Shown: piece by piece, positions 1 through 64,000 of the stretch
How positions within the stretch are numbered: the first letter of the stretch is position 1
How the letters are laid out: the number at the start of each line of letters is the position of its first letter
Assembly (NCBI GenBank): GCA_026393755.1
Contig: JAPKZO010000002.1
Location: forward strand, 1-64,000
Origin: Acidobacteriota bacterium
Lineage (GTDB): Bacteria; Acidobacteriota; Vicinamibacteria; Vicinamibacterales; JAKQTR01
Reading direction: 5' to 3'
DNA: 64,000 nt
Position numbers and translations under genes: made by a program
The notes under the pieces: generated by a model
The model's database searches: none
Seen by the model: the letters and a program-made list of their open reading frames with translations, nothing else
What the model was told of the DNA's origin: nothing

Positions 1-480
1 CGCGCGCAACGCCCACACCGGCCCGTGCAGTGCCGCCGCACCGATCACGAGCGCCGTGCGCACCGTCTCCTGCGCCGCGCGCACCGTCCCGCGTGCCGCT
101 CGCGTCAGGCCGCCGAGTGTCGCCTCGTCGAACGTGCGTCCCGTGCGCCCGATCGCGCGCAACGCCCACACCGGCCCGTGCAGTGCCACCGCACCGATCA
201 CGAGCGCCGTGCGCACCGTCTCCTGCGCCGCGCGCACCGTCCCGCGTGCCGCTCGCGTCAGGCCGCCGAGTGTCGCCCGGCCGACCGTGCTTCCCGTGCG
301 CCCGATCGCGCGCAACGCCCACACCGGCCCGTGCAGTGCCGCCGCACCGATCACGAGCGCCGTGCGCACCGTCTCCTGCGCCGCGCGCACCGTCCCGCGT
401 GCCGCGCGCGTCAGCCCGCCGAGTGTCGCCCGGCCGACCGTGCCGCCCGTGCGCCCGATCGCGCGCAACACCCACGCCGG
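1..480. repeat. 153-bp in-frame tandem repeat array, three full copies plus a partial
   Basis: Copies begin at 1, 154, 307 and 460 with an exact period of 153 bp (51 codons) and differ by only a handful of substitutions, mostly near the end of each unit. The array lies in the minus-strand pseudokinase-like gene. It encodes an Ala/Arg/Thr-rich helical unit containing TRAARGTVRAAQETVRTAL, then a hydrophobic stretch ALHGPVWALRAIG. It is cut by the window edge, so the true copy number is unknown. Confidence 0.93.
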
Positions 481-1791
481 CGTGCGACTCCGTTCGAGCG
501 AGGTTCGCTCGGCCCGCTGCGCCGTCACAACCGACCACCTTATCGCAGCCTCACGGAGCTGGATCACTATCTCCTCATCACGGAGCCGGCTCACCTCCTC
601 GGGCTGCGGCTCGCGTAGAACCGGCGTCACCCACGGCTGGTTCACTGGCTCGTCTGCCCTCACTGGCTCGGCGGCCCATTGTGGCAAGAGCGACTCGGGC
701 GGCGGCGTGATTCGGGGAAGGGGATCCGGCGCGACCGTTCCAGGGTTCTTCGTCTCACAACCCTCGCCGGTTGTAAGCGGCAGCAGCTCGCGCGGCGGGA
801 TTTCGGCGTCGCTGCGCGGTCCCACACAGTCAGTGGTCGATCCGGTCTCGTCGTGTCCGTCCATCCGAGCACGATCGGAGGCATCAACCAGCGACTTGAT
901 CGGATTCTCGCCCGACGCGGGCCGGCGCCGCTTCGACAACGCCTCCTCGAACGCCATCTGCGCGTCGCACACCGCCGAAAATCGGGTCCGGGTCTCGACC
1001 TGGAGCGCGGTCCTGAGCCATGCATTCAGTGCCTTGGAAATCGGGACGCGCGCATCGCCTCCGTCGGTCATCATCAACGACTCAATCAGGCTCAAGAGTC
1101 GTTCCGGGTATTCATTGGCCTCGAGTGGCCGGCCCGCGAGCAGCGCCACCGCGACAAGGCCGGTCTGCGCGATGTCAGCCTGCTGATCGAGACGGGGAAC
1201 ATCCGAGCCGGGAACCACAGGAATCCGGAACTCGTTCCACAGCTTGGCTCGAGAGTAGCTGAGACGCTCGAGCGCGAGACCCAGGGCACAGTCCGCAACG
1301 ACTAGATGACCTCTGGGTGTCACGATGAGGCGTTCGGGAGCAATCAAACCATGCGTCACGGCTCGCGTCTGGTGGAGCGCCGCAAGCGCTCCGAGGAGTT
1401 GACGCACAACGTGAAGAGCCGCGTCTGTGGGAACGACGGCGCGGCCGTCACCGGCGGCCTGGAGGATGTCAGACAGCCGGGTGCCCGGGATGTAGTCCGA
1501 GACGATCTCGAAACCGAAGGGATCGTCGGGAGCTTCGGCGGCGCTACGCACAGGCACGAAGCGCGCGAGGCGCAGTGTCGCCAGGCGAGCGACCCGCTCA
1601 CGGATCGCAGCCCGCATCGTGGAGAGGTCACGGCACAACAAAAGCACCTCGACCGTGTCGCCGGCTGCGACAGTCCGGGTCGATCGCTCACCCAGGCGGT
1701 CGCGGAAGTGACAAAACTGCTCGGCCGGAAGGGCTCGCAATCTGGACATGCGCCCAGGTACGTGCAACAAACGGGCCGGCCGCGCTGCCAC
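1..1791 (-). CDS. Partial pseudokinase-like protein with C-terminal 51-residue tandem repeats
   Basis: The frame stays open to the left window edge, so the C-terminus is missing; 597 codons are visible. Residues ~55-240 resemble a Hanks-type Ser/Thr kinase: a hinge-like stretch FEIVSDYIPGTRLSDIL, an alpha-E-like helix LLGALAALH, then THGLIAPERLIV where HRDxxxxN is expected (H147, G148, L149, R154) and VADCALG where DFG is expected (D167, C168, A169). The catalytic Asp and Asn are absent, and I see no VAIK lysine or Gly-rich loop, so I infer a dead kinase. A Pro/Glu-rich linker follows (about residues 290-420), then 51-residue repeats from about residue 438 onward. The GTG start has GAGG six bases upstream; the alternative is ATG at 1749, 14 codons later. 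Role unknown; a scaffold or signal-binding protein is a guess. Confidence 0.72.
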   Translation of the reverse strand, partial: MAARPARLLHVPGRMSRLRALPAEQFCHFRDRLGERSTRTVAAGDTVEVLLLCRDLSTMRAAIRERVARLATLRLARFVPVRSAAEAPDDPFGFEIVSDYIPGTRLSDILQAAGDGRAVVPTDAALHVVRQLLGALAALHQTRAVTHGLIAPERLIVTPRGHLVVADCALGLALERLSYSRAKLWNEFRIPVVPGSDVPRLDQQADIAQTGLVAVALLAGRPLEANEYPERLLSLIESLMMTDGGDARVPISKALNAWLRTALQVETRTRFSAVCDAQMAFEEALSKRRRPASGENPIKSLVDASDRARMDGHDETGSTTDCVGPRSDAEIPPRELLPLTTGEGCETKNPGTVAPDPLPRITPPPESLLPQWAAEPVRADEPVNQPWVTPVLREPQPEEVSRLRDEEIVIQLREAAIRWSVVTAQRAERTSLERSRTPAWVLRAIGRTGGTVGRATLGGLTRAARGTVRAAQETVRTALVIGAAALHGPVWALRAIGRTGSTVGRATLGGLTRAARGTVRAAQETVRTALVIGAVALHGPVWALRAIGRTGRTFDEATLGGLTRAARGTVRAAQETVRTALVIGAAALHGPVWALRA

Positions 1792-2111
1792 ACCTCACCT
1801 CACGTAATTACTGTTGTTGCAATAATTTACAGACACACAGGCGTGAGGCGCGCGACCTCCGTGTCGGCAGGTCGCATTCGATTGCGTTCGTCCGGTTCCG
1901 GAGTTGTCGCCGCCGCGTAACTCGCCCGCAGGCGCGCGCCCGTGACGACTCTTTTCGCACACATTCGCACACGCCTTCGTGGTCGAGTCCGCTTGAAGCC
2001 CGCCTCCGGTTGACGAAACGAGACGACCCCTCAAACAGGCGACGTCTGCGGCGTTCATTGACGACGCGTGCCGCATTGACGCCAACCAGCCAATCGCTTA
2101 CTGTCCGCGAC
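1792..2111. other. Divergent intergenic region
   Basis: This is the 320-bp gap between the pseudokinase-like gene (minus) and the M61 peptidase (plus). An AT-rich block at about 1803-1835, unusual for this genome, probably holds the minus-strand promoter, but I cannot fix its hexamers. A copy of an interspersed repeat lies at 1931-1973. I see no credible small gene. Confidence 0.5.
1931..1973. repeat. Interspersed repeat R, copy 1 (right half only)
   Basis: This segment matches the right-hand ~43 bp of the longer copies at 6521-6590 and 8631-8700, including the phrase TTCGCACAyATTCGCACACG. It lacks their left half with the GATCA-type dyad. It lies 139 bp upstream of the M61 peptidase start. 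Confidence 0.8.
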
Positions 2112-3923
2112 ATGATGATGACCATCACCCGTCGGATCGCACCTCTTCTGGTGGCGGTGCTGATTGCAGCGGCGCCATGCGCGCTCGGCCAGCCGGCGCC
2201 CGGCGTCATCGCGTTCACGATCTCCATGCCGCAGCCGTCGAACCACCTGTTTCACGTGACGCTCCGCGTAGCTGGTCTGACGGGCGAGCTCCAGGACGTC
2301 AAGATGCCGGCCTGGCATCCGGGCTACTACCGCATGATCGACTACGCCAAGAACGTGTCGGGCTTCCGAGCGCAGGATGGAGCGGGTCGGGCCCTGCCGT
2401 GGGAGAAAATCACAAAGAACACGTGGCGCGTCGCGACGGGCGGGGCGTCCACCCTGATTCTGAGCTACGACATTCTCGGGACGGTGACCTTCTCCGCGCA
2501 GAACTACCTGGGAGAGAGCCGGGCCTTCATCGCGCCGACAGGGATGTTCCTGCATCTTGCGGGACGGCTGCAGAGCGCCGCCACGGTGAGCATCCAGTTG
2601 CCGTTGGGGTGGACCAGGATCGCCACCGGGCTCAACCCGGTTCCGGGCAAAGCGAACATGTTCTCCGCGCCGGACTTCGACACGCTCTACGACTGCCCGA
2701 TGCTGATCGGCAACCAGGAGACGCTCGAATTCGACGTGCAGGGCAAGAGACATACCGTCGCAATCGAGCACATCCCGGCCAGCGTGGATCGCCCGAGAAT
2801 GCTCGCTGATCTGAAGAAATTGGTCGAGTCGGCGGCCACGCTCATGGGCGATCTTCCTTACACCAGCTACACATTCCTCATGATGGGCAACGGTCGCGGC
2901 GGCATCGAGCATGCGAATTCGTCGGCCAACTCGTTCAACGGCGACAGCCTTGCCGATGAAGGCGGCTATCGCCGCTGGTTGAGCTTCATCTGTCACGAGT
3001 ACTTCCATCACTACAACGTGAAGCGCATCAGGCCGATCGCCCTTGGGCCATTCGACTACGACACCGAGAACCTCACGGACATGCTGTGGGTGTCGGAGGG
3101 CCTCAGCGTCTACTACCAGGATCTGCTGCTCGTCCGCGCCGGTCTCCAGACCGCCGACCAGTACCTCGACAAGCTGGCCGGGGCTATCGATTCGTTCGAG
3201 AACGCCCCCGGGCACCACTATCAGTCCGCCACCGACTCGAGCATGACCACCTGGGGGACGTCGGGCGTCGGCAACGACCGCAACACCACGATCTCGTACT
3301 ACGACAACGGCGCCATGCTTGGCGCCATGCTGGATCTGGCGATCCGGCATGAAAGCGGAAACCGGAAGTCGCTCGACGATGTGATGCGGGCGCTCTACCG
3401 GAAGTACTACCAGCAGAAACGGCGCGGCTTCACAGACGACGAGTTCAGGCAGGAGTGCGAATCGGCGGCGGGCGCCAGTCTGACGGAGGTACTCGAGTAC
3501 GCGTCCACCACCAGGGACGTGGACTACGCGAAGTTCTTCGCCTACGCCGGCCTCGAGGTGACGGCGGTTTCCGAAGACGCGCCGGGCTCCTACCTCGGGC
3601 TCAACCTGCAGACACGCGAAGGGAAGCTGATGATCGTGGGCGCCAGCGCCGGGTCGCCGGCGGAGCGCGCCGGCCTTGCGGCCCAGGACCAGATACTGGA
3701 AGTAGATGGCACGCTTGCGACGCCAAAGGCGCTCAACGACGCGCTGTCGGCCCGGAAGCCCGGCGAAACGCTTACGTTGAAGGTCTCACGGGACAATGCC
3801 TCACTCGAGTCGAAGGTCACGCTGGCCGGCAACAGGAAGCAGGCGTTCACGCTCCGGCGGGTGGCCGCGCCGACGGCCCTGCAAGCCGCTATCTTCCCGG
3901 ACTGGCTGCGCGGCCTGCGGTAG
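2112..3923 (+). CDS. Secreted M61-family metallopeptidase with PDZ domain
   Basis: Predicted 603-residue exported zinc aminopeptidase of the M61 (glycyl aminopeptidase) family. An N-terminal signal peptide (arginines, then LLVAVLIAAAPCALGQ) leads to a beta-rich N-terminal domain. The catalytic domain carries HEYFH (H295, E296, H299), the HExxH zinc site, and WVSEGLSVYY with E329 as the likely third ligand. A PDZ-like domain lies at about residues 480-560 (SPAERAGLAAQDQILEVDG). Three consecutive ATG codons open the frame just before the signal peptide, so I start at the first; there is no clear Shine-Dalgarno. The frame is open far upstream, but that extension is shadow sequence. It stands alone, at the edge of the toxin-antitoxin island. 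Confidence 0.92.
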   Translation: MMMTITRRIAPLLVAVLIAAAPCALGQPAPGVIAFTISMPQPSNHLFHVTLRVAGLTGELQDVKMPAWHPGYYRMIDYAKNVSGFRAQDGAGRALPWEKITKNTWRVATGGASTLILSYDILGTVTFSAQNYLGESRAFIAPTGMFLHLAGRLQSAATVSIQLPLGWTRIATGLNPVPGKANMFSAPDFDTLYDCPMLIGNQETLEFDVQGKRHTVAIEHIPASVDRPRMLADLKKLVESAATLMGDLPYTSYTFLMMGNGRGGIEHANSSANSFNGDSLADEGGYRRWLSFICHEYFHHYNVKRIRPIALGPFDYDTENLTDMLWVSEGLSVYYQDLLLVRAGLQTADQYLDKLAGAIDSFENAPGHHYQSATDSSMTTWGTSGVGNDRNTTISYYDNGAMLGAMLDLAIRHESGNRKSLDDVMRALYRKYYQQKRRGFTDDEFRQECESAAGASLTEVLEYASTTRDVDYAKFFAYAGLEVTAVSEDAPGSYLGLNLQTREGKLMIVGASAGSPAERAGLAAQDQILEVDGTLATPKALNDALSARKPGETLTLKVSRDNASLESKVTLAGNRKQAFTLRRVAAPTALQAAIFPDWLRGLR

Positions 3924-4124
3924 GTCCTGTCGGCCTGGCTTGCAGCCCGCCTTCGCGCCTTCGTCTGATGGTTGGTTTGGAGGTCCGCCGTCGCAACGCT
4001 CCGGCGCAAACCACTCCTCTCTCTCGCCCGCTTCTGTGCTTCGGCGAATTGATCGGGAGTCATCTTCTGGGCAAGCGCATCGCGCACTCGGTAAGCCTCC
4101 CTCAGCCGCACAGACCGGACCGCG

Positions 4125-4304
4125 TCAGCGCGTCCCGATGCCAAGGAACAACCAGCCGAACAGTCCCGTAAGAGCGGCGAGCACCGAACAGATGATGCCG
4201 AAGCTATCGTGTTGCCGTCTTGCCTTCGGCAGCAAAAACAAGAGAGCCGAGATAGAGCCGCCCAGCATCACGACTGACAGAACGATCTGGGAATTCGTCG
4301 TCAT
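4125..4304 (-). CDS. Tiny two-helix membrane protein, copy 1
   Basis: This 59-residue protein has a hydrophobic segment IVLSVVMLGGSISALLFLLP, a short charged loop KARRQHD, then a second hydrophobic segment IICSVLAALTGLFGWLFLGIG. I infer a two-pass inner-membrane hairpin. The start is supported by GGGGAG six bases upstream of ATG. A close relative lies at 10075-10254 and differs at only about a quarter of positions, with substitutions that keep both helices. That is good evidence that it is a real, selected gene. I do not recognise the family. It sits among toxin-antitoxin genes, so a membrane-acting toxin is possible but unproven. Confidence 0.72.
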   Translation of the reverse strand: MTTNSQIVLSVVMLGGSISALLFLLPKARRQHDSFGIICSVLAALTGLFGWLFLGIGTR

Positions 4305-4663
4305 CCAATGCTCCCCAGTGCATCAGACACCGGCGGTCCGAGCGACCCCAACGGAGCGGTTCCGCAGCGACTCTTGAGAACGCATTATGCCCGATGGGCG
4401 TTGGCTGGATCCAGCATCCGAGGTGCGCCCCTGCTTGGAGCCTCCAACTGCCGCCCAGAAATCACAAGGGGAACACACCAGACTTGACACACCGTTTGAC
4501 ACACTGTTTTCGTACAAACCAACGGCTCGGTTTTCACCGAGCCGTAACTTCTTGAAGTGAGAAGACGTGATCAGACACGCTCTGCATTGACGCAGCGCCG
4601 GCGGGCGTCAAAGCGCCAGTAGGGGGCGAAGGCCCGAGTACCAGGCTGTTCCGGCAGACTCTC
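4305..4663. other. Gene-free stretch with repeat fragments
   Basis: I see no credible gene. The region carries a perfect hairpin (4522-4545) and, at 4562-4591, a segment similar to 8605-8634 (AGACGTGATCAGA followed by TTGACG), part of the repeat family between the toxin-antitoxin cassettes. The block upstream of the hairpin resembles 10400-10495, so this is one half of a duplicated module. Confidence 0.55.
4522..4545. repeat. Perfect 9-bp stem hairpin, copy 1
   Basis: ACGGCTCGG and CCGAGCCGT flank a six-base loop TTTTCA. The same hairpin recurs at 10472-10495 with a compensatory change at the second base pair. It could end transcription, although there is no strong T-tract on either side. 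Confidence 0.7.
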
Positions 4664-4930
4664 TCAGGCAGCTTTCGTGCCGGCGCCTCGCGAACCAGCG
4701 AGCAAGCCCGCGACACTGAGATCCTCGTCTGCGGCAGACCAGTGGATACCTTCACCGTCGCCAAGCAATTGCCAGTTGCTCCGGGCTGCCGCGTCGGCGG
4801 CCATCAGCCGGGGAAACCACGCGAGCGGGACGATGATCCGGCGGCCGTCCGCCAGATCGACGCGAAGCTCCTCATCGGTGAGTTCGACCCGGCGAGCGAG
4901 TGGGCGCAATTCAGGGCCTGGGGAACTCAT
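4664..4930 (-). CDS. DUF2442 family protein
   Basis: This 88-residue protein has the DUF2442 pattern: a strand block VELTDEELRVDLADGRRIIVPLAWFPRL, then NWQLLGDGEGIHWSAADEDLSVAGLLAG. DUF2442 genes commonly follow DUF4160 genes in what look like toxin-antitoxin-type pairs. Here the start (ATG at 4930) overlaps the end of a DUF4160 reading frame by 20 bp. Its partner has lost its N-terminus, so the pair is probably non-functional. A C-terminal fragment of a second copy lies at 9548-9675. Confidence 0.85.
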   Translation of the reverse strand: MSSPGPELRPLARRVELTDEELRVDLADGRRIIVPLAWFPRLMAADAAARSNWQLLGDGEGIHWSAADEDLSVAGLLAGSRGAGTKAA

Positions 4931-5096
4931 GCCACGCCTCCAACAGCATGTCGCGGTGCTCGGCCACCAGTGTCTGGACGCGAGTGAGCTCGAGCGGCGC
5001 AAACCCGGTTGACGCAGCCAGGTGAAGCGGTTCCATCCAGAACTTGGCCAGTTTCTCACCGTCCTGGACGTGCACGTGCGGCGGTTCGTGCCCCTC
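4911..5096 (-). pseudogene. DUF4160 gene, 5'-truncated at a palindromic repeat
   Basis: The minus-strand frame reads EGHEPPHVHVQDGEKLAKFW and continues through LLEAWHEF to a stop at 4911, which is the DUF4160 core and C-terminus. The usual first ~17 residues (MPTVLR, YRFFFYS type) are gone. At 5097-5100 the sequence switches into the palindromic repeat at 5098-5159. No start codon with a ribosome site remains. I read this as a gene broken by insertion of, or recombination at, the repeat. Confidence 0.82.
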
Positions 5097-5097
5097 G

Positions 5098-5159
5098 GGC
5101 TGGCCTGCCTAGCCGAAGCTCAACCGAAGGTGGAGCAGGCTGAGGTCGAGCGAAGGCTG
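5098..5159. repeat. 62-bp REP-like palindromic repeat, copy 1
   Basis: It matches 10578-10639 with a single mismatch. It contains an imperfect inverted repeat: AGCC-4nt-CTCRACC against GGTCGAG-4nt-GGCT. It lies one base beyond the stop codon of the minus-strand gene at 5161 and marks the breakpoint of the DUF4160 fragment. Confidence 0.85.
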
Positions 5160-5160
5160 T

Positions 5161-5655
5161 CTACTGCTTGTCGTAAACCGCCACAGACTTGACGGTCTGT
5201 CCCTTGGCATCCGTTCCTGTGCTGGTGATGGAAATCGTCTTCCCGTCGCTGGACACGACTGAGGTCTGAGTGACGGCGACTTTCCCAGCCTTCTTGTAGA
5301 CGGTCCTCACCGTATTGGCATCGACACGCGTGCGTGCACCCGTATCGGCTTGCGAGTTGTTGCCGACAATGGGGAAGTCCTTCCCGTCGTAGTTCGCGGT
5401 GTATGCCCAGTGCTCCACTGTGCCGTCCGCTGCCACCGTATCAACCGTCACCTTGACGCCAGCGCCCGCCGCCACCGTTGTAAAGGTGACGCTCTTGGGT
5501 GCCGTGCCAGCGGCGTACGTCGATTTTGCGAGGTTCAACTTCCAGGTGCCCAAACGTGGATCATTGGACTGAGCGAGCGTCGTGCCAGCCAGCTCGACCA
5601 CCAACCCAAGTGCGAGGACCGCGAAAAGACACGTCTGACGGATTCTTGTCTGCAT
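5161..5655 (-). CDS. Secreted protein of unknown function
   Basis: This 164-residue protein starts with a classical signal peptide (MQTRIRQTCLFAVLALGLVV, cleavage after TTLAQ). The mature part is rich in Thr and Val and looks like a small beta-barrel, with a DPRLGTWKLNLAKSTY opening. I recall that opening from acidobacterial exported proteins of unknown function with a lipocalin-like look. The ATG at 5655 has GGAGG nine bases upstream and is preferred to an upstream TTG at 5670. It is probably a periplasmic single-gene unit. Confidence 0.8.
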   Translation of the reverse strand: MQTRIRQTCLFAVLALGLVVELAGTTLAQSNDPRLGTWKLNLAKSTYAAGTAPKSVTFTTVAAGAGVKVTVDTVAADGTVEHWAYTANYDGKDFPIVGNNSQADTGARTRVDANTVRTVYKKAGKVAVTQTSVVSSDGKTISITSTGTDAKGQTVKSVAVYDKQ

Positions 5656-5804
5656 AGTCTTCGCCTCCAACTGTGCGCCGAGGTTTACTGAGCGTTGTGA
5701 CGGATGGGCGAGTCCATCTCAGTCTGAGCGTGTCAGCGTGGTAAATCGGACACATTCCTGGCCCTCACGGCGCGGAGCCGATCCGGCAGCACGGCTCGGC
5801 GTGC

Positions 5805-5810
5805 TACACT
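5805..5810 (+). promoter_or_regulatory. -10-like hexamer of the RHH/PIN module
   Basis: TACACT preceded by TG ends seven bases before the antitoxin ATG (5818), so transcription should begin at or next to the start codon. There is no Shine-Dalgarno in between and no clear -35. Confidence 0.55.
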
Positions 5811-5817
5811 GTCTTAC

Positions 5818-6036
5818 ATGCCCGGAACACTCACAATTCGTTTGGACAAGGACCTCGAACGCAGCCTCGACCGCGTCTGCCGGCGGTCTGGCCGCACGCG
5901 CAGCGCGGTCATTCGTGACGCGTTGCGCCGACAACTGGCTCTGTCGAGGTACGAAGACCTGAGGCGGCGCGTGATGCCTTTTGCGGAAGCTCGAGGCTAC
6001 CTGGTGGACGACGACGTGGTGCGGGACGTGTCGTGA
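5818..6036 (+). CDS. Ribbon-helix-helix antitoxin
   Basis: This 72-residue protein has a CopG-like ribbon-helix-helix fold: a beta strand TLTIRLDKDLERSLDRV, then helices with RSGRTRSAVIRDALRR. The C-terminal tail (YEDLRRRVMPFAEARGYL) would bind the toxin. It should neutralise the PIN ribonuclease encoded just downstream and bind its own promoter. The stop overlaps the toxin start (GTGA). The leader is essentially absent: the -10-like hexamer is seven bases before ATG. Confidence 0.87.
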   Translation: MPGTLTIRLDKDLERSLDRVCRRSGRTRSAVIRDALRRQLALSRYEDLRRRVMPFAEARGYLVDDDVVRDVS

Positions 6037-6449
6037 GGATTGTGCTCGACACAAACGTCCTTGCCAGCGCATTCGGCACTCGGGGCCTGTGTGCCGACGT
6101 GCTTCGAGTCGCACTGTCCGACCACGAACTGGTGGTGCCCGAGGTCGTGCTCGACGAGCTGCGGCGCGTCCTGCAGAAGCAGTTCAAGGTCCCGCCGCCT
6201 CTGGTGGCCGAAATCGAGGCGCTCCTGCGGGAATACGACGTGATTCCCAGACCGAAGAGCGCCGGTCCGGTCCGATTACGCGATTCGTCAGACGAGTGGA
6301 TTGTTGCGTCGGCACTGGCTGGCCGCGCCGATGTCATCGTGTCCGGCGACGGCGACTTGCTGATCCTCGGTGACACTGGCCCGGTTCCTGTTCTGTCGCC
6401 AAGGCAGTTCTGGGACCGGCTGCAGCCCAACGCGAAGGCCAAGCGCTGA
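6033..6449 (+). CDS. PIN-domain toxin
   Basis: This 138-residue protein is a PIN nuclease of the COG1569 type. The expected acidic residues are visible: D6 in LDTNVL, a Glu in LDELRRVL, the Asp pair in DSSDEWIV, and GDGDLL near the C-terminus. It is predicted to cleave RNA and to be held inactive by the RHH protein with which it overlaps by four bases. It starts with GTG. RHH plus PIN is a common pairing, so the assignment as a type II toxin-antitoxin operon is strong; the RNA target is unknown. Confidence 0.88.
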   Translation: MRIVLDTNVLASAFGTRGLCADVLRVALSDHELVVPEVVLDELRRVLQKQFKVPPPLVAEIEALLREYDVIPRPKSAGPVRLRDSSDEWIVASALAGRADVIVSGDGDLLILGDTGPVPVLSPRQFWDRLQPNAKAKR

Positions 6450-6520
6450 CCGTGCGCGGCCATGGCGTGACAGCCCTCGCCTGACGATGACTCGCTGGGA
6501 GGTCCGCCTCCACCCATATC

Positions 6521-6590
6521 GACGGATCTTGATCACGCGTGATCACAAGCGCGCGCCCGTGACGACTTGTTTCGCACATATTCGCACACG
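6521..6590. repeat. Interspersed repeat R, copy 2 (full 70 bp)
   Basis: It matches 8631-8700 at about 65 of 70 positions. The left half holds a GATC-centred dyad (TGATCACGCGTGATCA). The right half repeats TTCGCA twice ten bases apart. A GGAGGTCCGCC motif lies just upstream at 6499-6509. It ends nine bases before the -10-like hexamer of the BrnT gene. Confidence 0.9.
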
Positions 6591-6598
6591 CTTCAGCG

Positions 6599-6604
6599 TA
6601 TGAT
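6599..6604 (+). promoter_or_regulatory. -10-like hexamer of the BrnT module
   Basis: TATGAT lies six bases before the GTG start of the BrnT gene, with no ribosome-binding site between. A -35 cannot be recognised. This fits a leaderless transcript starting at the GTG. Confidence 0.5.
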
Positions 6605-6610
6605 CGACAG

Positions 6611-6901
6611 GTGAAGTTCGAGTGGGATCCGAAGAAGGCGGCAGCGAATCTCGCCAGCCATGGCGTCTCGTTCGAGGATGCTTCGACGGTGTTTGGCGAC
6701 CCGCTCGCCGGTACGATTTCGGATCCTCTTCATTCAGTTGCGGAGGCTCGGTTCATCACGGTTGGGCACTCCGCCTCGGGCGCCCTTCTCGTCGTTGTCC
6801 ACGCGGAGAGGGGCGAGCGAGTGCGGATCATCAGTGCGCGGTCGGCCACGCCGTCCGAGAGAAAACGATATGCGTCAAAGACTCCGAACTGCAAACGCTG
6901 A
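6611..6901 (+). CDS. brnT: BrnT family toxin
   Basis: This 96-residue protein matches BrnT ribonuclease toxins: FEWDPKKAAANLASHGVSFEDA at the start, a central strand region with RFITVGHS, and RVRIISARSATPSERKRY at the end. BrnT toxins have a RelE-like fold and inhibit translation. The start is GTG, 20 bp beyond a repeat R copy. The likely antitoxin gene overlaps its 3' end by 32 bp. Confidence 0.88.
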   Translation: MKFEWDPKKAAANLASHGVSFEDASTVFGDPLAGTISDPLHSVAEARFITVGHSASGALLVVVHAERGERVRIISARSATPSERKRYASKTPNCKR

Positions 6902-7184
6902 CGACATGCTTCCGGAGTACGACTTCAGCAACGCCGTTCGCGGCAAGTACTACGAACGGTATCGTCAAGGTACCAACGTGGTGCTGCTCGATCCTGACGT
7001 GGCCGACGTGTTTCCGAACGCGACCGCGGTGAACGACGCACTGCGGTTGCTCGTCGCGGTGGCCGATGCAAAGGCGTTCCGGCGTCAGGAACGGACCACG
7101 CGGCCCGACAAGGCGCAGCCACCCACGAGCCGTGGTCAACGGAAGGGCGAGAAGGCGACCACATCAAAGGCGGCCCGGGGCTGA
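6870..7184 (+). CDS. BrnT partner, probable antitoxin
   Basis: This 104-residue protein starts inside the BrnT gene. Its core (LPEYDFSNAVRGKYYERYRQGTNVVLLDPDVADVFPNATAVNDAL) is the short conserved protein usually found after BrnT; I place it as a BrnA-like or unclassified antitoxin. It has an unusual basic, low-complexity tail of about 35 residues (RPDKAQPPTSRGQRKGEKATTSKAARG) that could be disordered and bind nucleic acid. An internal ATG at residue 13 is an alternative start. Confidence 0.75.
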   Translation: MRQRLRTANADDMLPEYDFSNAVRGKYYERYRQGTNVVLLDPDVADVFPNATAVNDALRLLVAVADAKAFRRQERTTRPDKAQPPTSRGQRKGEKATTSKAARG

Positions 7185-7301
7185 GCCCCCGAAGGACATC
7201 AAGGCCCCCTGCCGTTCACGCCCAGCGACTCGTCACGGCGGTCACACGGTGACCGCCCCGTTCCACCGCGAGAAGGACCAGTGCTGCACCAGCGCGGACG
7301 T

Positions 7302-7622
7302 TCAGTCGTCGTCCGGCAGAACGTAGCGCTCCTTGGGCATCAAATCCCTGGGCTGGACGAATCCGACCTGGCGCCTTCTTGGATCGGTTCTCAGCACCCA
7401 CGCGATGTCTTCCATCTCGCGGATGGACGGGTGCTGCCGGCTGACGTATTCCGTGCAGACAGCGACAGGGAAGGTGATCCGGTTGTGGCCGGATCCGAGC
7501 ATGGTGCACTCCACGATTTCGTCGCGAAGGCGCACGCCCTTGGCGACGATCGAGTGCCGGCAACTGACGCACAAAGCGGGCTCGCCCGGACGGGCGGTGC
7601 TGCCCTGAATCTTGAAGCGCAT
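7302..7622 (-). CDS. Hypothetical protein with CxxC
   Basis: This 106-residue protein is not recognised. GGAGG sits eight bases upstream of the ATG at 7622, which selects that start over the ATG at 7628. The sequence has CVSC near residue 20 and further Cys at ECTML and VCTEY. A WVLRTDPRRRQVGFVQPRDL region and an acidic end (LPDDD) follow. Four cysteines in a small protein suggest a metal site. It points against the flanking toxin-antitoxin operons and may be island cargo. Confidence 0.62.
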   Translation of the reverse strand: MRFKIQGSTARPGEPALCVSCRHSIVAKGVRLRDEIVECTMLGSGHNRITFPVAVCTEYVSRQHPSIREMEDIAWVLRTDPRRRQVGFVQPRDLMPKERYVLPDDD

Positions 7623-7773
7623 CGACATGTCCTCCTACAGGTGCGTCATGCAACACCTCCTTTTGTGAGCAGGTGACGACGATGCCATCGTCGAACGGCG
7701 CGGGTCAAGTCCCGGAGCGGCCTGGGAGAGACAGGCCACAGATTCACTCGGGGAAGTGAATGGCAGGGAGTGC

Positions 7774-7802
7774 TTGACCTACACAGGCTAGATGTGTAGT
7801 AT
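7774..7802 (+). promoter_or_regulatory. vapBC promoter with embedded operator palindrome
   Basis: TTGACC (7774-7779) and TAGTAT (7797-7802) are separated by 17 bp, a good sigma70-type promoter. A perfect inverted repeat CTACACA-N7-TGTGTAG (7779-7799) fills the spacer and overlaps the -10. This is what autorepression by a VapB dimer needs. The -10 ends eight bases before the ATG. Confidence 0.72.
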
Positions 7803-7810
7803 TCGTGTGT

Positions 7811-8011
7811 ATGCCAACGAATCTCGCCATTGACGACAGGCTCCTCAATCAGGCCCGCAGCCTTGGCGGGTATCAGACAAAACGCGAAACGGTCAATGAG
7901 GCACTGCGGGAGTTCATCCAGCAGCGCCAGCGGCGCGAACTGGTCAAACTCGCCGGCAAGGTCGACTACGACCCGAGGTACGACTACAAGCGGGAACGGC
8001 GGGCGCGGTGA
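7811..8011 (+). CDS. vapB: VapB-type antitoxin
   Basis: This 66-residue antitoxin has an N-terminal DNA-binding strand-helix unit (MPTNLAIDDRLLNQARSLGG), then TKRETVNEALREFI and a C-terminal toxin-binding segment (YDPRYDYKRERR). It is the VapB family whose members precede VapC nucleases. ATG at 7811 is preferred over a GTG at 7805, which would lie only two bases from the -10. The stop overlaps vapC by GTGA. Confidence 0.9.
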   Translation: MPTNLAIDDRLLNQARSLGGYQTKRETVNEALREFIQQRQRRELVKLAGKVDYDPRYDYKRERRAR

Positions 8012-8430
8012 TCCTCTTCGACACGTCAGTCCTCTCGCGTGTCTTCCGGCGGAAGCGCCCCGGGGCGGAGGAGCGCCGGCTTCAGGCGGTGTTTGACGAA
8101 CTGATGGCGAGCGACGTTCCCCTCGGCTTGCCCGGGATGGTGCTGCAGGAAGTGCTGAGCGGTGTGCGGTCCCAGCGCCAGTTCACAGACCTTTCGGCGA
8201 AGCTGCTCGCGGGCTTCACGATGGTCTCCGAGGGAGTGCCCGAACACCTCGAGGCCGCGCGGCTCAAGAACGTGTGTCTTGGCAAGAAATTCAACGTCTC
8301 AGGGATCGACTGTCTCATCGCCGCGTGTGCCATCGTTGGCGGCCACGAACTCTTCACGGTTGACGAGGACTTCACAGGCATCGCAAAGCACGCCCCGTTG
8401 AAGCTGTTCAAGGCGCATCACGTCGCCTGA
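8008..8430 (+). CDS. vapC: VapC-type PIN ribonuclease toxin
   Basis: This 140-residue PIN-domain protein keeps the acidic residues in order: D5 in LFDTSVL, Glu in LQEVLSGV, Asp in GIDCLIAACA and the pair in TVDEDF. VapC toxins cleave initiator tRNA or rRNA; the target here is unknown. GTG start. It overlaps vapB by four bases and should be expressed from the same leaderless transcript. Confidence 0.9.
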   Translation: MILFDTSVLSRVFRRKRPGAEERRLQAVFDELMASDVPLGLPGMVLQEVLSGVRSQRQFTDLSAKLLAGFTMVSEGVPEHLEAARLKNVCLGKKFNVSGIDCLIAACAIVGGHELFTVDEDFTGIAKHAPLKLFKAHHVA

Positions 8431-8572
8431 CAATGCCTTGAACCGGAGGGCGCGCTGACTGGATTCGCACACACGGCTACAAGACGCCGGTTGTGGGCGC
8501 CTTGCAGGTCGCTGTGACTGTGAGGGTTACGAGAGGACGGAGTGGAGGTCCGCCTTCGCGACTTGCTGGCTC

Positions 8573-8590
8573 GCCAGCCCCTCAAGCTGG
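8573..8590. repeat. 18-bp copy of the tRNA-Leu(GAG) anticodon arm
   Basis: GCCAGCCCCTCAAGCTGG is identical and in the same orientation to 10680-10697 in the tRNA-Leu gene. It is a candidate remnant of an attachment site; no integrase gene is present in the window. Confidence 0.5.
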
Positions 8591-8630
8591 GGAAACAGGT
8601 AGGCAGACGTGATCAGATGTGGCCTGTGTT

Positions 8631-8700
8631 GACGGACCTTGATCAGACGTGATCGCAAGCGCGCGCCCGTGACGACTTATTTCGCACATATTCGCACACG
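8631..8700. repeat. Interspersed repeat R, copy 3 (full 70 bp)
   Basis: This is the partner of 6521-6590. It contains the degenerate GATC dyad in the left half and the doubled TTCGCA in the right half. It lies upstream of higBA, as copy 2 lies upstream of brnT. Confidence 0.9.
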
Positions 8701-8729
8701 GCCGGTGATGGTCTCACGGCACCACTTCC

Positions 8730-8779
8730 ATGGCTGACACCCCCTCGACCCGCAAGCCGGTCTCGCCGGCGGTGCCGCC
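8730..8779. repeat. Direct repeat bracketing higBA, left copy
   Basis: This stretch matches 9459-9508 at roughly 40 of the first 46 bases. Both read as an ATG-initiated peptide (MADTPSTRKPVSPA here) that stops after a few dozen codons. It looks like the decayed 5' end of a small gene, not a working one. Confidence 0.6.
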
Positions 8780-8829
8780 CGGCCCGTACGACAGCGTGCG
8801 CCTCCCTGGGGAGGCACGCAGGCAGGGTA

Positions 8830-8856
8830 TTGACGTTTAACGTTATTCGTTATATT
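8830..8856 (+). promoter_or_regulatory. higBA promoter with palindrome
   Basis: TTGACG (8830-8835) and TATATT (8851-8856) are spaced by 15 bp, slightly short. The palindrome TAACGTTA (8838-8845) lies between them and is a plausible HigA operator. The -10 ends eight bases before the GTG start of higB, with no Shine-Dalgarno. The AT-rich block stands out from its GC-rich surroundings. Confidence 0.62.
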
Positions 8857-8864
8857 CTCGCGGC

Positions 8865-9143
8865 GTGATCAAGGGCTTCCGCTGTGCCGACACGCGGGCG
8901 TTGTTCGAGACAGGAAAGTCGAAGCGTTTCGGCGCGATCATCGCCGTGGCCACGCGCAAGCTTACTCAGCTTGATGCGGCGGCCACGCTGGAGTTTCTGA
9001 AGTCACCCCCGGGCAACCATCTGGAAGCGCTCAAGGGCGATCGGAAGGGCCGGCACAGTCTCCGGATCAACGACCAGTGGCGCATCTGTTTTCGCTGGAC
9101 GACGGCCGGGCCTGAGGATGTCGAGATTGCGGACTATCACTGA
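8865..9143 (+). CDS. higB: HigB/RelE-type toxin
   Basis: This 92-residue protein matches plasmid-maintenance killer proteins. It opens with a [20 protein letters not shown] segment, has a central [24 protein letters not shown], and ends VEIADYH. In this family the Arg/Lys-rich centre and C-terminal Tyr-His serve ribosome-dependent mRNA cleavage. GTG start immediately after the promoter. Toxin precedes antitoxin, the usual higBA order. It is bracketed by direct repeats (8730 and 9459). Confidence 0.9.
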
Positions 9144-9155
9144 CGGAGCATGGCG

Positions 9156-9458
9156 ATGAGGATCAAGAACGGCATGCGGCCGGTTCACCCCGGCGAAGTG
9201 TTGCGTGAGGACTTCTTGCGGCCAGCGGGCTTGACCGCCAACGCGCTGGCCAAGGCGCTTCACGTGCCGGCGCCGCGGGTCAACGACATCGTGCGCGAAC
9301 GGCGCGGCGTCTCCGCAGATACGGCGATGCGCCTGGCGCGTTACTTCGGCGGCGATGCGCACTCGTGGCTGAACCTGCAGGCCATCTATGACCTGCGTCT
9401 CGCGGAGATTGCCAACGCTCGCAAGATCGCACGCGAGATCATGCCGATCGCCGTCTGA
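9156..9458 (+). CDS. higA: HigA antitoxin (XRE family)
   Basis: About 100 residues, with the HigA opening RPVHPGEVLREDFL and a helix-turn-helix (NALAKALHVPAPRVNDIVRERRGVSADTAMRLARYF), followed by WLNLQAIYDL. It binds HigB and represses the operon. GGAG seven bases before ATG 9156 favours that start over ATG 9150. The last codons overlap the ATG of the right-hand direct repeat. Confidence 0.92.
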   Translation: MRIKNGMRPVHPGEVLREDFLRPAGLTANALAKALHVPAPRVNDIVRERRGVSADTAMRLARYFGGDAHSWLNLQAIYDLRLAEIANARKIAREIMPIAV

Positions 9459-9536
9459 TGTCCGACACCACCTCGACCCCCAAGCCGGTCTCGCCGGCGG
9501 CGCCACTGCTCGGCACCGGCGCGCTGGACGAGTAGC
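9459..9536. repeat. Direct repeat bracketing higBA, right copy
   Basis: The first ~48 bp match 8730-8779. It encodes a 25-residue peptide starting MSDTTSTPKPVSPA whose ATG overlaps the higA stop codon (TGATG). I read it as a remnant 5' gene end. Confidence 0.55.
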
Positions 9537-9547
9537 CCGCGATCGGC

Positions 9548-9675
9548 TCAGGCCACGCGGGTGCCGGCGCTCCGCGAACCAGCGAGCAGCCCGGCGACGC
9601 TCAAGTCCTCGTCCGCAACGGGCCAATGTATGCCTTCACCGTCACCGAGAAGTTGCCAGTTCCTTCTGGCGGCTA
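9548..9675 (-). pseudogene. C-terminal fragment of a DUF2442 gene
   Basis: The minus-strand frame encodes NWQLLGDGEGIHWPVADEDLSVAGLLAG and ends at a stop at 9548. It is nearly identical to the last third of the DUF2442 protein at 4664-4930. The N-terminal two thirds are missing and no DUF4160 gene adjoins it. It is a decayed second copy. Confidence 0.78.
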
Positions 9676-9788
9676 AGAGCGAAGACCAAGAGGGAGAACT
9701 CCTATAGAATCCGCGAGTGCGGCAATTGGTCAAGCCAAGCCACCCGCCGTTCCGTCTAACTCGTCGGAAAGAGTCTTGGAGGTGTCTG

Positions 9789-10067
9789 GTGCGTATTCGT
9801 CCGACGTTCGGTCTCTTCCTTCTCATACTTCTGTTGTTCGCCGCAGGGGTATTCGCCATCGGACAGAAGCAAAAGCCACCGACATTTACTGCTCCACAGA
9901 TTACGGTTGTTCCTTCGAGATCCCCAGTCATCCTGTCTGGGAGCGATGTCGGTTTTCGCGTGGAAAGTTACTCGGGAGAGACCCCTGTCGGTAGGGTCGT
10001 CGTTCGGATTGACGGAAAGTGGGTCGAGCCACTCCCGCCTCCCCCGCAGGCAGTGTTTGTGAAGTAG
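9789..10067 (+). CDS. Small membrane-anchored protein of unknown function
   Basis: This 92-residue protein has one N-terminal transmembrane or signal segment (FGLFLLILLLFAAGVFAIG), then a beta-rich exported part (TAPQITVVPSRSPVILSGSDVGFRV, GRVVVRIDGKWVEPLPPP). The GTG start at 9789 is chosen because GGAGG lies six bases upstream; the longer frame from 9717 lacks this. No family recognised. It converges on the small membrane protein at 10075. Confidence 0.65.
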   Translation: MRIRPTFGLFLLILLLFAAGVFAIGQKQKPPTFTAPQITVVPSRSPVILSGSDVGFRVESYSGETPVGRVVVRIDGKWVEPLPPPPQAVFVK

Positions 10068-10074
10068 CAGCGCG

Positions 10075-10254
10075 TCAGCGCGTCCCGATTCCAATAGACA
10101 GCCAGCCGATCAATCCCGCGAGCGCAGAAAGCAGCGAACAGATGATGCCAAATCTATCGTGTTCCCGTCTCGCCTTCGGCAGCAGAAACAAGAGAGCCCA
10201 GATACAGCCGCCCAGCATCACGACTGACAGAACGATCTGGAAGTTCGTCGTCAT
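10075..10254 (-). CDS. Tiny two-helix membrane protein, copy 2
   Basis: This 59-residue paralogue of 4125-4304 has helix 1 IVLSVVMLGGCIWALLFLLP, loop KARREHDRF, and helix 2 IICSLLSALAGLIGWLSIGIG. Two ATG codons are adjacent; I use the second (10254), which aligns with copy 1, although GGGG upstream would serve either. Both copies sit next to DUF2442 genes and share a downstream hairpin, so the whole module was duplicated. Confidence 0.72.
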   Translation of the reverse strand: MTTNFQIVLSVVMLGGCIWALLFLLPKARREHDRFGIICSLLSALAGLIGWLSIGIGTR

Positions 10255-10257
10255 CAA

Positions 10258-10577
10258 ATGCCCCTAAGTGCGTTAGACACCTGCGCTCCCAACGATGCCA
10301 GCGTAGCGGTTTGGCGGGGACTGTGGGGATCGGATTCATCCCCGAGAACATTGGAGGGTTACCGTGTCGCCGGTGCGCACCTGGCTGGAACCCTCGGTTT
10401 CCGCCCGAGAAACACAGGGGAAACCACCCGGGACTTGGCACCGGACTTGAGACACACTTTGGGCACAGAAAATGGCTCGGTTTTCACCGAGCCATAAGTG
10501 CTTGTCTATCAGAAGGTCGCTTGCTTGGAGGTCCGCCTTCGCCGCTGCGCGGCTTCGGCGGGACAGCCTTCGCAAGA
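10258..10577. other. Gene-free stretch, second half of duplicated module
   Basis: It holds no credible gene. It resembles 4305-4546 in its last 100 bp (tandem GACACAC/GGCAC phrases, then the hairpin at 10472-10495). A GGAGGTCCGCC motif with a partner GGCGGGA at about 10527-10565 forms another imperfect palindrome. Confidence 0.5.
10472..10495. repeat. Perfect 9-bp stem hairpin, copy 2
   Basis: ATGGCTCGG and CCGAGCCAT flank TTTTCA. The base pair that differs from copy 1 (4522-4545) changed on both arms, which suggests selection on the hairpin. Confidence 0.7.
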
Positions 10578-10639
10578 GGCTGGCCTGCCTAGCCGAAGCT
10601 CGACCGAAGGTGGAGCAGGCTGAGGTCGAGCGAAGGCTG
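10578..10639. repeat. 62-bp REP-like palindromic repeat, copy 2
   Basis: It differs from 5098-5159 by one base. On the minus strand it begins directly at the CCA end of tRNA-Leu, just as copy 1 begins directly after a stop codon. Confidence 0.85.
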
Positions 10640-10724
10640 GTGCGGAAGGGGGGATTCGAACCCCCACACTCTTGCGAGTGCCAGCCCCTCAAGCTGGTGC
10701 GTCTGCCAGTTCCGCCACTTCCGC
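10638..10724 (-). tRNA. tRNA-Leu(GAG)
   Basis: The minus strand folds as a class II tRNA. The acceptor is GCGGAAG paired with CTTCCGC, with discriminator A and an encoded CCA (10638-10640). The anticodon stem CCAGC/GCTGG holds loop TTGAGGG, giving GAG. There is a long variable arm and GGTTCGAAT in the T arm. It follows secG on the same strand, as in E. coli secG-leuU. The accessory island lies immediately beyond its 3' end. Confidence 0.96.
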
Positions 10725-10742
10725 GAGGAGGGCTATCGTATC

Positions 10743-11072
10743 CTACTTCTTCGCCGGTGCCGGAGGAGGTGCCGGCGCAGGAACTGCTGGCGCGCTCTGG
10801 CCGGTCGGCAGCTTGATCCCGCTTCCCGCCGAGCCTGAGCCCTTCTCCCAGAAGATGGCCAAGGCGAGCGAGCCGGCGACGAACAACACCGCCAGCACGC
10901 TCGTCGCCCGCGTGAGCAGGGTCGCGCCGGACCGTGCGCCAAACGCCGTCTGACTGCTGCTGCCCCCGAACGCCGCGGCAATGTCCCCCGCGCGGCCCTG
11001 CTGAAGCAGCACGACCACTAGGAGGAGCAGGCAGACCAGCACGTACAGCGTCACGATCAAGTAGTACAGCAT
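10743..11072 (-). CDS. secG: Preprotein translocase subunit SecG
   Basis: This 109-residue inner-membrane protein has two transmembrane helices (LIVTLYVLVCLLLLVVVLLQQG and LLTRATSVLAVLFVAGSLALAIF) joined by the typical GRAGDIAAAFGGSSSQTAFGARSG loop. It assists SecYE in protein export. The Ala/Pro-rich tail (SAPAVPAPAPPPAPAKK) is longer than usual but common in this kind of genome. It is downstream of tpiA and upstream of tRNA-Leu. Confidence 0.95.
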   Translation of the reverse strand: MLYYLIVTLYVLVCLLLLVVVLLQQGRAGDIAAAFGGSSSQTAFGARSGATLLTRATSVLAVLFVAGSLALAIFWEKGSGSAGSGIKLPTGQSAPAVPAPAPPPAPAKK

Positions 11073-11323
11073 CCGGTAATTATACCCAGGGATGGCAGGG
11101 AAGCGAAACAGGAGAATGATCCTGGCTGGATTCCGGCTTTCGCCGGAATGACGGAATGCTGGGCTGGATTTCCGCTTTCCGCCTTCGACCCCACCATCGC
11201 GCTAAGGCTACGGCGGGACAGGTCGCCAGCACGACGATGACGGCAACAGTAGGAACGACAGCCCGCAGTGCGCGGAGCGCAATGCCACGGCACCGGGAAA
11301 GCGCAGATGGAGTCAGATCCCAA
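11073..11323. other. secG-tpiA intergenic region with repeats
   Basis: It contains an ATTCCGGC-N4-GCCGGAAT palindrome (11130-11149), a CCGCCTTCG/CTACGGCGGGACAGG palindrome (about 11187-11223) and a GGAGTCAGATCCCAATTAC phrase near 11310 resembling the repeat in nuoM. I see no gene. Confidence 0.6.
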
Positions 11324-12082
11324 TTACTGTCGGCAGCCGGAGATGATCTCGAAGAACGACTGAGCCTTGAGGCTGGCTCCGCCGACCAGTGCACCGTCCA
11401 CATCGGGCAGCGCCATCAACTCCCGGATGTTGTCGGGCTTGACGCTACCTCCATACAGGATGTGGCATTGGTCCGCGCTCTCGGGCGTGAAATGGTCACG
11501 GAGCCACCCGCGAATGTGAGCGTGGGCGTCGCCGGCCTGTTGCGGCGTCGCGTTGCGGCCCGTTCCGATCGCCCACACCGGCTCGTAGGCGATGACGAGT
11601 GCCGCCACCTGCGCGGGTGTGAGGCCGCCAAGCGATTCGTCGAGCTGCCGGTCGAGGACTGCGGTCGTGCGATTGGCGTCCCTCTCCTCGAGTGTCTCGC
11701 CAATGCACACGATGGCCGTCAGGTCGGCGGCCAGAGCTGCCAGCAGCTTCCTGTGCACGCTCTCGCCAGTGTCACCAAAGAGCCGGCGGCGCTCGGAGTG
11801 GCCGATGATGACGTAGTCCGCGCCCGCGTCCTTGATCATCCCGGCGCTCACTTCGCCCGTAAACGCGCCTTCGCGTTCCCAATGCAGGTTCTGGGCGGCA
11901 ATGCCGATCCCGCTGTGGCGCACGGCGTCTGCGGCGGCCGGGATCGCGGGAAACGGCGGGGCCACCACGATTTCGGCCCCGGTGATGTCACTGGTCAGTC
12001 TCAAGAGTTCCTGAAGGTAGGCGACGGTCTCGCCGACGGTCTTGAACATCTTGAAATTGGCCGCGATGAAGGGAACGCGCAT
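11324..12082 (-). CDS. tpiA: Triosephosphate isomerase
   Basis: This 252-residue enzyme interconverts dihydroxyacetone phosphate and glyceraldehyde 3-phosphate in the cytoplasm. Visible motifs are AANFKMFKT at the N-terminus (Asn and Lys of the substrate site), IGHSERR with the catalytic His, YEPVWAIGTGRNATPQQA with the catalytic Glu and flexible loop, and LYGGSVKPDN with LVGGASL for phosphate binding. It is seven bases downstream of pgk, so it is certainly cotranscribed. Confidence 0.98.
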   Translation of the reverse strand: MRVPFIAANFKMFKTVGETVAYLQELLRLTSDITGAEIVVAPPFPAIPAAADAVRHSGIGIAAQNLHWEREGAFTGEVSAGMIKDAGADYVIIGHSERRRLFGDTGESVHRKLLAALAADLTAIVCIGETLEERDANRTTAVLDRQLDESLGGLTPAQVAALVIAYEPVWAIGTGRNATPQQAGDAHAHIRGWLRDHFTPESADQCHILYGGSVKPDNIRELMALPDVDGALVGGASLKAQSFFEIISGCRQ

Positions 12083-12089
12083 TTGAGTC

Positions 12090-13283
12090 CTACTTTTCGC
12101 TCAATGCCGCAACGCCCGGAAGCTTACGCCCGCCAAGGCATTCGAGCGACGCGCTGCCGCCCGTCGAAATGTGCGTGATGCGGCCGGTGACCCCCGCCTT
12201 CGCCACCGCCGAGACGGTATCGCCGCCGCCGATGATGGTCGTGCCGTTCACGCCCGCAACCGCCCTGGCCACCGCCTTCGTCCCGGCATCAAACGGGCTC
12301 GTCTCGAATACCCCCATCGGGCCGTTCCACACCACGGTCTTCGCGGTCCCGATCACGCTGGCGTACCGCGCGGCTGTCTTCGGCCCGATATCGAGGCCCA
12401 TGCGATCGCCGATGGCCGCGTCGGTCACATCCAGCGTCTCGGTGGCCACCCCTGTTTCGATCTTCGCGGCGACAACGTGATCCACCGGCAGCTCCAGCCG
12501 GATCTTGTTTTCGGCCGCGCGTTTCACAATCGCGCGAGCGGCGTCCAGTTTGTCGTCCTCGACGAGCGACCTGCCGACCGGCAGCCCCTGGGCCTTGAAG
12601 AACGTGTACGCCATCGCGCCACCCACGAGCAGCGCGTCCACGCGACCAAGGAAGTTCTCGATCACCTCGATCTTGTCGGAGACCTTGGCTCCACCGAGGA
12701 TCGCGACAAACGGACGCTCCGGCGACTCGAGGGCGTGACCAAGGTACTTGAGTTCGTCTTCCATCAGGAAGCCCGCAGCCGCCCGCGGCATCAGCCGGGC
12801 CATCCCTTCGGTCGATGCGTGCGCGCGGTGGCTCGACCCGAAGGCGTCATCCACGTACAGGTCCGCCAGCTCCGCCAACTGTTTCGCAAACCCAGGGTCG
12901 TTCTTCTCCTCCTCCGCGTGGAACCGGACGTTCTCCAGCAGCACGACACGATTGCCCGCGGCCTGCGCCTGCGCGATCGCCCGGCGGGCCGGCTCGCCGA
13001 CACAGTCGTCGGCAAACGTCACGGCGCGGCCAATCAGTTCGGCCAGGTGCTCGCCGACAGGCTTCAGGCTGAACTCCGGGCTCGGTCCTCCCTTGGGTCG
13101 GCCCAGATGCGACGCCAGGATGACGATGGCGCCATGCTCGAGCGCGTAGGTGATGGTCGGCAGCGACGCACGGATGCGCGTGTCGTCCTTGATGCGCCCG
13201 TTCTTGATGGGCACGTTAAAATCGACGCGGATGAAGACGCGCTTGCCCTGCAGATCGAGATCGCGGATGGACAGCTTGGCCAT
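12090..13283 (-). CDS. pgk: Phosphoglycerate kinase
   Basis: This 397-residue enzyme makes ATP from 1,3-bisphosphoglycerate. The family start [17 protein letters not shown], the substrate-binding ASHLGRPKG, the hinge [23 protein letters not shown] and the nucleotide-site [13 protein letters not shown] are all present. Length is normal. It is the second gene of gapA-pgk-tpiA; the gap to gapA is 134 bp and holds two palindromic repeats. Confidence 0.98.
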
Positions 13284-13342
13284 GTGAGATACCCTGGGAG
13301 ACTCGATAGGCGGGGTTTGGAATTCGTCTCTTCCAGCCCGTC

Positions 13343-13402
13343 ATTCCGGCGAACGCCGGAATCCAGCCGTGTGCCTCTCTGGATGCCGGCATCCGCCGGC
13401 AT
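13343..13402. repeat. Pair of palindromic repeats between gapA and pgk
   Basis: ATTCCGGCG-AA-CGCCGGAAT (13343-13362) is followed by ATGCCGGC-ATCC-GCCGGCAT (13383-13402). The first belongs to the family also seen at 11130-11149 and 31188-31207. Placed inside an operon, they could stabilise or separate the gapA mRNA. Confidence 0.85.
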
Positions 13403-13417
13403 GACGAGACCCAACCC

Positions 13418-14425
13418 CTAGATCCCTCTGCCGGCCATGAACATCAGCAGGTCGATGCACCGCTTCGAGTAGCCCCACTCGTTGTCGTACCACGAGAGGA
13501 CCTTCACGAAGTCGCCGTCCATCACCTTGGTGTACGCCGAGTCGATAATGGACGAATTCGGGTTGCCGCGGAAATCGATCGACACCAGCGGTGCGTCTTC
13601 CACCGCGAGGATGCCCTTGAGCGGCCCGGCCGCCGCGGCGCGGAACGCCGCATTCACCTCGTCGGCGGTCGTCTTCTTCTCGAGGAGCGCCGAGAGGTCG
13701 ACCACCGACACGTTCGGCGTCGGCACGCGCATCGAGAATCCATCCAGCTTGCCCTTGAGCGCCGGCAGCACTTCGCCGACGGCTTTGGCTGCCCCGGTGC
13801 TGGTCGGGATCATCGAGAGCGCCGCCGCGCGAGCCCGCCGCAGGTCCTTGTGCGGCAAATCGAGCAGTTTCTGGTCGTTCGTGTAGGAATGGATGGTGGT
13901 CATCCAGCCCTTCCTGATGCCGAACGACTCGTGCAGCACCTTCGCTAACGGCGCCAGGCAATTGGTCGTGCACGAGGCGTTCGAGACGATGACGTGCTTC
14001 GCCGGGTCGTACTGCTCGTGGTTGACTCCCATGACGAACGAGCCGTCGGGGCCGGTGGATGGCGCCGTGATGATCACGCGTTTCGCCCCGCCCGCCACGT
14101 GCTTGGCGGCATCGTCTCGCTTCGTGAACAATCCGGTGGACTCGAAGACGACGTCGACACCGAGGTCCCGCCATGGGAGCTGCCCGGGGTCTTTCTGCGA
14201 CAGCACCTGGAAGGTGTCGCCGTCGACACTGATCGAGCCGTCGCCGGCTGCGATGGTCGCCTCCAGGTTGCCCAGGATCGAGTCGTACTTCAGCAGGTGC
14301 GCGAGCGTCTTCGTGTCGGTGATGTCGTTGACCGCCACAATATTGATATTCCGATTTCCCAGTGCCGCGCGAACGAGATTGCGGCCAATCCGGCCAAACC
14401 CGTTGATTCCGACGTTGATTGCCAT
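13418..14425 (-). CDS. gapA: Glyceraldehyde-3-phosphate dehydrogenase
   Basis: This 335-residue phosphorylating GAPDH has the Rossmann start [13 protein letters not shown], the catalytic segment [15 protein letters not shown] with its reactive Cys, and [13 protein letters not shown] near the end. It links glycolysis to pgk and tpiA downstream. The start is ATG 14425 with GGAGG six bases upstream; an in-frame extension to 14482 is not supported. Expression starts from the promoter at 14453-14482. Confidence 0.98.
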
Positions 14426-14452
14426 CGCGCTCCTCCAAGGGTTCAGAACTTG

Positions 14453-14482
14453 ATTGTACTGAACGCGTTGCGGCAGGGTCAA
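14453..14482 (-). promoter_or_regulatory. Promoter of the gapA-pgk-tpiA-secG operon
   Basis: On the minus strand TTGACC (14482-14477) and TACAAT (14458-14453) are separated by 18 bp. The predicted transcript starts near 14446, about 20 bases before the gapA ATG, with a good Shine-Dalgarno in the leader. Confidence 0.78.
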
Positions 14483-14508
14483 ACGCGCGTGGTATCTTGA
14501 TTCGGCGT

Positions 14509-15849
14509 ATGTACGCGTTTTACAGCCTGGCGACCGTGCTCGTCTTCGTGCTGGCGATGCCCTATTTTGTCTACCAGGCCATCCGCTACCGGAAGTACGT
14601 CGGCAGTCTCCCCGAGCGGCTCGGGTTCCTGCCGCTGTCGCTCAATCTCGACCGGGACCCCTCGATCTGGATTCATGCCGTGTCGGTCGGCGAGGCGCTC
14701 ACGGCCCGCGCTCTCGCCGGTGACCTCAAGGACCGGTATCCCGGTCTTCGGCTCTTCGTGTCCACCACGACGATGACCGGCCAGGAGGTGGCGCGCCGGA
14801 GTTTCCAGATGGCCGACGGGATCTTCTATTTTCCGTTCGACCTGCCGTTCATCGTGAATCGGGTGGTCACCGTGCTTCGGCCGCGCCTGTTCGTGATGAT
14901 GGAAACCGAGATCTGGCCCAACCTGCTCCGCGTCTGCCGCGAACGCGGCGTCAAGACCATCATGATCAACGGCCGCATCTCGGCGCGGTCGTTCCCGCGG
15001 TACCGGATCGCGCGGCCGATGTTCAGGCGAGTCTTGGGGCTGGTGGATCGCTTCTGCGTCCAGGGCGGGGAGACGGCTGCGCGATTGATCGATCTCGGAG
15101 CGCCGGCCGATCGCATCACGATCACGGGAAGCCTCAAGTTCGATTCGCTGCGCACGGCCGGCGGCGCGGCCGCGCACGGCAGGGGAGCCGAACGCGTGCT
15201 TCGCTTCTTCCGCGTTTCCGCCGGGCGGCCGGTGATCGTCGCGGGGAGCACGATGCCGGGCGAGAGCGAGATCGTGCTGGGGTGCTTCGAACGCATCCGC
15301 ACGATGGCCCACCACCCATTGCTCATCGTGGCGCCCCGTAAGCCCGAGCACTTCGACGCGGTCGAGCGGGCGGCACGGCAGGCCGGGTTCCGGACGGTAC
15401 GGCGATCGGAGCTGACGATCGACGAGGAGCCGAAGGCCGACGTCGTCATCCTCGATACAATCGGCGAGCTGGCGCACGTCTATCTGGCGGCGACGGCGGT
15501 CTTCGTCGGCGGCAGCCTGGTCGATGTCGGAGGGCACAACATCATCGAGCCGGCCGTCCATGGCAAGGCCATCGTGTTCGGGCCCCACATGCAGAACTTC
15601 GCGGAGATTGCGCGATCGTTTCTGGATCACGGCGCAGCCATCCAGATCCGGTCCGCGCGTGAGCTGGAAGATACGCTCCTCGATCTGATCTCGAACCGCG
15701 ACCGCCGGGAACGGCTGGGGGAAGCGGCCCGGGCGTTGGTCGAGGCCAACAGGGGCGCGAAGGATCGGAGCCTCGACGCCATCGCGACGCTGCTGCCCGT
15801 GCCGTCGGCGGCGTCGGACAATGTCCTGCCGTTTCCAGCCGCGCGCTGA
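14509..15849 (+). CDS. waaA: 3-deoxy-D-manno-octulosonic acid transferase
   Basis: This 446-residue membrane-anchored GT30 enzyme adds Kdo to lipid IVA. It has an N-terminal anchor ([19 protein letters not shown]), [42 protein letters not shown] and the donor-site [16 protein letters not shown]. First gene of a seven- or eight-gene inner-core operon. A TATCTT hexamer ends 10 bases before ATG 14509, suggesting a very short leader. Confidence 0.96.
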
Positions 15850-15860
15850 AAGCTCGAACT

Positions 15861-16910
15861 GTGTTGAACGCTCTCTATGCGCGGATCGCTCAAGCCAGAC
15901 GGGGCGCCTACCGGCGTGCGGATCGGCAACGCCGCCTCCGCCGTCCAGTGGTGAGCGTGGGCAACCTGCGCGTCGGCGGCAGCGGAAAGACGCCGGCGGT
16001 GGCGTGTCTGGCGCGCATCCTGGCCGCCCAGGGCGAGCGGCCGTCGATCCTGAGCCGCGGTTACGGGCGGCGCCGTGCGCCGGCGGGCGTGGTCGTCGTG
16101 TCGGACGGATCTCGCATGCGCGCGGATCTGGACTCGAGCGGCGACGAGCCCCTGATGCTGGCGCGTACCCTCGACGGCGTCCCGGTGCTGGTCGCCGAGG
16201 ATCGGTATCTGGCCGGTGTCCTCGCCGAGCGGCATCTGGGCGCCACGGTGCACCTGCTCGATGACGGGTTTCAACATCTGCCGCTCGCTCGCGATGTCGA
16301 TCTGCTGATTGTCAGCGAGGAGGATCTCGCCGATCCCCGAACGCTGCCTGGCGGCCGCTTGCGCGAGCCGCTGTCGGCCGCGGCAGCCGCCGACGCCGTG
16401 CTGGTGCCGGGTGTGTCAGTCGAGTTGGCACGGCAAGTCGGGGCACGACTTGGCGTGCCGGTGGCGTTCGCGATCACGCGCGTGGCGGAGCAGCCGCGGA
16501 GCATCGACGCGTTGTCAGCCTCCGTCCTGGCCTCGAACGACCTTCCGGTCTACGCCGTAGCAGGGATCGCCCGGCCGGAACGGTTCTTTCAGGATCTGTC
16601 GGGCGACGGATGGACACTCGTGGGGACGCTCGCCTTTGGCGATCATCACCGGTACGACACGCGCGACGTCGGACAGATCGTCGCCGCAGCCAGGTCTGCG
16701 GGTGCCGCGGCATTGGTCACTACGGAGAAGGATCTCATGCGGCTGCTGCCGTTCCGGCCGCTCGCGCTCCCGGTCCTCTGGGTCCCGCTGACGGTTCGCA
16801 TCGAACCCGAGGACGGCTTTGGCGCCTGGCTGGCGGCGAGACTGGCCGCCGTGCGCCGGGCGCCTGGCAGGCGCGGCTCTGCAGATTCTGCTGCGGAGAC
16901 GCACACATGA
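15861..16910 (+). CDS. lpxK: Tetraacyldisaccharide 4'-kinase
   Basis: This 349-residue enzyme phosphorylates the lipid A disaccharide. It has a Walker A motif VGNLRVGGSGKTP, ILSRGYGRR, GDEPLMLAR and LLDDGFQHLPLARDVDLL, the LpxK signature. GTG start 11 bp after waaA. Its stop overlaps the next gene (ATGA). The gene order waaA-lpxK fits lipid A/Kdo assembly. Confidence 0.95.
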   Translation: MLNALYARIAQARRGAYRRADRQRRLRRPVVSVGNLRVGGSGKTPAVACLARILAAQGERPSILSRGYGRRRAPAGVVVVSDGSRMRADLDSSGDEPLMLARTLDGVPVLVAEDRYLAGVLAERHLGATVHLLDDGFQHLPLARDVDLLIVSEEDLADPRTLPGGRLREPLSAAAAADAVLVPGVSVELARQVGARLGVPVAFAITRVAEQPRSIDALSASVLASNDLPVYAVAGIARPERFFQDLSGDGWTLVGTLAFGDHHRYDTRDVGQIVAAARSAGAAALVTTEKDLMRLLPFRPLALPVLWVPLTVRIEPEDGFGAWLAARLAAVRRAPGRRGSADSAAETHT

Positions 16911-17851
16911 AGCGTCTCAGGTACCGAGTCGAGTACGGGCTGGTGCGGCTCACGATGGGGCTCGCGCGCCGGTGTCCATGGCGCATGACACAGGCGATGG
17001 GATCCGGCGTCGGGCGCCTCTTTCACACGTTCGATCGCCGCCATCGGCGGATTGCGCTTGCCAACGTCGCGGCCGCGTTTCCGCACCGCGCGCCGGCGGA
17101 CCAGCGCGCCATCGTGCGGGGCGTGTTCATGCACTTCGGGCGCCTGCTGTTCGAGCTGATGAAGTTCAGCGGCCTCACTCGCGAGCAGATGCTGTCGCGC
17201 GTCGAGTGGGAGGGCACGCGATGGGCCGACGCCGCCTACGCCGCGGGACGAGGCGTGCTGTTCTTTACGGGGCATTTCGGCTACTGGGAAATCCAGGCCA
17301 TTGCGCATGCGGCGGCTTCCAACCGATCCATCGGCGTGCTCGCGCGCGCACTCGACAATCCGGCGCTCCACGAGTTGCTCGAGCAGATTCGAGGCTGCAC
17401 GGGCAACTTCTCGATCTACCGGCGCGGCGCGATCCGGCGCGTTCTGCGGACGCTGCAGGCGAACCAGAGCGTGGCCATCCTGATCGACCAGCACATCCAG
17501 GCCCCAGACGCGGTCACGGTCAATTTCTTCGACCGGCCCGCGTCAACGACGCTGGCGCTTGCGATGCTGGCGAGGCGCACCGGCGCCGCCGTCATCCCCG
17601 TGTTTGCGATGTCCACGGGGCCCGGCCGGTACCGCATGGTGTTCGAGCATCCGGTAGAGCCGCCGCAGGACGATTCCCCGGAGGCGATTCTCGACTTCAC
17701 CCAGCGATGCACCGATGTCCTGGAGATGTACGTGCGCCGCCATCCCGAACTCTGGCTCTGGATGCACCGCCGCTGGCGCGACGAAGATCTGATCGACGCC
17801 AGAGAGCCGGGCGGCTTTCCGCTCAACCGGCCCGACACCGGAGCCGATTAG
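16907..17851 (+). CDS. Lysophospholipid/lauroyl acyltransferase (LpxL family)
   Basis: This 314-residue inner-membrane acyltransferase of the HtrB/LpxL family adds secondary acyl chains to Kdo-lipid A. The catalytic HX4E motif is in FTGHFGYWEIQ; LIDQHIQAPDAVTVNFFDRPAST is the second conserved block, and the C-terminus WLWMHRRWR is typical. It overlaps lpxK by four bases. Which acyl position it uses cannot be read from sequence. Confidence 0.93.
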   Translation: MKRLRYRVEYGLVRLTMGLARRCPWRMTQAMGSGVGRLFHTFDRRHRRIALANVAAAFPHRAPADQRAIVRGVFMHFGRLLFELMKFSGLTREQMLSRVEWEGTRWADAAYAAGRGVLFFTGHFGYWEIQAIAHAAASNRSIGVLARALDNPALHELLEQIRGCTGNFSIYRRGAIRRVLRTLQANQSVAILIDQHIQAPDAVTVNFFDRPASTTLALAMLARRTGAAVIPVFAMSTGPGRYRMVFEHPVEPPQDDSPEAILDFTQRCTDVLEMYVRRHPELWLWMHRRWRDEDLIDAREPGGFPLNRPDTGAD

Positions 17852-17853
17852 GC

Positions 17854-18885
17854 ATGACGACGATCGTCTTCTCGCCCAACTGGCTGGGGGATGCGGTGAT
17901 GGCGCTGCCCGCCATCGCGGACATTCGCCGGCAGACCGATGGAGGCCAACTGCTCGTTGCCGCGCGGCCGGCCGTTGCCGGCCTGATGGGCCTGGTCGCG
18001 GGCATCGACCGCGTGATTACTCTGGCCCGCACGGACGGATCCTCGCCGATTGGCCGACTGGGGCAGGACGTAAAGGCCATTCGAGCGCAGGGCGCCGACG
18101 TCGCGATCCTGATGCCGAACTCGATGCGGGTCGCTCTCATCGCGGCCCGGGCCGGCATCGGCCAAAGGTCGGGGTACGACCGGAACTTGCGCCGAGTGCT
18201 CCTGACGCGCGCGGTCGCGAGACCAAGAGCCAGACTGCACCAGGTGGACGACTATCGGCATCTGGTTACGGCGCTCGGTTTCGCGAATGGCCGGCGGGAG
18301 CCAGTGTTGACGGCGCCAGCCGCGGCGATCGAATCGGCGCGGCGGCTGCTCGCCGAACGCGGGTGGACCGGCGATCGCCGCCTGGTCGGTGTCGCGCCAG
18401 GCGCAGCGTACGGCGGGGCGAAGCGATGGCCGCCGGAACGGTTCGCGCGTGTCATCGCCGCGCTCACCGAAGAGCACGGCCTCGCGTGCGTCCTCGTCGG
18501 CGGCGACGCCGATGCGAAGACGGCAATGGCAATCGAGGCGGAACTCGGTAAGATCACGAGACGGCTGCCAACTGGGGCGGTGATCAACCTGGTGAGTCGT
18601 ACAGATCTGCCGCAGTTGTGCGGCGTGGTCGCGCTTGGCGCCGCGTTTGTCTCGAACGACTCTGGCGCGATGCACGTGGCCGCCGCGCTGGGAGTCCCGG
18701 TGGTCGCGCTGTTCGGCCCGACCAACCAACGCGCGACCTGTCCGGTCGGACGCCGGGCCACGCGCGTGCTGACCTCGCCGGCATGGTGCCGGCCGTGCAT
18801 GTTGCGCGAGTGTCCAATCGACCACCGATGCCTGATGGGCATCACGGTCGATGCGGTCGTTGGCGCTGTGAAGGAACTGATGTGA
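17854..18885 (+). CDS. waaF: ADP-heptose:LPS heptosyltransferase II
   Basis: This 343-residue GT9 enzyme adds the second heptose of the inner core. It starts IVFSPNWLGDAVMALPAI. Later come VGVAPGAAYGGAKRWPPERFA, SNDSGAMHVAAALGVPVVALFGPT and a Cys-rich end (WCRPCMLRECPIDHRC) typical of WaaF. The ATG is two bases after the acyltransferase stop; its own stop overlaps the next gene (GTGA). Confidence 0.94.
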   Translation: MTTIVFSPNWLGDAVMALPAIADIRRQTDGGQLLVAARPAVAGLMGLVAGIDRVITLARTDGSSPIGRLGQDVKAIRAQGADVAILMPNSMRVALIAARAGIGQRSGYDRNLRRVLLTRAVARPRARLHQVDDYRHLVTALGFANGRREPVLTAPAAAIESARRLLAERGWTGDRRLVGVAPGAAYGGAKRWPPERFARVIAALTEEHGLACVLVGGDADAKTAMAIEAELGKITRRLPTGAVINLVSRTDLPQLCGVVALGAAFVSNDSGAMHVAAALGVPVVALFGPTNQRATCPVGRRATRVLTSPAWCRPCMLRECPIDHRCLMGITVDAVVGAVKELM

Positions 18886-19460
18886 CGTCACCACGCCCAG
18901 CCGCGTTTCTCGACAGGGACGGCACGTTGAACGAAGAGGCGGGATATATCGATCGCCTCGAACGGCTCATCCTGTTTCCGTTTGCCATCGACGCCATCCG
19001 CCTGCTGCAGCAGATGGGATACCTCGTCGTGGTCATCACCAACCAGGCCGGTGTGGCGCAGGGGTTCTACAGCGAGGACTTCGTCGACAGGACGTGGCAG
19101 TATCTGGCGAAGCGGGCGCAGTTGGGGGGCACGCGCATCGACGGTCACTACTACTGTCCCCATTCACCGGACGCGGTCGTCGCCAGGTACCGGGTTGAGT
19201 GCGAGTGCCGGAAGCCCAAGGCGGGGATGGCCGTGCGCGCCGCGCAGGAGCTCAACATCGATCTCCGCCGATCCGTGGTGATTGGCGATCGATGGCGCGA
19301 CCTCGCGGTGGCGCAGGCAATTGGCGGCCGGGGCATCCTCGTCAAGACCGGGTATGGCGCCACCGAGGCCACCATGCCGCCGCCGGGGATGGCGGCCGAC
19401 GCGGTGTGCGAAAACCTGATCGACGCGGTGGTCTGGCTGCAGGCCCGCTCGCTACCGTGA
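18882..19460 (+). CDS. gmhB: D-glycero-D-manno-heptose 1,7-bisphosphate 7-phosphatase
   Basis: This 192-residue HAD phosphatase has DRDGTLNEE (nucleophile and general-acid Asp), a VVITNQAGVAQG motif, the zinc-loop Cys/His pattern YYCPHSPD with CECRKP, and VIGDRWRDLAVA. It removes the 7-phosphate in ADP-heptose synthesis. GTG start within the waaF stop. Followed after six bases by the adenylyltransferase of the same pathway. Confidence 0.93.
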   Translation: MTSPRPAAFLDRDGTLNEEAGYIDRLERLILFPFAIDAIRLLQQMGYLVVVITNQAGVAQGFYSEDFVDRTWQYLAKRAQLGGTRIDGHYYCPHSPDAVVARYRVECECRKPKAGMAVRAAQELNIDLRRSVVIGDRWRDLAVAQAIGGRGILVKTGYGATEATMPPPGMAADAVCENLIDAVVWLQARSLP

Positions 19461-19466
19461 ATTTGT

Positions 19467-19937
19467 ATGGCCCGCGTAGTCTCACTTGACGAACTCGATA
19501 CGCTGGTGGCCGCCGACCGCAAGGCCGGCCGCACCATCGCGCTCGCCAACGGCGTCTTCGACCTGCTCCATGTCGGGCACATCCGCTACCTGCAGGGCGC
19601 GGCGGCGGAGGCCGACATCCTGGTGGTCGCGGTCAACGACGACGACTCGGTGCGGATGCTGAAGGGGGAGGGGAGGCCCGTGATGCCCCAGGCCGATCGC
19701 GCCGAACTGGTTGCGGCGCTGCGGGGTGTCGCGTATGTCGTGCTCTTCTCCGGCCGCACCGTCACTGATGTCCTGCTGCGCCTTCGTCCAGACGTGCATT
19801 GCAAGGGCACCGACTACACCGTCGAGTCCGTACCCGAGCGGCCCGTGGTGCAATCGTATGGAGGACGCACCGCGATCGTCGGTGATCCCAAAGACCATTC
19901 GACGCGCGATCTGCTCTCGCGCATGACGCAACCCTAG
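19467..19937 (+). CDS. D-glycero-beta-D-manno-heptose 1-phosphate adenylyltransferase
   Basis: This 156-residue nucleotidyltransferase has [18 protein letters not shown] (HxGH site), [19 protein letters not shown] and [12 protein letters not shown]. It equals the C-terminal half of E. coli HldE (also called RfaE2/HldC) and makes ADP-heptose. The kinase half is a separate gene at 54751-55740. The next gene starts at the base after its stop. Confidence 0.93.
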
Positions 19938-20954
19938 ATGGCCCGTTCAGTCCTGATCGTCCGGCTCGGTGCTCTCGGTGACCTGGTTCACGCCCTGCCA
20001 GCCGTGGCGGCGCTGCGGGACGCGTGGCCGGAGGCGCGGATCGACTGGGCCGTCGACGCGCGGTATCGCCGGCTGCTCGACTTTGTGCCCATCGTGAACC
20101 GCGTGATCGAGATGGGGAGTGCCGGCACGTCGTTGGTCGGCGTGGTGCGATCGCTTCGGCGCGAACGGTACGACACTGCGATCGATCTGCAGGGCTTGAT
20201 CAAGTCGGCCGTGCTGGCGCGGCTGTCTGGTGCGCGCGAGGTCCTGGGTTTTGCGACGCCGCTTCTTCGCGAACCTGTGGCCAGTCTGCTCTATACGCGA
20301 CAGGGGGCTGTTGAGGCAGGCGAGCATGTCATCGCCAAGAACGTCGGACTGTTGCGCGTCCTCGGCGTTGTGCCGACGTCCTGGTCGTTCCCGCTGACCG
20401 TCCCCGACACCGATGTCGTCAATGCCGTGCGCGGGGCGCTTGGCATCGGTCAGGACAATCGGTTTGCCGTGCTCAATCCCGGTGCCGGCTGGCCCAACAA
20501 GCAGTGGCCACCGAGCCGGTTCGGCCTGGTGGCGCGGCATCTTTCGACGCGGCAGGGATGGCCATCGGTCGTGCTCTGGGGTCCGGGAGAACGTGGTCTG
20601 GCCGAAGAGGTCGTGGCGGCGTCCGACGGCACGGCGCACATCGCGCCGCCGACCGGATTGGGTGATGCACTGGCTCTTGTTCGCGCCGCGGCGTTGTTTG
20701 TCGCGGGCGACACCGGGCCGCTTCAACTGGCGGCCGCTCTCGGTACGCCGACGGTCGGTCTCTTCGGGCCCACCGATCCCGCGCGCAACGGGCCCTGGTC
20801 GCCGGCGGATGTGACGCTCTCGCGATTCGAACAGTGCGAGTGTCATCATAAGCGGCGATGCCGAAGGAACCAGCCGTGCGTCCAGGACATCAGCGTCGAA
20901 GACGTGATGGGCGCGGTCGACCGGCGATGTCGCCAGGGGATCCCGGGTGAATAG
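19938..20954 (+). CDS. waaC: ADP-heptose:LPS heptosyltransferase I
   Basis: This 338-residue GT9 protein begins SVLIVRLGALGDLVHALPAV, the WaaC-type start. Further blocks are IDLQGLIKSAVLARLSGA, VLNPGAGWPNKQWPPSRFG and VAGDTGPLQLAAALGTPTVGLFGPTDP. It adds the first heptose to Kdo. The C-terminus has a Cys cluster (CECHHKRRCRRNQPC). It overlaps the next gene by eight bases. Confidence 0.92.
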   Translation: MARSVLIVRLGALGDLVHALPAVAALRDAWPEARIDWAVDARYRRLLDFVPIVNRVIEMGSAGTSLVGVVRSLRRERYDTAIDLQGLIKSAVLARLSGAREVLGFATPLLREPVASLLYTRQGAVEAGEHVIAKNVGLLRVLGVVPTSWSFPLTVPDTDVVNAVRGALGIGQDNRFAVLNPGAGWPNKQWPPSRFGLVARHLSTRQGWPSVVLWGPGERGLAEEVVAASDGTAHIAPPTGLGDALALVRAAALFVAGDTGPLQLAAALGTPTVGLFGPTDPARNGPWSPADVTLSRFEQCECHHKRRCRRNQPCVQDISVEDVMGAVDRRCRQGIPGE

Positions 20955-21465
20955 CGTGCTGCTGCGCCTCGCGCGGTTGCGAGTGCCGCTCGGCTTCGGC
21001 GCGGCCGCGGCCGCCTATGTGCTGGCGCGTCCGAACGCGTCGAGCCTGCTCTGGGGGATGCTGGTGGCCGCAGCGGGTGAGGCCGTTCGCCTGTGGGCCG
21101 CCGGACATCTCGAGAAGGGACGCGAAGTGACCCGCTCCGGTCCGTACCGGTTCTCCAGGCATCCGCTCTACGTGGGTTCGACCGTGATCGCCTGTGGGGT
21201 CACGCTGGCGGCGTCGAGCGTGTGGGTCGCCGCTGTGACAGCCGTGTATCTAGCGGCCACGCTGACTGCGGCGGTTCGCACCGAAGAGGCCTACCTGCGG
21301 CGCCAGTTCGGCCAGGAGTACGACAACTACTGCCAGGGCCTGGCCGCGAGCGTCGATCGGAGGTTCAGCTGGACCCGCGCCTGGCGGAACCGCGAATGGC
21401 GGGCGATCGCCGGCCTCGCCGTCGCGGCCGCACTGCTGGCGGCGAAGGCGGCGTGGCTGAACTAG
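20947..21465 (+). CDS. Isoprenylcysteine carboxyl methyltransferase-like membrane protein
   Basis: This 172-residue integral membrane protein has four or five hydrophobic segments. The ICMT/PEMT signature is SGPYRFSRHPLYVG, followed by EEAYLRRQFGQEYDNYC. Such proteins methylate small or lipid-linked substrates with S-adenosylmethionine; the substrate here is unknown. GTG start inside waaC ties it to the LPS operon as its last gene. Confidence 0.88.
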   Translation: MNSVLLRLARLRVPLGFGAAAAAYVLARPNASSLLWGMLVAAAGEAVRLWAAGHLEKGREVTRSGPYRFSRHPLYVGSTVIACGVTLAASSVWVAAVTAVYLAATLTAAVRTEEAYLRRQFGQEYDNYCQGLAASVDRRFSWTRAWRNREWRAIAGLAVAAALLAAKAAWLN

Positions 21466-21521
21466 CCGGCTGGCTGGCGTGACAGGCACGTGTGGTAGCA
21501 TCCTTCTAACCTCCGTCTGCC

Positions 21522-22562
21522 ATGCCTTTCCGTGACATAGTCGGCCACCGTCGCCAGATTGGGCTGCTCGCGCGGGCTCTTGGGGCCGACGCGCTGCCGC
21601 CGAGTCTCGTGTTCTCAGGCCCGGACGGGATCGGCAAGCGGCGGGTCGCCCTGGCGGTGGCGCAGGCGCTCAATTGCCTGAGCCCGGCCGTTGACCTGGG
21701 CCCCGGCAGGCGCGATGCGTGCGGGAACTGTCTGGCCTGCAGCAAGATCACCAGGCGCATTCACCCGGATGTCCTGGTGATTGAGCCGGAAGACGGCGAG
21801 GAGATCAAGGTCGAGGCCATTCGACAGGTGATCGGGCAGGTCACCTTCCGGCCCTTCGAAGGCCGTTATCGAGTGGTCGTCATCGACCGGGCCGACCAGA
21901 TGAATCACGTCGCCCAGAGCGCGCTGCTGAAGACGCTCGAAGAGCCGCCGCAGCGGACGGTCCTAATGCTGGTCACCGCGCAGCCGGATACGCTGCTCGC
22001 GACGATTCGGTCCCGCTGCTGTCATGTGCGGTTTGCGGCGATCGCGCCGCACGAGATTGCCCGGGATCTGGTTGAGCGGCATCGCTTTTCCGAACCGGAC
22101 GCGAATGCCGCGGCGGCACTCTCTGGAGGAAGCTTTCGCAAGGCCCTCGACGCGGGAACCGCTGAAACCACCGAGGCCCGCGCTGTCGCGGTGGCGGTGC
22201 TGCGCGAAGCGGCACGCGACGCTGACCCGCGAACCCGGCTGGCGGCTGGGGCCGCGCTGTTGCCGGCGGGGACTCGCAAGGGGAAGGACAAGTCGCAAGC
22301 CGCGTCTGACCGCGGTGCGCTGGCGGTTCGACTGAGTGCGCTGGCGTCGATTATCCGGGACGTCACCGTGTTATCGGCACGCGCGTCCGATGAGGCGCTG
22401 GTCAACCCCGACATCAGGACCGAACTGGAATCCCTGACGAGGTACTACGACCGGGCCAGGCTCGATCGCGCGTTTTCGGCCGTGGGACGATCGCTTGCTG
22501 CGGTGGAACGGCACAACGCCAGTCCGAAGATCGTGGTGGACTGGCTGGCGGTCCAGTTGTAG
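21522..22562 (+). CDS. holB: DNA polymerase III subunit delta'
   Basis: This 346-residue AAA+ clamp-loader subunit has FSGPDGIGKRRVAL (P-loop), the zinc module CGNCLACSKI, VVIDRADQMNHVAQSALLKTLEEPP (Walker B/sensor region) and TIRSRC. It loads the sliding clamp with delta and gamma/tau subunits. It is followed by ricT, a neighbour seen in many genomes. Confidence 0.93.
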   Translation: MPFRDIVGHRRQIGLLARALGADALPPSLVFSGPDGIGKRRVALAVAQALNCLSPAVDLGPGRRDACGNCLACSKITRRIHPDVLVIEPEDGEEIKVEAIRQVIGQVTFRPFEGRYRVVVIDRADQMNHVAQSALLKTLEEPPQRTVLMLVTAQPDTLLATIRSRCCHVRFAAIAPHEIARDLVERHRFSEPDANAAAALSGGSFRKALDAGTAETTEARAVAVAVLREAARDADPRTRLAAGAALLPAGTRKGKDKSQAASDRGALAVRLSALASIIRDVTVLSARASDEALVNPDIRTELESLTRYYDRARLDRAFSAVGRSLAAVERHNASPKIVVDWLAVQL

Positions 22563-22601
22563 CGTCGCGGCGTTCGAGCGGCGATAGATGCAGAAGGGCG
22601 T

Positions 22602-23366
22602 ATGAGCGCTGGACTTCCCGGCGCCGCCATCATGCTCAAGACCATCGGCGGCCTGATGGTCAGGGCGGCGGTGCCGTTTGATCCGAACCCACCTTTCGCG
22701 GACGGCGACGCGGTCGTTGTCCATCTGGATGGCAGCCCGGTCATTGGCCACGTTGTGGCCAGATGCCTGCTCGTGATGGCGAAACAGCCGATGACGGACG
22801 GTCTTCCAGAGGTCGTCCGGCGCGCCACCGCGCAGGACTTGACCATGCGGCAGCGCCACGAGCAGCGCGAACGGGACGCCTTCCGTCTCGGCGTGATGAA
22901 GATCCGCGAGCGGGGACTGGCGATGAAGCTCGCGCGGGTCGAGCAGGCGTTCGACGGATCGAAGCTCGTCTTCTTTTTCACGGCCGAGGAACGCGTCGAT
23001 TTCCGCGAGCTCGTGCGGGAGCTGGCCTCGGACTTCAAAACCCGGATCGAGCTGCGCCAGATCGGCGTGCGGGACGAAGCGCGGATGCTCGCCGGCTACG
23101 GCACCTGCGGCCGTTCCCTGTGCTGCAGCACCTGGCTGCACGCGTTCGATCCCGTCTCGATCAAGATGGCAAAACTGCAGGATCTTGCCCTGAACCCCTC
23201 GCGCCTGTCTGGCCTGTGCGGACGCTTGAAGTGCTGCCTGCGCTACGAATTGATCGACGGCGCGCTGCCGCCGGTTGCCCGCGGCGACGAGAGTCTCGCC
23301 GAAAGCGTCAAGGAACCCGGCTCGCGGGATCGCGGCGGCGCGTGCGGGCACGGTCGCCGCCGATGA
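22602..23366 (+). CDS. ricT: PSP1/RicT-family protein
   Basis: This 254-residue cytoplasmic protein has the PSP1 core (ARVEQAFDGSKLVFFFTAEERVDFRELVREL) and the cysteine pattern GTCGRSLCCSTWL plus GLCGRLKCCLRYE. In B. subtilis RicT these cysteines take part in Fe-S binding within the Ric (YaaT-YmcA-YlbF) complex, which controls mRNA maturation. RicA and RicF homologues are not in this window, so the role here is inferred from family only. Stop overlaps pdxA. Confidence 0.9.
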   Translation: MSAGLPGAAIMLKTIGGLMVRAAVPFDPNPPFADGDAVVVHLDGSPVIGHVVARCLLVMAKQPMTDGLPEVVRRATAQDLTMRQRHEQRERDAFRLGVMKIRERGLAMKLARVEQAFDGSKLVFFFTAEERVDFRELVRELASDFKTRIELRQIGVRDEARMLAGYGTCGRSLCCSTWLHAFDPVSIKMAKLQDLALNPSRLSGLCGRLKCCLRYELIDGALPPVARGDESLAESVKEPGSRDRGGACGHGRRR

Positions 23367-24268
23367 GCCTGCCGCGCGTGGCGATCACCGTGGGGGATCC
23401 GGCCGGCATCGGTCCCGAGATCGTCGCCAGCGCGCTCGCCGACGCGCGCGTGACCGACGTGTGCGAGCCCGTTGTGTACGGGCCGGCTGATCTGGCACGG
23501 TTTCGTCCTGGCCAGTTGTCGGCCGAGGCGGGCCGCGCGGCGTACGACGCGATTGTGGCCGCAGTGAACGATGTCCGAGCCGGGCGCGTGGAGGCCATGG
23601 CCACCGCCCCGGTGAACAAGGAGGCGTTTGCGCTGGCTGGCCTGCCCTGGCGCGGCCACACCGACCTGCTGGCGCACCTGACCGGCGCGGCGTCGGTGGC
23701 GATGATGTTCTACGCGGAAGCGCTTCGGGTGGTGCTGGCGACGATCCACGTGCCCCTGGCCGATGTGCCCCGGCTGCTGACGCGGGCGTCGCTGGAGCAG
23801 GTGATTCGGCTGACCGCGCGCGAGATGCCGCGGTTCGGGTTTCCGTCGCCGCGACTGGCGGTCGCCGGACTCAATCCCCACGCCGGCGAACACGGCGTGA
23901 TGGGTTCGGAAGAACGCGAGGTGTTCGAGCCGGCGCTGGCCGCGTGCCGAAGCGGCGGGATCGACGTGGCCGGGCCGTTTCCAGCAGACACGTTGTTCGG
24001 GCGTGCCGCCCGTGGCGAGTTCGATGTCGTCATCGCCAGCTACCACGACCAGGGCCTGATTCCGATCAAGCTGCTGGCCTTCGGCACCGCCGTCAACGTG
24101 ACCCTGGGGCTGCCGATCATCCGGACGTCGGTCGATCACGGGACCGCCTTCGATATCGCGGGACGGGGGGTGGCCGATCACGGAAGCCTCGTCTGCGCCG
24201 TCCGGCTTGCCGCGCGGCTGGCCCGACACGCGGTACGGCCGGCTGACGGTACGGAGGTTGGCGCGTGA
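23363..24268 (+). CDS. pdxA: 4-hydroxythreonine-4-phosphate dehydrogenase
   Basis: This 301-residue enzyme of pyridoxal phosphate synthesis (DXP-dependent route) has ITVGDPAGIGPEIV, ATAPVNKEAF, GHTDLLAHLTGA (metal His), GLNPHAGEHG (metal His), SYHDQGLIPIKLL (metal His) and RTSVDHGTAFDIAG. It overlaps ricT (ATGA) and smpB (GTGA), so the three are cotranscribed. Confidence 0.96.
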   Translation: MSLPRVAITVGDPAGIGPEIVASALADARVTDVCEPVVYGPADLARFRPGQLSAEAGRAAYDAIVAAVNDVRAGRVEAMATAPVNKEAFALAGLPWRGHTDLLAHLTGAASVAMMFYAEALRVVLATIHVPLADVPRLLTRASLEQVIRLTAREMPRFGFPSPRLAVAGLNPHAGEHGVMGSEEREVFEPALAACRSGGIDVAGPFPADTLFGRAARGEFDVVIASYHDQGLIPIKLLAFGTAVNVTLGLPIIRTSVDHGTAFDIAGRGVADHGSLVCAVRLAARLARHAVRPADGTEVGA

Positions 24269-24759
24269 CGGTGAAGGACGACCATCAGAAGGAAGAGCGC
24301 CGGAAGGCCGAGCGCATCATTGCGGACAACCGCAAGGCGCACCACGACTATCACCTGATCGAGACGTTTGAAGCGGGCGTGGCGCTGGTCGGCACCGAGG
24401 TGAAGGCCATCCGCGAGGGGCGGGTCACCCTGCGCGACAGCTACGCGCGGGTGACCGGCGGCGAAGTGTTCGTGCACAACGTGCACATCGGGTCCTACAG
24501 CAGCCGGGGCTATGCCGATCACGAGGCGCTGCGGCCGCGCAAACTGCTCCTGCACCGCCACGAGATCCGGAAGCTCATCGGCAAGACCACTGAACGGGGC
24601 ATGACGCTGGTGCCGGTCCGGATGTACTTCAAGGACGGCCGCGTCAAGATGGCCATCAGCCTGGCGAAGGGCAAGCAGGCGCACGACAAGCGCGAGACCA
24701 TCCGGCGCCGGGAGATCGATCGCGAATCGCGGGCGGCCATCAAGTCGCACGGGCGGTAG
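24265..24759 (+). CDS. smpB: SsrA-binding protein SmpB
   Basis: This 164-residue tmRNA partner has HHDYHLIETFEAGVALVGTEVKAIR, NVHIGSYSSRGYADHEALRPRKLLLHR and a basic C-terminal tail (RETIRRREIDRESRAAIKSHGR) that enters the ribosomal decoding centre in the known structures. GTG start overlaps the pdxA stop. No tmRNA gene is visible nearby. Confidence 0.97.
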   Translation: MTVKDDHQKEERRKAERIIADNRKAHHDYHLIETFEAGVALVGTEVKAIREGRVTLRDSYARVTGGEVFVHNVHIGSYSSRGYADHEALRPRKLLLHRHEIRKLIGKTTERGMTLVPVRMYFKDGRVKMAISLAKGKQAHDKRETIRRREIDRESRAAIKSHGR

Positions 24760-24848
24760 ACGGCTCCGGCAATTGCGGCGACCTTTGGCCGGATGCTAGC
24801 ATGCTGAGGCTTCGAGTCCGGAGATTCGGCCAACGAGGAGAATCCATC

Positions 24849-25415
24849 GTGCTGAAGAACACCAAGCTCGTCGCCGCAGTGATTGCCCTGACGGCTCTGG
24901 TCGTGATCGTGGCGATCTGGAACTCTCGGCGCGGCGGGCAAAGCGTGACGATCGATCTGCTCGCGCAGATGGGTGACGCACAGAAGATCAGCCGGTGGAC
25001 GCAGACCACGGAGACGCTGTTTGGCGTCAAGGACGTCACGATCGCCGGCACGACGCACAGGGCGATCTTCGCGCCGCCCCCCTCGCGCCTCAAGTTCAAG
25101 GTCGAAGTGCCGCGCCGGGGCGTGCTGGAAGTCTTCTACGCGCTCCGCGAAGACGCGTGGAACGTGGACGGCGACGGCGCCCAGTTCCGGATTGGCGTGT
25201 CGAACGGCCCGACTTACGAACAGTACCTGAGCGAAGCGATTAGCCCGAAGACGCGCGACCGCGACCGCAAGTGGCTACCGGCCACGATCGATCTGTCGGC
25301 CTACGAGGGTCAGATGGTCGAGATTATCCTGAGCACCGATCCCGGGCCGCCGGACAAGACAGACGCGCGGAACGACTTCTGTCTCTGGGGCGATCCCAGG
25401 ATCAAAGGACGGTGA
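24849..25415 (+). CDS. Membrane-anchored protein of unknown function
   Basis: This 188-residue protein has one N-terminal transmembrane segment (LVAAVIALTALVVIVAIW). The exported remainder looks like a beta-sandwich with DAWNVDGDGAQFRIGV and ATIDLSAYEGQMVEIILSTDPGP, reminiscent of carbohydrate-binding-like domains found next to sulfatases, but I cannot name a family. GTG 24849 has GAGGAG eight bases upstream; the longer frame from 24801 lacks a ribosome site. Confidence 0.72.
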   Translation: MLKNTKLVAAVIALTALVVIVAIWNSRRGGQSVTIDLLAQMGDAQKISRWTQTTETLFGVKDVTIAGTTHRAIFAPPPSRLKFKVEVPRRGVLEVFYALREDAWNVDGDGAQFRIGVSNGPTYEQYLSEAISPKTRDRDRKWLPATIDLSAYEGQMVEIILSTDPGPPDKTDARNDFCLWGDPRIKGR

Positions 25416-25508
25416 CTGGCGACGGCTTCAGAACCTGCGTGGGGCGGACCGGGGACGGCTGGAAGAACGGGTTCTGAACCCGGTGATCGGCATGTGGGGA
25501 GTCAACCG

Positions 25509-26648
25509 ATGATGAGCGCGGGCGAGATGCAGGTGCCGATGCTGGATTTGCAGGCCCAGTATCGGCCGCTCCGGGAGGAGATCCTGGCGGCGATCACCCG
25601 GGTGTGTGACAGCCAGCGGTTCATCATGGGGCCGGAGGTCGAAGCGCTCGAGCGCGAACTGGCGGCGATGCTCGAGGTGCCTTACGCGATCGGCGTCTCG
25701 TCGGGCACGGACGCGCTGCTGCTGGCGATGATGGCCCTCGGCATCGGCCACGGCGACGAGGTCATCACCAGCACGTATTCGTTCTTCGCGACGGGCGGAT
25801 CCGTCGTGAGGCTCGGCGCCACGCCCGTGTTCGTCGATATCGATCCGGACACCTGCAATATTGATCCGTCCGCCCTGGCGGCAGCCATCACGCCGCGCAC
25901 GAAGGCCATCATCCCGGTCCACCTGTACGGCCAGAGCGCGGATCTGGATCCGATCCTCGCCATCGCGACCCGCGCCGGCGTGCCAGTGGTCGAAGATGCG
26001 GCCCAGGCCATCGGGGCCCGCTACCACGGGCGCCCGGTCGGCGGGTTCGGTCTCATCGGCTGTTTCTCGTTCTTTCCAAGCAAGAACCTGGGCGCGTTCG
26101 GAGACGGCGGGCTCGTCACCACGGGCAGCGACGATCTGGCGGCCGTTCTCCGGCGGCTTCGCGTGCATGGCGCGGACCAGCAGTACTACCATCGCGTGAT
26201 CGGCGGGAATTTCCGGATTGACGCGCTCCAGGCGGCGGTCCTGCGGGTCAAGCTGCCGCACCTGGCCGGCTGGACCGAAGGCCGGCGCCGAAACGCCGCG
26301 CGCTACGACGCCTGGTTCCGCGAACGCGGGTTGACCGACCGGGTGACGACGCCGGTGACGCGTGCCGATCGCTACCACATCTTCAACCAGTACGTGATTC
26401 GCCTGCCGAATCGGGACGCGGTCAAAGCCCACCTCGAATCCCGCGGTGTGGGCTGCGCCATCTACTACCCGGTGCCGTTCCACCAGTTGGAGTGCTTTGC
26501 CCATCTTGGCTACCGCGCCGGCCAACTCCCTCACGCCGAGAGGGCCGCGCGCGAGACGCTGGCGCTGCCGGTCTTCGGCGAGTTGACCGAGGCACAGCAG
26601 CGCTACGTCGTGGATGTGGTTGCCGAGGCCGTTGATCGAACCAGCTGA
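25509..26648 (+). CDS. DegT/DnrJ/EryC1/StrS sugar aminotransferase
   Basis: This 379-residue PLP enzyme of the family that aminates nucleotide-linked keto sugars. Visible are [62 protein letters not shown] (PLP lysine) and the C-terminal [14 protein letters not shown] 25509 follows GGGGAG by seven bases. It probably serves surface polysaccharide synthesis with gmd and the sugar dehydrogenase downstream; the substrate is unknown. Confidence 0.93.
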
Positions 26649-26708
26649 GAATCCCGCGCGCCGCCAGCATCTGCACCACGGGCCGCTCGCCAAACAGGAG
26701 CCGAACAC

Positions 26709-28028
26709 GTGAAGGTAGCCATCTCCCACCACTCGACACTTCCGCCGGCCACGCGCAGCCGGATGCCGAGCGGCACGACTCAGATCTTCATCGGCCTGGT
26801 GCTGGGCATCGGCATCGGCTATCTCTGGCCCTCGTCGGACGTCAACGGCGTGCATGTCGCCGGATACGCCGAACAGATCAAGCCGCTGGCCGACACGTTC
26901 CTGCGGATGATCAAGATGATCATCGCGCCCCTGCTGTTCTCGACGCTGGTGGTCGGGATCGCCGGAACCGGCGACCTGAAGGCCATGGGACGGATTGGCC
27001 TCAAGGCGATCATCTACTTCGAGGTGGCAACCACGGTGGCGCTCTTCCTCGGCCTGCTGCTGGTGAACCTGTTCCAGCCCGGCGCCGGCGTGCAGGTGGG
27101 GGCGATGAGCGTGGACACGCTGCGCACGCTGCAGGAAACCAAGGCGCACAGCGGCTGGGACATGCTGGTAACGCTGTTCCCGACGTCGGTCTTCGACGCC
27201 ATGTCGCGCGGAGACATCCTCCAGCTGGTGGTGTTCTCCATCTTCTTTGGCATCGGGGTCGCGGCCATCGGAGAGAAGGGCAAGCCGGTCGTCGACTTTC
27301 TCGAGAGTACCGCCCAGGTGATGTTCAAGTTCACCGGCTACGTCATGATGTTCGCTCCGGTCGGCGTGATGGCGGCCATCGCGGCCACGGTCGGCAAGAT
27401 GGGGCTCGGCATCCTGCTCACGCTCGGCAAACTCGTGCTGCTGATGTACGGCGGCCTCATCGTCTTCGCGCTCATTGTGATCGGCGGCGTGTCCCTCCTG
27501 ATCAGGGTCCCGTTCTTCCTCTTCCTGCGGGCCGTCAGGGAACCGTTCCTCATCGCGTTCACGACCGCCAGCAGCGAGGCCGCGCTGCCGAAGGCGCTCG
27601 AAGTGATGGAGCGGTTCGGCTGCCCGAAGAACATCGTCGGCCTGGTGCTGCCGACCGGGTACAGCTTCAACCTGGACGGCACGACGCTCTACCTGTCGCT
27701 CGCCAGCGTGTTCGTCGCGCAGTTGTTCGGGGTGCCCATGACGATCGGCCAGCAGCTGATCATGATGCTGACGCTGATGCTGACGAGCAAGGGCGTGGCG
27801 GGAGTGCCACGGGCGGCGCTCGTCGTGCTGACCGCAACGCTCGCGCAGTTCAAGCTGCCGCTCGAGGGCGCCGCGATTCTGCTGGCGATCGACCAGATTC
27901 TCGACATGGGACGCACGGGCGTCAACGTGATGGGCAACTGCATCGCCACCGCCGTCGTGGCCCGGTGGGAAGGCGTCTTCGATGACGCGAAGATGCGGGA
28001 ATTCGCCGCCGGGAAACGGTCAGTGTGA
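26709..28028 (+). CDS. Dicarboxylate/amino acid:cation symporter (DAACS family)
   Basis: This 439-residue inner-membrane transporter with eight helices and two re-entrant loops, related to GltP and DctA. Diagnostic parts are FTTASSEAALPKALEVM (first hairpin loop), PTGYSFNLDGTTLYL (the NLDGT cation motif), LTSKGVAGVPRAA (second hairpin) and RTGVNVMGNCIATAVVARW. The substrate is probably glutamate, aspartate or C4-dicarboxylate, driven by Na+ or H+. Its stop overlaps the next ATG. Confidence 0.95.
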   Translation: MKVAISHHSTLPPATRSRMPSGTTQIFIGLVLGIGIGYLWPSSDVNGVHVAGYAEQIKPLADTFLRMIKMIIAPLLFSTLVVGIAGTGDLKAMGRIGLKAIIYFEVATTVALFLGLLLVNLFQPGAGVQVGAMSVDTLRTLQETKAHSGWDMLVTLFPTSVFDAMSRGDILQLVVFSIFFGIGVAAIGEKGKPVVDFLESTAQVMFKFTGYVMMFAPVGVMAAIAATVGKMGLGILLTLGKLVLLMYGGLIVFALIVIGGVSLLIRVPFFLFLRAVREPFLIAFTTASSEAALPKALEVMERFGCPKNIVGLVLPTGYSFNLDGTTLYLSLASVFVAQLFGVPMTIGQQLIMMLTLMLTSKGVAGVPRAALVVLTATLAQFKLPLEGAAILLAIDQILDMGRTGVNVMGNCIATAVVARWEGVFDDAKMREFAAGKRSV

Positions 28029-28888
28029 TGCAGCCCATGGTTCTCGTGACCGGCGCCGCGGGCCAACTCGCCCAGGCGATCATCGAAACGTTCGGCCCCG
28101 ATCACCGCGTGGTGGCGTTGACGCGCGCCGAGCTGGACATCACCGACCAGTCCGCCGTCGAGGCGGCGATCGCGGCGCACGCGCCGGCTGTCGTGATCAA
28201 CTGCGCCAGCGACAACGATGTGGACGAGGCACAGACGCATCCCGTGCGGGCGCTCGAGATCAACGCGTTTGGCGTGCGGGCGCTGGCTCGTGCGGTCGAG
28301 CGGATCCCCGCGACGCTCGTGCACTACAGCACGGACTTCGTGTTCGACGGAACCACGACCAGGCCCTATCTCGAGGACGACCGGACCAATCCCCAGAGCG
28401 TCTATTCGGCGTCAAAGCTGCTCGGCGAATGGTTTGCCCTCGAGGTCACACGCGGATTCGTTCTGCGGGTCGAAAGCCTGTTCGGCCCGCCGCCAGCTGG
28501 CCGCCCTGCGCGCAGCAGCCTCGAGCGCATTGTGAGCGGGATCGAGGCGGGCGTCGAGGTGCCGGTGTTCTCCGACCGGACGGTGTCGCCGAGTTATGTG
28601 CAGGACGTCGCCGCCGCGACGCGCGCACTCCTGAAGATGCAGGCCCCGGCTGGCGTCTACCACTGTGTCAACACGGGGGCGTGCAGCTGGATGGACGTGG
28701 CCCGCGAGGCGGGACGGCTGCTGGCGACCACGCCGCGGCTGCGCCCGATCACGCTCGAGGATGTGAAGCTGCTTGCGCCGCGGCCGAAGTTCTGCGCGCT
28801 CGACAACTCGCGGCTCGTTGGCCTGGGCATCGTAATGCCGACCTGGCAGGACGCCCTGGCCAGACACATCAAGGCCCGTCGCTCGTAG
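28028..28888 (+). CDS. dTDP-4-dehydrorhamnose reductase-like (RmlD family)
   Basis: This 286-residue short-chain dehydrogenase has GAAGQLAQAII (NADPH fold), HYSTDFVFDGT, and the catalytic YSASK in SVYSASKLLGEW; LDNSRLVGLGI near the end is RmlD-like. It probably reduces a nucleotide-linked 4-keto-6-deoxy sugar. No rmlA, rmlB or rmlC lies in the window, so dTDP-rhamnose is a family-based guess. I choose ATG 28028, not the GTG three bases earlier. Confidence 0.87.
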   Translation: MQPMVLVTGAAGQLAQAIIETFGPDHRVVALTRAELDITDQSAVEAAIAAHAPAVVINCASDNDVDEAQTHPVRALEINAFGVRALARAVERIPATLVHYSTDFVFDGTTTRPYLEDDRTNPQSVYSASKLLGEWFALEVTRGFVLRVESLFGPPPAGRPARSSLERIVSGIEAGVEVPVFSDRTVSPSYVQDVAAATRALLKMQAPAGVYHCVNTGACSWMDVAREAGRLLATTPRLRPITLEDVKLLAPRPKFCALDNSRLVGLGIVMPTWQDALARHIKARRS

Positions 28889-28900
28889 GGGCGTCGGAGC

Positions 28901-28924
28901 AGGGGCACGGCATGCCGTGCCCCT
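28901..28924. repeat. 24-bp perfect palindrome in a convergent gap
   Basis: AGGGGCACGGCATGCCGTGCCCCT is fully self-complementary and lies 13 bp after the RmlD-like stop. It belongs to the family also seen at 28971-28990 and 39311-39330. It could act as a transcription terminator or mRNA end. Confidence 0.85.
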
Positions 28925-28970
28925 ACGCCGTCGGGATGCTCCTCGTGAGGGTACGACAACGGTCTTGTAG

Positions 28971-28990
28971 GGGCACGGCATGCCGTGCCC
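28971..28990. repeat. 20-bp perfect palindrome at the 3' end of the oxidoreductase gene
   Basis: GGGCACGGCATGCCGTGCCC lies one base beyond the minus-strand stop at 28992. With the copy at 28901 it fills the 103-bp gap between two convergent genes. Confidence 0.85.
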
Positions 28991-28991
28991 T

Positions 28992-30089
28992 CTACAGCGC
29001 CTCCCGTACCAGCTCGGTTACCAGATTCCCGACCGCCAGACATGCCGTCAGTCCGGGCGAACTGATCCCCGCCGCGTGAATCAACCGCGGGTTGCAGCGG
29101 TCGCGCCGGATCAGGAAGTCGGCAAATGTCTCATCAGGCGCATTCAGGTCCGGCCTGATGCCGCTCCCGCCGATCCGGAGATCGGCCAGTCGAATGTCTG
29201 GCAGCAACCGGCGGGTCGGCTCGAGAAACGCCGCGAGATCGAGGCGGCCGCCTTCGTAGTCGTCCTTGCTCTGCTGATGCTGGATCGTCGGTCCGATCAA
29301 CACGCTGCCCCGGGTCGTTCTGGTCAGGTGCACACCGAGGCCATGACCTGAGGCGTCGGGCAGCGGATACACCAGCGCGTTGACGAGGCCGCACCTGGAC
29401 GGCGCGATTTCGGCGTACTCTCCGCGGCACGGGTGAATGGTGAACGCCTCGCCGCCGAACTGGATGGACGTGTCATCGGCATACAGCCCGGCGGCGTTGA
29501 CGACGACGCGCGCCCGGATCTGCTCGCGCTCGGTGTGGACGATGATGGCGTCGTGTGCGGGATCGGCGCCAACCGACCGCGTCCCGGGCAGCAGCACGAC
29601 ACCGCGGCCCTCGCAGACGCGGACGAGCGCCTGAATAAGCACCTCCGGCTCGACAATCCCCGTCGTCGGCGAGTAGAGCGCGGCCACGCCGGCGGCATGC
29701 GGTTCGACGCGACGGATGAAATCCTGGCCGACCAGCCTGAGGCCCTCGACCAGATTGGCGTCGCCCCGCTGCTTGAGCGCCGGCAGCGCCTCCGCTTCCG
29801 CGTCGTCCAGCGCGACGATCAGCTTGCCGCACCGTTCGTGCGGCACGCGATGCTCAGCACAAAAGGCGTAGAGCAGCCGCGCACCCTCGACACACAGCTT
29901 CGCTTTCAGCGAGTCGGCGGGATGGTAGATGCCGGCGTGGATCACTCCGCTGTTGTGCGTGCTGGCGTCCATGCCGCACCTGGGATGCCGCTCGAGCACA
30001 CATACGCCCAGCCCCGCGCGCGCCAGCGCGGCGGCGGAGGCCAGGCCGCTGACCCCTCCGCCAACGACGACGACGTCGATCGATTCCAT
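28992..30089 (-). CDS. L-2-hydroxyglutarate oxidase-like FAD protein
   Basis: This 365-residue FAD-dependent oxidoreductase of the LhgO/DAO type has [21 protein letters not shown] and the flavin-site phrase [24 protein letters not shown], characteristic of L-2-hydroxyglutarate dehydrogenases. VNAAGLYAD and the C-terminal [20 protein letters not shown] also fit. It would oxidise L-2-hydroxyglutarate to 2-oxoglutarate, passing electrons to quinone or oxygen. ATG 30089 is the natural start; a far longer open frame upstream is antisense shadow over gmd. Confidence 0.92.
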
Positions 30090-30170
30090 GGAACTGATCT
30101 TACAGTTCCTTGCGTCGCGTGGTGCGATGCCCATAAAATCAGGTGCCGCAGCTGCGGCGGGGGGACGAGA

Positions 30171-31154
30171 ATGGCGAAGCGGGCAATCATCACCGGCATC
30201 ACGGGGCAGGACGGCTCGTACCTGGCTGAACTGCTGCTCGAGCAAGGGTACGAGGTCACCGGCATCATCCGCAGGCTGAGTTACCAGAACTTCGGCCGGA
30301 TCGAGCACCTGCTCGATCGCGTCAAGCTGCGGCCTGCCGATCTGCTGGATCAGCTGTCGCTGGTACGGGCGATTGAGGACGTGCAGCCCGACGAGTTCTA
30401 CAACCTGGCGGCGATGTCGTTTGTGCCCGCGTCGTGGGACCAGCCATTCCTGACCGGCGAATTCAATGCCCAGGGCGTGACGCGCGTGCTCGAGGCCATC
30501 CGCATGGTCAACTCGAAGATCAAACTGTACCAGGCGTCGTCGAGCGAGATGTTCGGCAAAGTCCGCGAGGTGCCGCAGACCGAGATGACCCCGTTCTACC
30601 CGCGCAGCCCGTACGGCGTGTCGAAAGTGTTCGGACACTACATCACCGTGAACTACCGCGAGAGCTACGGCCTGTTTGCGTGCTCCGGGATCCTGTTCAA
30701 CCACGAGTCGCCCCGCCGGGGGCTCGAGTTCGTGTCGCGGAAGGTGACCGACGGCGTGGCGCGGATCAAGCTCGGACTCGCCGACAAGCTGTGCCTCGGT
30801 AATCTGGAAGCCCACCGCGACTGGGGATTCGCCGGCGACTACGTCCGCGCCATGTGGCTGATGCTGCAGCAGCCGACTCCAGACGACTACGTCGTGGCGA
30901 CTGGTGTCAGCCATTCGGTCAAGGACCTGGTGCAGGTGGCGTTCGGGCATGCGGGGCTCGAGTGGAAGAAGCACGTCGAAGTCGACCCGAACCTGCTTCG
31001 ACCGGCGGAGGTTGATCATCTGATCGGGAGCTCCGACAAGGCCCGCAAGATGCTCGGGTGGGAGCCAACTGTCGATTTCCACGACCTAATCGGCATGATG
31101 GTGGACGCGGACCTGAAGCGTCTGGCGAACTGGAAGCCCGCGACCGGCTCGTGA
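30171..31154 (+). CDS. gmd: GDP-mannose 4,6-dehydratase
   Basis: This 327-residue enzyme has [18 protein letters not shown] (NADP site), [12 protein letters not shown], the active-site region [10 protein letters not shown] and [12 protein letters not shown] (YxxxK). NHESPRRG and [17 protein letters not shown] are classic Gmd motifs. It makes GDP-4-keto-6-deoxymannose for fucose, rhamnose or perosamine-type sugars. Slightly shorter than E. coli Gmd. A purine-rich GGGGGACGAG precedes ATG 30171. Confidence 0.96.
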
Positions 31155-31187
31155 CGTTGATGGCGGATACTGTGTTTCCAGTCCGTC

Positions 31188-31207
31188 ATTCCGGCGTGCG
31201 CCGGAAT
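31188..31207. repeat. Palindromic repeat between gmd and the sugar dehydrogenase
   Basis: ATTCCGGCG-TG-CGCCGGAAT, the same family as 11130-11149 and 13343-13362, in the 120-bp gap. Confidence 0.85.
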
Positions 31208-31274
31208 CCAGTTGTGTTGAATTCGGTAGGATGAAACCTGCAAGAGATGCTCAAGATACTGCGAGAGGATGTCC

Positions 31275-32573
<1,299 letters not shown>

Positions 32574-32582
32574 AGAAGAAAG

Positions 32583-33950
32583 CTACAGCCGTTCTGCGAT
32601 CACGGCGTAGTCGCGGTTGCTGAACAACTGGCTGTTCAGGCGATCAACGTTGGCGTTGAACGTCTCAATCATCGACATGACGGCGGGTGTGATGGCGGCG
32701 TCAGAGCGGGCCGACACACGCTGGAGCTTGTGATCCGGAGAATACGGCGCCATGTACCTGACCTCGGTCCGCTGGAATCCCGCGGCGGTGACCAGGAAGC
32801 TGAGGGTGTCCGGGTGGAGTGGCCAGGCGTGTGTCACGTCGCGGATATAGCTGTCGAAGAACGCCGACCAGCACGCGGGATTGATCGTCTCGAGGACGAG
32901 CCTGGATCCGGGTCTCAGCGCGTGGAAGGCCACGTCCAGCAGCCGCATCAGGTAGCCAGGTTGAAAGTGTTCGACCACCTGCGCGGCGAACAGTCCTCCA
33001 AGTGAGCCGTCGGGCAGGCCCTCGAGATACGCCAGCGCGTCGCCCTCCTCCACGGTGAGGCCCCGGCTGCGGCACAACTCGACCATCTCGTGATTGAGGT
33101 CAATACCCCGTCCGCTGATTCCGTGGTCCCCAAGAGTCGCCAGGAATTCTCCCCGGCCGCAGCCCAGATCCAGGACGTCTGAGGCGCCCTCGAACAGCGG
33201 CAGGTACCCGGCGAGCCGCTCCGCGATGTCGTCTTCCGATCCCCTGAACTTCTGTTCGAAACCGACGTACTTGTACGCGTTGAGCGCATCCGGACTTGCC
33301 GCGGGGCGGGCGGCCGATGTTGGCAGATCGATCCGCTCTCCAGAGCCGAGCGTGCCAGTCGCCGGGTTCGCCGCCGCCTGCCCGAGCGGCAACAGCCGTT
33401 CGAGTTCCCGCTTGAGCGTCGCGCCGGTCTGCTGGACGACGGCGATGCTGGTGCGAATCTCGTCGAGCGCCGCGACCATCCGGCGCTCCCTTGTCTGCGT
33501 GGCTTCCCAGCGGAGCGCGTACACGGCATTGACCTCATCGACCGACGCGGCCAACCCCGAGTCAATCATCATCTGGTGCCGGTACCTCGTCTCGATGAGC
33601 GGATACACCTGCTGCAGGTACTGGATGACGTGGAAGTGAAACCGGGCGAGGGCATGCATCTCCTCACTCTTTGCGGCGAAGGACCAGGTGACCTGCCCGA
33701 TCTCCCTCTGCACACGCCCCCGGACCCTGGCGGCTAGCCTGCTGAGCATCCTCCAGCCGATGATCGGGAGGCGCAGGATCGTCGCCGGCGATTGCTGATC
33801 GACCTCGGGAAGCGGCGCTGACGGAATCGGAAAGAGCTTCGGGACCGCGTGGTCGACGGCCGCAAGGGCCTCCCGATACCCGCGGTCAGCCTGCTCGCGG
33901 GCGGCGGTCAGTCGGCTGGCTTCGTCCGGGTGTTGCTGTTCCTCAGACAC
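32583..33950 (-). CDS. SAM-dependent methyltransferase with long N-terminal region
   Basis: This 455-residue protein has a class I methyltransferase domain in its second half (VLDLGCGRGEFLATLGDHG at about residue 258, then GIDLNHEMVELCRSRG and AAQVVEHF). The first ~240 residues are helical and probably coiled-coil, with two clusters of basic residues (RLAARVRGRVQR). It is likely a polysaccharide-modifying or chain-terminating enzyme similar in layout to WbdD-type proteins, but the N-terminal part is not a recognisable kinase. GTG 33950 has AGGAG six bases upstream. It is 13 bp behind a glycosyltransferase. Confidence 0.85.
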   Translation of the reverse strand: MSEEQQHPDEASRLTAAREQADRGYREALAAVDHAVPKLFPIPSAPLPEVDQQSPATILRLPIIGWRMLSRLAARVRGRVQREIGQVTWSFAAKSEEMHALARFHFHVIQYLQQVYPLIETRYRHQMMIDSGLAASVDEVNAVYALRWEATQTRERRMVAALDEIRTSIAVVQQTGATLKRELERLLPLGQAAANPATGTLGSGERIDLPTSAARPAASPDALNAYKYVGFEQKFRGSEDDIAERLAGYLPLFEGASDVLDLGCGRGEFLATLGDHGISGRGIDLNHEMVELCRSRGLTVEEGDALAYLEGLPDGSLGGLFAAQVVEHFQPGYLMRLLDVAFHALRPGSRLVLETINPACWSAFFDSYIRDVTHAWPLHPDTLSFLVTAAGFQRTEVRYMAPYSPDHKLQRVSARSDAAITPAVMSMIETFNANVDRLNSQLFSNRDYAVIAERL

Positions 33951-33963
33951 AATCCACTCCTCT

Positions 33964-35340
33964 CTACAACCAGTCCAGCGCGACTCCGATGTGGCTGGCA
34001 ATTGCCCGGGCCTGCTCGGTGCCATCGGCGACCAGATCCCCCGGCCACGGCGGGTGTGGATTCTGCTCGGATCGGCGTGTGCGTTCGAGCAACGCCTCAT
34101 AGTCCTGCGCCATGATCTCGATCGTGTGGTGCCGGCTCCAGTACCGCCTCGCCGCGCTGCCGAGTTTTTCGCGAAGCTGACGGCTTTCGGCCAGCCGACG
34201 GATCGCAAGCCTCAGCATGGGCACTTCGTCGGTCAACTCGACGACGAACGCAATCGGTTCGCGATCCTTGAGCGGCCGGTCACCCACGGCCAGCGTGTCC
34301 ATCGACTGCGGGTCGATGGCGGGCACGTCTGTCAGATGCGCCAGGCCGCTGATCACGGTGGGCTTGCCCGCCGCCAGACAGCGAAGCCACGCCGCGGATG
34401 TCTCCCGGCCCGTCGGCCAGCGGAGGCATAGACATGCGTCAGCCAGCGCCAGATACCGTCCCAACTCGCTGTTCGGCACGTAGCCAGTGACAACGACGCG
34501 GTCGGCCACTCCGTTCACCGCCGCATCGCGGAGGACATCGTAGTAGTCGGCCGTCGCGCCGACGCACAGGAGCCAGGGATCCTGAGCACATCCCGACGCG
34601 ACGACCTGGCCGAGCGCCTTGACGATCGCCGGAAGCCGTTTCTCGGGCGTTGCGCGTCCGAATGCGACAAACACCACGGCCTGCTCCGGAATACCCAGCG
34701 TCGCCCGCAGGCCGTCGATTCGGCCGGCCTCTCCCACCGTCAGATCCCGGACGCCCTGCCGAATCGGGACGATCGTCGCCCCCGCATGCTTCTCTGACAG
34801 TTCTTCGGCCAGCAGTTGATTGTGGACTGCCGCGACGCGGGCCGCCTCGATCGGAATTCTGACCATGGGATGATCGTAGTACATCGAGCCGATCGCCTCT
34901 CCCATTCCGCAGATCACCACTTCGTGCAGCGCGCGGGGGGCTTGCGGATGACAGTACGAGAACTCCGCGCGGTACTGGTCGAGGCGACCCCTGTCAATGA
35001 GGTTCCCGGCCCGTGCCTGATGCAACTGCCCGTCATGGATCACGGCCAGCCCTGGGTATCGCACCATGTACGGCCAGATGTAGTCGTGGCAACGCTCGTT
35101 TCCCAACTGGTAGACGCACGCCGCAAACGGCTCCGTGGCGTGGCGCCAGGGGAAGTCGTGGGCGCCGCGGACCAGTACGCCCGCGACGGGGTCGGTTCCC
35201 GCCGCGCCGCGTCGGCGGTCCCCGTCGTCGACAAACGCCTCGATCTGGTGACGGGATGCCAGTTGCGGGAGAAGCTCCGCGCAGTAGGCGGCAATTCCCG
35301 ACCGATCCGGCGGCAGAGGACTGAACCACGCAACGCGCAT
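33964..35340 (-). CDS. Glycosyltransferase (GT4-like)
   Basis: This 458-residue GT-B fold protein begins MRVAWFSPLPPDRSGIAAYC. The C-terminal donor domain has VFVAFGRATPEKRLPAIVKAL, VVTGYVPNSELGRYLALADACLCLRWPTGRETSAAWLRCLAAGKPTV and a terminal helix region. It lies directly upstream of the methyltransferase and probably acts in the same glycan pathway. ATG 35340 is preferred to a GTG four codons earlier. Confidence 0.9.
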   Translation of the reverse strand: MRVAWFSPLPPDRSGIAAYCAELLPQLASRHQIEAFVDDGDRRRGAAGTDPVAGVLVRGAHDFPWRHATEPFAACVYQLGNERCHDYIWPYMVRYPGLAVIHDGQLHQARAGNLIDRGRLDQYRAEFSYCHPQAPRALHEVVICGMGEAIGSMYYDHPMVRIPIEAARVAAVHNQLLAEELSEKHAGATIVPIRQGVRDLTVGEAGRIDGLRATLGIPEQAVVFVAFGRATPEKRLPAIVKALGQVVASGCAQDPWLLCVGATADYYDVLRDAAVNGVADRVVVTGYVPNSELGRYLALADACLCLRWPTGRETSAAWLRCLAAGKPTVISGLAHLTDVPAIDPQSMDTLAVGDRPLKDREPIAFVVELTDEVPMLRLAIRRLAESRQLREKLGSAARRYWSRHHTIEIMAQDYEALLERTRRSEQNPHPPWPGDLVADGTEQARAIASHIGVALDWL

Positions 35341-35452
35341 AGGCCCTATCACCGTAGCACGAGTTTATCTTGCCCACGCTCCCTCAGGACCCTTTCTCCC
35401 TCTCCTCGCGCCTTGCCGATCGGGCGCCTCGACGCCCAAGATGCCAAACCTA

Positions 35453-35482
35453 TTGCCGCCAGGGTCCTTCGTCCGCTAGCAT
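35453..35482 (+). promoter_or_regulatory. Candidate promoter of the nuo operon
   Basis: TTGCCG (35453-35458) and TAGCAT (35477-35482), spaced by 18 bp, lie directly upstream of nuoA. The predicted transcript start is within a few bases of ATG 35494, so the leader is minimal. Confidence 0.5.
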
Positions 35483-35493
35483 GAATGCGACTT

Positions 35494-35853
35494 ATGCAGG
35501 GCTGGCTGTCGATTGTCCTTCTGGCTCTCCTGGGCGTGGCGTTCGCCCTGGGGTCGATCATCATGGCGAGGCTGTTCGGGCCGCGCCATCCGACCGCCGA
35601 GAAGGAGGCGCCGTACGAGTGCGGGATGCCGCCGGTTGGCGACGCGCGGGAACGCCACTCGGTGAAGTTCTACCTCGTGGCGATGATCTTCCTGCTGTTC
35701 GACATCGAGGTGGCGTTCCTGTATCCCTGGGCGATGGCGCTGCGCGATTTGCGATGGGCCGGGTTTGTCCAGGTGCTGGTGTTTTTCGCGATTCTCGTGG
35801 CCGGCTACACCTATGTGTGGAAAAAGGGCGCGCTGAAGTGGGACAGGCCCTGA
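35494..35853 (+). CDS. nuoA: NADH-quinone oxidoreductase subunit A
   Basis: This 119-residue membrane subunit of complex I has three helices, the loop [25 protein letters not shown] with its conserved Cys, and [15 protein letters not shown]. First gene of the nuo operon. ATG 35494 is favoured over ATG 35485 because the latter would lie two bases from the -10. Confidence 0.96.
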
Positions 35854-35865
35854 GATGAGACCCCG

Positions 35866-36345
<480 letters not shown>

Positions 36346-36356
36346 TCGTCAGGTCC

Positions 36357-36908
36357 ATGGATTCACGCGCCATTGTCGCTGCCCTGGAGACTCTTGTGCC
36401 CGGCGCCCGCGTCGAGGCCGTCGCCGCCATCGATCAGCCGACCGTGCTGGTGGGCGCCGAATCGCTGGTCGCCGTGTGCACAGCGTTGCGCGACGCGCCG
36501 GAATTCCGCTTCGCCGCCCTGGTCGACATCGTCGGCGTCGACATGATGCCGAGAGTGCCGAGATTCGACGTCAACTACAGCCTCGTGGCCACCACCGTGG
36601 TCGCGAGACTGCGCGTCAAAGTGCAAGTGGACGGCGAGACCCCCAGGCTCCCAACGGTGGTGGGCGTCTGGCCAGCCGCTGGATTCCTGGAGCGCGAGGT
36701 CTGGGACCTGCTGGGCGTGACGTTTGACGGACACCCTGACCTGCGGCGGTTGCTGACGCCGGACGACTGGACAGGGCATCCGCTCCGCAAGGACTATCCG
36801 GTGCAGATCGACGCTCCCGTCAAGGTGCACGAGCCGCTGCAGATGACCGAGGAGCAGTTCCGCGCCAACATCCGGAACGACCGGCAGACTCGAAAGGGCG
36901 GGGCATGA
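36357..36908 (+). CDS. nuoC: NADH-quinone oxidoreductase subunit C
   Basis: This 183-residue peripheral-arm subunit of the 30-kDa family has [13 protein letters not shown], a central RLRVKVQV, and the conserved [34 protein letters not shown] with [11 protein letters not shown]. Separate from nuoD here. Its stop overlaps gmhA (ATGA). Confidence 0.96.
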
Positions 36909-37489
36909 CGGCCAGCGAGTTCGCCGAGGTCGTCTCGCGGACGCTCACTGCGGCCGTCCGGCTGCATGAGCAGGCCCGGACCTCGTCTGTCGACGCGACC
37001 GTGGCGGCCACTGTGGCGATCGTGGCGTCGCTTCGCAGCGGCGGGAAGATCCTCGTGTGCGGCAACGGAGGCAGCGCCTCGGACGCCCAGCATGTCGCGG
37101 CCGAACTGGTGGGGCGCTTCGAGCGGGAGCGGCCCGCGCTGCCGGCGATCGCGCTGACCACGGACACGAGCATCCTGACGGCGATCGGCAACGACTACGG
37201 TTTCGATCGGGTGTTTGCGAGACAGGTCGAGGCGGTGGGCCGCGCTGGAGACGTCCTGCTCGGTATCTCGACCAGCGGCGGGTCGCCGAACGTGCTCGAG
37301 GCAATCGGCGCGGCGAAATCGCGAGGCCTCACCACAGTCGCCCTCACCGGCCGCGACGGCGGAGTCGTGGGCGCGGCGGCTGATATCCACATCAACGTGC
37401 CGTCGCCGTCGACCGCGCGCGTGCAGGAAGTGCACCGGACGCTGCTGCACGCGATGTGCGAACTGGTCGAACGGGAGCTGTATGCCTGA
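36905..37489 (+). CDS. gmhA: Phosphoheptose isomerase embedded in the nuo operon
   Basis: This 194-residue SIS-domain enzyme converts sedoheptulose 7-phosphate to D-glycero-D-manno-heptose 7-phosphate. Diagnostic parts are [42 protein letters not shown] and [14 protein letters not shown], with [18 protein letters not shown] at the end. It overlaps nuoC by four bases and nuoD by eight, so it is cotranscribed and probably translationally coupled with complex I genes. The rest of the heptose pathway lies at 18.9-19.9 kb and 54.8-55.7 kb. Confidence 0.95.
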
Positions 37490-38663
37490 TCTTCGCACCG
37501 AGATCCTGACCGTCAACATGGGGCCGCAGCACCCCAGCACGCACGGCGTGCTGCGGCTGGTGCTGGAGCTCGACGGCGAGACGGTGCTGTCGGTGCTGCC
37601 GACAATCGGCTACCTGCACACCGGCATCGAGAAGACGATGGAGCAGAAGAAGTGGCAGCAGGTCGTGCCGCTGGTCGAGCGGATGGACTACCTCAGCTCC
37701 CACTCGAATACGTTGAGCTACGTGCTGGCGGTCGAGAAGCTGCTGGGCCTCGAGATGCCGGAGCGCGTGCAGTGGATTCGCGTCCTGCTGGTCGAACTGC
37801 AGCGCATCAACAGCCATCTGGTCTGGCTTGGCACGCACGTGATGGACCTGGGCGCCATCACCGTGATGCTCTACACGTTCCGCGAGCGCGAACTGATCCT
37901 CAACGTCAACGAATTGATTGCCGGATTCCGGATGTTCCCGAGCTACATCCGCGTGGGCGGATTGCGGGAGGATCTGCCGGACGGGTTCCACGCCGCGGTA
38001 CGAAGCATCCTCGATCTGATGCCAGGCAAGATTGACGAGTACGAGGACCTGCTCACCAAAAACCAGATCTTCATCAATCGCACGCGCGGCGTCGGCACGC
38101 TGTCGAAGGCCGACGCGCTGGCGTGGGGGCTGGTCGGGCCGATGGCCCGCGGATCCGGCGACACCTACGACGTGCGGAAGGCCTTCCCGTATTCCGGATA
38201 CGACACATTTGAGTTCGACGTGCCGATTGGCGCCAGCGGCGACGTGTTCGACCGCTTCCTGATTCGCGTCGACGAGATGCGGCAGAGTGTGCGGATCTGC
38301 CGGCAAGCGATCGACCGCATCAGCCCGCGCGGCATCTTCGCGGCCGGCGATCCGCGGGTGACGCCGCCGCCCAAGGACAAGGTCTACGCCGAGATGGAAG
38401 CGCTCATCCAGCACTTTCTGATCTACTCGCAGGGATTCACGGTGCCGGCCGGCGAGGCGTACGTGCCGGTGGAGGGACCGCGCGGCGAGCACGGCTGCCA
38501 CGTCGTGTCGGATGGCGGCAACCGGCCGTGGCGCGTCAAGATGCGGTCGCCGTCGCTGATGGCCTGTCAGGCCATCGAGGCGATGGCCAAAGGCGGCCTG
38601 ATTTCGGATCTCGTCGCCGTGATTGGATCGAGCGACGTCATCATGGGAGACGTGGACCGGTGA
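37482..38663 (+). CDS. nuoD: NADH-quinone oxidoreductase subunit D
   Basis: This 393-residue 49-kDa subunit shapes the quinone pocket with NuoB. It has [16 protein letters not shown] (quinone-site His), [25 protein letters not shown]-like [13 protein letters not shown], and [18 protein letters not shown] lies inside gmhA. The C-terminus [13 protein letters not shown] is the usual ending. Confidence 0.97.
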
Positions 38664-39262
38664 CCTTTCACCCGAGCATGCCGTACGACACCGGGCTTCA
38701 CAAGTCGGAGCGCCGGCTGCCCGAACAGGGTGAGCCATTCGCCTTCACGGCCGAGAACCGGGCGCGCCTCGAGGAGATCGCCGGGCGCTATCCGCCCGAG
38801 CGACGCCGATCGGCCTTGCTGCCGGCGCTGTACCTGGTGCAGCGCCAGCAGGGGTACATTTCCGGGCACGCGATGGCGCACGTGGCAGAGGCGATCGGCG
38901 TCACGCCGGCCGAGGTCGAGGACGTCGTGTCGTATTACGCGATGTTCTATTCGCAGCCGGTCGGCAAGTACGTACTCCAGGTATGCCGGACGCTCTCGTG
39001 CGCGCTCAATGGCGCGGAGCGGGTGACCGAGGCGCTCTCGGCCAAGCTTGGCATCAAACCCGGCGAGACCGATGCGACGGGCCTATTCACGCTGATGGAA
39101 GTGGAGTGTCTGGGCGCCTGCGATCGGGCGCCGGTCGTCATGGTGAACGACCACTGGCACGAGTGTCTCCAGCCCGGAGATGCCGCGAAACTGGTCGACG
39201 ATCTGCGCGCGAAAGGGCCGGACGCGGTGACGGGATGCCATTTGTGTATGGAGAAGAAGTAG
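38660..39262 (+). CDS. nuoE: NADH-quinone oxidoreductase subunit E
   Basis: This 200-residue 24-kDa subunit binds a [2Fe-2S] cluster through CRTLSC and ECLGACD; the helical YLVQRQQGYIS and VVSYYAMFYSQPVG regions are typical. GTG 38660 overlaps the nuoD stop; ATG 38678 is an alternative. It ends with an unusual extra CHLCMEKK tail containing CxxC. Confidence 0.95.
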   Translation: MTFHPSMPYDTGLHKSERRLPEQGEPFAFTAENRARLEEIAGRYPPERRRSALLPALYLVQRQQGYISGHAMAHVAEAIGVTPAEVEDVVSYYAMFYSQPVGKYVLQVCRTLSCALNGAERVTEALSAKLGIKPGETDATGLFTLMEVECLGACDRAPVVMVNDHWHECLQPGDAAKLVDDLRAKGPDAVTGCHLCMEKK

Positions 39263-39310
39263 TCGGTAGTCAGTAGACCGTAGAAGCAAGAAGCAGGAAA
39301 TTAGGCGTAG

Positions 39311-39330
39311 GGGCACGACATGTCGTGTCC
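39311..39330. repeat. 20-bp palindrome between nuoE and nuoF
   Basis: GGGCACGACATGTCGTGTCC is self-complementary but for one pair and is related to the palindromes at 28901 and 28971. It lies in the only sizeable gap (91 bp) inside the nuo operon. Confidence 0.75.
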
Positions 39331-39353
39331 GAAAGCGTCAGTTCATCGTGCGT

Positions 39354-40649
39354 ATGTTTGAACCAGTCCTCACCAGTTTCGTCCGCGAGCCGAACAGCTT
39401 CACGCTCGACGTGGCGCTCCGGCACGGGGCCTACGAGGGGCTGCGCGAGGCGCTCGCCATGGCGCCCGCCCAGGTTATCGAGATCGTGAAGGCCTCGGGG
39501 CTGCGCGGCCGCGGCGGAGCGGGTTTTCCGGCCGGCATGAAGTGGGGCTTCGTGCCGAAGGATTCCCCGAAGCCCAAGTACGTGTGCTGCAACGCGGACG
39601 AGAGTGAGCCCGGCACGTTCAAAGACCACGTGCTGATGGAGCGCAACCCGCATCTGGTCCTCGAGGGCTGCGCCATCAGTTGCTTCGCCATCGGCGCGAA
39701 GGTCTCCTACATCTACATCCGCGGCGAGTTCCACCACGTGGCAGACGTGCTCGAGTCGGCGATTGCCGAGGCCAGAGCCCGGGGCTACCTCGGGCAGAAC
39801 ATTTTCGGCAGCGGATTCGACTGCGACATCTTCGTGCACCGTGGCGCCGGTGCGTACGAGGCGGGCGAGGAGTCGGCGCTGCTCGAGTCGCTCGAGGGCA
39901 AGCGCGCTCAGCCGCGCCTGCGGCCGCCGTTCCCCGCGGTGGTGGGTCTCTACGGCTGTCCGACCGTCATCAACAACGTCGAGACGCTGGCCAACGTGCC
40001 GGCGATCATCACGAAGGGGCCCGAGTGGTTCGCCGCGCTTGGTCCCGACAAGAACGGCGGGCCGAAACTGTACTGCATCAGCGGGCACGTGGTTCGTCCC
40101 GGCGTGTACGAAGCACCGATGAGAACGACGGTCCGGCAGCTGATCAACGACTACGCCGGGGGCGTCCGGCAGGGCCGAACGCTCAAGGCGGTGATTCCGG
40201 GCGGGTCGTCCACGCCGGTGATGCTGCCCGACGCGATTGACTGCGAGGCCAGCTACGACGGCATCGCGAAAGCCGGCTCGATGCTCGGATCGGCCGCGAT
40301 GATCGTGATGGACGACACCACGTGCATGGTGTGGGCGGCGGCCAATCTGATTCATTTCTACCGCCACGAGTCGTGCGGCAAGTGCACGCCGTGCCGTGAA
40401 GGCGCCGACTGGATGCTGAAGATCCTGCTCAAGATCGAGCGGGGTGAAGGCGAAATGCGCGACCTCGAGTTGCTTCAGAGCGTGGCCGGCAACATCGCCG
40501 GCAAGACCTTGTGCCCGTTCGGCGATGCGGAAGTGGCGCCGGTGCTGAGCACGCTTCGGCATTTCCGGCACGAGTACGAGGCGCACATCCGCGAGGGACG
40601 GTGTCCGCTGCCGGCGGAGTGGCGGTGCGGAGGGGGACACGCGCGATGA
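39354..40649 (+). CDS. nuoF: NADH-quinone oxidoreductase subunit F
   Basis: This ~431-residue 51-kDa subunit holds FMN and the NADH site: LRGRGGAGFPAGMKW, CNADESEPGTFKDH, GAGAYEAGEESALLESLEG, and the [4Fe-4S] motif HESCGKCTPCREG with a later Cys in GKTLCPFGD. ATG 39354 or GTG 39348 could start it. It is followed directly by nuoH (ATGA overlap); nuoG is absent. Confidence 0.96.
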   Translation: MFEPVLTSFVREPNSFTLDVALRHGAYEGLREALAMAPAQVIEIVKASGLRGRGGAGFPAGMKWGFVPKDSPKPKYVCCNADESEPGTFKDHVLMERNPHLVLEGCAISCFAIGAKVSYIYIRGEFHHVADVLESAIAEARARGYLGQNIFGSGFDCDIFVHRGAGAYEAGEESALLESLEGKRAQPRLRPPFPAVVGLYGCPTVINNVETLANVPAIITKGPEWFAALGPDKNGGPKLYCISGHVVRPGVYEAPMRTTVRQLINDYAGGVRQGRTLKAVIPGGSSTPVMLPDAIDCEASYDGIAKAGSMLGSAAMIVMDDTTCMVWAAANLIHFYRHESCGKCTPCREGADWMLKILLKIERGEGEMRDLELLQSVAGNIAGKTLCPFGDAEVAPVLSTLRHFRHEYEAHIREGRCPLPAEWRCGGGHAR

Positions 40650-41671
40650 TCCCGCTGTATATCGCCCAGTTCGGCATCATCGTCGTCGTCTTCGGCCTGC
40701 TGCTGGTCGCGGCGGCCATCATGGTGTACTCGGAGCGCAAGGTAGCGGCCTTGATCCAGCAGCGGTATGGCCCGTACCTGGTCGGGCCCAAGGGCGTGCT
40801 CCAGCCGATTGCCGATGTCATCAAGCTGATCTTCAAGGAGACGCTGCGCCCGAAAGGGGCCGATCGCGCCCTGTTCATGCTCGCCCCCCTGATCTCGGCG
40901 ACGGCCGCATTCACCGCGTTCGCCGTCGTGCCGTTCGGGGCCGAGACGGATCTGTTCGGCCTGATCGATCACAAGATCAGCCTGCAGGTGGCTGACGTCA
41001 ACGTGGCCGTGCTCGTCCTGTTCGCGGTGACCTCGGTCAGCATCTACGGCATCGTGCTGGCCGGCTGGAGCTCCAACAGCAAGTACTCGCTGTTTGGCGC
41101 GCTGCGTTCGGCCTCGCAGATGATCAGCTACGAACTGTCGTACGGATTGTCTCTGGCCTCAGTGCTCGTCGTCGCCAACTCGCTGTCGCTCACCGAAGTG
41201 GTCAACGCACAGAGCGGCGCCTGGCTCGGGTTCATCCCGCGGTGGTTCGTCTTCCTGCAGCCGGTCGGCTTCGTGATCTTCATGATCGCGGGCGTCGCGG
41301 AGACCAACCGGGCGCCGTTCGACTTTCCGGAGGCCGAGCAGGAACTGGTCGCCGGATATCACACCGAATACAGCAGCACCCCGTTCATGATGTTCTTCCT
41401 CGCCGAGTACATCAACATGGTGACGACGGCCGCGGTGGCGACCGACCTGTTCCTGGGCGGCTGGCACGGACCCTGGCTGCCGGAATATCTCGGCTGGATC
41501 TGGTTCGTCGTCAAGATGGGCGCGATTCTGTTCTTCTACATCTGGATGCGCTGGACGCTGCCGCGCCTGCGCTACGACCAGTTGATGATTTTCGGGTGGA
41601 AGGTGATGCTGCCATTGGCCGCCCTGAACCTGATCGTGACGGCGGCGGGGGTCATCTACTTTGGGAACTGA
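40646..41671 (+). CDS. nuoH: NADH-quinone oxidoreductase subunit H
   Basis: This 341-residue membrane subunit links the quinone chamber to the proton channels. It has eight or nine helices, YSERKVAALIQQRYGP, ALRSASQMISYELSYGL, and NRAPFDFPEAEQELVAGYHTEYSS with the conserved acidic residues. It overlaps nuoF by four bases. In most operons nuoG precedes it and nuoI follows; neither is here. Confidence 0.97.
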   Translation: MIPLYIAQFGIIVVVFGLLLVAAAIMVYSERKVAALIQQRYGPYLVGPKGVLQPIADVIKLIFKETLRPKGADRALFMLAPLISATAAFTAFAVVPFGAETDLFGLIDHKISLQVADVNVAVLVLFAVTSVSIYGIVLAGWSSNSKYSLFGALRSASQMISYELSYGLSLASVLVVANSLSLTEVVNAQSGAWLGFIPRWFVFLQPVGFVIFMIAGVAETNRAPFDFPEAEQELVAGYHTEYSSTPFMMFFLAEYINMVTTAAVATDLFLGGWHGPWLPEYLGWIWFVVKMGAILFFYIWMRWTLPRLRYDQLMIFGWKVMLPLAALNLIVTAAGVIYFGN

Positions 41672-42194
41672 ACTGCTGCTCTTCTATCTGCTGGCTGGCG
41701 TGGCGGTGGCCGCGTCGCTGCTCGTGGTGCTGGGGCGCAACCCGATGCACAGCGTGCTGCTGCTGATCGTGTCGTTCGGGGCCCTGGCCGCGCTCTACAT
41801 CACGCTCGACTCGCCGTTTGCCGCGGTGATCCAGATCATCATCTACGCGGGCGCCATCATGGTGCTGTTCCTCTTCGTGGTGATGCTGCTCAACGCGCAC
41901 AAAGAGGACGAGCAGGTGGCGATTGGCGCGCCTGAGATGAAGAAGCCGCTCTACTTCGGCGCGGCGCTGGCGGTGGTGCTCGCGGCCGAACTGGTGTGGG
42001 CCCTGGCGCGCACGAGCGGGGCGCAGGATGACCTGCTGACCGGGGGCGCGGCGCCGGACGCGGCGGCAATCGGATCGGTTCGCGGGCTCGGGCAGTTGCT
42101 GTTCACCGATTACGGGTTCGCCTTCGAAGTGACGTCAATCCTGATCATCGTGGCCATGCTAGGGGCCGTGGTGCTGGCCAAGCGGGAGTTGTAG
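41661..42194 (+). CDS. nuoJ: NADH-quinone oxidoreductase subunit J
   Basis: This 177-residue membrane subunit has five helices, LGRNPMHSVLLLIVSFGALAALYI and VIQIIIYAGAIMVLFLFVVMLLN (the pi-bulge helix). A TTG start at 41661 inside nuoH gives the expected N-terminus. No nuoI separates it from nuoH. Confidence 0.94.
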   Translation: MGTELLLFYLLAGVAVAASLLVVLGRNPMHSVLLLIVSFGALAALYITLDSPFAAVIQIIIYAGAIMVLFLFVVMLLNAHKEDEQVAIGAPEMKKPLYFGAALAVVLAAELVWALARTSGAQDDLLTGGAAPDAAAIGSVRGLGQLLFTDYGFAFEVTSILIIVAMLGAVVLAKREL

Positions 42195-42198
42195 GGCG

Positions 42199-42501
42199 AT
42201 GGTGTCACTCGAACACTACCTGATCCTGTCGGCCATCCTGTTCGCCACCGGCACGGTGGGCGTCTTCCTGCGCCGAAACGTGATCACGATGCTGCTGTCG
42301 ATCGAGGTGATGCTGAACGCCGTCAATCTGGCCTTCATCGCGTTTGGCCGCACCATCGGATCGGCCGACGGCCAGGTCATCATGTTCTTCGTCGTGACCG
42401 TCGCGGCCGCCGAGGCCGCTGTCGGGCTCGCGCTGGTCATTGCGCTCTTCCGGCATCGCGAGACGCTCAATCCGGACATGTTCACCAGCTTGAAGTGGTG
42501 A
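42199..42501 (+). CDS. nuoK: NADH-quinone oxidoreductase subunit K
   Basis: This 100-residue antiporter-like subunit has three helices; the conserved membrane Glu residues lie in LLSIEVMLNAVNLAF and VAAAEAAVGLALVIALFR. Four bases after nuoJ. Confidence 0.97.
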   Translation: MVSLEHYLILSAILFATGTVGVFLRRNVITMLLSIEVMLNAVNLAFIAFGRTIGSADGQVIMFFVVTVAAAEAAVGLALVIALFRHRETLNPDMFTSLKW

Positions 42502-42509
42502 GGGGATTC

Positions 42510-44726
42510 GTGCTGCGCCTGATTCCGCTGCTGCCGTTTGTCGGGTTCCTGATCAACCTCTCGCTGGGCCGCCGCCTCTCGAAGAGGCTCTCGGGCGCTG
42601 TCGCGTGCCTCGCGATGTTCGGCGCGTTCCTCGCATCGGCATGGTCGGTCTGGACCCTCGTTCAGATGGCCCCCGATTCGCGTGGCATCGTCGATCGCGT
42701 GGCGCCGTGGATCGAATCCGGAGCTCTGTCGATTCCGTTTACGCTGCGCCTGGATCCGCTCGGCGCCGTCATGGTGCTGGTCGTGACCGGCATCGGTTTT
42801 CTGATTCACCTCTATTCGACCGCCTACATGCACGAGGAGCGCGCCAGCGAGTACGCGCGCTACTTCTCGTACCTCAATCTGTTCGCGGCATTCATGCTGG
42901 TGCTCGTGCTCGGCGCCAGCTTCCCGGTGATGTTCGTGGGCTGGGAGGGCGTGGGCCTCTGTTCGTACCTGCTGATTGGTTTCTGGTTTTCGAAGAAATC
43001 CGCGTCGGACGCAGGCAAGAAGGCGTTCATCGTCAATCGCGTCGGTGACTTCGGATTCCTGCTCGGCATGTTCATGATCTGGGTCCAGTTCGGCACGCTC
43101 GACTTTCAGGCCGTGGCCCACCAGGCGGGACAACTGCCGCCCGAGACGGTCTTCGGCACCCTGTCGATCGCCACGTTGCTGCTGTTTGTCGGCGCCGCAG
43201 GCAAGTCTGCCCAGATTCCCCTCTACGTCTGGCTGCCCGACGCGATGGAAGGCCCAACGCCGGTCTCCGCGCTCATCCACGCCGCGACGATGGTGACCGC
43301 GGGCGTGTACATGATCGGGCGCAATGCGGTGCTCTTCAGTCATGCGCCGGACACGATGGCGGTGGTCGCCGGTATCGGCGTCGCGACGGCGCTGATGGCG
43401 GGCACGATCGGGCTGGTGCAGAACGACATCAAGCGGGTGCTGGCCTACTCGACCGTATCTCAACTGGGGTTCATGTTCGTTGCCATGGGCGTCGGGGCGT
43501 TTGCGGCCGGTATCTTCCATCTCTTTACGCACGCGTTCTTCAAGGCGCTGTTGTTTCTGGGATCTGGCGCCGTGATTCATGCGCTTGCCGGCGAGCAGGA
43601 CATCCGGAAGATGGGCGGCCTGCGCCGGGAACTGCCAGTGACGTACTGGACGTTCCTGATCGGATCCGTGGCGATTGCCGGCGTGCCGTTTTTCTCCGGG
43701 TTCTTCAGCAAGGACGAGATTCTGTGGAAGGCGTTCTCGGGGGGCCACTACGCCGTGTGGACCGTGGCCGTCTTGACGTCGCTGCTGACGGCCACGTACA
43801 TGTTCCGCCTGGTGTTCCTCACATTTCATGGTTCGCGTGCCGTGACCGATTCCGGACACGGCTCGGCGAACCATGATCCCGCCGTAGCTGGCGCTCACGG
43901 TCATGGAGCCAGCGGAGGCGGACCACATGACGCCGGTAACCACTCCCACAACCAAGGTGGCGGCCGGCATCTCCACGACGCCCCGCCGGCGATGGCCATT
44001 GCGCTCATCCTGCTCGCGGTCGGCTCGGTCGTGGCCGGCTACATCGGATTCCCCAAGGTCCTCGGCGGCAGCAATCGCATCGAGCAATTCCTCGAGCCGA
44101 GCTTTGCCGTGCCGGGCATCGAAGCCGGCGGCGGCCTCGCCGAAGCGACGGGCACAGCGAGCGCAATCCCACCGGCCGAAGGCCACGCCGAAGCCCCCCC
44201 GACAGCGGGAGGCGCTGGTCACGCCGAAGCCCTTCGACCCTTCGACGGGCTCAGGGTCGTCCCGAGCAACGTCGAGGGGCGACAAGCTCAGGGCGAAGGC
44301 GGAAAGGCGGATGGTCCAGGCGCCACAGCGGAGGAGCATCGCGCCGAACTCTCCCTGATGGCGTTTTCGAGCGGGATCGCGATTGCAGGAATCGGTCTCG
44401 CCGGGTTCTTCTTCCTGCGCCGGCGTGACGTGACCGATCGCATCGCGGCGAACTTCGCCGGCATTCACCGCCTGCTGCTCAACAAGTACTACGTCGATGA
44501 GGCGTACGACGCGGTCATCGTGCAGCCGATCTTCCGCGTGTCGGAACGCGGCCTGTGGAAGATCGTGGATGCCGGCCTGATCGATGGCGCGGTCAATACG
44601 GCCGGCGCATCGGTGAGCGGATGGAGCGAAGTGCTGCGGCGGCTGCAAACGGGTTCGATTCGAGCGTATGCGCTCTCGATTGTCGTGGGCGTGGTTGTGA
44701 TTCTCGGATACTACGTATGGCGGTAG
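42510..44726 (+). CDS. nuoL: NADH-quinone oxidoreductase subunit L with enlarged hydrophilic loop
   Basis: This 738-residue proton-pumping subunit, longer than the usual ~610-680, has the antiporter core: FVGWEGVGLCSYLLIGFW, PTPVSALIHAATMVTAGVYM, VLAYSTVSQLGFMF and SKDEILWKAF. After residue ~440 it has a His/Gly-rich loop (GAHGHGASGGGPHDAGNHSH). At about residues 575-595 a palindromic interspersed repeat has been read in frame (RPFDGLRVVPSNVEG). GTG 42510 has GAGG six bases upstream. The C-terminal transverse helix and last helix (IVVGVVVILGYYVW) are intact. Confidence 0.93.
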   Translation: MLRLIPLLPFVGFLINLSLGRRLSKRLSGAVACLAMFGAFLASAWSVWTLVQMAPDSRGIVDRVAPWIESGALSIPFTLRLDPLGAVMVLVVTGIGFLIHLYSTAYMHEERASEYARYFSYLNLFAAFMLVLVLGASFPVMFVGWEGVGLCSYLLIGFWFSKKSASDAGKKAFIVNRVGDFGFLLGMFMIWVQFGTLDFQAVAHQAGQLPPETVFGTLSIATLLLFVGAAGKSAQIPLYVWLPDAMEGPTPVSALIHAATMVTAGVYMIGRNAVLFSHAPDTMAVVAGIGVATALMAGTIGLVQNDIKRVLAYSTVSQLGFMFVAMGVGAFAAGIFHLFTHAFFKALLFLGSGAVIHALAGEQDIRKMGGLRRELPVTYWTFLIGSVAIAGVPFFSGFFSKDEILWKAFSGGHYAVWTVAVLTSLLTATYMFRLVFLTFHGSRAVTDSGHGSANHDPAVAGAHGHGASGGGPHDAGNHSHNQGGGRHLHDAPPAMAIALILLAVGSVVAGYIGFPKVLGGSNRIEQFLEPSFAVPGIEAGGGLAEATGTASAIPPAEGHAEAPPTAGGAGHAEALRPFDGLRVVPSNVEGRQAQGEGGKADGPGATAEEHRAELSLMAFSSGIAIAGIGLAGFFFLRRRDVTDRIAANFAGIHRLLLNKYYVDEAYDAVIVQPIFRVSERGLWKIVDAGLIDGAVNTAGASVSGWSEVLRRLQTGSIRAYALSIVVGVVVILGYYVWR
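44239..44280. repeat. Palindromic repeat inserted in frame within nuoL
   Basis: CCCTTCGAC (44239-44247) and GTCGAGGGG (44272-44280) form inverted arms with one mismatch. GCTCAGGG occurs just inside the left arm and again after the right arm (44287-44294). It is a typical mobile palindrome, read here as coding sequence. Confidence 0.8.
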
Positions 44727-46372
44727 TGCCCATGCTCTCATTGCTCATCGCGCTGCCGCTGGTCGGCGCGGTGCTCCTGCTGCTCATCCGCAATCCTGAC
44801 GGCGGGCGCGACCGGCTCGTCTACTGGGCCGCCCTGGGGATGTCGCTGGTCGAGTTTCTCGGGACGCTGTGGCTGTGGGCAGGATTCGATCCGAGCCGTG
44901 CGGACTTTCAGTTCGTCGAGCGCGTCGACTGGATCCCGTCGTTCGGCATCCAGTACGCCGTCGGCGTCGACGGCATCAGCCTGTTTCTCGTCGTCCTGAC
45001 CGGGTTTCTGACGCCGCTGGCGTTGCTCTGCTCGTGGGAGTCGGTGCGCAGGAAGGTGAAGGAGTTCTGCTTCTTCATGCTCGTGCTCGAGAGCGCGATG
45101 ATCGGCGTCTTCCTGTCGCTCGACATGTTCCTGTTCTACGTGTTCTGGGACGCCATGCTCATCCCGATGTACTTCCTGATCGGGGTGTGGGGCTACGACC
45201 GTCGCGTCTACGCCGCCGTCAAGTTCATCCTCTACACGATGGCGGGGAGCGTGCTGATGCTGGTCGCCATCCTGGGGCTGGCGTACACACACGCGGTCGC
45301 CACCGGCGGGACGTACAGCTTCAGCTACGAAGCACTCCTGCAGATCGCGGTGCCGCAGCATCTGCAGTTCTGGTTCTTCCTGGCCTTCGCGCTCGCCTTC
45401 GCGATCAAGGTGCCGCTGTTCCCGTTCCACACGTGGCTGCCGGACGCGCACGTCGAAGCACCCACCGCCGGGTCGGTCATTCTGGCCGGCGTGATGCTGA
45501 AGATGGGCACCTACGGGTTGCTGCGGTTTGCGTTCCCGCTGTTCCCGTACGCCGCGGTGTACTTCGCGCCGTATCTGGCGGCGCTGGCCGTCATCGGTAT
45601 CGTGTATGGAGCGCTGGTGTCGATGGTCCAGCCCGACATGAAGAAACTGGTGGCGTACTCGAGCGTCAGCCACCTGGGCTTTGTCGTGCTCGGCCTGTGC
45701 GCGATGAACGTGCAGGGCGTCCAGGGCGCGGTCTACCAGATGTTGAACCACGGTGTGTCAACCGGCGGGCTCTTCCTGATCGTCGGCATGCTGTCGGATC
45801 GCCGCCATACGCGATTGATCTCGGAGTTCGGCGGCCTCAAGCACGTGACGCCAAGACTCGTGGCGGCCTTCTTCGTCATCACGCTCTCGTCGATCGGTCT
45901 GCCAGGCCTCAATGGGTTTGTGGGGGAGTTCCTGATCCTGATCGGCGCGTTCCGATGGGATCCTCGATTCGCGGCGGTGGCCGCGACGGGCGTGATTCTC
46001 TCCGCCGTCTACATGCTCTGGATGTTCCAGCGTGTGAACTACGGGACGGTGACCAACCCGAAGAACGAGGGCCTCAAGGATCTGAGCGTGCGCGAGCGGT
46101 GGGTGATCTGGCCCATCGTCGCCATGACGATTGTGATGGGCGTCGTGCCCTCCATGTTCCTGAACCCGATGCGTCCGGCCATCGAGCGCGTGGTGGCGCG
46201 CATGGCCGAAGCACAGCCGGCCAGAACGGTGCGGCTGGTTCCGGCTGTCCAGGTGGACCCGAACGGCGCTGCAGAAAATGGGGTCAGACCCCATTTTACG
46301 AAGAATGAAAAATGGGGCCAGATCCCAATCTCGGTCGCGAAAACAGGTCCGACCCCGAACGCGGTCAGGTGA
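44717..46372 (+). CDS. nuoM: NADH-quinone oxidoreductase subunit M with repeat-derived tail
   Basis: This 551-residue antiporter-like subunit has the expected VFWDAMLIPMYFLIGVWG, KVPLFPFHTWLPDAHVEAPTAGSVILAGVMLKMGTYG and LVAYSSVSHLGFV. After the last helix (WVIWPIVAMTIVMGVVPSMFL) the C-terminus runs into ENGVRPHFTKNEKWGQIPIS and beyond, encoded by an interspersed palindrome rather than family sequence. It overlaps nuoL by 10 bases. Confidence 0.94.
   Translation: MAVVPMLSLLIALPLVGAVLLLLIRNPDGGRDRLVYWAALGMSLVEFLGTLWLWAGFDPSRADFQFVERVDWIPSFGIQYAVGVDGISLFLVVLTGFLTPLALLCSWESVRRKVKEFCFFMLVLESAMIGVFLSLDMFLFYVFWDAMLIPMYFLIGVWGYDRRVYAAVKFILYTMAGSVLMLVAILGLAYTHAVATGGTYSFSYEALLQIAVPQHLQFWFFLAFALAFAIKVPLFPFHTWLPDAHVEAPTAGSVILAGVMLKMGTYGLLRFAFPLFPYAAVYFAPYLAALAVIGIVYGALVSMVQPDMKKLVAYSSVSHLGFVVLGLCAMNVQGVQGAVYQMLNHGVSTGGLFLIVGMLSDRRHTRLISEFGGLKHVTPRLVAAFFVITLSSIGLPGLNGFVGEFLILIGAFRWDPRFAAVAATGVILSAVYMLWMFQRVNYGTVTNPKNEGLKDLSVRERWVIWPIVAMTIVMGVVPSMFLNPMRPAIERVVARMAEAQPARTVRLVPAVQVDPNGAAENGVRPHFTKNEKWGQIPISVAKTGPTPNAVR
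46275..46297. repeat. Perfect 11-bp palindrome in the 3' end of nuoM
   Basis: AAAATGGGGTC and GACCCCATTTT around a single A. Related phrases follow at 46310-46330 (AATGGGGCCAGATCCCAAT) and near 46350 (GGTCCGACCCC), so several repeat units may be clustered here. Confidence 0.85.
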
Positions 46373-46383
46373 AGAGCGTGTCC

Positions 46384-47826
46384 ATGATGAGTCCGGCTCT
46401 GAACGCCGTCATTCCCATTATCTGTGTGGCCTTGGCCGGCCTGACCTGCATGCTGGCCGAGGCGTTTCGAGAACGAGGGGAGCGCCTGCCGATTGGCGGC
46501 CTGGCGATGATCGGCCTGGTCGGCGCGGCCATCTCGTCGGTCCTGCTGTGGGGCCGCCGGGCCGAGAGTTTCGGCGTGGTGGTGGCGGATGATTTCGGCC
46601 TGTTCGTCGGCCTCGTGCTGATTCTGATCGGGATCCTGACCGTCGCGTTCTCGTCCAGTCTCATCGAACGCGACAAACTGCCGCAGGGCGAGTACTACGC
46701 GCTCCTGCTGTTCGCCATTTCCGGGATGATGCTGATGGCCGTGGCCACCGACCTGGTCATCATCTTCCTGGCGCTCGAAGTGTTCTCGCTGTCGATCTAC
46801 GTGCTGACCGGCCTTCGGAGAGAGGCGTTTGCTTCGACCGAAGCCGCGTTCAAGTACTTCCTGCTCGGCGGGTTCTCGAGCGCGTTCTTTCTCTATGGCA
46901 TCGCATTCACCTACGGCGTCGTGCACAGCACGCGGCTGGACCGGATCGGTGCCGCGATGGCCGCGCAGTCCGGCGGCGCCGTCAGTCCGCTGGTGCTGGT
47001 CGCGATGGGCCTCCTTCTGGTCGGCTTCGGCTTCAAGGCCTCGGCCGTCCCGTTCCACATGTGGACGCCTGACGCCTACGAAGGCGCGCCGACGATCGTG
47101 ACCGGCTTCATGTCCACCGCGGTCAAGGCGGCGGCGTTTGCCGCGTTCGCGCGCGTGTTCCTGTCCGCGCTCGAGCCGCTGCGCGCCGAATGGGTGCCGG
47201 TGGTCTGGGTGCTCGCCATCTGTACGATGATTCTGGGAACGGTGGTCGGAGTGGCCCAGACCAACGTCAAGCGGATGCTCGCGTATTCGAGCATCGCCCA
47301 TGGCGGCTACCTGCTGGTGGCGCTGGTGGCGGGAAACAGCGCGGGCAAGGCCTCGATCCTGTTCTATTTGGCCGTGTACGCCGTCACCAACCTCGGGGCA
47401 TTCGCCGTTATCGCGCTGCTCGGCACGCGCGACAAACCGGTCGAACAGCTCGACGACTACAAGGGGCTCTGGTATTCGCGCCCGATCGCGTCGTTCATCC
47501 TGACGGTGTTTCTGCTGTCGCTTGGAGGATTCCCGCCGACGGCCGGATTCGTCGCCAAATGGTACGTGTTTACGGCCGCAGTCAGTGCCGGCGAGTACAC
47601 CCTGGCCATCGTGGGGCTGCTGACGAGCGTCGTGTCAGTCTTCTTCTACCTGCGCGTGGTCGTGATGATGTACATGTCTGGACCGGTTGAGGACGAGGCG
47701 GGGCCGCCCCTGCCGCGGACCGCGCTGGCGGCGCTCGTCGTCTCGGTCGCCGTACTCTTCTATCTGGGCGTGCTGCCGACCCGTCTGTTGAATCTCGCCG
47801 CTTCGTCCATCTCGACGATCTTCTGA
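46384..47826 (+). CDS. nuoN: NADH-quinone oxidoreductase subunit N
   Basis: This 480-residue antiporter-like subunit has FLALEVFSLSIYVLTGL, KYFLLGGFSSAFFLYGIAF, KASAVPFHMWTPDAYEGAPT and KRMLAYSSIAHGGYLL. The start region is crowded (GTG 46369 and 46378, ATG 46384 and 46387). I choose ATG 46384, because upstream codons lie in the repeat-rich end of nuoM. Last gene of the operon. Confidence 0.95.
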   Translation: MMSPALNAVIPIICVALAGLTCMLAEAFRERGERLPIGGLAMIGLVGAAISSVLLWGRRAESFGVVVADDFGLFVGLVLILIGILTVAFSSSLIERDKLPQGEYYALLLFAISGMMLMAVATDLVIIFLALEVFSLSIYVLTGLRREAFASTEAAFKYFLLGGFSSAFFLYGIAFTYGVVHSTRLDRIGAAMAAQSGGAVSPLVLVAMGLLLVGFGFKASAVPFHMWTPDAYEGAPTIVTGFMSTAVKAAAFAAFARVFLSALEPLRAEWVPVVWVLAICTMILGTVVGVAQTNVKRMLAYSSIAHGGYLLVALVAGNSAGKASILFYLAVYAVTNLGAFAVIALLGTRDKPVEQLDDYKGLWYSRPIASFILTVFLLSLGGFPPTAGFVAKWYVFTAAVSAGEYTLAIVGLLTSVVSVFFYLRVVVMMYMSGPVEDEAGPPLPRTALAALVVSVAVLFYLGVLPTRLLNLAASSISTIF

Positions 47827-47849
47827 GACCAGAAGCGCCGACCCCTTAG

Positions 47850-49301
47850 TTACCCTGGAAGCCCCAACAGCCCAGCCGCGAGCACATCGTCCTCATCTTC
47901 AAACACCGTGCGAAGATCAAGCACCACTCGGTCGCGGTCGATGCGCCCGATGACGGCCGGTTCGAGCCGGCGCAGGGCAGATTCGAGCGAGTCTGGCGAG
48001 AGCGAGCGGTGCGTCAGGGCAAGGAGCCGCGTCGGGAGCGTCAACCCGGGCGACGTTCCACCCCCGACTGTCGATCGCCCGTCGATAATCTCGGTATCGT
48101 AATCGCCTGACGCCCCGATGGCGTCGGCCAGTCGCCTGGCGCGGCCCTCGATCCCGGCAGGTGTCCTCATCAGCATCATCACCACAGGAACGCTCTCTCG
48201 TGCTCTGCCGACGGCATACTCGGTCAACGTGCCAACCAGCGCGGCGTACGTCAGTTTGTCGACGCGCAGGGCCCGCATCAGCGGATGCCTCCGAATCAAC
48301 TGCACCCTGTCCCTGCGGCCGACGATGATCCCGGCCTGAGGGCCGCCAAGGAACTTGTCTCCGCTGAAGCAGACCACGTCGATGCCGGCCGCAACGCTGG
48401 CCTGCACGGTTGGCTCTCTTCGAAGAAGCGTCTCGAGCCCTGGCACCTCGTCGAGCCGAAAGCCGCCCAGAGCTGTCGCTTCTGCGAGCCCGCCCAGGAT
48501 GTTGCCGCTGCCCAGGTCCTCGACGACCGTGACGCCGTGCTCGCGGCCGAGCGCCACCAACTCCTCGAGTGACGGCTGCTCGGTAAAGCCCTCGATCGTG
48601 AAGTTCGATCGATGCACGCGCAGGATGAGCGCCGTGCGGTCGGAGATGGCCGCCGCGTAGTCCGACGCCCGGGTGCGGTTGGTCGTGCCGACCTCCCGCA
48701 GGATGGCGCCGGACTGCGCCATCACTTCTGGCACGCGGAAGCCGCCACCGATTTCGACCAGTTCGCCCCGCGATACGATGACCTCGCGGCCCGACGCCAG
48801 GGCGGCCATCATCAGCATCGTTGCTGCAGCGCAGTTATTGACCACGACAGCCGATTCGGCGCCGGTCAATCGGCAGAGCAGCGGCTCGGCGTGCTCGTCG
48901 CGGTGCCCGCGCGCGCCCCGCTCCAGGTCGTACTCCAATGTGATGTACCGCTGGCCGGCGCGGGTCACGGCAGCCAGCGCGGCCGGCGACAGCGGCGCGC
49001 GGCCGAGGTTCGTGTGCACGATCACGCCCGTCGCATTGATCACCGCACCTAGCGACGACCGGACCATCTCGCGCAGACGCGCGGCGAGCCCCGCTTCGAT
49101 CAGCTCGGCGGCCGCTTCGCGCCCCATCGGCGCGGCGCCGCGGCCAGTGACAGCGGTGGCACCCATCCGCTGCCTGAGCGCGTCGGTTTCCGCCCTGAGG
49201 GCCTCCACCACCGCACCGTGGCCGAACTGCTGGACGAGCACCTGCACGCCCGGCCGCTGTCGGAGTTGCTCGACGGAGGGAATCGTTCGATAGTCGGGCA
49301 T
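47850..49301 (-). CDS. selA: L-seryl-tRNA(Sec) selenium transferase
   Basis: This 483-residue PLP enzyme converts Ser-tRNA(Sec) to Sec-tRNA(Sec). It has INATGVIVHTNLGRAPLS, ESAVVVNNCAAATMLMMAAL, EVGTTNRTRASDY, HRSNFTIEGFTE, VEDLGSGNI and FSGDKFLGGPQAGIIVGR with the PLP lysine. Full length. selB, selD and tRNA-Sec are not in the window. Convergent with nuoN. Confidence 0.96.
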   Translation of the reverse strand: MPDYRTIPSVEQLRQRPGVQVLVQQFGHGAVVEALRAETDALRQRMGATAVTGRGAAPMGREAAAELIEAGLAARLREMVRSSLGAVINATGVIVHTNLGRAPLSPAALAAVTRAGQRYITLEYDLERGARGHRDEHAEPLLCRLTGAESAVVVNNCAAATMLMMAALASGREVIVSRGELVEIGGGFRVPEVMAQSGAILREVGTTNRTRASDYAAAISDRTALILRVHRSNFTIEGFTEQPSLEELVALGREHGVTVVEDLGSGNILGGLAEATALGGFRLDEVPGLETLLRREPTVQASVAAGIDVVCFSGDKFLGGPQAGIIVGRRDRVQLIRRHPLMRALRVDKLTYAALVGTLTEYAVGRARESVPVVMMLMRTPAGIEGRARRLADAIGASGDYDTEIIDGRSTVGGGTSPGLTLPTRLLALTHRSLSPDSLESALRRLEPAVIGRIDRDRVVLDLRTVFEDEDDVLAAGLLGLPG

Positions 49302-49485
49302 GGTGTGCGCACCGTTAAAGGACCGCCACCGGAGCAGAAGCACGGAGCAAGAATCTGGACACAAGAATCAAGCGGCAACAAGGCCCGTTGCCCCCACTCG
49401 CGCACTCAGGATACCATCACGGCTGCGATTGAGTGAGCCGCCGCCGCGACTCCTGTTGATGTGACGATCGATGCCGGGACGCTAA

Positions 49486-50079
49486 GTGTTTGCATCACTG
49501 CACGACGCCGACTTCGGACTGCTCGAGGCCGAACTGCGCAAGCTCGAGTCCGAGTACAACATGTTTTTCGCCGGGCGGCTTCCGCGCCCCCCATGGGAGA
49601 CGCGTGCCACCGTCCAGACGGTGCTCAAGCGCCTCGAACGGGCCCTCCACATCCAAGGCGCGTATGCGGAGCGCTTTCGCTTCCAGACGATCCAGGCCCG
49701 CTATGCCACGTTCACCGATCTCTGGGACCGGGGCCTGAGAGCTCGGGAAGAAGGCCGCCCCGGGCCGTTCGTCGCGCCTCGCCGACGGGAGGCCGAGACG
49801 TCTCAGCCAGCCGACGATCGCATCGTGCACGTGACGCTGTTTGCCGAGCCGATCGTGGAAGCGGACAGACTGCACGAACTCTATAATCGGCTGACCGAGG
49901 TCCGGCGCGAGCTCGGGGAAGCGCAGATCCCTTTTCACAAATTCGCCGGCTTGATTCGCGATCAGGTCAGTTCCATCCAGCAGCGCGGCGCACCGGAGGT
50001 GGCGTTCCGCCTGGCCGTGCGGGGCGGGAAGCTCTCGTTTACCGCACGCGGGTTGAAGGGCGCGAAGAAGCGGGATTGA
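49486..50079 (+). CDS. MXAN_5187-like conserved protein
   Basis: This 197-residue protein has a conserved helical core: ESEYNMFFAGRLPRPPWETR, then ERALHIQGAYAERFRFQTIQARYATFTDLWDRGLRAREEG. I recall this from proteins related to the C-terminal domain of myxobacterial MXAN_5187; its function is unknown. The C-terminal half (LYNRLTEVRRELGEAQIPFHKFAGLIRDQV, then VAFRLAVRGGKLSFTARGLK) resembles a small RNA-binding or ribosome-associated fold, but that is a guess. GTG start, no clear ribosome site. Confidence 0.78.
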   Translation: MFASLHDADFGLLEAELRKLESEYNMFFAGRLPRPPWETRATVQTVLKRLERALHIQGAYAERFRFQTIQARYATFTDLWDRGLRAREEGRPGPFVAPRRREAETSQPADDRIVHVTLFAEPIVEADRLHELYNRLTEVRRELGEAQIPFHKFAGLIRDQVSSIQQRGAPEVAFRLAVRGGKLSFTARGLKGAKKRD

Positions 50080-50080
50080 C

Positions 50081-50121
50081 AAAAAAAGAGCCCGGGACGG
50101 CGTCGACGCCAGACCCGGGCT
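50081..50121 (-). terminator. Intrinsic terminator of the cold-shock gene
   Basis: On the minus strand AGCCCGGG and CCCGGGCT pair across a 17-base loop region and are followed by a run of seven T (50087-50081). It lies 18 bp beyond the cold-shock stop codon. The plus-strand gene ends at 50079, just outside. Confidence 0.85.
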
Positions 50122-50138
50122 GACACTCGGAAGCGGCA

Positions 50139-50342
50139 CTAAATCTTCGTGACGTTACCAGCCTGAGGCCCCTTGGGCCCGTCGACGATCTCGAACTCGA
50201 CGGCCTGGCCCTCTTCGAGTGCACGGAACCCGTTGCCCTGGATGGCGGAGTAGTGGACGAAGACGTCGCTGCCGCCTTCACGTTCGATGAACCCATACCC
50301 CTTTGCGTTGTTGAACCACTTCACCTTGCCTGTGATGCGCAT
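50139..50342 (-). CDS. Cold-shock domain protein
   Basis: This 67-residue CspA-family protein has RNP1 KGYGFIERE and RNP2 VFVHYSAI within an OB fold ([15 protein letters not shown]). It binds single-stranded RNA/DNA as a chaperone. The strong promoter (50475-50504) gives a leader of about 125 bases, long as in cold-shock-regulated csp mRNAs, whose leaders fold differently in the cold. An intrinsic terminator follows. Confidence 0.97.
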
Positions 50343-50474
50343 TCGTGCCCTGCCTTGCCTCTTGGCGGCGCTGGACGCGCCGCGTGTCTTACCGGCCTCC
50401 AACGTCAGCGACGTGGAGTAGAACAAGTACCGCTCTTGCGGCTTGCGACGTCGGCCCGACAACGCCGTTTGCGA

Positions 50475-50504
50475 ATGATACCGGCCGGTTTCAAGGAGTG
50501 TCAA
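50475..50504 (-). promoter_or_regulatory. Strong sigma70-type promoter of the cold-shock gene
   Basis: On the minus strand TTGACA (50504-50499, perfect) and TATCAT (50480-50475) are 18 bp apart. Transcription should begin near 50468, leaving a ~125-base 5' leader before ATG 50342. Confidence 0.82.
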
Positions 50505-50547
50505 GATGGAGCGGCACCGCGCCGGGCGCGCACCATCGTACTCAGGT

Positions 50548-52959
50548 CTATCTCGCGGACATCCCGCAGATCGTCGCGCGTTCCGGCGTGTTCTGGTCAA
50601 CCTCGGCGCGCATAGTCGCGCGTGCCGGCCGGCCGCCGAAGTCAATCGTCAGCGCCGCGAAATCCCCTTCGTCGTTCACTCGCACCTCGAGGCGTGAGAT
50701 GGATGCCGCCGCGGCCAACGGCCCCAGTTCGAGCAGTCCGTCCGCCTGCAACGCCCGCTGCAACGCGTCCCGCTCGGACGGGTTGCCGGTCGCGAAGGTG
50801 GAGAACGTCAACAACGGCCGTCCACGGCCCCGGGTTCGCGTGACGGTCGGCGCCAGTACGCCGTCTGCGCTCAGGTAAAGGATCATCCGACCTTCGAACG
50901 AACGGAAATTGTCGATCCGCACGGCCGCGCGTCCGTCCGCGACCATGGCCGATACGTCCCGCCAGTTCTTGTCGCTGCCGAGATCCGCGCAGGTTCCGGC
51001 ACGCGTCAGCCGGTACAAAGGAAGCAGGCGCATGTCGAACGGCACCCGCAAGTCCCACTGCGGATCCAGAGCGTGCGCCTCGACCTCGCCCAGCGGGTTG
51101 ATGATGGCTATGACGGCGCCTCTCTCGGTGCGGGCACGCTCCACGCCATCGACCGTCACGACCGCGCTGGCAGCGCCGGCGGCTACCCGAATCGACACCG
51201 GCGCGACGACTCCGGTCCGACCAATCTGATGACCGGCCTCAACGAATAGATCGAAGCCGTCAGCCCATGTGGCCTCCAGCCCCGGACCGTGCGCGCCCAT
51301 CGCGCCCACCAGGCCGTACGGGGCCCTCGGCCGCCCGGCGAGCGCGCCGCGAGTCGCGCCGACGATGTTCCATGGCCGTCCGTCCGTCAGTTTCAATCCG
51401 GGCACGGCCCCAGGCGCGGCCGCAATTGCCACAATCCATCTGTCGCGGACCACGGGTAAGTACTCACTGACCGGTTCCCCGAGCAGGGCGACGGGCTCGA
51501 ACTGAAAGCCGTAGTCAACCAGGTCTCTGCGCCCCTGGCCGAACGCCAACACGTCGTACCCGTCCCGCCACGCCTGCGCGACCTGTTCATGCTTGGAGGG
51601 GATCCAACGCACATCGCGTGTGCCAGCGGCCTGTTCCCCGTACAACTTATAGAACACCATCATGTTCACGCCGTACGTGTCGCCCACGAACGCGCTCCGG
51701 TCTGGAAGCCTGGCAAACAGCGCGTCGAAGTAACGAATCTCGAACGTTCGGCGGTGGTGATCGTTCGGTTCGTAGTTGGCCGTGACCTGGCGCGCGGGGA
51801 TCACGGCCGTCAGCCCGATCGCGAGGACGCCGGCCACCGTCGGCGGCGCGCGCCGGACGGCATTGAACACGCCTTGCAGGCCTACGCCAACCACTGGCCA
51901 CCAGAGGATGAAGACCGGCAGCAGGAACCCCTCGTCCTCGTTGGAACTCATGTTGGCCGTGAGGGTCATGACTCCCAGCGCGCCCAGGCCGCACAGGAGC
52001 GCTTCCCGGGGCTTGCGTCGCGCGAGCACCAGGAATCCCGCCGCCAACAGCGGGAGTCCGATCCATGTGAACTCGCGCCCCACGAGCCCCGTCACTGTGG
52101 GCATTCGTACGGACAGGAGGGCGCGAACCGAGAAGGCTCCGATTTCGTTCCAGTACCGGCGCGCCATCATGACGTCGACCAGCTCGCTCAGACTTGTCGC
52201 CCTGGCCTCGAGGTACGGCGCCTGCTGCCACGTGCGCAGGGGAATCACGCCATAGAGCGTGAGCGCGAACATGACGAGCGCGGCGATGACGACGAGCGTG
52301 CGTGGCCGCAGCAGTTCGCGAGCATTGGTCAGCAGCGCGTACAGCAAGAGCGCGGGAAGCAGCGCGATGACGATGAGGTGATTGGCCGCGCTCAACGCGA
52401 AGATACCGGCCGCCCAGTACAGATCCTTCCGACGCCGGTGTACGCCCCACCGCAGCAGCATCAACATCCCCGCGGCAACCAGCACGGCGTTCAGCGGGTA
52501 CGCCTTCGCATACAGGGCCTTTCCCCAGAACGCCCGGCCGAAGCCCATTCCGAGCGTTGCCGAAAACGCGGCCACACGGCCCCCACCCAGGCTGCGCACG
52601 AGGAAGTACCCGATCGCCACGCTGAGCGCCGCCAGCACGGCCGAGAACAGGTTGGCTCGGTACGCGAGCGATCCGAGAGGCAAGTAGGAAAACAGGTGCG
52701 AGACCAGGACGTACAGCGGGTAGCCAGGCTCGTGTGGTATGCCGAGCACCTTGCCGACGAAGGCAAACTTCGCCGCATCCCCGCTGCTGGACAACCCGGG
52801 AAACATCGTCGCGAGATACACTCCGAACGCCATCGCCGCCGCCAGCGCCGCGAGCGCACCGTCGAGCCGAGTCAAAGCGACAGGCGGCGCAGTGCCGGGA
52901 CTGAGCGGAGGACTTCCGGTTTCAAGCTCGGTCGTTGGGCTGGGCTGGATCCTGGTCAT
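50548..52959 (-). CDS. DUF2723 membrane glycosyltransferase-like protein
   Basis: This 803-residue integral membrane protein has about ten to twelve helices in its first half and a large soluble C-terminal part. The N-terminal block [44 protein letters not shown] is the DUF2723 (TMEM260-like, GT117) signature; related proteins are O-mannosyl or protein glycosyltransferases with lipid-linked donors. ATG 52959 is chosen because TATACT at 52980-52975 lies 15 bases upstream, excluding the longer frame from 53031. It diverges from purH. Confidence 0.88.
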
Positions 52960-53149
52960 CAGAGCGTGGGCGGTAGTATAGGCCGCATGGCGCACAGAAG
53001 GCCATCTCTCGGCCAGACACACTGTCGCCACGGGCTCCTCACCCTCACCCGGCTACTCAGCGACCGGCCCCGTCGGCCGGCATCGGCCATGAGATAAGCT
53101 TGACGAGATTGGACTCGGACTCATCCGCTCCCCCCTGTGAGGTCTTAGC

Positions 53150-54754
53150 ATGCGAGCGTTGATCAGTGTGTCGAACAAGTCAGGCATCGTCGAATTTGCT
53201 CGTGGTCTGGCGGCCAGGAAGTTCTCCATCGTGTCGACGGGTGGCACCGCCAAAGCGCTTGCCGCTGCAGGGGTGCCGGTGCTCCAGGTGTCGGACGTGA
53301 CCGGGGCGCCGGAGATGATGGACGGCCGCGTCAAGACGCTGCATCCGGTCATCCATGGCGGCATTCTGGCGCGACGCGATCATTGGGGAGATCGGGAAGC
53401 CCTGGCGAAGTTCGGCATCGAGCCCATCGATCTTGTGGTCGTCAATCTCTACCCGTTTCGCGAGACGGCGGCCGACCGGTCGGCGACCTTTGATCACGTG
53501 ATTGAGAACATCGACATCGGCGGGCCATCGATGATACGCGGGGCGGCCAAGAACTTCCGGGACGTGCTGGTGGCGGTGTCGCCGGCCGACTACGGTCGGG
53601 TGCTGGAAGCGCTCGACGCGCCGGACGGTCCCGGCCTCGCGCTTCGTCTGGAACTGGCGCAGAAGGCGTTTGCCCACACGGCCGATTACGACACCGCGAT
53701 CGCCAACGAGCTCGAGGCCGTGGCGGTCGCCGACGGCAGCTGCACGCGCACGCCGAGGGGCGACTCCCTGGGGCCCCGCCTGCTCGTGGCGATGCGCAAA
53801 CTGCGCACGCTGCGTTACGGAGAGAATCCGCATCAGCCCGGAGCGTGGTACGTGCCTGGCGATCTGACTGACGCTGATCTCCCTGCGGTACTGCAGGGCA
53901 AGGAACTCTCGTTCACGAATCTGCTCGATACGGATGCGGCCTGCCGCATTGTCACCGAGTTCGCCGAACCGGCCGCCGTCGTCATCAAGCACACGAACCC
54001 GTGCGGGGCGGCAACCGGAGCGACGCTCGCCGAGGCGTACATCCGGGCGAGGGATGCCGACGCGCTCTCCGCGTTCGGAGGCATCGTGGGCTGCAATCGC
54101 GAGATCGACGAAGCGACGGCGCGCGCGATTGCCTCGACGTTCATCGAGGCGGTGATTGCGCCCGCCATTTCCGAGGCCGCCCTCGCCGCGCTCGCCGCCA
54201 AGAAGAACCTCCGCGTGGTCATCGCGCCGGTCGCCTTCGGGGCGGTGGCCTCAAGCGGCCGCGGGATTGGACACCTGGATTTGCGAACAGCGCTGGGAGG
54301 CCTGTTGGCCCAGGAACAGGACCGGGTTGTCGAAGCGCGCGATCCCTGGCCCGCGGCGGGCGTCCCCGAGGTGGTCACGAAGCGCTCGCCAACCGAAGCC
54401 GAATACCGCGCCCTGCGCTTTGCGTGGCGCGTCTGCGCCCACGTCAAGTCGAACACCGTCGTCTTTACCAGCGAGGATCGGACCCTGGCTATCGGTGCGG
54501 GCCAGACGAGCCGCGTCGACGCCGTAAGAGTGGCGACGCTGAAGGCCGCCACCGCCGGCGTCTCGCTTCAGGGATCAGTGGCTGCGTCAGACGCGTTCTT
54601 CCCGTTCCGGGACGGACTCGACGCGGTCGTGTCGGCAGGGGCGACGGCCATCGTTCAACCCGGCGGGTCGGTCAAAGACGCCGAGGTGATCGCGGCGGCC
54701 GACGAACACGGCATCGCGATGGTGTTTACCCGGAGGCGGCACTTCCGCCACTAG
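53150..54754 (+). CDS. purH: Bifunctional AICAR formyltransferase/IMP cyclohydrolase
   Basis: This 534-residue enzyme of the last two purine steps. The N-terminal IMP cyclohydrolase has [19 protein letters not shown] and [15 protein letters not shown]. The C-terminal formyltransferase has [24 protein letters not shown] (catalytic Lys-His) and [12 protein letters not shown]. Normal length, complete. Confidence 0.98.
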
Positions 54755-55740
54755 CCCGAGAACGATCCGAGCAACTCCGCCGGCGTCACGGTGGCGGCGC
54801 CGAAGTGGCCGACGACAATCGCGGCCGCATGGTTGGCCAGTTGGGCCGCCTCGCCGCGGGTGGCCCCGGCGGCCAGGCTGAGCGCGAGCGCCGCGATCAC
54901 GGTGTCTCCAGCGCCGGTGACATCGGCGACCTCGCGCGCCACGGCGGGGAAGTGCATGTCGCCGATTGGATCGACCAGCGACATTCCCTGCTCGCCTCGG
55001 GTAATGAGCACACTCAGGCAGCGCGCGCGTTCCATGAACACGCGTCCGGCGCGCGTGGCGTCCTCGTCGGACCTGATGCGCATGTGCGTCGCCACCTCAG
55101 CCTCGTGGTGATTGGGCGTGACCATGATGGCGCCCGCGTAGTAGTCGATGTGCGGGATCTTGGGGTCGATCAGTACGGGCACCTGCCGCGTACGCGCCAA
55201 TTCGACAATTCGTGACGTCAGTCCGCGCGTGACGACGCCTTTGAGGTAGTCGGACACGACGACGACGCTGGCGCGGGCGATGTGCCGCTCGACGCGCGCC
55301 ATCAGCGCCTGTTCGGCCGCAGGCCCCGCATCGGCGTCATTTTCGTAATCGACGCGCGCCACGTGCTGGTTTCGCGTCGTGACGATGCGCTGCTTGGTCG
55401 TGGTGCGTCGCGAAGGTTCGCTGACAAGCCCGCTGCATCCGATCTGACAGGCCCGAAGCTCGCCGCACAGGATTTCGGCGTCCCGATCCTCACCGATCAG
55501 GCCGACCAGTTCGACTGCGCCACCCAGGGCGCCGACGTTGTTCGCGACGTTGCCGGCGCCCCCGATCCGGTACTCGTCGTGATCGTGCTCGACGACCGGG
55601 ACCGGCGCTTCCGGCGAGATGCGGCTGACGCGGCCGATCACGAAGTGATCGAGCATCACGTCGCCGACAATCAGCACCGAACCGTTACCGAAGCGAGCCA
55701 CCAATTCGCGGGCACGGGCGGCGGACAAGACAGACGTCAT
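54751..55740 (-). CDS. D-glycero-beta-D-manno-heptose-7-phosphate kinase
   Basis: This 329-residue PfkB-family kinase corresponds to the N-terminal half of E. coli HldE (RfaE1/HldA). It has LIVGDVMLDHFVIGRVSRISPEAPVPVV, GGAGNVANNVGALGG, DPKIPHIDYY, VTPNHHEAE and the anion-hole DVTGAGDTVIAALAL. It pairs with the separate adenylyltransferase at 19467-19937. ATG 55740; it overlaps purH tail-to-tail by four bases. Confidence 0.95.
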   Translation of the reverse strand: MTSVLSAARARELVARFGNGSVLIVGDVMLDHFVIGRVSRISPEAPVPVVEHDHDEYRIGGAGNVANNVGALGGAVELVGLIGEDRDAEILCGELRACQIGCSGLVSEPSRRTTTKQRIVTTRNQHVARVDYENDADAGPAAEQALMARVERHIARASVVVVSDYLKGVVTRGLTSRIVELARTRQVPVLIDPKIPHIDYYAGAIMVTPNHHEAEVATHMRIRSDEDATRAGRVFMERARCLSVLITRGEQGMSLVDPIGDMHFPAVAREVADVTGAGDTVIAALALSLAAGATRGEAAQLANHAAAIVVGHFGAATVTPAELLGSFSG

Positions 55741-55759
55741 CACGATGAGCACACTCCGG

Positions 55760-56926
55760 CTAGTGTTCCGGCGAATCGGCGGATGCCGACGATCGCGGCC
55801 GCTCGGCGGCGAACGGCAGGGTCAACAGTACGAGAAAGAACATCAGGAAGATCGACGCGCCGAAGTTATGTTCGAACATGCCGGCGCCAAGCATTGCGGC
55901 GATGGTGCCAAGCCCCGTGGCGGGGAGGACCTTGGAGCGGCTGCGGCGCATCAGCGCGACGAGGCCGGCGGCGGCGCTGCCGACGAACCAGAGCCAGGCG
56001 CCGAGTGCGAGCAGGCCGCGCTCGGCCGCGATCTGCATCGGCACGTTGTGCAGGTGCGGATTGATGCGTTCGACAGCCTCGGGATCCCTGAAGCGGACGT
56101 ACACCCGTTCCACCATGTTCGGGCCCATCCCGGTCAGCGGGTTGGCGGCCACCATGCCGGCGCCCTCGCGCAGCATGGCAATGCGGTCCCGGTTGGTCGG
56201 ATCCTTCATGTCGAACATCGAGTACATGCGTTCCTTCACCTGGAGCGGCGCCAGCGTGAAGAAGACGATCAGCAGGACGGGCAGCACGCCGACCAGGCGA
56301 ACGTCCTTGATCAGGAACAGCAGCGCCAGCGCCACGCCGGTGCCCACCCAGGCGCTGCGCGTAAAGGTCAGCGCCAGCGCGACCATCAACGCCGGCAGCA
56401 CGACCGCCGGCCACGTGCGGTCGCGCGTGTCGAACAGGACACGGGCGGCGGCCGCGGTCGTCACCATCATCAGCAGCCCCGAATACTGCATGTAGTGGCC
56501 CATCGTTCCGTGCGGGCGCTGGCCGAGGCTGTCAAAATGGAGGAGGCCGAACTGCATGACGCCGTACGCGGCGCTGGCCGCCCCGAGCGTGATGGCAATC
56601 GTGATCGCCGTGCGCGCGCGGCCGGCGCGGGCGATTTCATACGTGGCCGGGACGACCGCGAACAACAGCAACTGCTTGCAGTCCTCGATGCTGGTAGCCG
56701 GATCGACCGAAAACACCGCCGACACCAGCGTCAGTACGGCGTAGGCGACCAACGGCCAGAAGAACCGCGGCGCATCGATGCGGGCGCGGCCCTTGACGAG
56801 CATCGCGATCCAGCAGATCGCCATCGCCGCGGCCAGCACCTCCGCCGCAAAAATCGACCACTGGAGCGCTCCCACGAACCCGTAGAACGACCAGACCGCC
56901 ACCTGTTCAAGACGCACACGCTTCAT
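55760..56926 (-). CDS. O-antigen ligase family protein
   Basis: This 388-residue membrane protein has about ten helices and a large periplasmic loop containing RDRIAMLREGAGMVAANPLTGMGPNMVERVY, with NPHLHNVPMQIAAERGLLALG, the Wzy_C/WaaL pattern. It likely joins O-antigen or another glycan to the lipid A core, or polymerises it. It overlaps the upstream heptosyltransferase by four bases and is followed by the heptose kinase. Confidence 0.9.
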   Translation of the reverse strand: MKRVRLEQVAVWSFYGFVGALQWSIFAAEVLAAAMAICWIAMLVKGRARIDAPRFFWPLVAYAVLTLVSAVFSVDPATSIEDCKQLLLFAVVPATYEIARAGRARTAITIAITLGAASAAYGVMQFGLLHFDSLGQRPHGTMGHYMQYSGLLMMVTTAAAARVLFDTRDRTWPAVVLPALMVALALTFTRSAWVGTGVALALLFLIKDVRLVGVLPVLLIVFFTLAPLQVKERMYSMFDMKDPTNRDRIAMLREGAGMVAANPLTGMGPNMVERVYVRFRDPEAVERINPHLHNVPMQIAAERGLLALGAWLWFVGSAAAGLVALMRRSRSKVLPATGLGTIAAMLGAGMFEHNFGASIFLMFFLVLLTLPFAAERPRSSASADSPEH

Positions 56927-58017
56927 AGGATCAGACTCGACACTCTCCGCGTCCGCTCTCGCCCCAGCGCACGTTCGGCGGCTGCCACCACAGCCGCCGG
57001 GCTGATCCCGCGCAGGCAACGGAAGTCGCCCGGCTCGCAGCGGCGCTGGTCGCACGGGCGGCAGGGCAGCGGGCCCACGTCCACAATCTCGGTGACCAGC
57101 TCCGGGTCCCGCCAGGGGCCCCAGACCGATGCGGTGGTCGGCCCGTAGATGACCACCATCGGGATCGTGGTCGCCGCGGCGATGTGCGCCGGGCCGCTGT
57201 CGCCGCCGACAAACAGGGCCGCCCGGCCGAAGAGGCTCCGCACCTCGGCCAGATCGAAATTGCACGCGACCGTCGGCCCGTCGACGCCGGCTCCGAGACT
57301 CGACGCCAGACGTCTGACTGTCTCAGCCCGCGCGGCCTGCGCGGCGCCGGTCGTGAGGATGATACGCCGATTCGGCCACAGCGTGGACAGCGCCGCCACG
57401 AGTTCGGCAAACGACTGTTCTGGCCAGCGCCGGAACTCGTTGCCCGCCCCCACGTGGACGACCACCAGTTCGGCATCAAGACTGATCCCCAGCTCCCGCA
57501 GCTTCGCCTCGAGTCGCGCAGAGGCGGCCGCCTGCTCCGGCATCTCCACCGGGTCTGATGCCGGCGTCGGCGGCGGCACGCCGGGCACCACGGATTCGAG
57601 CAGATCCCACTGGTTGCGCACCGAATGCCGCTCGTGGTGTCCGCGGGGGCGCGCCACCTGCTGCGTGTACATCCACCCGCGGCCCTTGACCGCGTAGCCG
57701 ACCCTCACCGGTGCGCCGGTGGCGAGCGCCAGCCATGAACTCCTGGGGCCGCCGTGGAAATCGATGACCAGATCGAACCGCTCGCGCCGCAGGCGCAGTC
57801 CGAGCGCGGCGTCAGTGCGCCACCGCCTAAGTCCCGAGAGCAGGGGAGCCACGACGACCGCATCCAGGTGTGGGTTGGCCTCCACGACAGGCGCGGCCTG
57901 CGGCTCGACGAGGTAGGTGAGCCTGGCTTCCGGATACGCCCGGCGCAGCGCCCTCACCGCCGGCGTCGTCAACACGACGTCCCCGATCAGGCGCAGGCGA
58001 ATCAGCAGGATCTTCAG
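56923..58017 (-). CDS. GT9 heptosyltransferase with probable CTG start
   Basis: This 364-residue GT9 protein carries VVVHVGAGNEFRRWPEQSFAELV, VGGDSGPAHIAAATTIPMVVIYGPT and a Cys-rich tail (CRPCDQRRCEPGDFRC). The nearest ATG/GTG (57975) would delete the conserved first strand and glycine loop. Reading upstream gives KILLIRLRLIGDVVLTTPA, exactly the family N-terminus, starting at CTG 58017. The codons before it run to a TGA at 58029 without any ATG, GTG or TTG, and GAGG lies seven bases before CTG. It probably adds heptose or a related sugar to the outer part of the core. Confidence 0.88.
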   Translation of the reverse strand: MKILLIRLRLIGDVVLTTPAVRALRRAYPEARLTYLVEPQAAPVVEANPHLDAVVVAPLLSGLRRWRTDAALGLRLRRERFDLVIDFHGGPRSSWLALATGAPVRVGYAVKGRGWMYTQQVARPRGHHERHSVRNQWDLLESVVPGVPPPTPASDPVEMPEQAAASARLEAKLRELGISLDAELVVVHVGAGNEFRRWPEQSFAELVAALSTLWPNRRIILTTGAAQAARAETVRRLASSLGAGVDGPTVACNFDLAEVRSLFGRAALFVGGDSGPAHIAAATTIPMVVIYGPTTASVWGPWRDPELVTEIVDVGPLPCRPCDQRRCEPGDFRCLRGISPAAVVAAAERALGRERTRRVSSLIL

Positions 58018-58026
58018 ATCGCGGCC

Positions 58027-58215
58027 TCACGACCGGCTGGACGGGGCCTCGATCGTGGCCTCGTCAATCAGCATGACCGGGATGTCGTCCCTGACGGGAT
58101 ACACTCTCCCGCAGGCCTGGCACTTGAGACCCGCGCCCTCGTTGACCGGGACCACCGGCGACGTCTTGCAGGCGGGGCACACCAAAATCTCCAGCAATTC
58201 CGGGTTGACGGGCAT
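58027..58215 (-). CDS. Trm112 family zinc-ribbon protein
   Basis: This 62-residue protein has two CxxC pairs (LVCPACKT and LKCQACGRVYPV) and the ending RDDIPVMLIDEA typical of YcaR/Trm112 proteins, which in eukaryotes activate methyltransferases; the bacterial role is unclear. GGAGG nine bases upstream of ATG, and TATAGT at 58248-58243, suggest this is the first gene of the minus-strand LPS operon. Its stop overlaps the ribosome-binding site of the next gene. Confidence 0.92.
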   Translation of the reverse strand: MPVNPELLEILVCPACKTSPVVPVNEGAGLKCQACGRVYPVRDDIPVMLIDEATIEAPSSRS

Positions 58216-58349
58216 CGGGATGTTCCTCCGTAAGCTCGTGCCACTATAGCAGACCAGCCCTGAGCGATGGGTGCCGGGGGGGGCGAGAAACCCGCATCAT
58301 CCTGCAAGATGACTCCCATCGGACGCGGGGAGTGTGAAAGAATCGATCC

Positions 58350-60371
58350 GTGATCCATCTGATCGTGAGCGTCGCTCTTGGCGTGGCCCAGCCCACCGCA
58401 CTCGTCCGGCCGCAGGGCCTTCTGCCGCTGCCTTCTGAGTCTGCCACGCAGGCGCCGGCCAAGCCGGCAGGCGCCAGCCCGGCCAAAGCCGATGACTCCA
58501 TTGCCGACGCGTACTACCAGTTCATGATGGGGCGCCGGCTCGCGCTGGAGGGCGACGCCGAAGGGGCGATCAAGGCCCTGCGTCTGGCGATGGCCATGGA
58601 TCCCGCCTCGTCCCAGATTGCGTCCGAATTGGCGGAGGTTTATGCCAGACAGGGACAGGCGAAGGAAGCGATTGAGCTGGCCGATGCGGCCTTGAAGCTC
58701 GATGGCGACAACTGGGACGCGCATCGGCTGCTCGGTATGATCTACGCGGATCTGGCCGAGCACGGCCAGGGGAGTGCCTCGGGCACGCTGGATGTGTCGA
58801 CCTGGCAGCACGCGGTCGACCATCTCGAACTGGCGCTCGGTGACTCCCGGTCTGACATGGCGGTTGGCGTCCGTTTGACCCTGGGCCGCATGTACCTTCA
58901 GCGCCAGAACTATGAGAAGGCCATCGGCACCTTGAAGCAGTTGCTGGCCGGCGAACCCTGGCTTCCTCAGGGTGTCGCGCTGCTCGCAGAGACGTACACC
59001 GCGGCCGGAAAGCCGGGCGAGGCGATCCTGTTGCTGAAGGATGCGGTGGAAGAAGAGCCGTCCTTCTACGGTGCGCTTGCGGATGCGTACGACAAGCAAC
59101 AGCGTTTCGCCGAGGCCGCATCGGCGTACGAGCGTGCGTCAGAACAGAATCCGCGTGATGCGGAGCTGAAGATCAAGTGGGCGGCCGCGCTGCTGAACGA
59201 GCCGAACGCCCCGGGCACGGCACGGGCTCGCGATCTGCTGCTCGACGTGACGAAGACGGATCCGAATGCCAGTTGGCCGCTCTACCTGCTGGCGCAGGCC
59301 CAGCGTCTCCTTGACGATCTGGACGGAGCCGAGGGCACGGCCCGCCGGATCCTGGCCCTCAACCCGACCAGCACGTCAGGAGCGCATGCCCTCGCACAGG
59401 TCTTTCAGGCGCGCAGGCAGTACGCCAGGATCGTCGAGACGCTCGAACCGATCGTCGCCGCGCCACAGAAGGGCCGCGAGGCAGACGCCGCGTTGCTGCT
59501 GACGCAGTTGGGGGTTGCGTATCTCTCGCTTGGTCGGGGAGACGATGCCGTCGGCGTGTTCGATCGCGCGATCCAGACGAACCCTCGAGACGGAGTCCTT
59601 CTGGCGTATCGCGCGCAGGGATTGGTGCTGACCAAGAAGTACGATCTCGCGCTCACGCTGCTCCGCCAGTTGCGCGCCGGCCGGCCCGACGATCTCAGAC
59701 TGGCCCGATTGGAAGCGGAAGCGTTGCGGGGTCAGGGGAACTTCGACGCCGGTGTGGCCGTGCTGCGCCTCCTGGCTGATGCGCCCGGCGCGGGCCCGGC
59801 GAGCGTCCAGGTGTTATCGGAATTCTACGCGTCAGATGGCCGGGATACAGAGGCCGCGGCGATGCTGAGAACCGCCCAGGTGAAATTCCCGAGCGATCTC
59901 AACATCCAGTTCCAGTATGGAGCCGTGCTCGACCGCCTCAAGCGATTCGATGAAGCGGAACGGGTATTTCGTCAGGTCCTCGCCACAGACCCCAACCACG
60001 CGGCGGCGCTCAACTCCCTCGGCTACGCGCTGGTCGAACGGGGCCGGCGGGTGCCAGAGGCGCTGGAGTTGATCAAGAGAGCCGTCACGCTCGATCCGTA
60101 CAACGGCTCATACCTCGACAGTTTGGGTTGGGCTCACTTCAAGTTGCACCAGTTGGATCTGGCCGAAGCGAGCCTCCGGACCGCCTCCGAGCAACTCGTG
60201 ACGGACTCGGTCGTTCAGAATCATTTCGGCGATGTGCTCGCCGCGAAGGGCCGCCCGGCCGAGGCGATAGAGGCGTGGCGCCGCTCCCTGTCGGGAGACG
60301 GTGAACTGATCGACCGCGCGGGAATCGAGCGCAAGATCCGCGATGCTCAAGCCAGGGTCGGCAAGAAGTGA
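58350..60371 (+). CDS. Large tetratricopeptide-repeat protein
   Basis: This 673-residue protein starts with a short hydrophobic segment (IHLIVSVALGVA) that may be a weak signal peptide. From about residue 50 to the end it is built of TPR-like pairs, e.g. AIKALRLAMAMDPASSQIASELAEVYARQGQ, AVGVFDRAIQTNPRDGVLLAYRA and NHAAALNSLGYALVERGRRVPEALEL. It is probably a periplasmic or membrane-associated scaffold in envelope assembly, given the lipoprotein gene that overlaps its downstream region. GTG start. Confidence 0.88.
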   Translation: MIHLIVSVALGVAQPTALVRPQGLLPLPSESATQAPAKPAGASPAKADDSIADAYYQFMMGRRLALEGDAEGAIKALRLAMAMDPASSQIASELAEVYARQGQAKEAIELADAALKLDGDNWDAHRLLGMIYADLAEHGQGSASGTLDVSTWQHAVDHLELALGDSRSDMAVGVRLTLGRMYLQRQNYEKAIGTLKQLLAGEPWLPQGVALLAETYTAAGKPGEAILLLKDAVEEEPSFYGALADAYDKQQRFAEAASAYERASEQNPRDAELKIKWAAALLNEPNAPGTARARDLLLDVTKTDPNASWPLYLLAQAQRLLDDLDGAEGTARRILALNPTSTSGAHALAQVFQARRQYARIVETLEPIVAAPQKGREADAALLLTQLGVAYLSLGRGDDAVGVFDRAIQTNPRDGVLLAYRAQGLVLTKKYDLALTLLRQLRAGRPDDLRLARLEAEALRGQGNFDAGVAVLRLLADAPGAGPASVQVLSEFYASDGRDTEAAAMLRTAQVKFPSDLNIQFQYGAVLDRLKRFDEAERVFRQVLATDPNHAAALNSLGYALVERGRRVPEALELIKRAVTLDPYNGSYLDSLGWAHFKLHQLDLAEASLRTASEQLVTDSVVQNHFGDVLAAKGRPAEAIEAWRRSLSGDGELIDRAGIERKIRDAQARVGKK

Positions 60372-60375
60372 CGCC

Positions 60376-61212
60376 GTGAAGGGCGCCGGGGTCGTGGCCG
60401 TGGTCCTCAGCGTGCTGACAGCGGCGTGCGCCTCGGTGCCAGTGCGCACCCCGGAGGGGCCGTCACGGCTTCTGCCGGCATCTGACGCGGCACCGATCCT
60501 GGCGCAGGCCTCCAGCGTCTGCCGGGGTGTCCGCACCTTGACGGTCGAGATCGGTCTGTCGGGTCGGGTCGGGTCCCGGAAGATCAGGGGACGGGTGCTG
60601 GCCGGATTCGAGCGCTCCGGATCGCTCCGGCTCGAGGCGCCGGCACCGTTTGGCGCGCCGGTCTTCGTCCTCGCGGCCCGGGCTCACCGGGCGACCTTGT
60701 GGTTCCCGCGGGACAAGCGCGTCGTGAAAGACGCAGCCGTTGCCGACGTGCTCGAAGCGCTGACGGGCATGCCGTGGCAGGCCGACGACCTGCTGGCGGT
60801 GCTGACAGGATGCGTCGTGTCCGACCCCCAAATAGCGGCGACCGAGGCGAGACGCTTCGACTCGGGCTGGGTCACGATGATTCTGCAGGGTGGAGCCGAG
60901 GCCTTCATGCGCAACGAAGAACGGCAGTGGCGGATCGTCGGAGGCCGGACCATCGGCGGGGGCGATCCGAGGACCGCGTCGTGGACGGTCGCGTACGACG
61001 TACTTACGGGGGGATTCCCCGGCCGCGTTCGGGTGTCTCAATCGTCCACCACAGACCTGACGTTCCGCGTGTCGCAGTTCGAGGCCAACGTGGCGATTGA
61101 TCCTGCCGCGTTCACGCTCGTCGTCCCGGCCGACGCGCAGCCCATGTCGCTCGACGAACTTCGCCAGATGGGACCGCTGGCCGACAGGACGCCGGGCGGA
61201 GGGAGTCGATGA
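60376..61212 (+). CDS. Putative lipoprotein (LolB/DUF4292-like)
   Basis: This 278-residue protein has a lipoprotein signal (VVAVVLSVLTAAC, lipobox LTAAC). The mature part has beta-rich LolB-like features (GVRTLTVEIGLSGRVGSRKIRGRVLAGFERSGSLRLEAPAPFGAPVFVLAA). I infer an outer-membrane lipoprotein or lipoprotein-binding factor. GTG 60376, five bases after the TPR stop, gives a standard signal; the longer frame from 60343 does not. Next to ispE, as lolB is in many bacteria. Confidence 0.82.
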   Translation: MKGAGVVAVVLSVLTAACASVPVRTPEGPSRLLPASDAAPILAQASSVCRGVRTLTVEIGLSGRVGSRKIRGRVLAGFERSGSLRLEAPAPFGAPVFVLAARAHRATLWFPRDKRVVKDAAVADVLEALTGMPWQADDLLAVLTGCVVSDPQIAATEARRFDSGWVTMILQGGAEAFMRNEERQWRIVGGRTIGGGDPRTASWTVAYDVLTGGFPGRVRVSQSSTTDLTFRVSQFEANVAIDPAAFTLVVPADAQPMSLDELRQMGPLADRTPGGGSR

Positions 61213-62114
61213 TGGCAATGCCTCCGGACATCCGTGTTCGCGCGCACGCCAAGATCAACCTGACGCTGCACGTGCGAGGCACGCGCGATGACGGGTACCA
61301 CGACCTGGAGACGGTCTTTCAGTCGCTGGCGCTGCACGATACCCTGACGTGCCGGCTGCGTCCGGGCCCCTTCGGCATTCGCTGTGATGATCCCGGTGTG
61401 CCCACCGACGGACGCAACCTGATCTGGCGCGCCGCGCAGAGGCTCTGGGAGCGACTTGGACATCAGGGGCCCGTGCGGGGCGCGGAGATCGTGCTAGCCA
61501 AACAAATCCCCATGCAGGCCGGCCTCGGTGGAGGAAGCGCCGACGCCGCGGCGGCGCTGGTGGCGCTCGCGCGCGCCTGGGCCGCCGATCGTGCTGTCGA
61601 TCTCGCAGCGGCGGCGGCGCAGGTCGGCGCGGACGTGCCGTACTTCCTGATCGGCGGATCCGCTCTGGGATTGTCGCGGGGCGACGATCTCTATCCCTTG
61701 CCGGACCTGCCGCCGTATCAGGTTGTGCTGGGACTGCCCGCGTTTGGCGTGTCGACGGTCGACGCCTACGGGTGGTTCGATCGTGACGAGGCCGGACCGG
61801 GCCGGACTCGCGAGGCGAGTATGCCCGGGATTCCCGCCTGGCCTGGCCGCCCGCTGGTCGTCGCCAATGACCTGGAGGCTCCCGTCGCCCGCCGCCATCC
61901 CGACATCGGCAGACTCCGCGACGCGCTGCTCAGGGCAGGCGCCGCGGCGGCCGCGATGACGGGCAGCGGGTCGGCGGTGTTCGGCTTGTTCGACACGGTC
62001 ATCCAGGCGCGTCGCGCGGCGCGGATTCTGGCCGGCACTGGCGCGGTCGCCCTGGTCACCAGGACCGTCGGCCGGCGAACATGCCGGTCAGGGTCGCGGA
62101 AGGTCGCGCGTTAG
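61209..62114 (+). CDS. ispE: 4-diphosphocytidyl-2-C-methyl-D-erythritol kinase
   Basis: This 301-residue GHMP kinase of the MEP isoprenoid pathway has AHAKINLTLHVRGTRDDGYHDLETVFQ, the ATP loop PMQAGLGGGSADAAAAL, GADVPYFL and MTGSGSAVFGLF. ATG 61209 follows GGAGG by six bases and overlaps the lipoprotein stop. The basic C-terminal tail is slightly long. Confidence 0.96.
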   Translation: MMAMPPDIRVRAHAKINLTLHVRGTRDDGYHDLETVFQSLALHDTLTCRLRPGPFGIRCDDPGVPTDGRNLIWRAAQRLWERLGHQGPVRGAEIVLAKQIPMQAGLGGGSADAAAALVALARAWAADRAVDLAAAAAQVGADVPYFLIGGSALGLSRGDDLYPLPDLPPYQVVLGLPAFGVSTVDAYGWFDRDEAGPGRTREASMPGIPAWPGRPLVVANDLEAPVARRHPDIGRLRDALLRAGAAAAAMTGSGSAVFGLFDTVIQARRAARILAGTGAVALVTRTVGRRTCRSGSRKVAR

Positions 62115-62332
62115 GCGGCCGGCGCGCTTCGCCCTTGTGCCAGCAGGCGCCAATCGTATACACTTTTTGTTTGCGTCATCACCGCTCCGGCCACGCCTAG
62201 CGGTTCATTCCTTGCCACGCGATCGCGATCACGAGTTCTGACGCCGGGCAGGTGTCAGCCGACGCGGGCGGGAAGCGCGGGACCGATGCGTGGGATGCGG
62301 TGGTCGGCGACGGTCGGGGCGAGTCGAGATGT
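62115..62332. other. ispE-tRNA-Gln spacer
   Basis: An AT-rich patch (about 62154-62175) includes TATACA and a T run, which may combine an end signal for ispE with a start for the tRNA/prs unit. I cannot fix a promoter closer to the tRNA and see no gene. Confidence 0.4.
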
Positions 62333-62408
62333 TGGGGCGTCGCCAAGCTGGTAAGGCACGGGACTTTGGATCCCGCATCCGAAGGTTCGAATCCTTCCGC
62401 CCCAGCCA
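62333..62408 (+). tRNA. tRNA-Gln(TTG)
   Basis: The acceptor TGGGGCG pairs with CGCCCCA, with discriminator G and an encoded CCA. The anticodon stem CGGGA/TCCCG holds loop CTTTGGA, giving anticodon TTG, and the T arm has GGTTCGAAT. The unpaired-looking first T is usual in bacterial tRNA-Gln. It lies 44 bp before prs and is probably cotranscribed. Confidence 0.96.
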
Positions 62409-62452
62409 GCCTGGTTGATCGAGGGAGCGCGAAGCCGAGAGGCCATGCCGAG

Positions 62453-63385
62453 ATGAAACTCTTTTCGGGCAGTGCGCATCCTGAACTCACTCGGGAAATT
62501 GCCGAGTTCCTTGGCCTTCCGGTTGGCCAGGCCAAGCTGCGGCGGTTCCCCGACACGGAAGTGTCGTTCCAGATCGACGAGAACATCCGCGGCACGGATG
62601 TCTTCGTGGTGCAGCCGACGTCGCCGCCGGTTGACGAGCACATCATGGAACTGCTCGTCATGATCGACGCGTTCCGCCGCTCGTCGGCGGCGCGCATCAC
62701 GGCGGTGATTCCGTATTACGGCTACGCGCGGCAGGACCGGAAAGACAAGCCCCGCGTGCCGATTTCGGCGAAGCTGGTGGCGAACATCCTCGGCGCGGCC
62801 GGGACCAATCGCGTGCTGACGATGGACCTGCACAAGGCGCAGATCCAGGGGTTCTTTGACATTCCGGTGGATCACCTGTTCGCCGCTCCGGTGATCATCG
62901 ACCACCTGTCCCGGCAGGGGTTTCAGAACCTGACCATCGTGTCCCCGGATGCGGGCGGCGCCGAACGGGCCCGGGCGTATGGCAAGCGTCTCGGTGCGGA
63001 TCTGGCGATTATCGACAAACGCCGGTCGCCTGAAGACGGGCACGCGGAAGTGATGAACGTGGTCGGCGATGTGGAAGGCCGGACGTGCCTCATTCAGGAC
63101 GACATCGTCGATACCGCCGGCACGATGCAGAACGCGGCGCAGGCCCTGATGGCCAACGGCGCGGAACGGGTGTGGGCGTGCGCGGTGCACGGGCTGTTTT
63201 CGGGGCCGGCGATAGCTCGAATCGAGCAGTCGGCGATTGAGAAGTTTGTCGTCACCAACACGATCCCGATCGGTGGCGACAAGGCGAAGTGCAACAAGAT
63301 CGTGACGTTGTCGGTGGCCCGGCTGCTCGGCCAGGCCATCCGCAGCATCCATGAAGAGACGTCGGTATCATCGTTGTTTGTGTAG
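62453..63385 (+). CDS. prs: Ribose-phosphate pyrophosphokinase
   Basis: This 310-residue enzyme makes PRPP from ribose 5-phosphate and ATP. It has RRFPDTEVSFQIDENIRGTDVFVVQPT, YYGYARQDRKDKPRVPISAKLVAN, MDLHKAQIQGFFD and the PRPP loop LIQDDIVDTAGTM. ATG 62453 starts at the expected family position; the frame upstream runs through the tRNA. Confidence 0.97.
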   Translation: MKLFSGSAHPELTREIAEFLGLPVGQAKLRRFPDTEVSFQIDENIRGTDVFVVQPTSPPVDEHIMELLVMIDAFRRSSAARITAVIPYYGYARQDRKDKPRVPISAKLVANILGAAGTNRVLTMDLHKAQIQGFFDIPVDHLFAAPVIIDHLSRQGFQNLTIVSPDAGGAERARAYGKRLGADLAIIDKRRSPEDGHAEVMNVVGDVEGRTCLIQDDIVDTAGTMQNAAQALMANGAERVWACAVHGLFSGPAIARIEQSAIEKFVVTNTIPIGGDKAKCNKIVTLSVARLLGQAIRSIHEETSVSSLFV

Positions 63386-63442
63386 GTCGACCGGCCGCCG
63401 TCCGGGTGGGCCCGCGCGGCGAGAGAAGCAAGGATTGAAGGT

Positions 63443-64000
63443 ATGGAAGCCAGACTGGAAGCGGTAAAGCGAGAATCGTTCGGCAAGAATGAGGCGCGTC
63501 GCCTGCGGGTCACCGGCCGCATCCCAGGCGTACTGTACGGCGGCACGTTGGCAGGGGGGAAGCGACAGGCCACGTCGATCGCGGTGGACCCGAAGGCGCT
63601 GTCCGGCATTCTGCACTCCGATTCGGGCGTGAACACGCTGATTGGGCTCAAGGTCGGCGACGAGGACGTGCGGGTGCTCGTCAGGGAATATCAGCTCGAT
63701 CCGGTCACCCACAAGCTGCTGCACGTGGATTTCTACCGCATCGCCATGGACAAGCTCCTGACGGTCACGGTGCCCGTGATCTGCAAGGGCGAGCCGAAGG
63801 GCGTCAAGCAGGAGGGCGGCCTGCTCGACATCGTGCACCGCGAGGTCCAGGTCGAGTGCCTGCCGTCCGACATTCCCGAGCACATCGAGATTGACGTGAC
63901 CGAACTGATGCTCGGCCAGGCCATTCGCCTGAGGGACGTGGCGACGAATCCGAGGTGGACGGCGGTCGGCGATCTCGACATCATGCTCGTCCACGTGATC
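63443..64000 (+). CDS. rplY: 50S ribosomal protein L25/general stress protein Ctc (partial)
   Basis: 186 codons are visible before the right window edge. The N-terminal L25 domain (EAVKRESFGKNEARRLRVTGRIPGVLYGG, then LLHVDFYRI) is followed by the TL5/CTC extension (VPVICKGEPKGVKQEGGLLDIVHREVQVECLPSDIPEHIEIDV). It binds 5S rRNA. It follows prs by 57 bp, a common order. The end of the gene is outside the window. Confidence 0.95.
   Translation, partial: MEARLEAVKRESFGKNEARRLRVTGRIPGVLYGGTLAGGKRQATSIAVDPKALSGILHSDSGVNTLIGLKVGDEDVRVLVREYQLDPVTHKLLHVDFYRIAMDKLLTVTVPVICKGEPKGVKQEGGLLDIVHREVQVECLPSDIPEHIEIDVTELMLGQAIRLRDVATNPRWTAVGDLDIMLVHVI

Follow-up and report, generated by a model that had tools for sequence, protein, structure and literature searches.

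What kind of protein joins a kinase-like domain devoid of catalytic residues to an array of near-identical Arg-rich repeats, and what could it do for the cell? The question is raised by a minus-strand frame (1791..1) of 597 codons, which is open and runs off the edge of contig C2 in an Acidobacteriota genome of 4.43 Mb in 42 contigs. The window, i.e., the whole stretch of DNA analyzed here, comprises bases 1-64000 of this contig. Chance is excluded as the origin of an open frame of this length at 69% GC, as none of 500 mononucleotide shuffles retained it. A preliminary description made from the window had regarded the frame as left-truncated, and indeed the remainder of the gene has to be looked for beyond the contig.

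It can be found on another contig of this genome, C38, which opens with an exact copy of the last 55 bases of the frame (window bases 1-55 on the minus strand equal L024:1-55). Such an overlap is the signature of a graph assembler halted by a repeat, and the frame continues open across it. The C38 part encodes, in this order, further repeats, 21-bp units, one hydrophobic helix and PEGA domains, followed by two stops; the recovery of the gene, advised in the preliminary description, is thereby achieved. The array had been thought to end at ALHGPVWALRAIG; the contig merely stops there, and C38 carries the array on in frame. As assembled, the joined protein has about 1,007 residues, with a number of repeat units that is unfixed because the overlap 55-mer occurs once more inside C2. 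This second copy, together with a contig edge falling within a repeat, would also fit an assembly artefact in which the kinase half and the repeat/PEGA half stem from separate genes. Against this, among the contigs of the genome the repeat is carried by C2 and C38 only, the frame is preserved across the join, and homologues encode both halves in one frame, including those of the single-contig genomes G007 and G019. In G002 and G003, which belong to the same family as the window's genome, a head with 42-44% identity to that of the window and a tail with 58% identity to that of C38 are found within a single frame; the join is therefore very likely right. From these comparisons the two halves are very likely one gene, and an artefact appears scarcely credible. 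Translation probably does not start at the GTG of position 1791, since the homologues begin near an in-frame ATG at 1749. The features of the N-terminal half are listed in Table 1.

Table 1. Features of the pseudokinase gene lying within the window.
Feature	Position	Strand	Basis or remark
N-terminal 597 codons of the gene	1..1791	-	remainder on C38, L024:56-1288
Probable ATG start codon (residue 15 in the GTG frame)	1747..1749	-	homologues begin at the matching place
Pseudokinase head (predicted fold)	856..1749	-	PDB profile match, AlphaFold2 model, Z to PknA
Leu50 at the beta3 Lys position	1642..1644	-	Lys in 0/32 homologues
HGLIAPER for HRDxKPxN, without catalytic Asp and without Asn	1330..1353	-	G148 in 32/32, R154 in 31/32
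DCA in place of DFG	1285..1293	-	acidic residue kept in 32/32
Pro/Glu-rich low-complexity linker	460..855	-	sequence
51-residue repeat, copy 1	307..459	-	sequence, TRF
51-residue repeat, copy 2	154..306	-	sequence, TRF
51-residue repeat, copy 3	1..153	-	sequence, overlap with C38

The head is predicted to adopt the bilobal fold of eukaryotic-like protein kinases. Searched against the PDB, a profile built from 32 heads finds kinases of the PknB/PrkC type (E 1e-12). An AlphaFold2 model of the head, obtained from seven sequences (mean pLDDT 81.5, pTM 0.81), retrieves solved kinases throughout with Foldseek (E about 3e-11) and compares with PknA at a Z of 22.8 (3.2 A over 249 residues). Both a profile search with the kinase part and a structure prediction had been suggested as checks on the preliminary description, and each returned kinases. 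Regarding existing models, Pfam Pkinase (PF00069) scores 21.7 bits (E 1.5e-4), below its curated cut-off of 31.7. The NCBIfam model of the defence kinase MAD6 (NF047741) matches the kinase part only, with 38.9 bits vs a cut-off of 460; this weak match outscores that of Pfam Pkinase. A role in a defence system was considered and set aside, as just weak generic kinase matches (MAD6, PADLOC) were obtained and no defence gene was recognized among the genes that recur next to the homologues.

Residues were counted in 32 homologous heads aligned to PknB. The beta3 Lys, the HRD Asp and the catalytic-loop Asn are each found in none of the 32. Instead, the beta3 position holds Leu (26/32), Phe (5/32) or Thr (1/32), and Arg occupies the positions of both the alphaC Glu and the catalytic-loop Asn in 31 heads each. 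An HGxxxPER motif takes the place of the catalytic motif: at the HRD position, H147 is present in 29 heads and G148 in all, followed by A, L, C, T or S. The first residue of DFG is Glu in 19 heads and Asp in 13, Phe is never present at the second position and Gly is found at the third in three heads. The HGL and DCA previously read in place of HRD and DFG are confirmed at nt 1353-1345 and 1293-1285, and the pseudokinase assignment, first made from the missing Asp and Asn of one protein, is strengthened by their loss in every homologue aligned. As judged from the alignment, these changes are fixed across the homologues and not scattered, and the loss of the beta3 Lys together with the catalytic residues speaks against a conventional use of ATP. 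In the homologous pair L058/L131, dN/dS is 0.13 in the head and 0.11 in the membrane helix plus PEGA, against 0.52 in the linker. Given the low value for the head in this pair, the domain is, by these sequence criteria, a maintained pseudokinase.

On C38, the repeats are followed by a predicted membrane helix, LVFAALLVIAVWPGMLLAT (mean hydropathy 2.34), and by a PEGA match (PF08308) of 58.6 bits vs a cut-off of 20.8, which lends support to the membrane scaffold envisaged earlier. We know of no established ligand of PEGA domains. One clear membrane segment after the linker is indicated by hydropathy in the joined protein and in 27 of 29 homologues; in the two exceptions, L042 and L044, the best-scoring hydrophobic segment lies within the linker. 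PEGA is found at E <= 0.001 in all 28 complete homologues scanned (L044, which has a masked stretch, was left out). On this comparative evidence, the order of head, linker, membrane helix and PEGA is that of a family conserved across Vicinamibacterales. In a sample of 396 genomes of the phylum, with the best five candidates per genome scored, 23 genomes give a match at E <= 1e-20, all of them in this order. Matches at E <= 0.001 are given by 43 of 60 relatives, the weakest of them resembling ordinary kinases, and G001, the other genome of the window's genus, shows no more than a weak kinase match. The earlier statement that no described family has this layout can be kept insofar as Pfam and NCBIfam have no model that names it, yet the protein is a member of an order-wide conserved family and not a one-off. 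Two tandem pseudokinase-PEGA paralogues, 107-155 bp apart, can also be found at L031:8570-12944.

About 36 neighbourhoods of homologues were compared. In ten of them, the same strand carries a gene for an M23 peptidase downstream, at a distance of a few bp to 4 kb and within about 160 bp in five of the ten; the homologues concerned come from families f2, f9, f11 and f15 and from one further MAG. In seven neighbourhoods, a gene for a TonB_C-domain protein is directly downstream, and L027 has both the M23 and the TonB_C genes. The M23 protein of L058 also carries a Csd3_N2 domain. Since DUF1015, SerA and SerC genes often come after, this pattern may in part reflect inherited gene order. In the window's genome, no M23 gene adjoins the pseudokinase gene, the nearest M23 relative being on C33 and unlinked, and the neighbours are M61 and S15 peptidases; the link with the wall hence rests on the homologues. 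The own-genome neighbours (M61, S15, AFOR) were considered as functional clues and discarded, as they are not recurrent near homologues. The adjoining M61 gene (window 2085-3923), transcribed divergently, encodes a glycyl aminopeptidase with a PDZ domain.

The linker and the 51-residue Arg/Ala/Thr repeats are as first described, TRF giving a 153-bp unit at 1-481 with 3.1 copies, 96% matches and a score of 878. They do not form a tail, however, but a clade-specific insert ahead of the membrane helix. The copies in the window share 95-97% DNA identity, and the expansion is therefore recent. Unit lengths stay in frame (51, 51, 51 and 93 residues, the last being 51 + 6x7), and the 21-bp (7-residue) units of C38 amount to 8.3 copies by TRF. 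A search with the repeat alone, as had been advised, finds the unit in the window's genome and in none of the 161 others among the 162 searched from the order. Within each unit, one stretch is amphipathic (hydrophobic moment up to 0.73) and another is hydrophobic, close to the usual membrane-helix threshold but mostly below it; the array carries a net charge of +26. Folding from the single sequence predicts the repeats to be helical with low confidence (pLDDT 61). In homologues, the stretch between head and membrane helix ranges from 71 to 1411 residues. At L050:4378-10383, L042:5080-9945 and L045:9330-14000, the linkers are very long (up to 1,411 residues) and rich in Ala, Glu, Val and Pro. 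At the position of the repeats, the linkers of most other homologues are rich in Pro or in acidic residues, and two relatives from the same family have different Arg/Ala/Gly-rich segments (Lys+Arg 0.14-0.16, acidic 0.01-0.03, Pro 0.03). Uniqueness is thus limited to the repeats, a local addition to a layout conserved across the order.

Different functions can be considered for this insert. A cytoplasmic, length-variable spacer at the membrane surface is the most likely one, the amphipathic and hydrophobic stretches suggesting that the units would bind there. A reading of the array as a near-neutral minisatellite that the linker tolerates, and whose sole contribution is length, has appreciable though less than even plausibility: the near-identity of the copies, the lack of the unit in the other genomes of the order, the relaxed dN/dS of the linker in the homologous pair and the wide range of linker lengths are all in its favour, while the in-frame unit lengths and the Arg/Ala-rich, Pro-poor segments that the two nearest relatives also have before the membrane helix are not. 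A nucleic-acid-binding or nucleoid-tethering segment would be in keeping with the positive charge; the hydrophobic and strongly amphipathic stretches of each unit are more typical of membrane contact and the segment sits directly ahead of the membrane helix, which makes this quite unlikely.

Regarding the whole protein, a non-catalytic pseudokinase scaffold or receptor linking the envelope to the control of wall remodelling is a proposal that we hold to be about evenly poised. It is favoured because the probable arrangement, with a dead kinase inside, PEGA outside and a single membrane helix, has its nearest working precedent in MviN. The MviN pseudokinase does not bind ATP; once PknB has phosphorylated its tail, it brings in FhaA and holds back peptidoglycan synthesis (PMC12599244). 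The protein whose N-terminal half is in the window would be a single-pass inner-membrane protein with a cytoplasmic head and with PEGA domains exposed at the membrane's outer face. The flexible linker and the clade's Arg-rich helical juxtamembrane segment would tie the head to the membrane helix, with cationic amphipathic stretches, alternating with hydrophobic ones, lying on the cytoplasmic membrane surface. Outside, PEGA may make contact with the wall or with some other component of the envelope, and the surface of the dead kinase may serve as a docking site for partners in the cytoplasm, perhaps a genuine Ser/Thr kinase or the substrates of such a kinase. As with mycobacterial MviN, the envelope would in this way be coupled to the control of wall remodelling. 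Could the head instead be divergent but active, or at least bind nucleotide, by means of alternative residues, as part of a receptor kinase with a PEGA sensor? An intact fold in the model and the acidic residue at the DFG-Asp position of all heads would agree with this, but the universal loss of the three catalytic residues and the Arg replacing the alphaC Glu render it improbable. The head could also be purely structural, an assembly platform without signalling, the PEGA and membrane parts providing the function. EssB/YukC, a membrane-bound pseudokinase that plays a structural part in a secretion apparatus, offers a precedent (PMC12599244, PMC9600267). The family resembles EssB/YukC of type VII secretion in its membrane anchoring and differs from it in its extracytoplasmic part and in that its recurrent neighbours include no identified secretion genes, and we regard a purely structural head as rather unlikely; the constraint on the head, about as tight as that on the PEGA part, is compatible with both structure and signalling.

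Returning to the proposed scaffold or receptor, the window protein and MviN (ActPs3) are alike in that each is a membrane protein combining a motif-degraded pseudokinase with an extracellular domain. MviN has a multi-pass part of the MurJ type as well as a carbohydrate-binding domain, whereas the window protein, from Acidobacteriota, has one membrane helix and PEGA; regulation of peptidoglycan synthesis is a property of MviN and for the window protein is only proposed. Of the ActPs3 features, the window family has the degraded catalytic motifs and the membrane helix after the kinase domain, but ActPs3 is primarily actinobacterial and the window family is from Vicinamibacterales. The GLW pseudokinases share the replaced HRD, the hydrophobic residue at the beta3 Lys position and a membrane helix C-terminal to the head; they are from Proteobacteria, unlike the acidobacterial window family with its H-G-[A/L/C] and PEGA tail, and at the site of their LLLL/W motif the window reads EVLLLC, with Leu at the Lys position in 26/32 homologues. 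The family is filed under neither GLW nor ActPs3 because its HRD replacement differs, although by analogy we favour a mode of action like that of MviN. Receptor Ser/Thr kinases of the PknB/PrkC type have a similar succession of kinase fold, linker, membrane helix and repeated small extracellular domains, with catalytic residues that the window protein lacks and PASTA instead of PEGA.

Bacterial pseudokinases are little studied. A literature search found no paper combining 'PEGA domain' with 'pseudokinase' and, judged by title, nothing on point for Acidobacteri and pseudokinase; a 2025 review makes no mention of Acidobacteriota or PEGA (PMC12599244). Proteins for which Pfam mostly provides no label but PEGA would gain a name through this family. 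As an order-wide family that is sometimes linked in the genome to a wall peptidase, it would offer a testable case of the use of a dead kinase in a Gram-negative envelope. More tentatively, and with considerable doubt, this Vicinamibacterales-specific receptor family may couple the cytoplasm to an M23 peptidoglycan peptidase and a TonB_C protein, one lineage having added membrane-binding repeat helices; if true, a dead kinase would here form the core of a system for envelope control in Gram-negative bacteria that has yet to be described.

The window's genome encodes a second kinase-like PEGA protein on C24 (L128:4051-6021, i.e., G000:C24:12050-14020). It likewise has a kinase-like head with HG for HRD, a Pro-rich linker, a hydrophobic segment and PEGA, but keeps the beta3 Lys (VAVK), lacks DFG and has one PEGA; its similarity to the window protein is distant (BLASTP 39.5%, E 3e-7). 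At a further locus, L129 (G000:C29:13864-14929), kinase and PEGA matches lie in different frames, perhaps in a frameshifted gene. Elsewhere in the window, a short 17-bp tandem repeat of 2.2 copies is found at 42678-42714.
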